A stretch of DNA of 33,660 bases from Oscillospiraceae bacterium (lineage in GTDB: Bacteria > Bacillota > Clostridia > Oscillospirales > Acutalibacteraceae): contig JAISUW010000014.1 in assembly GCA_031271865.1 (NCBI GenBank), positions 1 to 33,660 of the forward strand, in the 5' to 3' direction. Positions 1 to 33,660 of this stretch are shown piece by piece (the first letter of the stretch is position 1; every line of letters begins with the position of its first letter). The notes below the pieces were generated by a model. The model was given only the letters and a program-made list of their open reading frames with translations. It had not been told where the DNA came from and made no database searches. Position numbers and translations under genes: made by a program.

Positions 1-78
1 CAACGTGGGCCGCGTCGGGGGGGCGCCGCCCGGCGGGTCGCGCCCCGCCGCGGGGCTTCGCGACGCCCCGCCGCCGCC
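1..78. repeat. GC-rich nested palindromes downstream of the HAD gene
   Basis: This stretch is almost entirely G and C and folds on itself. The clearest structure is at 37-64: outer arms GTCGCG (37-42) and CGCGAC (59-64) enclose CCCCG (43-47) and CGGGG (51-55). CGGGGC (51-56) can also pair with GCCCCG (65-70) around TTCGCGAC. It resembles the TTCGCGAA-centred palindromes at 18186 and 21677. It lies immediately after the stop of the HAD gene on the minus strand, so it could act as an RNA 3' end or be a REP-type element. There is no T-run. Confidence 0.5.
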
Positions 79-759
79 TCACAGTGTTTCCAGCACCCCG
101 GGCAATGCTGCGATGTGCCGAATGGTTTTGTCTATAAAGGGAGCCTGCTTGGCGGAGACGGAGAGTCCAGTCAGGAATTGTGTGGTCTGTACGGATTTCA
201 TGCCAAGCATTTTGGCGCCCTCGAACTCCCGGTTGCCGCCGTCGCCGATATAGACGGCGGGAGCCGTCGCGCCGGACAGGGCGGAGATGGCAAGCTGATA
301 TATTTCCTTCTCCGGCTTGACATAACCGCAGTTGCAGGAGAAGACGGCGGTATCAAACAGCTTCGAGAGCTTAGAGGACTTCCAGTACTGGATGTCTAAG
401 ACATCCGCGTTGCTCACGAGGGCGAGGGCATAACCTTGGCGTTTGAGTAGCCGCAGGGTATCCAAAACCTCCTGCGGCGGTTCCATGAGGGTTGCGCGGA
501 AACGCTGCGTGCGTATGCGGAGCATCTCCCGCAGGTCGGCATTCGAATACTTGCGGTTGGTGCGCAGGGCAAACTGCTCGATGATGCTCATAGGGGTGTG
601 CAGGTGCCCCCGCGCCCTTGCATCATAGAGGTTGCGATCCCCCCAAACGATTGCCTCCCACTCGTTCTGCGTGAGGCCCAAGACGTTTTTCTCATGTTCA
701 GAGGGGCTGGATTCGAGGGCAGTCAGTGTGTTAAACAAATCAAAAAGTAAAGCATTCAT
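79..759 (-). CDS. HAD-superfamily hydrolase (subfamily IA)
   Basis: A 226-aa cytosolic phosphatase-like protein. All four HAD motifs are visible: motif I near residues 5-13 (LLFDLFNTLT, nucleophile Asp7), motif II (LALVSNAD) around residue 115, the motif III lysine in GYVKPEKE, and motif IV in YIGDGGNREFEGA. In this family the first aspartate is phosphorylated and small phosphoesters are hydrolysed; the substrate cannot be read from sequence. The motif I form DLFNTLT, with Asn in place of the usual second Asp, is seen in several putative HAD hydrolases and may alter the acid/base step. The gene follows the MATE gene on the same strand with a 134-bp gap containing a GC-rich stem-loop, so co-transcription is possible. 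The ribosome binding site (AAAGAGAA) is weak. Confidence 0.85.
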   Translation of the reverse strand: MNALLFDLFNTLTALESSPSEHEKNVLGLTQNEWEAIVWGDRNLYDARARGHLHTPMSIIEQFALRTNRKYSNADLREMLRIRTQRFRATLMEPPQEVLDTLRLLKRQGYALALVSNADVLDIQYWKSSKLSKLFDTAVFSCNCGYVKPEKEIYQLAISALSGATAPAVYIGDGGNREFEGAKMLGMKSVQTTQFLTGLSVSAKQAPFIDKTIRHIAALPGVLETL

Positions 760-789
760 GGGATTTTCTCTTTCTTCGTTTTTGCCGAT

Positions 790-818
790 GGGCGGGGTAC
801 GCCGTACGGTCCCCGCCC
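790..818. repeat. GC-rich stem-loop between HAD and MATE genes
   Basis: GGGCGGGG (790-797) pairs perfectly with CCCCGCCC (811-818). The 13-nt loop itself contains the palindrome GTACG-C-CGTAC (797-807). There is no following T-run on either strand, so it is better described as a REP-like extragenic palindrome than as a classical terminator. It sits between two minus-strand genes and could stabilise or separate their messages. Confidence 0.5.
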
Positions 819-893
819 TCGGTATACGCCGCCCCGCCGCGTGTTAGCCGACAGACGGCGGGAGCGCATACCACTTCTCTTTCACACCATAAA

Positions 894-2348
894 TCATTTT
901 ATCACATCTTGTGACAAATTGCAAGCATTTTCGTCATTTTTCATGGTTTTTTGCGAATTATTTGTAATAATTAGCTCTGCTTCTGCGGCAAGACGCTTCA
1001 TTTTGCGGTCAGTAAGGATGCCGATGATGAATCCGCAGAGGCAGGAGAGGATGTCGCTGCTCATTTGGATCATCTCCAAGCCGCGCAGACCGAGGAGCCT
1101 TGGGAGGATAAAGAGAAGGGGAATCATAAATACCCCCTGCCGGGCAATCGCCAAGAAGCTCGCTTTCACGGCATCGCCGATGGTCTGCGTACACATATTC
1201 GTGATGATAAAGAACCCGAACAGTGGGATGGTGATACAGCAGTAGCGCAGGTACGCCGTGCCTATCTCGGAGACAAGCGGGTTGTCCTCCTTGTTGAAGA
1301 ACTGCACAATTTGCGGGGCGAAGACGGCGCCGAGGGCTGCCAAACACACCAGTACCAACGTAGAGAGCTTCACGCAGAACCAGAACGCTTTGCGCACGCG
1401 GCTGTAGCGCTTCGCGCCGTAGTTGAAGCCGCAGACCGGCTGGAAGGCCTGCCCGAAACCTAAGACACAGGAGTACACAAGCATGGTGAACCGCTGTACG
1501 ATGCTGATGGCGGCGACGGCTGCATCTCCGAAACCGGCGGCTGTGCGGTTCAGGGCGGCGGCAGTAAAGCCGGCAAGTCCTTGCCGGAAGAGGGATGGAG
1601 TGCCGCCGCGGAACAGCTCTTTGACCAAGCGGGCTGTGGGCTTCATGTCCTTTATGCTTATCTTCACAGCCCCTTTGCGGGTCGTGCCGTGGAGAAGGAT
1701 ACAGAAACCGAGTGCCTGCGACAGCATGGTAGAGATGCCCGCACCGCTTGTACCCATACGAAAAACGAAAATGAGCAGCGGATCCAAGGCGGTGTTCAGC
1801 ACCGCGCCCGACACCATGCCGACCATACCGTAGGCGGCGTTGCCCTCATAGCGCAGTTGGTTGTTCAACGTGAAGCTGCCGGTCATGAAAGGCGCGCCGA
1901 TGAGGATCCAGCGCATATAGTCCTTTGCAAAGGGCGCGATGGTCACGGTTGCACCCAGCGCATTCACCAGCGGGTCAAGGAACACCAGCCCGCTGACGGA
2001 AATCAGCATCCCTACGGTGAGAGACAGCCCCAGGGACATCGACGCCATCTGCCGTGCGCCGGCGAAATCCCCCGCCCCCAGTTGGCGTGACATATAGTTT
2101 CCGCTGCCGTGCCCGAAGAAGAAACCCACCGCTTGGATAATGTTCATCAGGGAAAACACAATCCCTATCGCCGCCGTCGCCGATGTACCCAAGGAGCTGA
2201 CGAAGTAGGTGTCCGCCATGTTATACAATGCACTGATGAGCATGCTCGCCATGCAGGGCAGGCTCAGCCGCAGCACGAGCATGCTGACCGGCTGCTCTAA
2301 CATATGTGTTTGTTTCTCAGCGAGGTGGGTAGTGGATTCTTGCTTCAT
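894..2348 (-). CDS. MATE family multidrug/Na+ (H+) efflux transporter
   Basis: A 484-aa integral membrane protein. The N-terminal half carries the usual MATE signature (LSLPCMASMLISALYNMADTYF, then repeated hydrophobic segments), and the second half repeats the pattern (around residue 245, GTPSLFRQGLAG), giving about 12 membrane helices. MATE proteins export cationic compounds or metabolites using a Na+ or H+ gradient; the substrate is unknown. The C-terminal ~35 residues are a polar tail longer than usual. The start is debatable. The ATG at 2346-2348 and its Shine-Dalgarno-like GAGG (2357-2360 on the minus strand) both lie inside a tract of 7-bp repeats, so residues 1-4 (MKQE) are repeat-encoded. 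The alternative is Met16 (2303), which has no good ribosome binding site. The HAD gene follows downstream. Confidence 0.9.
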   Translation of the reverse strand: MKQESTTHLAEKQTHMLEQPVSMLVLRLSLPCMASMLISALYNMADTYFVSSLGTSATAAIGIVFSLMNIIQAVGFFFGHGSGNYMSRQLGAGDFAGARQMASMSLGLSLTVGMLISVSGLVFLDPLVNALGATVTIAPFAKDYMRWILIGAPFMTGSFTLNNQLRYEGNAAYGMVGMVSGAVLNTALDPLLIFVFRMGTSGAGISTMLSQALGFCILLHGTTRKGAVKISIKDMKPTARLVKELFRGGTPSLFRQGLAGFTAAALNRTAAGFGDAAVAAISIVQRFTMLVYSCVLGFGQAFQPVCGFNYGAKRYSRVRKAFWFCVKLSTLVLVCLAALGAVFAPQIVQFFNKEDNPLVSEIGTAYLRYCCITIPLFGFFIITNMCTQTIGDAVKASFLAIARQGVFMIPLLFILPRLLGLRGLEMIQMSSDILSCLCGFIIGILTDRKMKRLAAEAELIITNNSQKTMKNDENACNLSQDVIK

Positions 2349-2367
2349 GCTTCTTGCCTCATGCCTC
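2340..2367. repeat. Four degenerate heptad repeats (TTGCTTC type)
   Basis: Four consecutive 7-bp units read TTGCTTC, ATGCTTC, TTGCCTC, ATGCCTC on the plus strand; on the minus strand they read GARGCAW. They overlap the start codon and ribosome binding site of the MATE gene. Similar blocks occur at 2424-2444, 2761-2788, 25488-25549, around 23898-23911, 5578-5591 and near 31706-31718. Confidence 0.75.
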
Positions 2368-2373
2368 TTGGTT

Positions 2374-2446
2374 GGTGCATTTTTTGTTACCGTTTGTAAC
2401 TATTGTGGGTTGGTTGCAGATTCTTGCCTCTTGCTTCTTGCTTCTT
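2374..2446. repeat. Composite repeat copy A: T-run, GTTAC palindrome, heptads
   Basis: The order is ATTTTTT, GTTAC-CGTTT-GTAAC (2386-2400), TATT, a 10-nt linker, TGCAGATTC and then three heptads (TTGCCTC, TTGCTTC, TTGCTTC at 2424-2444). Copy B at 2716-2788 has the same order and nearly the same spacing. The first 24 nt of this copy (2374-2397) recur exactly at 31739-31762. Confidence 0.75.
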
Positions 2447-2504
2447 GAGATTACACTTTGGTCTGTTCTTCCCCCATGGCAGGTTGTTCACTTGGGTTGG
2501 TTGC

Positions 2505-2620
2505 CGCCCCGATTGGGGGCGCTGCCCCCAAACCCCCGCCCGGAGCGCGTCCCGCGGCGCCCCCGGGACCCCCCGCGGCCGGGGAGTCCCCCGGACCCCC
2601 GCGGAAACTTGCCCGCTTGG
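2505..2620. repeat. GC-rich REP-like palindromic block
   Basis: TTGGGGGC (2513-2520) pairs with GCCCCCAA (2524-2531) around GCT. This is followed by runs of C and G (CGCGGCGCCCCCGGG, CCCCCCGCGGCCGGGG, AGTCCCCCGG) that can fold in several ways. Its composition is much more GC-rich than the coding DNA on either side. It is typical of extragenic palindromic elements; the function is unknown. Confidence 0.55.
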
Positions 2621-2621
2621 A

Positions 2622-2660
2622 TGGAAAATTCGCCTTATGTCCTGGTGGGCGAATTTTCCA
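2622..2660. repeat. 13-bp perfect inverted repeat (hairpin)
   Basis: TGGAAAATTCGCC (2622-2634) is the exact reverse complement of GGCGAATTTTCCA (2648-2660), with a 13-nt loop. It stands between the beta-helix gene and the MATE gene. No T-run follows on either strand. It may be an operator-like or structural element within the composite repeat. Confidence 0.7.
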
Positions 2661-2715
2661 TAGGCACTGCTTGGGTGCCTCAAGGGAAGCAGGAACAGTG
2701 GGGCAGATTTTGGCT

Positions 2716-2788
2716 ATTTTTTGTTACCGATTGTAACTATTTTAGGTGAGATGCAGATTCTTGCTTCATGCTTCTTGCTTCATGCCCC
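2716..2788. repeat. Composite repeat copy B: T-run, GTTAC palindrome, heptads
   Basis: ATTTTTT, GTTAC-CGATT-GTAAC (2723-2737), TATT, a 10-nt linker, TGCAGATTC (2752-2760) and four heptads (TTGCTTC, ATGCTTC, TTGCTTC, ATGCCCC; 2761-2788). The last heptads overlap the stop codon of the beta-helix gene (2780-2782). Copy A lies about 340 bp away in the same orientation. Confidence 0.75.
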
Positions 2789-5491
2789 TTGAACGCCGAT
2801 TCGGTCGTAGGGAATCGGTTGCCAGCCCTCCGGAACCATTCCCGGCTTGAACGTATAGTCCCCCGCTTTGTAATCCGTGAAGCGCAGGAACATATCCGAG
2901 AGCGGGTAGGTCTGGTTGCCCTCCGTCTTGGAGAAACGCTTCGCGTCGTCCGCGAAGTTGTAGCAGTTCGGCAGGCGGAAGGGTCCGTAGGAAGAGAGAT
3001 GGTTGGAGAATGCGATGTTCCCGCGCAGGTCGCCGCCCGCAGGGTTGGCGGGGAAGCCCGGCTTCTCTGTATCCGCAAAGTCCGTCAGGTACGCCTTGTA
3101 CTGCTGGAAAGCCTCCTGCCAGATCTGGCTCTGCCAGGGGGAGGCTTGGAGCGTCTCCCACATAACTCCGCCTGTGACTGCGCCTTTGTACCAGCCATTG
3201 GAGACAACTCCCTCCCGCGCACGGGCGTCCATGCCGATGGCGGTCACGCAGTCTATGAGGAGATTGTTCTGTACCGTCAGATCCCTGCCGCCGCCGATAA
3301 AGATGCCGCAGGACGGACCGTCTATAACTGTATTGCCGATGCAGGTGATGCCGCTGAGCGCATCATCTAAGTAGATACCGTGCGGGCGGTGGCTGCCCGC
3401 GCCGAGGTTGTAGAGGAGGTTATAATTCACCTGCGTGCCGTACCAATCCCAGCGGCGCCCGGCATAGATGGCTCCCGCATCATCCGAGAGCAGGCAGACA
3501 TCGTGGATGCGGTTATAGGATATCTCATGGTTGTTCCCGCCCCAGGTGACGGCTTCGTGCGGGGCGTTCCACATCTCATTGTTGCGGCAGACGTTGCCGA
3601 CACCATTGAGGGAAACCGCCGGGCAGTAGGTTTGGTATATCTCGCTCCAGTCATGAATGCGGCAATTGGTGACGGCGTTGCCGCCGGGGGTGAGTGTCTC
3701 GCGGTCGCCGCCGTCTATGGTGATTCCCCCTAAGCCCGTGCGGCTGATGTCGCAAGCTGTGACGGTGTTCCCCGTGCCGTTGATCCAGATTGCCCAGTTG
3801 GCTATGTCCCGCAGGGTGCAGTTTTGGAGGGTATTATAATCGCCGCTTATGGATACGGCGGTCTCGCGGGTGGCTTCAAGGGTAATGCCGTCAAAGGTGA
3901 TACCTGTGCCGCCGTCAATTCGGATGAGGTGGCCGGTCGCCAAGGAGAGGGTAACTTTCGCATTAGCGAAGCCGTCGGGCGGGTACACATAGGCAATACC
4001 GTTTGCGCGGTCCAAGTACCACTCCCCGGGGGCATCCAGTTCCTCTAAGGCGTTATATATATAGTAGGGACTGCCCTCTTTCATGCCGTAGTAGCTGAAG
4101 TACTCTGTTTCGAGGGCGTTGCTTTCGGGGGTATAGCTCTTCAGGGGGGAGGAGCCGTCCGCCCAGTCGAACCACCACCAGCCCATCGCCCAGACATCTT
4201 CCAGGGTCTTGTACTTCACTATGCGAGCAGCGGTGGCCGTGTCGGGTTGGAAGATGTCGCCGGGCGGGTTCATCATACCGTCTTGGGAGCCTTCCCCGCC
4301 GCCGATGCCGCGCACGGTGTCTTGGAGGACTGCGCCCGTGTAGACAAACTGTGTGCGCAGTTCCTCGTCTGTGGTAGCGTGCGTTACGAGGGGCAGGGCG
4401 TTTGGGTAGCGCGCATAGACGGCGCGGGAGCCGTTGATGAACAGCTCGCACTGCATGGGCGCGGTTCTGGTATCATCCACAGGCTCTGCGGTGAGGGGTT
4501 TCATCTGCTTGGGCGCATAGGCACCGCCGTCATAGGACTGCGCGGTGTTATAAGCACCGATGGCTTTCATCTCCCCCCAGTCGGCGCGGGTAAAGCCCAA
4601 TGCCCCTAGGTCAAGGCATAAGACTTTCTTCTGTGCTTCTGCGGGGAGGCGCTCCAGGATGGTTTGGTCCGTTACGGGGACGAAGGCGGCAGGGTCAAGT
4701 GCTGTCCCGCCGGAGAGAATGACCTCCCCATCCCCATAGGCAGCCCAAACGGTATGGCTGTCTTCCGCGGTAAGCTCCAGTCCCTTTGTCGGGTAGGTGC
4801 CGGCATGGAGGGCGATGCGTTTCTCCGTTTGGGGGAGGGCGGCGGCGGCAGCCCGCGCTTTCTCGAGTGTGGCAAAGGGGGATGCAGCGGAGCCGTCATT
4901 GCTGTCGCTGCCTTGCGGGGATACATAGAAATCAGCGTGTGTCATGCCTGTGTACTCCTGTTCGTTTTGGGTGACAGCGGGAATCGGTATATCCCAATCT
5001 CGGAGGCTTTGGCGGGCAATGGAATAATAAGTAAAGAACAATGCGGCGGCGAAGCCGCCAAGCAAGACCGACGCACCGCACAGCGTGCGCTTTTTTCCGA
5101 AAAGCCATACAGCCGCAAGCAAAAGCAGCACCGATAGATGTATGGCTATTACCAGTAAAACCATATCACAGGCGGCGGCAAGGTTGTCGGTCAGGTGCAT
5201 GGCGCGGTAGAGTACGGACGGAAGTGCCGTCATCTCTATTCCGAAGAATACCGCTGTGCTGAGGGAAACGCGCCATAGCATAGCTTTCTTTTCCAACCCG
5301 CCCCGCAGTAGCAAAGCAAGGAGCGTCAAAGCACCTGTGAAAAGTGCCGCCGCAATCTCTGAGAGGAGAAAAGGTACGCCCCATATACCGCAGATATAAT
5401 AAAACCGCCAATAAATCAAAGCAGTAGCCAAAGCAAGAAGCAACGGAAGCGAAAGCAGCGTATAAATCGTGTGTTTGGTTTTGATACGCAT
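2780..5491 (-). CDS. Membrane-anchored right-handed parallel beta-helix protein
   Basis: A 903-aa protein. Residues ~8-158 contain about five hydrophobic segments, so the N-terminus is a membrane domain. From about residue 188 the motif FYVSPQGSDSNDG followed by SPFATLEKA starts an extracellular right-handed beta-helix. This opening is typical of carbohydrate-active PbH1 proteins (glycosidases or polysaccharide lyases, for example GH141/GH120-like). Repeated turns such as GNTVTACDISRTGLGG, NNHEISYNRIHDV and GNTVIDGPSCGIFIGGG are visible in residues ~520-740. The C-terminus is not obviously anchored. It probably binds or cleaves glycans at the cell surface; the catalytic residues cannot be assigned by eye. 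The fusion of a multi-helix membrane domain to a beta-helix is uncommon. A sigma-A promoter lies at 5542-5570; the AAAGGAG ribosome binding site is about 11 nt before the ATG. Confidence 0.8.
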   Translation of the reverse strand: MRIKTKHTIYTLLSLPLLLALATALIYWRFYYICGIWGVPFLLSEIAAALFTGALTLLALLLRGGLEKKAMLWRVSLSTAVFFGIEMTALPSVLYRAMHLTDNLAAACDMVLLVIAIHLSVLLLLAAVWLFGKKRTLCGASVLLGGFAAALFFTYYSIARQSLRDWDIPIPAVTQNEQEYTGMTHADFYVSPQGSDSNDGSAASPFATLEKARAAAAALPQTEKRIALHAGTYPTKGLELTAEDSHTVWAAYGDGEVILSGGTALDPAAFVPVTDQTILERLPAEAQKKVLCLDLGALGFTRADWGEMKAIGAYNTAQSYDGGAYAPKQMKPLTAEPVDDTRTAPMQCELFINGSRAVYARYPNALPLVTHATTDEELRTQFVYTGAVLQDTVRGIGGGEGSQDGMMNPPGDIFQPDTATAARIVKYKTLEDVWAMGWWWFDWADGSSPLKSYTPESNALETEYFSYYGMKEGSPYYIYNALEELDAPGEWYLDRANGIAYVYPPDGFANAKVTLSLATGHLIRIDGGTGITFDGITLEATRETAVSISGDYNTLQNCTLRDIANWAIWINGTGNTVTACDISRTGLGGITIDGGDRETLTPGGNAVTNCRIHDWSEIYQTYCPAVSLNGVGNVCRNNEMWNAPHEAVTWGGNNHEISYNRIHDVCLLSDDAGAIYAGRRWDWYGTQVNYNLLYNLGAGSHRPHGIYLDDALSGITCIGNTVIDGPSCGIFIGGGRDLTVQNNLLIDCVTAIGMDARAREGVVSNGWYKGAVTGGVMWETLQASPWQSQIWQEAFQQYKAYLTDFADTEKPGFPANPAGGDLRGNIAFSNHLSSYGPFRLPNCYNFADDAKRFSKTEGNQTYPLSDMFLRFTDYKAGDYTFKPGMVPEGWQPIPYDRIGVQGA

Positions 5492-5541
5492 TGGCTTTCT
5501 TACTCCTTTTCATGCGGGAGGACTGCAGCGGCAATAATGCT

Positions 5542-5570
5542 ATTCTACACCTGTTTCGGCGATTTGTCAA
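5542..5570 (-). promoter_or_regulatory. Sigma-A promoter for the beta-helix gene
   Basis: On the minus strand TTGACA (5565-5570) is followed after 17 bp by TAGAAT (5542-5547). It is divergent from the aminotransferase promoter at 5607-5635, so the two genes share a control region. Confidence 0.75.
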
Positions 5571-5577
5571 GCAGAAA

Positions 5578-5591
5578 CAAGAGGCATGAGG
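5578..5591. repeat. Heptad-family copy (CAAGAGGCATGAGG)
   Basis: This 14-mer is identical to the minus strand of 2357-2370 in the MATE start region. It lies between the two divergent promoters. Confidence 0.6.
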
Positions 5592-5606
5592 TAGGGAATC
5601 TCCCCC

Positions 5607-5635
5607 TTGCAAATCCCCCCGAAACGTGCTATAAT
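5607..5635 (+). promoter_or_regulatory. Sigma-A promoter for the aminotransferase operon
   Basis: TTGCAA (5607-5612), a 17-bp spacer and TATAAT (5630-5635) with an extended -10 (TGC before TATAAT). The first gene starts 32 bp further on. Confidence 0.8.
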
Positions 5636-5666
5636 GTTACGCATATCAAACAGGGGGAAGACACCT

Positions 5667-6854
5667 ATGGACTATACCTTTTCAAACCGCATCTCCGGCT
5701 TGGCACCCTCCGCCATTCGGGAGATACTCAAAGCTACCTCCCTGCCCGGGATTATCCCTTTGGCGGCCGGGAATCCGGCACCCGATGCCTTTCCCGTGGA
5801 GGAGGTGCGGGAGATTACCGCGAAACTCCTCGCCGAGCGCCCGACCGATTGCCTCCAGTACGGCGTGACAGAAGGCTATGAGCCGCTGCGCAGCTTCCTC
5901 GCAGCCGACTGCAAGCAACGCCTGGGTTTGGGGGAGGCGTTTGATACCTTGATTGTTACCAGCGGGGCGCAGCAGGTCATGGATCTGGCGTGCAAGGCAC
6001 TTTGCAACGAGGGGGATACGGTCCTCAGTGAATCACCGTCGTTCATTGGGTCATTGAACACGTTCCGCTCGTACGGCGTGAAACTGCGCGGGGTTCCCAT
6101 GCGCCCGGACGGTATGGATATTGATGTATTAGAGGAGCTATTAAAGACGGAGCCGAAGGTGCGGTTCATCTACACAATCCCGAACTACCAGAACCCGACC
6201 GGATGGACCGCATCCTTGGAAAAGCGCAAAGCCATCTATGCCTTGGCACTGAAATACAATGTACTGATTCTGGAGGACAACCCCTACGGCGAACTGCGCT
6301 ACGCAGGCGAAGCGCTCCCGAGCATCAAGAGCTTTGACAAGGAGGGAATTGTCATTTACGCGGGGAGCCTCTCCAAAGTGCTATCTCCCGGAATCCGTGT
6401 CGGGTATACGCTGGCACCCGCGCCGATTATCGCGAAGATGACGGTCGGTAAGCAAGCCTCGGATGTGCATACCTCCATGCTCTCGCAGCAGATTGTTTAT
6501 GCGTGGCTCACGGGCTATGACACGGCGGCGCACATCCGGAAAATAAGGGAGATTTATACAAACAAACTGAACATCATGACCGATGCCTTGGCGGCGTATT
6601 GCCCGGCTTTGCACTTTGAGAAGCCGCTGGGCGGCTTGTTCCTGTGGTGCAGCCTGCCGGCGGGATTGGATGCCGTGGACTTTGCCTCGGCTGCCGTTGC
6701 GGAGAAAGTCGCCGTTGTCCCGGGAAATGCGTTTGCCGTGGAGGGTGATGCGCACAGGGATGCCGTGCGCCTGAATTTTTCCACACCTACCAACGAACAG
6801 CTGCGGCAGGGCATTGAAATCCTCGGCGGCGTATTGCAGAAAGCGGGGGAATAA
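5667..6854 (+). CDS. PLP-dependent aminotransferase, class I fold (LysN/MocR-type)
   Basis: A 395-aa fold-type I aminotransferase. The region LPGIIPLAAGNPAPDAFPVEE near residues 25-45 and the central SPSFIGSLNTF match the family of 2-aminoadipate/aromatic/branched-chain aminotransferases related to LysN and to the catalytic part of MocR regulators. The pyridoxal-phosphate lysine is Lys237 in GSLSKVLSPGIRVGY; NYQNPTG (substrate/PLP loop) precedes it, and the Arg in VRLNFS near the C-terminus is the likely carboxylate clamp. There is no N-terminal GntR domain. I chose the ATG at 5667 because of the AGGGGGAAG ribosome binding site 7 nt upstream; the in-frame ATG at 5607 overlaps the promoter. 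A nitroreductase begins 3 nt after the stop, so the two are translated from one message. The exact amino acid substrate is not determinable. Confidence 0.9.
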   Translation: MDYTFSNRISGLAPSAIREILKATSLPGIIPLAAGNPAPDAFPVEEVREITAKLLAERPTDCLQYGVTEGYEPLRSFLAADCKQRLGLGEAFDTLIVTSGAQQVMDLACKALCNEGDTVLSESPSFIGSLNTFRSYGVKLRGVPMRPDGMDIDVLEELLKTEPKVRFIYTIPNYQNPTGWTASLEKRKAIYALALKYNVLILEDNPYGELRYAGEALPSIKSFDKEGIVIYAGSLSKVLSPGIRVGYTLAPAPIIAKMTVGKQASDVHTSMLSQQIVYAWLTGYDTAAHIRKIREIYTNKLNIMTDALAAYCPALHFEKPLGGLFLWCSLPAGLDAVDFASAAVAEKVAVVPGNAFAVEGDAHRDAVRLNFSTPTNEQLRQGIEILGGVLQKAGE

Positions 6855-6857
6855 CGC

Positions 6858-7394
6858 ATGGAGGCTTTGGAAGCTGTCCTCGGACGGAAAACCATCCGGG
6901 AGTATACGCCAGAGCGGATTGACAATACCCGTTTGCGCGCGCTGCTAAGTGCGGCGGAGCGCGCCCCATCGGGGCGTAACGCGCAGCCATGCCACGTGCG
7001 CTTCACCCAAAATGCAGTAATGCTGCAAAAGATGCAAGTGGATTTCAAGAACATCGTCGGCTGGGACACGCCGGTGCATACGCGTTCGGATAAGAATCCC
7101 TTTTACCACAATGCGCCGCTCTTTGCGTTCATCTTCGCGGAGCGTGAGGCTCCCATGGATGCCGGTATAATGGCGGAAAACATTGCCATCGCCGCCCGCG
7201 CCGTCGGCTTGGAGAGTGTCATTGTCGGGAGCGTGGGAGCACTCTTCTCTGATGCCGCTGCCGGCGCGAAGTGGCGGCAGGCGCTGGACATCCCGCCGGA
7301 CTATCCCTTTATGGTGGGTATCGGCATCGGCTGCGGCGATGAGGATCCCCCCTTTAAAGACCGTGAACCCAACCGCATAAAGATAATTGAATAA
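6858..7394 (+). CDS. Nitroreductase family FMN oxidoreductase
   Basis: A 178-aa protein. LGRKTIREYTPERIDNTRLRALL at the N-terminus with SGRNAQPCH is the classical nitroreductase FMN-binding start, in which the basic residues of RKTIREY contact the flavin phosphate. The later DAGIMAENIAIAARAVGL and the GIGIGCGDEDPP turn also fit. These are usually homodimeric cytosolic NAD(P)H-dependent flavoproteins; the physiological substrate is unknown. The gene lies 3 nt behind the aminotransferase stop and uses GCGGGGGA inside that gene's end as its ribosome binding site, so the two are probably co-regulated. The length is typical for small members of the family. Confidence 0.85.
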   Translation: MEALEAVLGRKTIREYTPERIDNTRLRALLSAAERAPSGRNAQPCHVRFTQNAVMLQKMQVDFKNIVGWDTPVHTRSDKNPFYHNAPLFAFIFAEREAPMDAGIMAENIAIAARAVGLESVIVGSVGALFSDAAAGAKWRQALDIPPDYPFMVGIGIGCGDEDPPFKDREPNRIKIIE

Positions 7395-7432
7395 GAATCC
7401 GCGGAATTTGTCAAAAATTCACACAAAAGCAC

Positions 7433-7461
7433 TTGCTATTTTCCGGCTTTTGTGGTATGAT
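7433..7461 (+). promoter_or_regulatory. Sigma-A promoter for the YfhO-family gene
   Basis: TTGCTA (7433-7438), 17-bp spacer, TATGAT (7456-7461) with TGG just before the -10. It lies 38 bp after the nitroreductase stop and gives an ~80-nt leader. Confidence 0.65.
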
Positions 7462-7546
7462 TTATTGTCGTTTATTATAGCCGGGAGTTGCAGGGTGTGC
7501 TTTACCCGGCGAATGTGCCTATATATTCCGAAAGGACGGCTTGCAC

Positions 7547-10500
7547 ATGTCCGATTCCTCCTCCCCCGGCGCGAATTCCGCCCGCCGCCTCATTGCCTTT
7601 GTGCAGTCCAATGCATTTGTCTGGCTGTCGGTCTTGGTTTCCGCGCTGGTTATGCTGTTTGTGTACTTTTGCTTCAGCGTCATCCCATTCGGCGAAAAGA
7701 CGGTGCTGCGTATGGACTTGTACCACCAGTACGGCCCGCTCTTCGCCGAACTCTATGACCGCATCACCACCAACGGCACTTCGATGCTCTACTCTTGGTA
7801 CAGCGGTCTCGGCGGGAACTTCCTCGGCAATTACTTCAATTACCTCTCCAACCCCTTCGGGCTGGTAATCCTCCTCTTCGGCCACGAGAATATGCCGGAA
7901 GCAATCGGTGCTATGGTCGTCCTTTGCAATTGCTTGGGTGCCGGTTCCTTTGCCTATATGCTCCGCAAAATGTTCGCAAAGAACGGTCTGCCCATTACGG
8001 CTTTCGGGGTCCTCTATTCCTTCTGCGGTTGGTTCATTGCCTACTACTGGAACGTCATGTGGATCTCTGTCTTGGTCTGGCTCCCCCTCGTTGCTTTGGG
8101 CATTCATTACATTGTAAAAGAAAAACGCTTCCTCCTCTATACTTTGGCTTTGGCCCTTACCCTCGTCTCTAATTATTACATGGGCTTTATGGTCTGCGCC
8201 TTCTCAGTCATCTTCTTCTTCGTGCGCGCTTTCTCTGACTTTGGGGAGGGCGGCCGTATTACGGCCGCGGATTCCGCCGGCATTGCCGGCGGGGGGAAGG
8301 GCCGTATTACGGCCCTCCTCCGCTCCGGGAGTATCTTCGCCTTAGGCAGTGTGATGGCGGGACTGATGGCGGCGGGAGCCCTGGTGCCGGTTTACTTTGC
8401 GCTGCGGTCCTCTTCTGCGACTTCCGGGACATTCCCGACAGAGTACCAGAGTTACTTCAGCATCTTTGATTTTTTAGCGAACCAATTTGCGGACACGGTA
8501 CCGACCATCCGTTCCAGCGGGGAGGATGTCCTGCCGAACATTTACAGCGGCGTGATAACGCTGCTGCTTGTACCGCTGTTTCTATTCGTCAAGGACATCA
8601 AAGCCGGTGATAAGGCAATCAACATCTGTGTCTTGGTGTTACTGTTCTTCAGCTTCAACACGAACTATCTGAATTATATCTGGCACGCCATGCATTTCCC
8701 GAACGACTTGCCGTACCGCTTTTCATTTCTTTACAGCTTTATGCTGCTGCTGATAGCCTATCGGGTACTGCTGCGCATCAAAGAGATTCCACCCAAAGCG
8801 ATTGTGGCCGTTGGGGCTTCGGTCGCGGTGTTCATAGTCCTGACAGAAAAGCTTGGGTCGAAAAACGTCGAGACGCTGTCGATTTACATTACATTGGCCT
8901 TTGTGGCGATTTATACGATACTGCTTTTCGCCATCCGCAACCAAAAGGCTTCCGCCGCCTATCTGGGATTGACGCTCTTGTGCTGTGTCGTAATCGAAGC
9001 TTGTGCCGCCGACACAAACAACTTCGAGATTACGCAAGTCAAGTCCAACTTCACTGTGGATTACCAGGACTTCCAAAAGATGAAGAAAGACTTCTTTTCC
9101 AAGGATAAGTCCCTTTACCGTATGGAAGTCACGGACAGCCGCAGCCTCATGGACCCGGCTTGGTTCGGATATAAGGGTGTGTCCGTCTTCTCCTCCATGG
9201 CCATAGAGCACACGGCCAACCTAGAGAGCCGCTTGGGGTTGGGTTCCAACTACATTAATTCCTATACCTACAATCCGCAGACCCCGGTCTACAATGCCAT
9301 GCACGGTATCAAGTACCTGATAGAGAATATGAACTTTGAAGGCGACTACCACGGTTCCAGCTTCCTGCCCGTCCTCAACCGCGAGCTTTATGGAGAGAAG
9401 TACGCTTTTAGCCGCTATACGGTCTTTGAGAACAAATACACCCTACCCATTGCCTACTGGGTGCAAACACGCGTGGAAAACTGGGACTACACCGGCGAGG
9501 ATCCGTTCAAAGTGCAGATGGACTACTGGGAGCGCGCTTCCCATGTATCGGATGTATTCACGCCAATCCTTATGCAGCAAGCTTTTGACGCTACAAACAC
9601 CGGTACCATTCAGTTCAGCTATGACAACCAGTACATCAGCTACTCCGGCAAGCCGGAGGGCGAAACCCGCCGCATGGCTTTCAACATTGTTTCCGCCGAG
9701 GCGCAGAATTGCTACCTATACGCCGACCTCGCCGGCGTAGAATCGGTTACCGTCAAAAGGCTCAACCGCGAAACAGGCATCACGGAATATGAAACCCGCT
9801 CCCACAATGCCCAAGCGGTCTGGGATTTGGGTGTCGTTTACCCGGATGCACCGCTGGGAATTGAATTGCAACTCTCCGCTACCGCCCCCGCTTCCGCCGG
9901 CTTTTATTGCTATACCTATGCGCTTAATATGGATGCCTTTGTCAGCGGCTGGGAAAACCTGAACTCCGTAGCTCTCGATGTCACAAGTTTTGATGATACC
10001 CACATCATTGGTACCGTTACCGCCCCCGGAGACGGCTTGCTTTATACATCTATCCCTTATGACAAGGGCTGGAGAGCTACCGTGGACGGTCAAGCTGTTG
10101 ACATCAAAGGTATAGCCAACGATGCGTTCCTGACAGTGCCGATCTCGGGCGGCACGCATTCCATTGAATTGCATTTTACCCCGCAAGGTTTCTGGTACGG
10201 TTTGATTGGCTCCGCTGTGGGATTAGCCGTTTTTCTGTTCTTTGCTCTGGTCCTGCGCAAACGCCGCGGCGATCCCCCACCCGCGGAAGATGCTGCCCCC
10301 GACGGCGGCGTGCCGCCGCTTCCCGAAGCGTTCTATAACCCGCCGGGGGGCGCCCGCATTGCGGGCGGAGAGAGCGACGGCAATGCCGTCGCCCCGAGCG
10401 GCCGTAATACGGCCGCCCCCGCACCGCCCATCACACACGCCCCGCCCGACCTAACGGATATTGCACCGGCGCCTTTGATTACAGAGCGTCTGAAAGCGGT

Positions 10501-10579
10501 ATTAGACGAAGCAGAGGCGCGTGCTGACAATCTGCGGGAGGAGATACCGGCAGGCGTGCAGCGATTCACATTACAGTAA
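7547..10579 (+). CDS. YfhO-family polytopic membrane protein
   Basis: A 1010-aa protein of the YfhO (GT-C-like) family. About a dozen hydrophobic helices fill residues ~20-480, with a short motif early on (RMDLYHQYGPLFAEL) that includes the conserved acidic residue expected in the first extracellular loop. A large extracytoplasmic domain follows (residues ~490-880, ending with IPYDKGWRATVDGQ, a hallmark of YfhO proteins), then a final membrane helix near residue 890 and a disordered proline/alanine-rich tail. Family members are linked to lipoteichoic-acid glycosylation. The ATG at 7547 is preferred over the TTG at 7541, given AAAGGA at 7531-7536. Two in-frame arrays of palindromes insert low-complexity peptide at residues ~235-257 and ~935-957 (see repeats); both fall in loop or tail positions. 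Confidence 0.88.
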   Translation: MSDSSSPGANSARRLIAFVQSNAFVWLSVLVSALVMLFVYFCFSVIPFGEKTVLRMDLYHQYGPLFAELYDRITTNGTSMLYSWYSGLGGNFLGNYFNYLSNPFGLVILLFGHENMPEAIGAMVVLCNCLGAGSFAYMLRKMFAKNGLPITAFGVLYSFCGWFIAYYWNVMWISVLVWLPLVALGIHYIVKEKRFLLYTLALALTLVSNYYMGFMVCAFSVIFFFVRAFSDFGEGGRITAADSAGIAGGGKGRITALLRSGSIFALGSVMAGLMAAGALVPVYFALRSSSATSGTFPTEYQSYFSIFDFLANQFADTVPTIRSSGEDVLPNIYSGVITLLLVPLFLFVKDIKAGDKAINICVLVLLFFSFNTNYLNYIWHAMHFPNDLPYRFSFLYSFMLLLIAYRVLLRIKEIPPKAIVAVGASVAVFIVLTEKLGSKNVETLSIYITLAFVAIYTILLFAIRNQKASAAYLGLTLLCCVVIEACAADTNNFEITQVKSNFTVDYQDFQKMKKDFFSKDKSLYRMEVTDSRSLMDPAWFGYKGVSVFSSMAIEHTANLESRLGLGSNYINSYTYNPQTPVYNAMHGIKYLIENMNFEGDYHGSSFLPVLNRELYGEKYAFSRYTVFENKYTLPIAYWVQTRVENWDYTGEDPFKVQMDYWERASHVSDVFTPILMQQAFDATNTGTIQFSYDNQYISYSGKPEGETRRMAFNIVSAEAQNCYLYADLAGVESVTVKRLNRETGITEYETRSHNAQAVWDLGVVYPDAPLGIELQLSATAPASAGFYCYTYALNMDAFVSGWENLNSVALDVTSFDDTHIIGTVTAPGDGLLYTSIPYDKGWRATVDGQAVDIKGIANDAFLTVPISGGTHSIELHFTPQGFWYGLIGSAVGLAVFLFFALVLRKRRGDPPPAEDAAPDGGVPPLPEAFYNPPGGARIAGGESDGNAVAPSGRNTAAPAPPITHAPPDLTDIAPAPLITERLKAVLDEAEARADNLREEIPAGVQRFTLQ
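8250..8316. repeat. Array of three 19-nt palindromes, 24-bp period, inside CDS
   Basis: Three perfect odd palindromes: GCGGCCGTATTACGGCCGC (8250-8268, centre 8259), CCGCCGGCATTGCCGGCGG (8274-8292, centre 8283) and AGGGCCGTATTACGGCCCT (8298-8316, centre 8307). Each has 9-bp arms around one central T, and 5 bp separates neighbours, so the period is exactly 24 bp (8 codons). Each centre is the middle base of an ATT codon in the YfhO reading frame. Confidence 0.9.
10351..10416. repeat. Second array of three palindromes, 24-bp period, inside CDS
   Basis: CGCCCGCATTGCGGGCG (10351-10367, centre 10359), GCGACGGCAATGCCGTCGC (10374-10392, centre 10383) and GCGGCCGTAATACGGCCGC (10398-10416, centre 10407). 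Spacing is again exactly 24 bp. Centres are the middle base of ATT or AAT codons, the same phase as in the first array. The third unit is the reverse complement of the first unit of the 8250 array. They encode part of the disordered C-terminal tail. Confidence 0.9.
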
Positions 10580-10613
10580 GACAAGCAGGGGCGGCACAGC
10601 GCCGTTCACATGC

Positions 10614-10654
10614 GTGTACTGCAATTACATGATTACCATGTATTTGCAGTACAC
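10614..10654. repeat. 18-bp inverted repeat between YfhO and NYN genes
   Basis: GTGTACTGCAATTACATG (10614-10631) and CATGTATTTGCAGTACAC (10637-10654) pair along 18 bp with one mismatch and a 5-nt loop. No T-run follows, so it is not a standard terminator. It lies 35 nt after the YfhO stop and 45 nt before the NYN gene start. It could be a transcript 3' end, an operator, or a processing stem. Confidence 0.8.
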
Positions 10655-10699
10655 ATAATATTTATACAATTCCACCCGAAGCACGAAAGGAGATAACGA

Positions 10700-11992
10700 A
10701 TGGTCTACAACACAGCGATATTCTACGACGTAGAAAACTTAGTCGGCGGCTATGCCTATCAGATAGCTAAGCCGGAGGAAGTGAATCTGCAATTGATAGT
10801 GGAACGCATCCGCAACGCCGATGACGAGATTTCCGCCATCGCCGCGCAGCGGGCATATGGGGACTGGAGCATTACCAATATGGCGAACCTGCGCAAGGAC
10901 TTGCTGGAAAACGGCATTGACCCCATCCAAGTCTTCACCCTCCCGAATGCCGTCGGCGGCAAGGACGTAGCTGACATACAGATGACTGTAGACATTATGG
11001 AAACGGCCGTACGCAATGAGAATATAAAGGTATTCGTGATTGTGAGCGGTGACGGCGGCTTTGCTTCCTTGGCGCGGAAGTTACACGAGTATGGAAAGAA
11101 AGTAATAGGTTGCTCCTATGCACAGACGGCGAGCCAATACCTGCGCCCGGTCTGCGACAAGTTTATTCTCCTTTCCGCACCGGAGGCCGCCCAACCCGCG
11201 CCTACAGACGGCGGCATCGACCTCAAGGCGGAGACCATTGCTCTCACCAAGGCGGAGATAGATGCCAGTTGGAAGCACCAAACCGTTCCGCCGCAAATCA
11301 AGGGGAAACTGAAATCTAAGATACCCGGTTTTGACGAAGGCAAGCTGGGCTACAGCCGTTTCCATGATTTCCTCAACGCGATGTATGAGGACTCCATGTA
11401 TGAGATTGTAGCAGGACCCGGCACCACACCCATCATCATCCGTAAGGATGACTACGGCACGGAACACGGCGAAAAGCACCCTGCCCCTCCGTCTGCTGCC
11501 GCCGCTGCCCCTGAGGATTCGCCGGAAAACCACAGCACTGCCCCGACCGTTCGCCCCGTTGCTTCGAAACCCGCCCCGCTCTATGCCGATGAACGCGAGA
11601 AAATCCATTCCGACATAGACACGATTGAGAAGCAGATGGGTTGGCGCAAGCCCGAGATGGAACGTTCTTTCGTGGATTTGCAGGAGTCCTACTACCGTAC
11701 CGTCGCGTTCAAGCCGGACGGTGTGCAGACTTTCCAGGATCTATTGGAGTTCTGCAAGGATTCCGGGGATCATGTGCAGGGTCTGTACTACTATCTGGTC
11801 GTGCTGACAAGGCTCTATATCATACAGGCGGAGTTCAACGCCGGTGCGCCGCTCTTTGACCGCGTAATAGAGGCCATCAACCCTACGACAGATCTCCGCG
11901 GCAAACTCCGCGCTTATATCTACAATACCGCCACCAAGTTCACCCTCTCTTTCATCGCCGCAGAAAAGCTCTGCGAGATGTGGGGGATTTGA
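10700..11992 (+). CDS. NYN-domain (LabA/PIN-like) protein with OST-HTH/LOTUS-like domain
   Basis: A 430-aa soluble protein. Residues ~1-155 are a NYN domain of the PIN-like ribonuclease fold. Conserved acidic residues are Asp10 (IFYDVENL), Asp89/Asp92 (GGKDVADIQM) and Asp118 (VSGDGGFASLARKL), the expected metal-binding set. Residues ~185-255 (KAEIDASWKHQ, IPGFDEGKLGYSRFHDFL, then a short beta turn) resemble an OST-HTH/LOTUS RNA-binding domain, which commonly follows NYN domains in bacteria. A low-complexity Pro/Ala linker (~265-295) leads to a helical C-terminal domain of ~130 residues that I do not recognise. It probably cuts or binds RNA; the target is unknown. AAAGGAGATAACG gives a good ribosome binding site. 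No strong promoter is visible; it stands downstream of an 18-bp inverted repeat. Confidence 0.8.
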   Translation: MVYNTAIFYDVENLVGGYAYQIAKPEEVNLQLIVERIRNADDEISAIAAQRAYGDWSITNMANLRKDLLENGIDPIQVFTLPNAVGGKDVADIQMTVDIMETAVRNENIKVFVIVSGDGGFASLARKLHEYGKKVIGCSYAQTASQYLRPVCDKFILLSAPEAAQPAPTDGGIDLKAETIALTKAEIDASWKHQTVPPQIKGKLKSKIPGFDEGKLGYSRFHDFLNAMYEDSMYEIVAGPGTTPIIIRKDDYGTEHGEKHPAPPSAAAAAPEDSPENHSTAPTVRPVASKPAPLYADEREKIHSDIDTIEKQMGWRKPEMERSFVDLQESYYRTVAFKPDGVQTFQDLLEFCKDSGDHVQGLYYYLVVLTRLYIIQAEFNAGAPLFDRVIEAINPTTDLRGKLRAYIYNTATKFTLSFIAAEKLCEMWGI

Positions 11993-12026
11993 TACAGTTC
12001 AAAGTACAGCGTTGACAGTAAACAAA

Positions 12027-12055
12027 GAAGCACACGGCCGGCGGCGGTGTGCTTC
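12027..12055 (+). terminator. Terminator-like hairpin after the NYN gene
   Basis: GAAGCACAC (12027-12035) pairs with GTGTGCTTC (12047-12055) around an 11-nt GC-rich loop, 35 nt after the NYN stop. Only a weak GTTCT tail follows, so its efficiency is uncertain. A second small hairpin, CTGCGG-GAATG-CCGCAG, lies at 12059-12075, between it and the 3' end of the convergent tRNA-Gly. Confidence 0.5.
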
Positions 12056-12088
12056 GTTCTGCGGGAATGCCGCAGGAGAATTAATCAA

Positions 12089-12162
12089 TGGAGCGGGCGA
12101 TGGGAATCGAACCCACAACCTCAGCTTGGGAAGCTGATGTTTTACCACTAAACTACGCCCGC
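12089..12162 (-). tRNA. tRNA-Gly (CCC anticodon)
   Basis: The minus strand gives a complete cloverleaf. The acceptor GCGGGCG/CGCCCGC is followed by discriminator T and an encoded CCA (12089-12091). The D-arm is GTAGTTTAGTGGTAAAAC. The anticodon stem TCAGC/GCTGA encloses loop TTCCCAA, giving anticodon CCC. The T-arm contains GGTTCGATTCC. It reads GGG glycine codons. Its promoter is at 12176-12204, and it is convergent with the NYN gene. Confidence 0.95.
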
Positions 12163-12175
12163 AGAACTGACTACT

Positions 12176-12204
12176 ATTATAACACAGTCTGCTGAAAAAT
12201 GCAA
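12176..12204 (-). promoter_or_regulatory. Promoter of tRNA-Gly
   Basis: On the minus strand TTGCAT (12199-12204), 17-bp spacer, TATAAT (12176-12181), with TGT in the extended -10 position. Confidence 0.75.
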
Positions 12205-12238
12205 GGCTTTTGGAAAATTTTCCGGCGTCTTCTGTGGG

Positions 12239-12302
12239 GCGGTTCGGGTTCTCCCTTACAAAATGTAAAGATTCTTGGGGCAACTTGCAATTTCTTTTTG
12301 GA
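12239..12302 (-). repeat. Dispersed ~64-bp repeat, copy 1
   Basis: Read on the minus strand, this stretch matches 28081-28144 at about 56 of 64 positions by eye, including an exact 21-nt opening block. This copy overlaps the -35 element and part of the spacer of the cvpA promoter. It may be a small extragenic element or a small non-coding RNA segment. Confidence 0.75.
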
Positions 12303-12313
12303 TGTGCTATAAT
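12285..12313 (+). promoter_or_regulatory. Promoter of the cvpA-pgsA-clp series
   Basis: TTGCAA (12285-12290), 17-bp spacer, TATAAT (12308-12313) with TGC extended -10. The -35 lies in the dispersed repeat copy. It gives a ~70-nt leader to the CvpA start. Confidence 0.8.
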
Positions 12314-12387
12314 AAGGTTGTAGCATGGAGAAGTTTGAACTAACCGGATGTTTGCTGTCATACGTACAGCCGAAAGGGGTGTCCCCT

Positions 12388-13101
12388 ATGCCTGCTTGGA
12401 TTCTTGACGCAGCGCTGCTGCTGCTGCTTGTCCTGTCTGTCATATTCTCTGTCAAGCGGGGCTTCCTGCGCAGTGCCTTGCGCATTGCGGCGTTTCTCTT
12501 GGCGCTCTGGGGAGCCTCCGCACTCTCCGCCGTTGCGGCGCAGCCGGTATACGAAGCCGTCTTTCAAAAGAACGTCCGTCAGACCATCGCCGAGCGCATG
12601 GAAGGAACGCTCAACGGCTCCAAGCTCTTGGAGCAAGCCCGCGATACCATCTACGCCATGCCGGAAAGTATGCTGGATCTCGCGAAGTTTGCAGGCATCC
12701 CGACGGACACACTCACGGCTGCCCTCCCGGACGGCAAGTTCTCGTCCGAGACCGCTGCGCAGCACATTGAGAGTAATGTGGTTTCCCCGGTGGCTGTTGC
12801 GGCTGTGCGCTGGGTACTCTCCGCCGTGATCTTTCTCCTGCTGCTTGTCGTGCTGCGCCTGTTGGCGGATTTGGTGTCCAAAACGGCAAAGCTCCCGATT
12901 GTGAAGCAGACGGATCATGTCTTGGGCGGCATACTGGGCGCTGTGAAAGGCGTCTTGGCTGTCGCGCTGATTTGTTTCCTTCTGACGCTTGCTTCCCACT
13001 TGCTGACTGGGTCGGATGCTGCACAGCCGTTTGTGTCCCTTGTGGAAAATTCAAGGTTGACGGCACTGTTTGGCAACTTACCGCTGCGCCAAGGTTTGTA
13101 A
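12388..13101 (+). CDS. CvpA family membrane protein
   Basis: A 237-aa protein. The N-terminus WILDAALLLLLVLSVIFSVKRGFLRSALRIAAFLLALWGA has the CvpA pattern (two closely spaced helices with a KRGF turn). Two more hydrophobic segments lie at ~145-170 and ~190-210 (VLGGILGAVKGVLAVALICFLL, the conserved VLGGilGavkG motif). The family is named after colicin V production in E. coli, but it is widespread and its biochemical role is unclear; it has been linked to envelope homeostasis. The middle part (~50-130) is an extracytoplasmic helical segment longer than in the E. coli protein. I chose the ATG at 12388 because of AAAGGGG 8 nt upstream; the longer ORF from 12325 has no site. pgsA follows after 46 bp. 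Confidence 0.8.
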   Translation: MPAWILDAALLLLLVLSVIFSVKRGFLRSALRIAAFLLALWGASALSAVAAQPVYEAVFQKNVRQTIAERMEGTLNGSKLLEQARDTIYAMPESMLDLAKFAGIPTDTLTAALPDGKFSSETAAQHIESNVVSPVAVAAVRWVLSAVIFLLLLVVLRLLADLVSKTAKLPIVKQTDHVLGGILGAVKGVLAVALICFLLTLASHLLTGSDAAQPFVSLVENSRLTALFGNLPLRQGL

Positions 13102-13147
13102 GGGCTAGCCGGCGCATTATCCCCACGAAGAAAGGAAGTCCTGTCCC

Positions 13148-13795
13148 ATGGCACGAAAGATGCCGACCGCGAAAGAGGTCTTTACCGTCCCCAACTGTAT
13201 CACAATGGTACGGATTGCCCTGATTCCGGTATTCGCCGTTCTCTACCTCAAAGGAAACCTCATCGGTTCCCTCCTTGTCTTAATTCTGTCAGCCCTCAGC
13301 GATATGCTGGACGGTAAGATTGCCCGCCGCTTCCATATGGTGAGCGACATCGGCAAGTGGCTGGATCCCGTAGCCGACAAGGGAACGCAAATGACCTTGG
13401 CCATCCTGCTGTTTGTCCGCTTCCTGCGCGCCGAAGACCAGTGGATGCGCCGCTTTGCTTGGGTGTTCCTGCTCTTCCTGGCGAAGGAAGTCCTCATGCT
13501 CATTGTGGGCCTTGTGATGCTCATCTTAGAGAAACGCCCCATGGCGGCGGAGATTTACGGCAAGATTGCCACGACCGTCTTCTATGTGATTATGATTCTT
13601 CTCTTCCTGGACGGTCCGACGGTGGGTGTCCTGCCGATGGAATTCGGACTGCCCGCCCTGCCGCAGGAAGCCGTCATCATCATGGTACTCATCGCCTTGG
13701 CCTGTACCTTTGCCGCTCTCGTCAGCTACATCCCCGACACCGCCCGCAAGCTGTTCGGCAAGCCTACGGACAACGGACAGCATAAAGCCGCTTAA
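13148..13795 (+). CDS. pgsA: CDP-diacylglycerol--glycerol-3-phosphate 3-phosphatidyltransferase
   Basis: A 215-aa membrane enzyme that makes phosphatidylglycerol phosphate from CDP-diacylglycerol and glycerol 3-phosphate, the committed step to phosphatidylglycerol. The CDP-alcohol phosphatidyltransferase motif D-G-x2-A-R-x8-G-x3-D-x3-D is perfect at residues 55-77 (DGKIAR, G69, D73, D77). The N-terminal TVPNCITMVRIALIPVF is typical of PgsA. About five hydrophobic helices are visible. It is slightly longer than usual (~180-200 aa), mainly in the loop after residue 130 and at the charged C-terminus. AAAGGAAG precedes the start. It lies between the CvpA gene and the Clp gene on one probable transcript. 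Confidence 0.88.
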   Translation: MARKMPTAKEVFTVPNCITMVRIALIPVFAVLYLKGNLIGSLLVLILSALSDMLDGKIARRFHMVSDIGKWLDPVADKGTQMTLAILLFVRFLRAEDQWMRRFAWVFLLFLAKEVLMLIVGLVMLILEKRPMAAEIYGKIATTVFYVIMILLFLDGPTVGVLPMEFGLPALPQEAVIIMVLIALACTFAALVSYIPDTARKLFGKPTDNGQHKAA

Positions 13796-13838
13796 ACGTA
13801 TGCGCCGCACCCCTTTTGCGACATAGTAAGGAAATGAT

Positions 13839-16586
13839 ATGAACCAAACACTTTGCATCCGCTGCCGCAAACGCCCTGCCTCCATGACAGGGTATTGTAT
13901 GCCCTGTATGTTCGAGATGAATATGCCGCAGGTCAAACAGATGCTGCGCAATATGGGCGTTTCCGCCGCAGATACGGATGCCGCCGTGCGCCGCGCCGTG
14001 GAGTTTATGCGCAATGCGCCGCCGGATGAGACGTTCCAAAATCCCGCCGCCCTCGCCGCCCTTGTGCCGCCGGAAGCGCGGCGGCAGTTCATGGATATGC
14101 TCAAGTCGGCAGGTGTTCCTTTTGATGACGAGGCCTTGGCAGAGATGGAGGAGGAGAACGAATCCCGCCAATCCGCCCCGCCTGGGCAGATGCCGAAAAT
14201 CCGTCTTTCCGGGAATAACAAGCCCGCCGCGCCCGACCCGAAGCCCCCGGCACCGCCCGCTGAAGAGGACGCTGCCCCGCCGGAGGAGGAGGCAGACGCA
14301 GAGGATGGTTTGGAGGATGCACAGGCGGACCGCAAACCGCGATTCCCATTCGACCCGCGGGAGTTGGTACGGCGCATTTTCGGGAAGGATCCGCCGGAAG
14401 GCACCATTATTATGAGTTCCATCTCAATCCCAATGGAAGTGGAAGTGGAAGGAGGGGAAGATATGTCGGACGAAGAATTCCGCGAGGCTCTGCACAAAGA
14501 GGTTGAAAAGGAACTGCCGGAATGGATGAAAAACGATGATGATGACAATCTGCCGGAGGAATGGCGGTCGGATTTTGACGTGCCGCCGTGGCTGCGCGAC
14601 GATGGCTTCGATATGCCAGATTTGCCGCCGCGCAATGTTCGCACAAGGCAGAAGGGCGGCTCCCGCAAACGCAAGAACCTGAACCAATTCAGCGTGGATC
14701 TGACGGAAAAAGCGCGTAAAGGGCAGTTGGATCGTATCATCGGCCGCGATGATGAGATTTTCCGCACCATGCAGATTCTCTGCCGCCGCACGAAGAACAA
14801 CCCCTGCCTCATCGGTGAACCGGGTGTCGGCAAAACCGCCATTGCCGAAGGCTTGGCTATGAAGATAGCCGCCGGAGAAGTACCCATGCGCTTGGCGGAT
14901 AAGGAAATCCACGCCTTGGATTTGCCCGCCATGGTCGCAGGGACACAATACCGCGGGCAGTTTGAAGCGCGCATTAAGGGCGTGCTGGAGGAAGTCCGCG
15001 CCTTGGGGAATATCATTCTCTTCATCGACGAGGTGCATTCCTTGGTGTCCGCCGGCGATGCGGAGGGTGCCATGAACGCCGCAAACATCCTCAAGCCCGC
15101 GCTCTCCCGCGGGGAGGTGCAGGTCATCGGAGCAACTACATTCAACGAGTACCGCAAGTATATTGAGAAAGACAGCGCCTTGGAACGCCGTATGCAGCCG
15201 GTGAAAGTCGAAGAGCCTTCCATTGACGACACCTGCCGGATGCTGGAGGGCATCAAGGGTTACTATGAGGATTACCATAAAGTTAAGATTTCCGATGGGC
15301 TGATCCGCAAGGCGGTGGTTCTCTCCGAACGCTACATTGCCGACCGCTTCCTCCCGGATAAGGCCATCGACCTGCTGGATGAGGCCTGCACCGGTGCGGC
15401 GCTCCGCTCGAAAGCCATTGAGGATTATGAGCGCTTGGCGAAACGGACCTCAGAGTTGGCGGCGCGCCTGCAAGCCTTGGACAACAAAACCGGCCCCCTC
15501 CCGCCGGACTTCCACGAGAAGCGTGCCAAGCTCTTAGAGCAGATGAGCAAAGCGGAGGCCGCCTCTGCCGAGCTGGAACCGCTCGCGAAGAGTGTCAGCG
15601 TCACGGAGGACGACTTGGCCAATGTGGTGCAGCTCTGGACAGGTATCCCCGCCACGAAGGTCATGCAGAATGAGATCGCCCGCCTCAAGGGCATCGACGC
15701 CAAACTCAATGCCGCCGTCATTGGGCAGGAGGAGGCTGTAGCGGGACTCTGCGCCGCGATTCGGCGTTCCCGTGTACAGCTGCAAGCGCGGCTTCGCCCT
15801 GCTTCCTTCATTTTCGTGGGACCGACGGGCGTCGGTAAGACGGAACTCGCCAAGCGCCTGACCGCAGAGCTGTTTGACAAGCCCGATGCCCTCATCCGCA
15901 TGGACATGAGTGAGTTCATGGAGAAGCACGCCGTTTCCCGCGTTATAGGCTCGCCGCCCGGCTATGTGGGCTATGACGAGGCCGGGCAGCTCACGGAAAA
16001 AGTACGCCGCCGCCCCTACTCCGTCATCCTCTTTGACGAGATTGAAAAGGCGCACCCGGATGTCATGCACATTCTCCTGCAAATCTTGGACGAGGGCAAG
16101 ATTCAGGACGCGCAGGGGCGCAGTGTAAGCTTTGCCAATACCGTTATCATCATGACATCTAACGCCGGAAGCGAACTGAAAGGCACCACCCCCGGCTTCG
16201 GCAAGACGCAAAACCAAAACGCCCGCGACAAGGCCATGGATGCCCTCAAAAAATTCCTGCGCCCGGAGTTCCTCGGGCGGGTGGACGAGGTTGTCTGCTT
16301 CAGAGCCTTGGAGCAAGCCGACTACAAAAGAATAGCCGCACTGAAACTCTCTGAATTGGCGCAGTCCGTCGCCGAAAAAAATTCGGCGCTCACCTGGGAC
16401 GAGGCGGTGGAGGACTATCTCGCCGCTAAAGCCGTCAAAGCACAGAGCGGTGCCCGCGAGGTGCTCAACGTCCTGCGCCGCGAAGCGGAGGATAAGATTA
16501 CCACCGCCGCCGTAGAGAACGGCGGAAGCCCGCCGCCGCAGCTGCATCTTTCCGCAGCAGAGGACGCGCTGACCTTGGACGCGTGA
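13839..16586 (+). CDS. ClpE/ClpC-like AAA+ ATPase with N-terminal zinc ribbon
   Basis: A 915-aa Hsp100 unfoldase. Cys6-x2-Cys9 and Cys20-x2-Cys23 form a zinc ribbon as in ClpE. Instead of the double Clp-N repeat of ClpC/ClpB there is a ~265-residue region rich in Pro, Ala, Glu and Asp (about residues 100-280). AAA1 has Walker A GEPGVGKT (326-333) and Walker B with Asp397-Glu398. A short ClpC/ClpE-size middle domain lies near 520-580. AAA2 has Walker A GPTGVGKT (661-668) and Walker B Asp733-Glu734. A PGFGK segment near 785-790 stands where ClpC has its VGF loop for docking ClpP, so it probably feeds a ClpP protease. The C-terminal domain is shorter and lacks the usual GARPLRR form (SGAREVLNVLRR). 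It is in line with cvpA and pgsA (43-bp gap); two small peptide genes follow. Confidence 0.9.
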   Translation: MNQTLCIRCRKRPASMTGYCMPCMFEMNMPQVKQMLRNMGVSAADTDAAVRRAVEFMRNAPPDETFQNPAALAALVPPEARRQFMDMLKSAGVPFDDEALAEMEEENESRQSAPPGQMPKIRLSGNNKPAAPDPKPPAPPAEEDAAPPEEEADAEDGLEDAQADRKPRFPFDPRELVRRIFGKDPPEGTIIMSSISIPMEVEVEGGEDMSDEEFREALHKEVEKELPEWMKNDDDDNLPEEWRSDFDVPPWLRDDGFDMPDLPPRNVRTRQKGGSRKRKNLNQFSVDLTEKARKGQLDRIIGRDDEIFRTMQILCRRTKNNPCLIGEPGVGKTAIAEGLAMKIAAGEVPMRLADKEIHALDLPAMVAGTQYRGQFEARIKGVLEEVRALGNIILFIDEVHSLVSAGDAEGAMNAANILKPALSRGEVQVIGATTFNEYRKYIEKDSALERRMQPVKVEEPSIDDTCRMLEGIKGYYEDYHKVKISDGLIRKAVVLSERYIADRFLPDKAIDLLDEACTGAALRSKAIEDYERLAKRTSELAARLQALDNKTGPLPPDFHEKRAKLLEQMSKAEAASAELEPLAKSVSVTEDDLANVVQLWTGIPATKVMQNEIARLKGIDAKLNAAVIGQEEAVAGLCAAIRRSRVQLQARLRPASFIFVGPTGVGKTELAKRLTAELFDKPDALIRMDMSEFMEKHAVSRVIGSPPGYVGYDEAGQLTEKVRRRPYSVILFDEIEKAHPDVMHILLQILDEGKIQDAQGRSVSFANTVIIMTSNAGSELKGTTPGFGKTQNQNARDKAMDALKKFLRPEFLGRVDEVVCFRALEQADYKRIAALKLSELAQSVAEKNSALTWDEAVEDYLAAKAVKAQSGAREVLNVLRREAEDKITTAAVENGGSPPPQLHLSAAEDALTLDA

Positions 16587-16644
16587 AAGCGACTCCCTTT
16601 TGCAAATAAATAAAGGAACCTAAACACGTCCCACACTGTCTTAT

Positions 16645-16690
16645 AGACGTAAACAAAATACAGCGGCAAAAAGCCGCCATCAAATGGAGG
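16645..16690 (+). promoter_or_regulatory. Leader motif and hairpin of peptide gene 1
   Basis: AGACGTAAA (16645-16653), then a hairpin GCGGC-AAAAA-GCCGC (16663-16677), then the GGAGG ribosome binding site (16686-16690). The same order is found before peptide gene 2 (17049-17093), where the 9-mer is identical but the hairpin arms have completely different bases. This points to conserved RNA structure. Confidence 0.65.
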
Positions 16691-16699
16691 ATACATACC

Positions 16700-16864
16700 A
16701 TGTTTGAAGCAATCTTTGGCTGGGCTGACGGTATTATCGAGTGGGTCGCCGACTTTCTGCAAGGCCTGTTTGATGCCCTCGCGAGTTTCCTGCCCCAAGT
16801 GAACTGGGACTTCGTGCCGGAAGTCATCCAAACGCTCCGCGACTTGACAGGTGCCGCCGTCTGA
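16700..16864 (+). CDS. Small acidic amphipathic peptide 1 (54 aa), unknown
   Basis: A 54-aa peptide that opens MFEAIFGWADGIIEW and continues VADFLQGLFDALASFLPQV, then NWDFVPEVIQTLRD. It has two or three tryptophans, many Asp/Glu and only one Arg, so it is strongly acidic. The first ~33 residues would form an amphipathic helix with Asp/Glu/Gln on one face and Ile/Leu/Phe/Trp on the other. No signal-peptide cleavage site, Gly-Gly leader or cysteine is present. A strong GGAGG lies 9 nt before the ATG. It is about 45/54 identical to peptide 2 downstream. By composition it recalls phenol-soluble modulin beta peptides or leaderless bacteriocins, but I recognise no family. It may be on the clp transcript; a terminator follows at 16905. 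Confidence 0.75.
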   Translation: MFEAIFGWADGIIEWVADFLQGLFDALASFLPQVNWDFVPEVIQTLRDLTGAAV

Positions 16865-16904
16865 TTCGCTTTCCTGCCTATCCTTTCTATACCGGCAACA
16901 TAGA

Positions 16905-16944
16905 CTGCACCTCCCGTTCCCGTACGGCGGGGTGCAGCTTTTTC
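16905..16944 (+). terminator. Rho-independent terminator after peptide gene 1
   Basis: CTGCACC (16905-16911) pairs with GGTGCAG (16931-16937), with further C/G pairing inside, and CTTTTTCC follows directly. It closes the cvpA-pgsA-clp-peptide 1 series before the separate promoter of peptide 2. Confidence 0.8.
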
Positions 16945-17005
16945 CAAAGCAAGCAAGAAATGAAAACTGTTACACATATTTCATATAAAATCCATAGAAT
17001 AACTA

Positions 17006-17034
17006 TTGACAGAAATGGTTATGTGTGCTATAAT
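17006..17034 (+). promoter_or_regulatory. Consensus promoter of peptide gene 2
   Basis: TTGACA (17006-17011), 17-bp spacer, TATAAT (17029-17034), with TGC extended -10. It is a perfect sigma-A match and among the strongest in the window, implying high expression. Transcription would begin near 17041, just before the AGACGTAAA leader motif. Confidence 0.9.
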
Positions 17035-17048
17035 TAGGTTATCTTTAC

Positions 17049-17093
17049 AGACGTAAATCAAATTGTAGGGTTTGCCTACAAAAACAGAGGAGG
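17049..17093 (+). promoter_or_regulatory. Leader motif and hairpin of peptide gene 2
   Basis: AGACGTAAA (17049-17057), hairpin TTGTAGG-GTTTG-CCTACAA (17063-17081), and AGAGGAGG ribosome binding site (17086-17093). Compared with peptide 1 the loop is again 5 nt and the hairpin again sits 4-8 nt before the ribosome binding site, but the stem bases differ. Confidence 0.65.
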
Positions 17094-17101
17094 ATATGTG
17101 T

Positions 17102-17275
17102 ATGTTCGACGTAATCTTTGGCTGGGCTGACGGCATCATTGAGTGGGTGGCCGACCTTCTGCAAGGTCTGTTCGATGCCCTCGCGAGCTTCCTTCCCCAA
17201 GTGGACTGGAGCTTCGTGCCGGAACTCATTCAAACCATCCGTGACGCTACGGGTGCAGCCGCCGCCGCTGTCTGA
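17102..17275 (+). CDS. Small acidic amphipathic peptide 2 (57 aa), unknown
   Basis: A 57-aa paralogue of peptide 1. It opens MFDVIFGWADGIIEW, shares the block GLFDALASFLPQV and then diverges mildly (DWSFVPELIQTIRD), ending in a run of alanines and Val. The similarity extends to the DNA and to the leader, so the pair is a recent tandem duplication under protein-level constraint (most changes are conservative: E/D, V/L, L/I, F/L). An in-frame ATG at 17096 would add MC; the 17102 start aligns with peptide 1 and lies 8 nt after AGAGGAGG. It has its own consensus promoter and is followed by a long hairpin at 17309. No homologous family is recognised; a membrane-active, signalling or Clp-linked role is inference only. 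Confidence 0.78.
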   Translation: MFDVIFGWADGIIEWVADLLQGLFDALASFLPQVDWSFVPELIQTIRDATGAAAAAV

Positions 17276-17308
17276 GTGACAGCCGCACCTGTGTAAACAG
17301 GAAACCAA

Positions 17309-17350
17309 GTGCCCCGGTGCATTGAATTCAATTCAATTGCACCGGGGCAC
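17309..17350. terminator. Long hairpin after peptide gene 2
   Basis: GTGCCCCGGTGCA (17309-17321) is perfectly complementary to TGCACCGGGGCAC (17338-17350). The pairing can extend inward through ATTGAAT/ATTCAAT with one bulged T. The total stem is about 19 bp with a tiny loop. No T-run follows, so it may stabilise the peptide mRNA rather than terminate strongly. Confidence 0.6.
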
Positions 17351-17408
17351 ATTGCGCTGGTAAGTTCTGGAAAAATGACGATATATGACGGTTTTCGACA
17401 ATTAGTGA

Positions 17409-17436
17409 TTGACAAATGCGCAGAATGTGGTATAAT
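17409..17436 (+). promoter_or_regulatory. Promoter of the SanA/YdcF-like gene
   Basis: TTGACA (17409-17414), 16-bp spacer, TATAAT (17431-17436), TGG extended -10. Because transcription should start near 17443, an ATG at 17449 would have almost no leader. This favours a downstream start. A GGGAGAG/CTCTCCC hairpin (17477-17498) lies in the leader. Confidence 0.8.
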
Positions 17437-17541
17437 AGAAACTGAGGTATGGTTCGGACTAATTGCGAAGGAGGCAGGGAGAGCATTCCTCCTCTCCCGA
17501 CAGGAATGCGCCGCCGTAACCGCAGGTATCTGGAGCACTCC

Positions 17542-18294
17542 ATGGTGGCCAGATCGACAAAACGGAAGAGACGCAACCGCAGGCGAGTATTCGGCTCGTT
17601 TGTGGCGCTGTTGGCTCTGTTTGGTTTGGTGTTCGGTGCCATGAACGTGTGGGTTTACAGAGAATCGCAGGACCGCATCCTGCCGGAAGCAACAGCCATC
17701 GAGCCGGATGCCGAAAAGCGCGAGGCTCTGGGTCTGACGGACATTGATGCCATCCTTGTCTTAGGCTCCTTGGCGGAAAACGGCGTACCCTCCGCCGTGC
17801 TGGAGGATCGTATCAACTGCGCGGTGAAGCTCTATGAGGCGAAGCTGGCTCCGGTTCTGCTTATGAGCGGCAACTCCACCCGAGCGGCGGGCAACGAGCC
17901 GAAAGTCATGAAGCAAGCTGCAGTGAATCAATTGGTTCCAAGCAAAGACATATTCATGGATCATTGGGGCTTAACCACCTATGAATCCCTCGTGCGCGCA
18001 CGGGACGTGTTCGGTGTGAAGCGTGTGCTGATTGTATCGCAGCGATATCACCTCTTCCGTGCCGTGTATCTCGCGAAACAGTTGGGGCTGGAGGCATGGG
18101 GCGTAGCGAGCGACTACCGCGTTTATGAAGAGCAGAACATGATGTCCGCACGGGAGTTCCTGGCACGGGGCAAAGCCTTTGTTTGGGGCTTCGCGAAGCC
18201 CGACCCCACTTTCGGCGGGGAACCCATCCCATTGAAATACAGCGGCGATGTCACGAATGACCCGGTGAATGTCCCCTTTACACAAGTTTCATAA
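17542..18294 (+). CDS. SanA/YdcF-like DUF218 membrane protein
   Basis: About 250 aa. A very basic N-terminus (RSTKRKRRNRRR) is followed by one membrane helix (FVALLALFGLVFGAMNVWV) and an extracytoplasmic or cytosolic DUF218 domain. The order AILVLGSLAENGVPSAVLEDRINCAVKLYE, LLMSGN, DHWGLTTYESLVRARDVFG and LIVSQRYHLFRAVYLAKQLG is the SanA pattern. SanA in enteric bacteria affects envelope permeability and vancomycin sensitivity; the biochemical role is unsettled. The C-terminus continues beyond the domain with a proline-rich stretch. The start is chosen at 17542 (GGAG 6 nt upstream); in-frame alternatives are 17506 and 17449, the latter almost at the transcription start. A perfect TTCGCGAA palindrome (18186-18201) lies in the coding sequence. 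Confidence 0.82.
   Translation: MVARSTKRKRRNRRRVFGSFVALLALFGLVFGAMNVWVYRESQDRILPEATAIEPDAEKREALGLTDIDAILVLGSLAENGVPSAVLEDRINCAVKLYEAKLAPVLLMSGNSTRAAGNEPKVMKQAAVNQLVPSKDIFMDHWGLTTYESLVRARDVFGVKRVLIVSQRYHLFRAVYLAKQLGLEAWGVASDYRVYEEQNMMSAREFLARGKAFVWGFAKPDPTFGGEPIPLKYSGDVTNDPVNVPFTQVS
18186..18201. repeat. 16-nt perfect palindrome GGGCTTCGCGAAGCCC inside CDS
   Basis: The sequence is self-complementary. It is identical to 21696-21711 upstream of the aconitase gene and close to 51-70. Here it encodes the GFAKP part of the SanA-like protein. Confidence 0.8.
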
Positions 18295-18413
18295 ACGCTT
18301 TCTGTTGTGCCGGGAGCAGAATAGTAAATATTGCCAATCCATAATTCTTATCATTAGACAACCTTTCTTTCCGTATACTATATAACAATAGTGCATACGG
18401 GAGGGCATTTTAT

Positions 18414-20237
18414 ATGTGCGGTATCATGGGTTACACAGGCGTGGAGGAAGCCGCGCCGGTTTTAATGGACGGTCTGGAGGCATTGGAATACAGAGGGTAT
18501 GACTCCGCGGGCTTGGCGGTCTGTACCGAGGGCGGGAGCATTATCCATATCCGTGCGGCGGGGCGCATTATGAATCTCGCCGACAAACTCATACAGGCAG
18601 CGCACGAGGAAGTGCCTGTCACCGGCAGTTGCGGCATTGCTCATACCCGCTGGGCGACCCACGGCGCACCGACGGAGGAGAACGCGCACCCGCACCGCTC
18701 CGCCACAGGGCTGTATACCATTGTTCACAATGGTATCATAGAGAACTATGAGGCGCTGCGCGACAGCTTGGAAGCAGAGGGCATAGAGTTCGAGAGCGAA
18801 ACGGATACGGAGGTCATCGCTCAGCTCTTGGAGAAGCACGACACCGGCGATGTGCTGGAGACGCTGCGCACGGTACTCCCCCTGCTGGAAGGCTCCTATG
18901 CGTTGGGTATTCTGTATTATAACGCGCCGGGAAAAATCTACTGCGCCCGCAAGTCCTCCCCGCTGCTGATAGCCAAGACTAAAGACGGTGCATATCTTGC
19001 GTCCGATGCGGCGGCTCTCCTCAAGTACAGCCGCGAAATCCTGCGCTTGGAGGACGGCGAGGTCGCCGAACTCGAGGGCGGCAAAGTGTCGGTCTACGCC
19101 GCCGATGGCACACCGGTTCGGAAAGTCCCGATAGCCGTCGCGAGCCATATCTCCGCCGCCGACAAATCCGGCTACACGCACTTCATGCGCAAAGAGATTG
19201 ACGAGCAGCCGGAAGCAGTGCGCCGTACCCTCGCATCGTTCCCCGGGCAGTTCACACCGCAGACCCAGCAGCTCCTGAAAGATGTACGCCGCGTTGTTTT
19301 CTTAGGCTGCGGCTCGGCGTACTATGCGGGATTGGTCGGCCGCTACCTTGTGGAGGAGGGCGCGGGCATCCCGGCGTCTGCGGAGTTGGCCTCTGAGTTC
19401 AAGGCACTTAACCCCGCCATAGATGACCGCACCCTGCTCATCGTCATATCCCAGTCCGGCGAGACGGCTGACACGCTCTCCGCTCTGCGCTTTGCAAAAC
19501 AGAAGCGCGCCCGCACCTTGGGCATTGTCAACGTGGAAGGTTCCACGATTGCCCAAGAGTGCGACGCCGTCATCTACACCAAAGCCGGCTTGGAGGTCGC
19601 CGTCGCCACCACCAAGGCTTACGCTACGCAGCTCTCTATCATCTACTGCTTGGCGGCAGCCTTGCAGGGGGACTATATCCTCATCCGCAAGGGTGTCCCG
19701 GTCGGCGGGATTGTGAAGCAATCCGACATCCACCGCCTGCCCGACCTTATCGGCGAGGTGCTTCGCCGCTCGGCGCAGCCCATGTTCGAGTGGGCGCGGG
19801 CGATTCACCGTGCGGAGCATTGCTACTTCCTCGGGCGCAACATTGACTACGCCGCCGCACTGGAAGGTTCCCTCAAGCTCAAGGAAATCAGCTATATCCA
19901 CGCCGAAGCCTACCCCGCCGGGGAACTCAAGCACGGCACCATCTCCTTGGTGGAGGAAGGTACACCCATCATCTCCGTCTGCTGCCGCCCCGAGGTCACG
20001 CCCAAGACACGCTCCAACATGGAGGAATGCGCCGCCCGCGGTGCTGCTCTCTATTGCATCACCAATGACAACAGCATCACCGTGAAGAATAAGCTCCTCC
20101 TGCCGAGGTGCAATCCGCTCCTCGCCGTATCGCTCTCCACCATCCCTCTCCAACTCTTAGCGTACCACTGCGCAGAAATGCGCGGCTGCGCCATAGACAA
20201 ACCACGCAACCTCGCTAAGAGTGTTACGGTGGAGTAA
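18414..20237 (+). CDS. glmS: Glutamine--fructose-6-phosphate aminotransferase (isomerizing)
   Basis: A 607-aa cytosolic enzyme that makes glucosamine 6-phosphate from fructose 6-phosphate and glutamine, the first committed step to UDP-GlcNAc and peptidoglycan. Met1 is followed by CGIMGYTG, so Cys2 is the glutaminase nucleophile; HTRWATHG and NGIIENYE are the usual glutaminase motifs. Two SIS domains follow: SQSGETADT near residue 345 and the second after ~455. The C-terminus KPRNLAKSVTVE is the conserved end. Length is normal. GGGAGGG lies 8 nt before the ATG. The 119-bp upstream region is too short and lacks the conserved core for a glmS ribozyme, so glucosamine-6-phosphate control of that kind appears absent. 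A terminator follows at 20260. Confidence 0.97.
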   Translation: MCGIMGYTGVEEAAPVLMDGLEALEYRGYDSAGLAVCTEGGSIIHIRAAGRIMNLADKLIQAAHEEVPVTGSCGIAHTRWATHGAPTEENAHPHRSATGLYTIVHNGIIENYEALRDSLEAEGIEFESETDTEVIAQLLEKHDTGDVLETLRTVLPLLEGSYALGILYYNAPGKIYCARKSSPLLIAKTKDGAYLASDAAALLKYSREILRLEDGEVAELEGGKVSVYAADGTPVRKVPIAVASHISAADKSGYTHFMRKEIDEQPEAVRRTLASFPGQFTPQTQQLLKDVRRVVFLGCGSAYYAGLVGRYLVEEGAGIPASAELASEFKALNPAIDDRTLLIVISQSGETADTLSALRFAKQKRARTLGIVNVEGSTIAQECDAVIYTKAGLEVAVATTKAYATQLSIIYCLAAALQGDYILIRKGVPVGGIVKQSDIHRLPDLIGEVLRRSAQPMFEWARAIHRAEHCYFLGRNIDYAAALEGSLKLKEISYIHAEAYPAGELKHGTISLVEEGTPIISVCCRPEVTPKTRSNMEECAARGAALYCITNDNSITVKNKLLLPRCNPLLAVSLSTIPLQLLAYHCAEMRGCAIDKPRNLAKSVTVE

Positions 20238-20259
20238 GTTATCAGTTAACAAAACTCAT

Positions 20260-20292
20260 GAGATGTAGCGGTAACGCTACATCTCTATTTTT
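20260..20292 (+). terminator. Rho-independent terminator of glmS
   Basis: GAGATGTAGCG (20260-20270), loop GTAA, CGCTACATCTC (20275-20285), then TATTTTT. It is an 11-bp perfect stem. Confidence 0.88.
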
Positions 20293-20295
20293 GCG

Positions 20296-20317
20296 GATGT
20301 AATGATTGCATTACATC
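20296..20317. repeat. 9-bp hairpin between glmS and kduD
   Basis: GATGTAATG (20296-20304), 4-nt loop, CATTACATC (20309-20317). It stands between convergent genes and may form the RNA end of the kduD-like gene, although no T-run follows on the minus strand. Confidence 0.5.
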
Positions 20318-20341
20318 TGTCCCCGAATCCCTATTGCTTGC

Positions 20342-21064
20342 TCACCTGCCGAGCCAACCGCCGTCCACCGGCAGCGTTACCCCATGGACATAGTCAGAGG
20401 CGGCGGAAGCGAGGAACACAGCGGCGCCCGATAAATCTGACGGCCGGCCCCATCGCCCGGCCGGGATGCGCGCTAAGATGCTCTCGCTGCGCTCCGGGTC
20501 AGACCGCAAGGCTTCTGTGTTATTTGTGACCATATAGCCGGGGGCTATGGCGTTCACGTTGATGCCTTTAGGCGCAAGCTCGTTGGCCATCTCCAGTGTC
20601 AGACCGCGCACGGCGGACTTCGCAGCCGTATAGCTCGCCACGCGGATGCCGCCTTGGAAAGAGAGCATGGAAGCTATATTGATAATCTTGCCGCCCGTTC
20701 CCTGCGCCGCGAACTGCCGTGCCGCCAATTGGCTGAGTTTGAAGAGAGCCGTAAGGTTCACTTGCAACACCTCGTCCCAATCCTTATCGGAAAACTCCAG
20801 CACATCGGCGCGGCGGATGGTGCCGGCGTTGTTGACGAGGATGTCAATCCTGCCCGCCTTTGCCAAGAGGGCGTTCATGATGGACAACGGCGCGTCTTTG
20901 TCCAGCAGGTCGGCAAGGATGCTGACATAGCCTCCCTCGCGACGCCCGGTGCCGTAGACGGTCGCGCCCGCTTCGGCAAGAGCTTTGCAGATTCCCTCCC
21001 CTAAGCCGGTATTGGCACCTGTGACAAGGGCTGTTTTACCGGTGAGATCGAATATGGCAGTCAT
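20342..21064 (-). CDS. kduD: SDR oxidoreductase, KduD-like (2-dehydro-3-deoxy-gluconate 5-dehydrogenase)
   Basis: A 240-aa short-chain dehydrogenase. Residues 7-17 carry the cofactor motif TGANTGLGEG (TGxxxGxG), NNAG follows near residue 80, and the catalytic Ser/Tyr/Lys appear as NIASMLS and then SYTAAKSA. GRWGRPSDLSGAAVFLASAASDYVHG and the terminal PVDGGWLGR are the usual C-terminal marks of KduD-type SDRs. KduD reduces or oxidises keto-sugar acids in pectin/uronate breakdown. Without KduI or pectinase neighbours the substrate is tentative; gluconate 5-dehydrogenase or another SDR is possible. The start at 21064 follows AAGGAAG; the longer frame to 21283 crosses the tmRNA promoter and is rejected. 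It is monocistronic here. Confidence 0.78.
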   Translation of the reverse strand: MTAIFDLTGKTALVTGANTGLGEGICKALAEAGATVYGTGRREGGYVSILADLLDKDAPLSIMNALLAKAGRIDILVNNAGTIRRADVLEFSDKDWDEVLQVNLTALFKLSQLAARQFAAQGTGGKIINIASMLSFQGGIRVASYTAAKSAVRGLTLEMANELAPKGINVNAIAPGYMVTNNTEALRSDPERSESILARIPAGRWGRPSDLSGAAVFLASAASDYVHGVTLPVDGGWLGR

Positions 21065-21164
21065 AGGTTCTTCCTTTCTGTATCCGGATAGAGTACTATT
21101 ATACGGGATTCCCTGCAAATTGTCAAGAGACGTCTTGGTCCTTGTGAAGTTTTTGTAAAATCGG

Positions 21165-21193
21165 TTGACAATCCCCGCAAAAAGTGATATACT
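21165..21193 (+). promoter_or_regulatory. Promoter of tmRNA
   Basis: TTGACA (21165-21170), 17-bp spacer, TATACT (21188-21193). Transcription would start near 21200, leaving a short 5' precursor to be cut by RNase P before the mature end at 21217. Confidence 0.85.
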
Positions 21194-21216
21194 ATTTATA
21201 GTATCCCCTCCTCTCT

Positions 21217-21632
21217 GGGGATGAAAGGATTTCGACGGGGATCTCGAAGGTAGGTAAGCGGGCTGTCTTCTCCGGACAGACAATAAACGCCGGTACCGTC
21301 TAATAAATGACGAAGATCAGTATCTCCTCGCTGCGTAAGTAACCGCCGGCTGCCAGCAGCCGGGCGGCGAAGCGGGAAGCGCAAGCTCCCGCCGACCCAA
21401 GTGTCCAGCGCGTCCGCCCCGGAGTGCCTCGGCCGGGATACGGGCGTCATCAGAGGCGTACGTGCGTGAGATTGCGCTTCCGGGTCTCACCATGCAGATA
21501 CGGCAGCTACCGTAACGCGAAGCTTCTGCCTGTACGGCGGCGCGTGAGGGGAATCCAAACGACAGGCTCCGCCCGAAGAAAGCTTATCGGACAGATTTTC
21601 GGACGCGGTTTCAATTACCGCCATCTCCACCA
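21217..21632 (+). ncRNA. ssrA: Transfer-messenger RNA (tmRNA)
   Basis: A 416-nt one-piece tmRNA that rescues stalled ribosomes together with SmpB. The acceptor stem GGGGATG (21217-21223) pairs with CATCTCC (21622-21628, one G-U), followed by discriminator A and an encoded CCA (21630-21632). The 5' part GGATTTCGACGGGGAT and the T-arm GCGGT-TTCAATT-ACCGC are diagnostic. The tag reading frame ends with Asn-Asp-Glu-Asp-Gln-Tyr-Leu-Leu-Ala-Ala and TAA (21306-21338); the resume codon lies upstream and I cannot fix it by eye. Several pseudoknot-like GC stems fill 21340-21540. A perfect 17-bp hairpin follows. Confidence 0.95.
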
Positions 21633-21637
21633 CAGAA

Positions 21638-21676
21638 AAGAGTAAGCAAGCCGTGCTGTACGGCTTGCTTACTCTT
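21638..21676 (+). terminator. 17-bp perfect hairpin after tmRNA
   Basis: AAGAGTAAGCAAGCCGT (21638-21654), 5-nt loop, and its exact complement (21660-21676). It lies 5 nt after the CCA end and is the probable tmRNA transcript end. Only TT closes the stem and no real T-run follows. Confidence 0.7.
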
Positions 21677-21711
21677 GGCGCTTCGCGAAGCGCCGGGGCT
21701 TCGCGAAGCCC
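21677..21711. repeat. Two adjacent TTCGCGAA-centred palindromes
   Basis: GGCGCTTCGCGAAGCGCC (21677-21694) and GGGCTTCGCGAAGCCC (21696-21711) are both perfect and share the core CTTCGCGAAG with variable GC ends. They abut the -35 box of the aconitase promoter (21712). The second is identical to 18186-18201. Confidence 0.85.
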
Positions 21712-21740
21712 TTGACAAGTGTACCCGAATCGGGTATAAT
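21712..21740 (+). promoter_or_regulatory. Promoter of the aconitase gene
   Basis: TTGACA (21712-21717), 17-bp spacer containing CCCGAATCGGG, TATAAT (21735-21740). The spacer carries a CCCGAnTCGGG inverted repeat (21724-21734), a possible operator. The palindrome array ends one base before the -35. Confidence 0.88.
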
Positions 21741-21778
21741 AGAACCTAACAGAATAGAGAACAGGAGTACCGTTGCAA

Positions 21779-23728
21779 ATGGGACAGACCCTTACGGAAA
21801 AGATACTCTCCGCGCATTTATTGGAGGCGGAAACGCTGCCGGCGGTCGGGGAGGATATAGCTCTGCGCATTGACCAGACACTGACGCAGGATGCCACAGG
21901 TACAATGGCGTACTTGGAGTTTGAAGCTATGGGCATCCCGCGTGTGCGCACGGAATTGAGCATTGCTTACGTAGATCACAATACCCTGCAGACCGGCTAT
22001 GAGAATGCGGACGACCACCGCTTCATACAGTCTGTAGCTAAGAAGCGCGGGCTGAAGTTCTCACGGCCGGGCAATGGGATTTGCCACCAAGTGCATCTGG
22101 AACGTTTCGGGGTGCCCGGCAAGACGCTTATCGGCTCCGACAGCCATACGCCAACCGGCGGCGGCATCGGGATGCTCGCTTTCGGGGCGGGCGGCTTAGA
22201 TGTCGCGGTCGCCATGGGCGGCGGAGCCTATCATATCGCCATGCCCAAGGTGACACTGATTAAGCTCACAGGCAAACTCCGACCCTATGTGTCAGCCAAA
22301 GATGTCATACTGGAAGTCCTACGCCGCATGACCGTGAAAGGCGGGGTGGGGAAGATTATCGAATACGGCGGGGAGGGGATTTCCACGCTCTCTGTGCCGG
22401 AGCGCGCTACCATCACGAACATGGGTGCGGAACTGGGGGCTACTACTTCTGTCTTCCCGTCCGATGCCGTTACCAAAGCTTTCTTGGAAGCGCAGGAGCG
22501 CGGAGAGGTCTATGTGCCCCTTGCCGCCGATGCGGATGCCATGTACTATGAAACAATAGAAATCGACCTGAATGCTGTGGAAGTGCTGGCTGCCAAGCCG
22601 CATATGCCCGACAATGTAGCATCCGTCCGGGAGATAGGACCCATCAAGGTTGATCAGGTTCTCATTGGCTCCTGCACCAACTCCAGTCTGCGCGATATGC
22701 TTATTACCGCGGCTATACTCAAGGGCAAGACCGTCTGCCCCTCTGTCAGCCTCGGCATTGCGCCGGGCTCCAAGCAGGTGCTGACTATGCTTGCCGAATG
22801 CGGTGCGCTCGCCGACTTGATCTCCGCCGGCGCGCGGATTCTCGAATCCGCCTGCGGTCCCTGCATCGGTATGGGGCAGTCCCCCAACAGCGGTGCTGTC
22901 TCCCTGCGCACTTTCAACCGCAACTTTGAGGGCAGAAGCGGTACGGCGGATGCCGGGGTCTATTTGGTCAGCCCGGAGACCGCGGCGGTCTCAGCCATTA
23001 CCGGGGTGCTGACAGATCCGACGGCACAGGGAGCTTTCCCCGCAATTCAATTACCGGCTGCGTTCCTCGTGAATGACAATATGATTATCGAACCCGCCTC
23101 CCCTGCAGAAGCGGAAGCACTGCCCATCCTCTACGGACCCAACATCAAGCCATTCCCGGTCGCCTCTCAACTGCCGAATTCTATTCAATTCAATGCCGTC
23201 CTCAAAGTAGGCGATGACATCACGACCGACCACATCATGCCGGCAGGCGCAAAGATATTGCCCTACCGCTCCAACATACCATATATGTCGCAGTTCTGTT
23301 TCCGGCAATGCGACGAACACTTTGCGGAGAATTGCAAAGCAGTCACGGCTGCCGGTCAGCTGGCCGCTGTCATCGGCGGAGCAAACTACGGGCAAGGGTC
23401 CTCGCGGGAGCACGCGGCGCTCGTGCCGCTGTACCTCGGCGTGCGCGCGGTCATCGTGAAGTCCTTTGCGCGGATTCATGCCGCAAATCTGATTAACGCC
23501 GGGATACTCCCGCTGGTTTTTGACGACCCGGAGGACTACGACCTCATTCGGCAAGGGGATAGCCTCGCGCTGCCGGACATCCGGGAAGCACTCCAAACCG
23601 GCGGAGAGATACGCTTAGAGAACAAATCCAATGGCGGGCGGTACAAGCTTCACGCACATCTTTCCGACCGCCAAAGGGATATGCTCTTAGCCGGCGGCTT
23701 GCTGCCGTATACGAAGCAGGGCGCCTGA
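21779..23728 (+). CDS. Aconitate hydratase (single-chain, ~650 aa clostridial type)
   Basis: A 649-aa [4Fe-4S] enzyme that interconverts citrate and isocitrate, here probably feeding 2-oxoglutarate and glutamate synthesis. Cluster ligands are Cys299 (GSCTNSS) and Cys359/Cys362 (ACGPCIG). SDSHTPTGGGIGMLAFGAGGLDVAVAMGG is the N-terminal catalytic motif, and the C-terminal swivel domain has DDITTDHIMPAG, NYGQGSSREHAA and KSFARIHAANL. The size is that of the shorter AcnA/LeuC-like aconitases of Clostridia rather than the 890-aa AcnA. The ATG at 21779 is preferred; a TTG at 21773 is in frame and both could use AGGAG (21763-21767). The promoter is flanked by palindromes and contains a possible operator. 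No citrate synthase or isocitrate dehydrogenase is adjacent. Confidence 0.93.
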   Translation: MGQTLTEKILSAHLLEAETLPAVGEDIALRIDQTLTQDATGTMAYLEFEAMGIPRVRTELSIAYVDHNTLQTGYENADDHRFIQSVAKKRGLKFSRPGNGICHQVHLERFGVPGKTLIGSDSHTPTGGGIGMLAFGAGGLDVAVAMGGGAYHIAMPKVTLIKLTGKLRPYVSAKDVILEVLRRMTVKGGVGKIIEYGGEGISTLSVPERATITNMGAELGATTSVFPSDAVTKAFLEAQERGEVYVPLAADADAMYYETIEIDLNAVEVLAAKPHMPDNVASVREIGPIKVDQVLIGSCTNSSLRDMLITAAILKGKTVCPSVSLGIAPGSKQVLTMLAECGALADLISAGARILESACGPCIGMGQSPNSGAVSLRTFNRNFEGRSGTADAGVYLVSPETAAVSAITGVLTDPTAQGAFPAIQLPAAFLVNDNMIIEPASPAEAEALPILYGPNIKPFPVASQLPNSIQFNAVLKVGDDITTDHIMPAGAKILPYRSNIPYMSQFCFRQCDEHFAENCKAVTAAGQLAAVIGGANYGQGSSREHAALVPLYLGVRAVIVKSFARIHAANLINAGILPLVFDDPEDYDLIRQGDSLALPDIREALQTGGEIRLENKSNGGRYKLHAHLSDRQRDMLLAGGLLPYTKQGA

Positions 23729-23770
23729 GTTTCTTTCAGACCATTACCTACGAATCAGAATGTTTACACC

Positions 23771-23808
23771 AAAACAAAAACCCGCTATCTATTATAGATA
23801 GCGGGTTT
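23771..23808 (-). terminator. Terminator of the tRNA-Gln/tRNA-His transcript
   Basis: AAACCCGCTATCTA (23778-23791) pairs perfectly with TAGATAGCGGGTTT (23795-23808) around a 3-nt loop. On the minus strand it runs into TTTTTGTTTT. It may also end the convergent aconitase message. Confidence 0.85.
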
Positions 23809-23811
23809 CAG

Positions 23812-23886
23812 TGGCTGGGGAGGCGCGATTCGAACGCACGAATGACGGAGTCAAAGTCCGTTGCCTTACCGCTTGGCTACACCCCA
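23812..23886 (-). tRNA. tRNA-Gln (TTG anticodon)
   Basis: The minus strand gives TGGGGTG (acceptor), GTAGCCAAGCGGTAAGGC (D-arm), CGGAC-TTTGACT-CCG with anticodon TTG, T-arm GCGTTCGAATCGC, and discriminator G with encoded CCA (23812-23814). The acceptor has one U-U mismatch at pair 6-67. The second gene after tRNA-His on the same strand. Confidence 0.93.
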
Positions 23887-23973
23887 AAACAAAAACAAGG
23901 GGCAAGAGGCAAGGGGAGAGGAAGAGCAACATTCTTGCTCCTACCGCATACCGCCTGCATCCTACTTCTTGGG
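23887..23973. repeat. Heptad-family purine-rich spacer between tRNAs
   Basis: The 87-bp spacer contains GGGGCAA, GAGGCAA, GGGGAGA, GGAAGAGCAA and then CATTCTTGCTCC, which can pair back. It is unlike a normal tRNA spacer and resembles the heptad tracts at 2340-2788 and 25488-25549. It is probably an insertion between two co-transcribed tRNAs. Confidence 0.5.
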
Positions 23974-24051
23974 TGGGGTGGCTGATCGGATTCGAACCGA
24001 CGACCCCCAGGGCCACAACCTGGTACTCTAACCGACTGAGCTACAGCCACC
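23974..24051 (-). tRNA. tRNA-His (GTG anticodon)
   Basis: The acceptor GTGGCTG pairs with CAGCCAC, with discriminator C and encoded CCA (23974-23976). An encoded G(-1) at 24051 faces the discriminator C, the histidine identity pair. Anticodon stem CCAGG/CCTGG encloses TTGTGGC (anticodon GTG). T-arm GGTTCGAATCC. Transcribed from the promoter at 24085-24113. Confidence 0.95.
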
Positions 24052-24084
24052 ATAAAGAAGAACCGCCAAAACAGTACATTAGTT

Positions 24085-24113
24085 ATTATAGCACGTTTTC
24101 CGGAAAATGTCAA
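24085..24113 (-). promoter_or_regulatory. Promoter of the tRNA-His/tRNA-Gln transcript
   Basis: On the minus strand TTGACA (24108-24113), 17-bp spacer containing TTTTCCGGAAAA, TATAAT (24085-24090), TGC extended -10. Confidence 0.88.
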
Positions 24114-24176
24114 TGCTTTGGCACAAAAAATCCGCGCAAAGGCGCAAAGATATTTTCAAAATACCTCTGAAAAGGC

Positions 24177-24205
24177 TTGTAATATTTCTCAGAATATGCT
24201 ATAAT
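24177..24205 (+). promoter_or_regulatory. Promoter of metK
   Basis: TTGTAA (24177-24182), 17-bp spacer, TATAAT (24200-24205), TGC extended -10. The leader of about 80 nt is A/T rich and has no SAM riboswitch signature. Confidence 0.8.
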
Positions 24206-24290
24206 AATGAAAGTAGTATATACATCTAATACATATAAGAATAGAACGCAAATGTTGTTCGTTCATTTTCAATCAGAGAGGAGCATTGCA

Positions 24291-25481
24291 ATGGGTACAA
24301 GCAAACTCTTTACATCCGAATCGGTAACGGAAGGGCATCCGGACAAACTCTGCGACCAAATATCCGATGCCGTTCTGGACGCCATTCTTGAAAAAGATCC
24401 GATGGGACGTGTGGCCTGCGAGTGTTTTGCACAGACAGGCGTGGTGTTCATTGCGGGAGAGATTACGACCGAAGCTTACGTAGATATCGCCGCCGTGGCG
24501 CGGCAGGTAATCTTGGACATAGGCTATGACCACCACGACAAATCCTTTGACGGCAACACCTGTGCCGTCCTGACGGCTTTAGAGCAGCAAAGCCCGGACA
24601 TAGCTTTGGGTGTTGACAACGCCAAGGAGAAGAAAGAAGGGACCGACACCGACCTCGCGGAGGACAACGGTGCCGGCGACCAAGGGTTGATGTTCGGTTT
24701 CGCGTGCGATGAGACGCCGGAGCTGATGCCGCTGCCAATTGCGCTTGCCCACAAACTCGCCCGCCGCCTCACCGAAGTGCGCAAGGACGGCACGATACCG
24801 TTCCTCTATCCGGACGGCAAGACGCAGGTGACGGTGGAGTATGACGAAAACGACAACCCCAAGCGCATAGATACCATCGTGGTATCCACGCAGCACGCTG
24901 CGGCGGCTTCGCAGGAAGAAATCCGTAACGCCGTTTTGGATCACGTCGTGAAGCCCATAGTCCCCCCCGAATTGCTGGATGCAGCCACCAAATACTACGT
25001 CAACCCCACCGGGCGCTTCGTTGTGGGCGGACCGAAAGGGGATACGGGTCTGACAGGACGGAAGATTATCGTAGATACCTACGGCGGCTATGCCCGGCAT
25101 GGCGGCGGCTGCTTCTCCGGCAAAGATCCGACGAAAGTCGACCGCTCCGCCGCCTACGCCGCCCGCTACCTCGCCAAGAACATCGTCGCGGCAGGCTTGG
25201 CACGCAAGTGCGAGCTGCAGATAGCCTACGCTATCGGTGTGGCGCGGCCGGTGAGTGTGCGTGTTGATACTTTCGGCACTGCGGCAGTCCCGGAAGAAAA
25301 AATCAGTGCAGCCGTCCTGTCGCTCTTCGACCTGCGTCCGACCGCAATTATCAATCGATTCAACCTGCGCCGTCCCCTCTATAGGCAACTCGCCTCCTAT
25401 GGGCATGTCGGCCGCACGGATATAAAGCTTCCATGGGAAGCAACTGACCTCGCGGAAAAGCTGAAAGCGGCTGTAGGCTAA
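24291..25481 (+). CDS. metK: S-adenosylmethionine synthetase
   Basis: A 396-aa cytosolic enzyme forming SAM from methionine and ATP. Signature motifs are present in order: [23 protein letters not shown] (residues ~9-31), [18 protein letters not shown] (~125), [26 protein letters not shown] (~245-270), and the P-loop-like [19 protein letters not shown] (~275-290). The C-terminal DIKLPWE is conserved. Length is the family norm. The start is ATG 24291 after AGAGAGGAG; the longer frame from 24207 would lie in the promoter leader. It is monocistronic, convergent with the spoVA cluster; an inverted pair of heptad repeat tracts lies right after its stop. Confidence 0.97.
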
Positions 25482-25485
25482 TGAC

Positions 25486-25549
25486 AAGAAGCAAGAAATC
25501 AGAGGCAAGAAAGCAAGCTTCTTGCCTCTTGGTTCTTGCCTCTTGAATC
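25486..25549. repeat. Heptad repeats arranged as an inverted repeat after metK
   Basis: Left arm units: GAAGCAA, GAAATCA, GAGGCAA (25488-25508). Right arm units: TTGCCTC, TTGGTTC, TTGCCTC, TTGAATC (25522-25549). The arms are imperfect reverse complements of ~29 bp. The tract fills the entire gap between the convergent metK and the 56-aa gene, so it may act as a bidirectional 3' end. No other signal is seen. Confidence 0.7.
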
Positions 25550-25718
25550 AGATGTCATCCCCGACGGTCGAACCGCGGAAGAGCTGCACGCCGGACAGGA
25601 CGAGTGCGGCGGCGGCTATGCCCAATGCGGCTACGCGGCCGATGTTGAAGGCCTTGGCGGCTTTGGCGGCGATTTGGAAGCCCCTGTAGGCGTTGATGTT
25701 GTTGTTGATGCTTGCCAT
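25548..25718 (-). CDS. Small 56-aa membrane protein downstream of spoVAD
   Basis: A 56-aa product. It starts MASINNNINAYRGFQ, has a Lys/Ala-rich amphipathic part (IAAKAAKAFNIGR), then a hydrophobic segment VAALGIAAAALVLSGVQLF (about residues 29-47) and a polar acidic end STVGDDI. AAAGGAG stands 10 nt before the ATG on the minus strand. It begins 31 nt after the spoVAD stop on the same strand, so it probably belongs to that operon, in the position where spoVAE/spoVAEb is often found. It is not SpoVAEb-like in sequence (too short, one helix). Function unknown. The stop overlaps the end of the heptad inverted repeat. Confidence 0.72.
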   Translation of the reverse strand: MASINNNINAYRGFQIAAKAAKAFNIGRVAALGIAAAALVLSGVQLFRGSTVGDDI

Positions 25719-25749
25719 AGTGATGATTCTCCTTTATAGATGTTGTTAA

Positions 25750-26991
25750 TCAGGTGTTCTTGTCGAATGTGCCGAGAAGTTTGTTCTTGAGGGCTTCATG
25801 CCAGACCCCGGTCATGAGGTCCTCTTGCGGTGTGTCGGATGTTTCGGCGAGCCTATGGCGGATGCGGTGCTTACCGTCGGCGAACGGTGCCAACTCCACC
25901 CCGTGGCAGATGCAAGGGATGGTCTGCCCTTGCAGAGGCGAAATAGCTGAGAGAAGCGCACCCGTCCCCAGGAAGAGTACCCGCGTCCAGCGCGCCGCCT
26001 CCAGTTGCTGCAAGACATACGTGCAGACAACGGCGGCCGAACAGCCCGCGCCGGACCCGCCAACACCGGCTTCCGCTTGGGTTTCGATGTCATAGAGGAG
26101 GGTGCCGCCGTCCTTGTGAACCTGCCGGATGTCAATGTGAGCCTCTTGCATACAGAGATCATAGAGCAACTCCGAGCCCACCTGCCCCAAATCACCGGTC
26201 AGGATGCAGTCATATGCCTCCGGGGCGGTTGCCGTATCCGCTAAGAAGCGCAGGAGGGTATCGCAGGCGGCGGGAGCCATTGCCGCGCCCATCTCCGCAG
26301 AATCTTTCACGCCGAGGTCTACCACGCGCCCGAGGATGACATTGGGGATGCCAACCGTAATCGGCGTATCCGCAAGTGCTTCCGGCTTGCGTATTTCCGC
26401 TGCGCTTTCGCGTATGGTACCCAAACGTTCGAGTTGCTTTTCGATAAACGACAGTTCCGGCGGTGCTTCCAGAAGGAGTGCTCCGGCGGCGGTTGCCGTC
26501 CGCTGTCCTGCTGCCTGCGGCTGCCCACCATACTCCAGGGGGAAGCGGAACTGCTTTTCCGCCGCGCAGAAGTGGGAGGAGGCTGCAGCCAAAATGTGCG
26601 AGAAGCCGCCGCCGTCCATCTGCAAGGCACCCAGAGCCAACGCCATGGCAAAGGTGGAGCAAGCTCCGTACAAGCCCGCCAAGGGAATCCCCAAGTCCCG
26701 CGCCGCAAAACCGGTGGCAGTACACTGGTTGAGCAAATCCCCGCACAGGAGCAAATCCACATCCTTGCTCTCTATATTTCCCTTGCGCAGGGCGTGCTCC
26801 AGAGCGGCTTTCAAGAGCGCGGACTCCGCCTGCTCCCATGTTTCCAGCCCCATATAAGGGTCAGGGAAAAGCTGATCGAAAGAAGCCCCGAGCGGTCCGG
26901 CAGCCTCCGCATTGCCGCCAACGGCTGCCCGCGCTCGAATTTGCGGCGGCCGCTCCAAGTGCAGCACCGCTTTGCCCTTACGGATAGGCAT
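25750..26991 (-). CDS. spoVAD: Stage V sporulation protein AD
   Basis: A 413-aa thiolase-fold protein of the SpoVA complex, which moves dipicolinic acid into and out of the spore; SpoVAD of Bacillus binds DPA. Recognisable blocks: DLLLCGDLLNQCTATGFAARDLGIPLAGLYGACSTFAMALALG, SSHFCAAEKQFRFPLEYG, GIPNVILGRVVDLGVKDSAEMGAAMAPAA, GDLGQVGSELLYDL, GGSGAGCSA, and LFLGTGALLSAISPLQGQTIPCICHGVEL, which is near the usual C-terminus. Another 44 residues (FADGKHRIRHR to the end, rich in charge) extend beyond it, so the protein is ~75 aa longer than the 338-aa Bacillus form. AGGGAGG precedes the ATG at 26991. Its 5' end overlaps the preceding small gene by 14 nt, indicating translational coupling. Confidence 0.92.
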   Translation of the reverse strand: MPIRKGKAVLHLERPPQIRARAAVGGNAEAAGPLGASFDQLFPDPYMGLETWEQAESALLKAALEHALRKGNIESKDVDLLLCGDLLNQCTATGFAARDLGIPLAGLYGACSTFAMALALGALQMDGGGFSHILAAASSHFCAAEKQFRFPLEYGGQPQAAGQRTATAAGALLLEAPPELSFIEKQLERLGTIRESAAEIRKPEALADTPITVGIPNVILGRVVDLGVKDSAEMGAAMAPAACDTLLRFLADTATAPEAYDCILTGDLGQVGSELLYDLCMQEAHIDIRQVHKDGGTLLYDIETQAEAGVGGSGAGCSAAVVCTYVLQQLEAARWTRVLFLGTGALLSAISPLQGQTIPCICHGVELAPFADGKHRIRHRLAETSDTPQEDLMTGVWHEALKNKLLGTFDKNT

Positions 26992-27259
26992 CGGAATCCC
27001 TCCCTGTTTGGAATGCCGTGGGAGCGGTGGAATCGGTATAGTCCACTCCGTCTGCGGCATAGAGGCTCTCGAGACGGTAGGCAATACTGCCGTCGGGGCT
27101 GTCCGCCGTAAAATGAATGAGCAGTAAACCCACAATCAGGCAAATGACAGCGAACAGCAGTACCTTGACGGCGATACGGGTAGTTTCCCGGTTCGACAGC
27201 TGAAGCGCCCGTTTGTTCAATAATACGTTTTTCTGCTCTATGCCATTGGTAACATTCAT
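26978..27259 (-). CDS. Small single-helix membrane protein between spoVAC and spoVAD
   Basis: A 93-aa protein. A polar N-terminus (NGIEQKNVLLNKRALQLSNRETTR) precedes one membrane helix (VKVLLFAVICLIVGLLLIHF, about residues 31-50) and a ~43-residue outside tail rich in Asp, Ser, Thr and Tyr. AAAGGG lies 9 nt before the ATG at 27259; an upstream in-frame GTG (27265) is less well placed. It is 35 nt after spoVAC and overlaps the spoVAD start by 14 nt, so it is part of the operon. I know no standard SpoVA member of this form. Its position suggests a forespore membrane accessory of the channel; that is inference. The N-terminal segment with KNVLLNKRALQL could be a short coiled coil. Confidence 0.72.
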   Translation of the reverse strand: MNVTNGIEQKNVLLNKRALQLSNRETTRIAVKVLLFAVICLIVGLLLIHFTADSPDGSIAYRLESLYAADGVDYTDSTAPTAFQTGRDSDAYP

Positions 27260-27294
27260 AAGCACTCACCCTTTCTGCTGCGGCAGAATCGCTT

Positions 27295-27735
27295 TCACCG
27301 CAGGAAGAAATAATAAATGATCCCATACACCACACACACGGCCGACCCATACGCCAAAACCGGGCCGGCCAAGCGGAAGAGATTGGCACCGGTGCCCAAG
27401 ATGCGTCCCTCCGTACGGTGTTCCATGGCAGGGGCCACAATTGCATTCGCAAAGCCGCTAATGGGAACACCCGTACCCGCAGCGCCGTGGCGGGCAATCT
27501 TGTCAAAGACCCCGGCGGCTGTGAGGATGGCGGTCAGCACAATCAGCGTAACCGGTACGGCGAGCGTCACAGTCTTCTCTGCCCACCCCAGAGCGGTAAA
27601 GAGTTGCGCCAACCCTTCCCCTACGGCACATATGGTTCCTCCAATCAGGAACGAGCCGAGGATGTGCTTGAAGTGGGGGCTCTGCGGGGTTTCGCGACGG
27701 CGGAGTTCGCCGTAGGCTTCCGGACTGGTACGCAT
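27295..27735 (-). CDS. spoVAC: Stage V sporulation protein AC
   Basis: A 146-aa membrane protein; SpoVAC forms the mechanosensitive DPA channel of the spore inner membrane in Bacillus. The segments FLIGGTICAVGEGLAQLFTALG, TVTLAVPVTLIVLTAILTAAGVFDKIARHGAAGTGVPISGFANAIVAPAMEHRTEGRILGTGANLFRLAGPV and a last hydrophobic helix match the family well, including GAGTxVPxxGF and EHRxEG. AGGGAGG lies just upstream of ATG 27735. First complete gene of the spoVAC - 93 aa - spoVAD - 56 aa cluster. A sporulation (sigma-G) promoter was not confidently recognised upstream. Confidence 0.93.
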   Translation of the reverse strand: MRTSPEAYGELRRRETPQSPHFKHILGSFLIGGTICAVGEGLAQLFTALGWAEKTVTLAVPVTLIVLTAILTAAGVFDKIARHGAAGTGVPISGFANAIVAPAMEHRTEGRILGTGANLFRLAGPVLAYGSAVCVVYGIIYYFFLR

Positions 27736-28080
27736 GGATAAGCCTCCCTATGGTAAAGAAGTACTGCCCGGGCATTTTCTGAAAGCAACGGGGAGAATCC
27801 AGCCGCTGTGCCTGCCGCCTTCCAAAACCTGCCGCTGCGGTTTTGCGGTGTGCCTTGCATTCTGTACCCTCCTTCAGATGTGCGCGGTAATACTGATATT
27901 GTAACCAAAATCCGAGCCTTTTGCTTGGAAATGATTAACAGCATTCGTCAATGTGTACAAATGTTCTATCGTGAACTGACTTTACATGCAAATTAAACAA
28001 CATATGACGCATTCTGTAAAGATTTGGGGAAAGTGGTTGAATCTGCTTGGGAATTGTGGTACGCATCTTCCGACCCAAAA

Positions 28081-28144
28081 TCCAAAAAGAAATTGCAAGT
28101 TACCCCAAGAATCTTCACACTTTGTAAGGCAGTACACGAATCGG
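28081..28144 (+). repeat. Dispersed ~64-bp repeat, copy 2
   Basis: It matches the reverse strand of 12239-12302 with roughly eight differences. It ends 12 bp before the -35 box of the symporter promoter, while copy 1 overlaps the cvpA promoter; both copies are thus promoter-proximal but in opposite orientation. Confidence 0.75.
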
Positions 28145-28156
28145 CAAAAAAGCTAC

Positions 28157-28184
28157 TTGACAAATCCGGAGGATTTGGTATAAT
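28157..28184 (+). promoter_or_regulatory. Promoter of the GPH symporter
   Basis: TTGACA (28157-28162), 16-bp spacer containing TCCGGAGGA, TATAAT (28179-28184), TGG extended -10. The leader is about 30 nt. Confidence 0.82.
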
Positions 28185-28220
28185 GGTAGCTGGAAATAGA
28201 ATCAAAGGAAGCGTGATAAA

Positions 28221-29642
28221 ATGGATGACAACGGCATAGCGGCGGTACAAGAACCCGAAAAATCCGTCTCTTGGGCAACCAAAATCAACTACGGCATCGG
28301 AGCCATGGGCAAATCGCTCTCCAATGGGGCGGCGGGCTTGTGCGGCGTATATTTGCTGACCGTGCTGCGCCTGCCCAAGTGGTTCCTGGCACCGATGAAC
28401 TTCATTGCGAAGATATGGGACGGTGTCAACGACCTTATCATGGGCGTACTGGTGGACAACACCCATGGAAAATACGGCAAGTTCCGCCCGTGGATAGCGG
28501 CGGGTGCCTCCTCCAATGCCTTTGTGAACATCCTCCAGTTCCTGCCGGCACTCATCTGGACGTATCATAATGGCTTGTCCGTATGGTGCTTTGTCTATGT
28601 CGCATTCATGGCACTCCTGTGGGACGCGACCTATACCATGGTGGATGTGAGCTATTATGCCATGATTCCCGCCCTCACCATGCTTCCGCGGGAGCGTGAC
28701 CAGCTGGCGATGATTCCGCGCATCTTCTCCGGGGCTGTGAGCATCGTCGGCGCATTTAACATGGCCATCGTGGATAAGCTGGGCGGCGGGGAGGACGGCC
28801 GCGTGCGGGGTTTCTTATACTATGCCATCCTCACTTCCTTTATATATGTATGCACCTCTCTGTATTCGGCATATTTCGTCAAGGAGCCGGGCATTGAAAC
28901 CGAGAAACTCGCGGCGGACAAGTTCACGCTTGCGGAGGCCATCAGCATCCTGGTACATAACAAGCAGACACTTATCACCGTTGTGGTGATGATCCTGTTC
29001 AATATGGCAAACAACCTGACAGGCGGCACGGCGGGGTACCACTTTCTTTTCGTAATGAAAGACACCACCCAGCAGGGCTTCTACTCCATCATCGCCGGAG
29101 CCGGGAATGCCGTGGGTCTTCTGGGCTTTCCGTTCTTCACGAAGCTATTTGGGCGCGAGAAAGCCTATACGCTTTCTTTCTTGGTTCCCTGCTTAGGGTA
29201 TGCCGTCATGGCTGCGGTATCGAATTTTGCTACGGGGATGTTCATCCCCTTTGCCGTCAGCGGCTTGATCGCCTGTACGGGCTACGGCATGATGAGCGTC
29301 ATGCAGTCGGTTATGCTTGCCGACAGCGTGGACTATGGGGAGTACAACACCGGTCTGCGCAATGAGGGAATTATCTTCTCCACCCTGACTATGCTCTCGA
29401 AGATGGCGGGCGCCCTCTCCGGTTTGGTGCAAATGCTTGTGTTCATGGTCGTCAAGTTCGGCGGCGAGGATGCAGTCACAGCTACACCCTTGGTCATCAA
29501 AGGCTTTGCTTTCCTGATGTACATCCTGCCGCCGATACTGTTACTCACGGCGCTGCTGATTTATAAGACGCAGTACAAACTCTCCGAGCCGCGCATGGCG
29601 GAGATTCGGGCAGCGTTGGCGGCAAGAAAAGGAGAGAATTAA
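28221..29642 (+). CDS. GPH-family cation:sugar symporter (MFS)
   Basis: A 473-aa, 12-helix membrane transporter. The N-terminal KINYGIGAMGKSLSNG and the loop WDGVNDLIMGVLVDNTHGKYGKFRPWI (about residues 63-94) are the signature of the glycoside-pentoside-hexuronide:cation symporters such as MelB, XylP and UidB; the Asp pair in this region binds cation and sugar in MelB. Later blocks (LPRERDQLAMIPRIFSG and SVDYGEYNTGLRNEGIIFS) also fit. It imports a glycoside or uronide with Na+ or H+; the substrate is unknown. AAAGGAAG precedes the ATG. Its stop overlaps the stop of the convergent glycosyltransferase by 4 nt (29639-29642), leaving no room for a separate terminator. Confidence 0.92.
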   Translation: MDDNGIAAVQEPEKSVSWATKINYGIGAMGKSLSNGAAGLCGVYLLTVLRLPKWFLAPMNFIAKIWDGVNDLIMGVLVDNTHGKYGKFRPWIAAGASSNAFVNILQFLPALIWTYHNGLSVWCFVYVAFMALLWDATYTMVDVSYYAMIPALTMLPRERDQLAMIPRIFSGAVSIVGAFNMAIVDKLGGGEDGRVRGFLYYAILTSFIYVCTSLYSAYFVKEPGIETEKLAADKFTLAEAISILVHNKQTLITVVVMILFNMANNLTGGTAGYHFLFVMKDTTQQGFYSIIAGAGNAVGLLGFPFFTKLFGREKAYTLSFLVPCLGYAVMAAVSNFATGMFIPFAVSGLIACTGYGMMSVMQSVMLADSVDYGEYNTGLRNEGIIFSTLTMLSKMAGALSGLVQMLVFMVVKFGGEDAVTATPLVIKGFAFLMYILPPILLLTALLIYKTQYKLSEPRMAEIRAALAARKGEN

Positions 29643-30619
29643 CTCCCCTCCCCTTTCGGTGCGGCGGCGATGCGAAGAACCTCCACATAGGATTGCAGTT
29701 CCAGCATGGTATCTTCTTCCACGCCGCCGCTTGCAGCCGCCTCATGCGTCAGTTCCTTTCCCATATACAGCTCCGCAACACGCAGCCGTTCCGCGGAGGA
29801 TATGGGTGCGCCCGGAAGTTGGCTGATGAGGATCAGAAGCGTGGAATAGTATTTCTTATACAGTATCTTCATATTCTTTTCGCTGACCGGACCGATGCTC
29901 TCCAAGTAGCGAATGAAGGCCTCGTGTACCATCTCCATGGCGCGGAAGCGCTGGATGTCGTAGCGTTTGGTAATAGACCCAGGCGCATAGTAATAGTTCA
30001 AAACGACTTTGCCCGTGAAGGCCACCTTATGGCAGTGGCTGAATATATCAATGACCATCAGTGCATCCCCCGAGCAGCGCAGCTTATGGTTGAGCGTCAG
30101 GTCGCATTTGCGCAGCAGCCAAAAAGTATAGAGCTTCCCCCATGTCGGTTCCATATGGGCATTGACCAAGTCAAAGTGGCGGGCGACGGCTTCCTTGTCA
30201 AAGACATAATCCATGATATAGCGGTACTGCATCTGACCATTCTTCTCCCATTGGACCCCGCCGCAAGCCATGTCGGCGCCGGTGTCCTTGAGCGTTTTGT
30301 TGAGCGTCTCCAAAGCCCCGGGGAGGAGCGTATCGTCGGCATCTACAATCGTGAGGGTTGTGTTGTCCGGCAGTTCCGGGTCATGCAGGAGGCTCTGAAT
30401 ATAGTCGCAGAAAGACGACAGCTTGTTGATGCGCTTGCGTATCGGACGGATGCGCTTGTCTTTGAGCGCATTCTCCAGAATCATATCCCATGTCTTGTCC
30501 GTGGAGGCGCTGTCGATGATGTGGTACTCAAAGTCGCAGTTTTCCTGCGCCAGTACGCTGTCAATGGTTCTCTGTAAGGTCGCTGTGGCATTCCAAGCTT
30601 GGGTCAGGACGATAGTCAT
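29639..30619 (-). CDS. Family 2 glycosyltransferase A
   Basis: A 326-aa GT2 enzyme with GT-A fold. It begins MTIVLTQAWNATATLQRTIDSVLAQ and continues with YHIIDSASTDKTWDMI; the metal-binding acidic motif is VDADDTLLP near residue 95. The C-terminal half (about 200-326) is helical. It probably transfers a sugar to a cell-surface polysaccharide. It is a clear paralogue of the gene at 30636 (same start MTIVLTQA, DSASTD, DADD and the YNxxKxLYR-like C-terminal region), the pair separated by only 16 bp, so it is a tandem duplication in one operon. Its last codons overlap the GPH symporter's stop on the other strand. Confidence 0.88.
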   Translation of the reverse strand: MTIVLTQAWNATATLQRTIDSVLAQENCDFEYHIIDSASTDKTWDMILENALKDKRIRPIRKRINKLSSFCDYIQSLLHDPELPDNTTLTIVDADDTLLPGALETLNKTLKDTGADMACGGVQWEKNGQMQYRYIMDYVFDKEAVARHFDLVNAHMEPTWGKLYTFWLLRKCDLTLNHKLRCSGDALMVIDIFSHCHKVAFTGKVVLNYYYAPGSITKRYDIQRFRAMEMVHEAFIRYLESIGPVSEKNMKILYKKYYSTLLILISQLPGAPISSAERLRVAELYMGKELTHEAAASGGVEEDTMLELQSYVEVLRIAAAPKGEGS

Positions 30620-30635
30620 GGCGCCTCTTCCTCCG

Positions 30636-31598
30636 TTATATGTTCATTGCTTTCGCTTCCGTCAAGAGCATGGTGCGTATATCCGCCAGTTCTTGGATGG
30701 ATTCCCTTGCGACTGTCCCGCTGCGTTCCGCTTCCCGTACCAACGGGTGGTTCGCCGCAAAGTCGATGTAGAACTGCCGCTCGGCATAGGGGATAGGACT
30801 GCCGCGCATCTTCAGGAGCTGTTCACGCACCCAAAAGTGATAGCAACGGTACAGCAGCATCCGGTTCTCAAAGCTGACGGGCTGCCCGAAGCTCTCCAGG
30901 AAGTCCATCCAAGCGCGGTATACAATGGGCGGTGCTTCCAAACGCTGCGGGTCAAAAACACGCGTCACCTGACCGGGATGCTCGACATATTGCAGGATAC
31001 CGTGGCGGCGGCAGGCGATGCGCCGGGCATTTTTCCAAATCGCGGGACCCGCCAATGAATCATTGAGACACCGCAGCCGATGTGCAGCGCACAAATCCGC
31101 TTTGCGCAGCAGCCCGAATGTATAGAACTTCGCCCAGAACGTAGCCATAAAGCGGTAGAGGTAATAGAAGTTGTGCGGCAGGTCGGCGCGGTCTATCACA
31201 CAGTCTTTAATCCAGTTCTCGTGGTCCGTAAAGCGCACGGATCCTATGGCGATGTCGGCTTTCTCGTCTCGGATGGCGCTGTCCAGAACGCGCAGGGCAT
31301 CCGGCAGGAAAAGGTCGTCTGCATCTATATTCACGAGGGTGTCGTTGTCCTTGACGGTTTCGTCTCGGCAAAGTTCACGGATGTAGTCAATATAGGATGT
31401 GAGCCGATTCTCCCTCAGCTTGACGGGAACGATGCGCGGGCACTGCGCTGCTTCCAGAATGACCCCCCACGTGCCGTCAGTGCTGGCGCTGTCGAGGATG
31501 TGGTATTCTATATCTACCCCGGTTTGGGAGAGAACGCTGTCTATCGTGCGCGGCAAGGTCTTTTCCGCATTGTAGGCCTGTGTCAGGACTATGGTCAT
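30636..31598 (-). CDS. Family 2 glycosyltransferase B
   Basis: A 320-aa GT2 paralogue of the next gene. MTIVLTQAYNAEKTLPRTIDSVLSQ, YHILDSASTDGTWGVI and the NIDADDLFLP metal site are conserved. The middle (FWAKFYTFGLLRKADL) corresponds to TWGKLYTFWLLRKCDL in glycosyltransferase A; acceptor-binding parts differ more, suggesting a different acceptor. It has a good AGGAGG site before the ATG at 31598. It is separated from the upstream gene by 189 bp that holds the GTTAC element, so this pair may have its own promoter, which I could not identify with confidence. Confidence 0.88.
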   Translation of the reverse strand: MTIVLTQAYNAEKTLPRTIDSVLSQTGVDIEYHILDSASTDGTWGVILEAAQCPRIVPVKLRENRLTSYIDYIRELCRDETVKDNDTLVNIDADDLFLPDALRVLDSAIRDEKADIAIGSVRFTDHENWIKDCVIDRADLPHNFYYLYRFMATFWAKFYTFGLLRKADLCAAHRLRCLNDSLAGPAIWKNARRIACRRHGILQYVEHPGQVTRVFDPQRLEAPPIVYRAWMDFLESFGQPVSFENRMLLYRCYHFWVREQLLKMRGSPIPYAERQFYIDFAANHPLVREAERSGTVARESIQELADIRTMLLTEAKAMNI

Positions 31599-31738
31599 GG
31601 AGAATCCTCCTGCGGCAAAACAGTAAAAAAGGAACAGTTTTAAGAGACCGGTTTACGGGCTTTCTCAACTATTCCTATGCAAAGTCTTGCGGATTCATGA
31701 GAGCCTTGCAAGAGGCATATGGTTTGCGGTAAGAAAAC

Positions 31739-31763
31739 GGTGCATTTTTTGTTACCGTTTGTT
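31739..31763. repeat. Third copy of the GTTAC element
   Basis: Positions 31739-31762 are identical to 2374-2397 (24 nt, starting GGTGCATTTTTTGTTACC). In this copy the right half reads GTTAC instead of GTAAC, so the palindrome is broken. A heptad-like CAAGAGGCAT lies just upstream (31709-31718). It stands between two glycosyltransferase genes. Confidence 0.75.
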
Positions 31764-31787
31764 ACCAAATCCCCCTCGGAGGAAATC

Positions 31788-32738
31788 CTATTCTTTGCCG
31801 CCGCGCCGCTGCCGCTGCAATGTATCCCATACCTGCACCCGCCGCAGTTCATATTCGCGCCGCTCCGTGCGCCGGATGTTGTCCAGTATCAGCCCCGCAA
31901 AGAAGCTCTGCGTCGCTGTCATGACAAACACCATGCTCAAGATAAAGGTGGGTACGAGGGATACATACTTATCCGGATACCAGTCGATAAAGACCGGAAC
32001 AAACGACACTATAGCGCAGAAGAACAGCACCCCCGCCAAGGCCGTGAAGAATGCAAAGGGCTTGTAATTCTTCACCAGGCGGAAGATGAGCCGCAGCACT
32101 TTCGCGCCGTCATAGAATGTGCGCATGGAGGACTTGCTCCCCGCCGGACGGTCGGTCACCGGGGTGCGGATATAGATCATCTGCAAGTTCATCGCTACGG
32201 CGTGGAGCGTCATCTCCGTCTCGATCTCAAAGCCCGCCACCACAATGGGCAGTGTCTTCACGAAAGTATAGCTGTACGCCCGCAAGCCGCTCATGATATC
32301 CGGCAGGTTTGTACGGAAAGCGGTATTGATTGCCCAGCGCACCAAGCGATTGCCCGCACCGTGGAACGCCCGCTTCTCCGTTTCGGCGTAGTTTGCGGAA
32401 TGCCTGTCGCCGATGACCATGTCGTAGTTCTCCTCCAGCACCAAGCGGCAAAATTCCGGCGCAGAATCGGCGGAGAATGCGCCGTCCCCGTCCGTAGTCA
32501 GGTAGACCTCGGCATCTATTTCCCGAAAGGCGCGGCGCAGGACATGACCTTTCCCCTGCGCACTCTCCCTGCGGACGATGGCTCCCGCCTCCCGTGCCGC
32601 GGCGGCAGTGTTGTCCCGGGAGTTGTTGTCTATGACATATATCACTGCCTCGGGCAAGGCTTGCCTGTAGTCTTTCACCACGGCGGCGATGGTTTGCTCC
32701 TCGTTGTAGCAGGGGATGATGACGGCTATCTTATCCAT
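31788..32738 (-). CDS. DPM1/GtrB-like polyprenyl-phosphate glycosyltransferase
   Basis: A 316-aa GT2 protein with two C-terminal membrane helices. IAVIIPCYNEEQTIAAVV and YVIDNNSRDNTAAAA open the GT-A domain; TTDGDGAFS near residue 81 binds the metal; GDRHSANY, RAFHGAGNRLVRWAINTAFRTNLPDIMSGLRAYS and ETEMTLHAVAMNL are characteristic of dolichol-phosphate mannosyltransferase / GtrB relatives. Helices at about 230-255 and 265-285 anchor it. It would move a sugar from a nucleotide donor to undecaprenyl phosphate for use outside the membrane. The start overlaps the end of the upstream membrane protein by 8 nt, so the two are translationally coupled, and that protein is a likely partner that uses the lipid-linked sugar. 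Confidence 0.9.
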   Translation of the reverse strand: MDKIAVIIPCYNEEQTIAAVVKDYRQALPEAVIYVIDNNSRDNTAAAAREAGAIVRRESAQGKGHVLRRAFREIDAEVYLTTDGDGAFSADSAPEFCRLVLEENYDMVIGDRHSANYAETEKRAFHGAGNRLVRWAINTAFRTNLPDIMSGLRAYSYTFVKTLPIVVAGFEIETEMTLHAVAMNLQMIYIRTPVTDRPAGSKSSMRTFYDGAKVLRLIFRLVKNYKPFAFFTALAGVLFFCAIVSFVPVFIDWYPDKYVSLVPTFILSMVFVMTATQSFFAGLILDNIRRTERREYELRRVQVWDTLQRQRRGGKE

Positions 32739-33660
32739 GGGTACCCTCCTCTTTCTTTGTGCCGAAAACCGCCGTCGGCACTAAGAACGGCACAGCCGTA
32801 TAAAACCCGAAGATGTATCTGTACTCCAGGTTCACCGGGGAGGCGATGGTTGTTAGGAACAGGAAGCCCAGTAACACAAACGGCAGGACAAGTTTCCCTT
32901 TCCTGCGATAGAGCAGAAGCCCGGCCGCCAAAAGTGCCGACCACACAAACAGCCCGCAGCTCTCTATCATCCCAAAGATTGGGATGCGCATTGCCAAGTT
33001 GTGCGCGGAATTCACAGCCGTCCGCAGCGCGGGGAACCACGGATGGGTGTCGTAGTATTCGGTTGCTTGCGTCCCCCCATGGTCAAATACCGCCCGCGCC
33101 CCCGGATACCAATAGCCGTATTTCAGCAAGAGGAAAGCCATTACATACTCCCCGAGGTAGCGGGGCAGCAGTTTTGCCCAAAGCCGCAGGAAGCCGCCCA
33201 AGTCCTCGCGCAGGACAGCATCGCTCAGGCGGTTCTTGGCGGGGTCGGCCAGCAGCGGCAGGTAGTCGGCGTCCGGCGTTTGCCCCATAGACGGCATATA
33301 GTGTTCGATCTCCTCCAACAGAGCCGAATCTAACTCCTCTGCGTGATAGCGGACAACCCGCGCTATCTGCTGCGCCGGAATGGAGAACGCCTCGTGCATG
33401 GGACCGGGGCTGACATCCAACGCAGAGAACATGGGTCCTCGGTATATCCCGGTAAGCAGCAGCAGCACACCGCCCGCGCACAGCAGCTGTTTCCATCGCC
33501 GCCGCAGAATCCATAGGATAAAAGGCAGGGTCAGCAGCACGACATATAAACCGTTCTTCTGCCAGAAGCAGGTCAGAAACAGCAGCGCACCCAGCCAAAG
33601 ACTCCGCTGCCAAGTGAGTGCTTCGCTGCGGTTGGCAAAGTCCCACAGTTCCATGCACAG
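32731..33660 (-). CDS. Partial polytopic membrane protein (DUF6020-like)
   Basis: The C-terminal ~309 residues are inside the window; the frame is open to the edge, so the start is missing. Visible hydrophobic segments: LWLGALLFLTCFW, YVVLLTLPFILWIL, LLCAGGVLLLLTGIY, then a ~130-residue outside loop (SPGPMHEAFSIPAQQIARVVRYHAEEL and further), and later FVWSALLAAGLLLY, LVLPFVLLGFLFLTTIA and the end YRYIFGFYTAVPFLV. This architecture matches DUF6020-type Firmicutes membrane proteins and resembles GT-C enzymes, which use polyprenyl-phosphate sugars. The 8-nt overlap with the DPM1-like gene supports a joint function. Family assignment is tentative. Confidence 0.7.
   Translation of the reverse strand: MCMELWDFANRSEALTWQRSLWLGALLFLTCFWQKNGLYVVLLTLPFILWILRRRWKQLLCAGGVLLLLTGIYRGPMFSALDVSPGPMHEAFSIPAQQIARVVRYHAEELDSALLEEIEHYMPSMGQTPDADYLPLLADPAKNRLSDAVLREDLGGFLRLWAKLLPRYLGEYVMAFLLLKYGYWYPGARAVFDHGGTQATEYYDTHPWFPALRTAVNSAHNLAMRIPIFGMIESCGLFVWSALLAAGLLLYRRKGKLVLPFVLLGFLFLTTIASPVNLEYRYIFGFYTAVPFLVPTAVFGTKKEEGTHG

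Follow-up and report, generated by a model that had tools for sequence, protein, structure and literature searches.

Tandem acidic amphipathic peptide genes behind a diverged Clp ATPase: a putative lineage-restricted small-protein pair in an Oscillospiraceae bacterium

We wondered whether two short, unannotated open reading frames in the draft genome of an Oscillospiraceae bacterium encode real proteins and, if so, what such proteins might do. Both frames lie on contig JAISUW010000014.1, which was taken whole as the window of this analysis (33,660 bases); the genome comprises 2.4 Mb in 70 contigs and is 93.8% complete. An earlier model-made reading of the DNA, the sequence-only reading, had singled them out as tandem peptide genes, and both were confirmed where it had placed them, one of 54 aa (P1) and one of 57 aa (P2). 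They are located between the gene of a Clp ATPase and a DUF218 gene (Table 1). According to Pfam, the nearest neighbours in the window are a CDP-alcohol phosphatidyltransferase, Clp, DUF218 and SIS/GATase proteins.

Table 1. Features of the P1/P2 locus, in window coordinates.
Feature	Position	Strand	Basis or remark
ClpE-like AAA+ ATPase gene, diverged, probably co-transcribed with P1	13839..16586	+	Pfam AAA and ClpB_D2-small above cut-off
Leader element of P1, 19 nt, common to the P2 leader	16641..16659	+	direct repeat D2, 84%
P1 leader hairpin, 5-bp stem, 5-nt loop	16663..16677	+	stem as long in 479/2000 shuffles
Shine-Dalgarno GGAGG of P1	16686..16690	+	read from sequence
P1, 54-aa acidic amphipathic peptide gene	16700..16864	+	ORF; purifying selection; codon usage
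Intrinsic terminator 3' of P1, GC-rich stem then CTTTTT	16905..16943	+	-23.4 kcal/mol
P2 promoter, TTGACA-17-TATAAT with TG before -10	17006..17034	+	12/12 consensus match
Leader element of P2, in predicted 5' UTR	17045..17063	+	direct repeat D2
P2 leader hairpin, 7-bp stem, 5-nt loop	17063..17081	+	stem as long in 432/2000 shuffles
Shine-Dalgarno GGAGG of P2	17089..17093	+	read from sequence
P2, 57-aa paralogue of P1	17102..17275	+	ORF from ATG, Shine-Dalgarno site well spaced; 45/54 identical
Long GC-rich hairpin 3' of P2, without T run	17309..17350	+	13-nt perfect arms
DUF218 gene	start 17449 or 17542, end 18294		neighbour 3' of P2

A block of 160 nt is 84% identical between the two copies at an offset of 402 nt, and alignment of the two translations reproduced the identity that had been claimed for them. 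The copies differ at 26 of 162 bases, distributed as 6, 4 and 16 over codon positions 1, 2 and 3; 14 of the changed codons are silent and 9 change the amino acid. The replacements had been described as conservative, which holds for most of the nine (within the first predicted helix they are E/D, A/V and F/L) but less so for D to S, L to A and N to D. The dN/dS ratio of the pair, a check named in the sequence-only reading, was 0.17 by NG86 (dN 0.096, dS 0.568), about 0.18 by LWL85 and about 0.30 by YN00. In the other five frames NG86 gave 1.61, 1.75, 2.05, 0.30 and 4.17; the frame with 0.30 is antisense and interrupted by a stop, and the other four exceed 1.6. When the substitutions were placed anew at random in 20,000 trials, nine or fewer amino-acid changes resulted in 4 of them and a stop was created in 45%.

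Codon usage was compared as a score per codon, which amounts to 0.262 and 0.245 for the two peptide genes and to 0.169-0.288 for 11 window genes, the same genes from which the codon-usage table was built. None of 468 wrong-frame open segments scored as high as P1 and P2. Such host-like usage argues against their having arrived very recently from a compositionally different genome. The ribosome binding sites are strong, as had been claimed, with GGAGG 9 nt (P1) and 8 nt (P2) ahead of the ATG. It might be objected that the two frames are spurious, or that they represent conserved non-coding or antisense sequence, given that long antisense ORFs overlap both and that no credible homologue was found in the other genomes searched. 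We consider this extremely improbable in view of the in-frame purifying selection, the codon usage and the translation signals carried by both copies. The sequence-only reading had counted a lack of homologues against the genes; outside the pair this is what was observed, yet selection as seen between the two copies still favours real genes. P1 and P2 are genuine small-protein genes, apparently lineage-restricted, that arose by tandem duplication and have since diverged.

How far the restriction goes was assessed in overlapping genome sets that include the genome itself, namely 14 genomes of the genus, 300 of the family, 394 of the order, 396 nearest relatives and 391 of the class, with E-values stated per genome. 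Apart from the P1 and P2 copies, the own genome returned one match at E 0.71. Within the genus, weak matches were obtained in 6 of 13 congeners at E 0.025-0.093, where 1.3 are expected at E 0.1. All six lie within long frames of larger proteins, two of them in the same protein, and we read them as chance. One congener's predicted lipoprotein (L005 1129-2058, genome G008) has a 37-residue stretch that resembles the middle and the end of P1/P2, and shuffled queries scored as high in 1 of 2000 cases for P1 and in 0 of 2000 for P2. This protein was picked at E 0.044 from a one-genome search; we did not accept it as a homologue and regard it as a lead that is not significant alone.

Beyond the genus, matches were below chance expectation in every set: 10 of 299 other genomes of the family at E up to 0.1, 9 of 393 in the order at E 0.05, 1 of 395 among the nearest relatives at E 0.02 and 3 of 390 in the class at E 0.01. 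The ten family/order loci and three class loci that were inspected turned out to be long frames without relation to P1/P2, alternative-frame stretches or frames interrupted by stops; two of these loci encode the same membrane protein of roughly 100 aa. Scans of genome-collection and viral contigs, which need nearly exact matches of 7-8 residues and detect close relatives only, returned nothing, nor did tblastn of phages and plasmids with P2. The best hit of a PDB sequence search had E 0.55. Matches in Pfam, NCBIfam and PHROGs were all weak, the best at E 0.0067, and the Pfam and NCBIfam ones fell below the cut-offs. No known family had been recognised in the sequence-only reading, and none was found in these three collections or in the genomes searched. 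P1 and P2 look like orphans, with no credible relative from genus to class.

Orphan status as such is unsurprising because species-specific small-protein families are common; among the families analysed in the GMSC catalogue, 39.7% are given as species-specific (PMC11364881). P1 and P2 resemble such families in being small and orphan. They differ in forming a duplicate pair, through which selection can be tested internally. Internal proof that an orphan small protein is real is seldom available, common as such proteins are, and the purifying selection seen in the pair supplies it. With members in a single genome so far, the family offers a clean case for asking how new bacterial peptides arise and persist.

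The perfect consensus promoter claimed for one of the two genes is that of P2, and we infer that P2 is a transcription unit of its own. The same scan, run from 16500 on, detected no promoter-like site before P1 and no terminator-like site on the plus strand between clp and P1. The terminator region behind P1 (16860-16960) has a folding z-score of -3.05. Because P1 has no promoter match, no terminator intervenes and a strong one follows, P1 is most simply, and probably, the final cistron of the clp operon. Behind P2, the hairpin region (17276-17370) reaches a folding z-score of -5.56. We discarded the idea that this hairpin is a genome-wide repeat: three other single-arm matches with 1-2 mismatches were found, and the two inspected have no inverted repeat. 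The DUF218 gene is preceded by a second 12/12 promoter, TTGACA-16-TATAAT, at 17409-17436, about 400 nt past the P2 promoter.

Both leaders contain a common 19-nt element, and a pattern derived from its core occurs at only these two sites of the genome at up to 2 mismatches. The start that the sequence-only reading had given for the locus, 16645, falls inside the P1 copy of this element. The stem sequences of the leader hairpins differ between P1 and P2. Stems as long arise in 22-24% of shuffles, so the hairpins were not accepted as proven structure, and a conserved leader hairpin is only suggested.

We asked whether the peptides might work together with the neighbouring ATPase, since the sequence-only reading had named them as possible Clp substrates or adaptors. 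The ATPase is presumably ClpE-like, a name that we base on its N-terminal CxxC pairs; the NCBIfam Clp models match it, but below their cut-offs. A strong match to the protein is present in 250 of 300 family genomes (own included). We examined 37 other Clp loci, 10 from congeners and 27 among the best-scoring family matches, for downstream ORFs of 25-80 aa on the clp strand with a Shine-Dalgarno-like site (3 of the 37 have less than 300 nt of downstream sequence). Judged by charge and amphipathicity, none of the 37 carries a P1/P2-like ORF downstream of clp. Both strands were listed for the 10 congener loci only. At ten DUF218 loci of congeners, too, no P1/P2-like peptide was seen beside the gene. 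The clp-peptide synteny that had been proposed as a check in related genomes is accordingly not shared (0 of 37 loci). By eye, a pgsA-like protein was recognised upstream of clp, as in the window, at no fewer than 4 of the 10 congener loci. As no P1/P2-like gene was seen at the 37 other loci, the lineage-specific part is the peptides and not the Clp locus.

The window Clp protein is itself diverged. Its frame comprises 918 aa versus 770-808 in nine congeners, the tenth being cut by a contig end; the frame of 905 aa at L076 is owed to an upstream open stretch, its protein starting only some 130 residues into the frame. The segment between the first zinc-finger cysteine and the IGR motif spans 295 residues; at the 31 loci, out of 37, for which this distance could be measured, it spans 137-207. 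The N-terminal linker is thus about 90-160 residues longer than in these 31 relatives, and the extra stretch is acidic. Mean identity of the window Clp to its congeners is 60.1%, versus 72.6% among congeners. Part of this divergence reflects a long species branch, because ClpC (71.2 versus 76.6) and DUF218 (46.5 versus 61.3, 7 of 11 loci) have diverged from the congeners as well. The ClpP-docking tripeptide reads PGF in the window Clp, (L/V/I)GF at 31 and MGF at 6 of the 37 other loci, and the ClpC-like paralogue of the same genome retains LGF. With the docking motif given as (L/I/V)-G-(F/L) (PMC8745299), the window Clp appears to depart from it.

Such an unusual Clp, with its longer linker and with PGF where all 37 others have L, V, I or M before GF, would suit the notion that P1 and P2 are clients, decoys or adaptors of the ATPase and that their C-terminal AAV acts as a weak ssrA-type degron. 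The probable co-transcription of P1 with clp points the same way, as does the AAV end, which is common to both copies although their lengths differ by 3 residues and which is described as an ssrA-tag variant used for destabilising GFP (PMC5732988). However, in the same source AAV belongs to the tags that destabilise less, and P2 is served by a promoter of its own. With its docking loop altered, this ATPase is also less likely to hand proteins over to ClpP, and no such peptide gene was seen downstream at the 37 other Clp loci, 3 of which have less than 300 nt of sequence there. The last point in particular weakens the earlier proposal, and we now consider a client or adaptor role distinctly unlikely. 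It is a long shot that ATPase and peptides form a two-part system specific to the lineage, in which the ATPase, having lost the canonical docking tripeptide and gained a long acidic linker, is a protease-free remodeller and the co-transcribed P1, together with its strongly expressed twin P2, is the dedicated self-assembling client or adaptor. Three congeners have, close to clp, an ORF of 27 aa that looks like SpoVM (L026 4316-4399, L028 4309-4392, L030 2957-3040).

The composition of the peptides agreed with what had been claimed. P1 and P2 each contain 8 acidic residues, one Arg and three Trp, have a net charge of -7 and are free of Cys. Neither has a basic N-terminus, and from this the absence of a leader was judged by eye. 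The hydrophobic moment of residues 2-31 is 0.599 in P1 and 0.588 in P2, compared with a shuffled mean of 0.172, and was reached by 0 and 1 of 20000 shuffles, respectively. Trp8 and Trp15 border the hydrophobic face of this helix, formed by F, I, L and V, with E, D, G and Q on the polar face. Amphipathicity is less marked in the second helix (p 0.015 and 0.027 against shuffles). AlphaFold predicted helices at 2-30 and 36-53 for P1 (two-row alignment) and at 2-30 and 39-56 for P2 (single sequence), with moderate pLDDT (73 and 77) and low pTM (0.38 and 0.44). Of the single amphipathic helix envisaged at the outset, the amphipathic segment was confirmed, but two helices rather than one are predicted. 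A PDB fold search with the P1 model retrieved no structure at E up to 10.

We speculate, at somewhat less than an even chance, that P1 and P2 are leaderless membrane-surface or self-assembling peptides that act much as the PSM-beta peptides of staphylococci do. At PSM-beta loci there are usually two to six related copies, whose products have no signal peptide; some of these products carry a net negative charge and show less or no antibacterial activity (PMC5585272). P1 and P2 are likewise short, amphipathic and net-negative tandem paralogues without an evident signal peptide, and the leaderless amphipathic helix in tandem copies is found in them, leader absence again being judged by eye. In contrast, they measure 54-57 aa versus 44 for the PSM-beta-family peptide in that source, have three Trp each and a net charge of -7, match no PSM-beta profile and come from a genome that, unlike that of staphylococci, carries sporulation genes. 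A Pfam scan of P1 and P2 at E up to 10 did not return the PSM-beta/Staph_haemo profile, and because this profile is unmatched we do not claim membership in the family. The earlier suggestion of a membrane-active peptide of PSM type thus keeps the acidic, amphipathic character and its place as best guess, but gains no profile match.

In the scheme that we propose, P1 would be read through from clp and both peptides would be made in quantity, without a leader. Each would fold into an amphipathic helix of 30 residues and a short second helix, lie on membrane surfaces or self-associate, and serve as a surfactant or matrix peptide in PSM-beta fashion. If the peptides are exported, a transporter encoded elsewhere would be needed; a small amphipathic PSM-like protein of S. 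aureus, encoded upstream of a lipase gene, is reported to use the PSM exporters (PMC12607899). Since antibacterial activity is reduced or absent in net-negative PSM-beta peptides, we favour a role at surfaces, in a matrix or in spreading over killing: with their negative charge, P1 and P2 are predicted to kill weakly or not at all, which makes a biofilm, surface or spreading role likelier than that of a bacteriocin. Several points count against a PSM-like mode of action. Membrane-lytic peptides would hardly be expected to be as acidic as these, with their net charge of -7, the amphipathicity also suits soluble helical hairpins or oligomers, and the AlphaFold models are of moderate confidence. 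In addition, no ABC transporter was found among the 22 window proteins scanned with Pfam; the sole transporter-type proteins among the 22 are MatE and MFS_2, 11-16 kb from P1/P2.

With no leader and no ABC exporter nearby, P1 and P2 might instead stay inside the cell and act as regulator or scaffold by binding to a partner protein or to the inner face of the membrane. The helical hairpin predicted by AlphaFold, the housekeeping-type neighbours and the apparent place of P1 within the clp transcription unit would all fit an intracellular function. A strong promoter and a duplication suggest dosage, though, rather than a trace regulator, and no P1/P2 gene was found in the relatives searched. We see an intracellular role as unlikely, yet as one to be weighed seriously beside the PSM-like reading. 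The signalling peptides suggested earlier could take the form of an Agr-type precursor, with an amphipathic N-terminal helix and an acidic tail. AgrD precursors are of similar size and have an amphipathic N-terminal helix, and their ring contains a central Cys. The resemblance of P1 and P2 to them is one of layout; they have no Cys and no AgrD match in the Pfam scan. AgrB (PF04647) was not found in the 93.8%-complete genome, by a search whose control was weak (a match in 1 of 14 genomes, none over the cut-off). The Agr reading is weakened accordingly, and we consider it very improbable.

Tandem, similar peptides of ~55 aa that contain Trp and have no evident leader also recall leaderless bacteriocins such as the aureocin A53-like group; two-peptide kinds of leaderless bacteriocin exist (PMC6131525), and a peptide of leaderless-bacteriocin type had been proposed in the sequence-only reading. 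Leaderless bacteriocins are reported to be net cationic (PMC6131525), whereas P1 and P2 are strongly acidic. Group ii circular bacteriocins are more acidic (PMC6131525), which means that acidity by itself is no argument against all bacteriocins; these circular ones, however, have leaders and dedicated clusters. In the Pfam scan, by which small immunity proteins would not be recognised, the 22 window proteins include no ABC transporter and only the distant MatE and MFS_2 proteins, and Pfam, NCBIfam and PHROGs yielded no family hits. The bacteriocin claim has lost ground, and a two-peptide leaderless bacteriocin or other antimicrobial peptide appears improbable to us.

The value of P1 and P2 lies in an internal duplicate that shows selection and in a testable physical prediction. 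If the PSM-like reading is true, such surfactant or matrix peptides would reach beyond staphylococci, to a lineage with sporulation genes. In the window, the Pfam scan identified SpoVAD and SpoVAC/SpoVAEB-family genes. The window also holds a tmRNA gene (21217-21632) with the tag peptide DEDQYLLAA.
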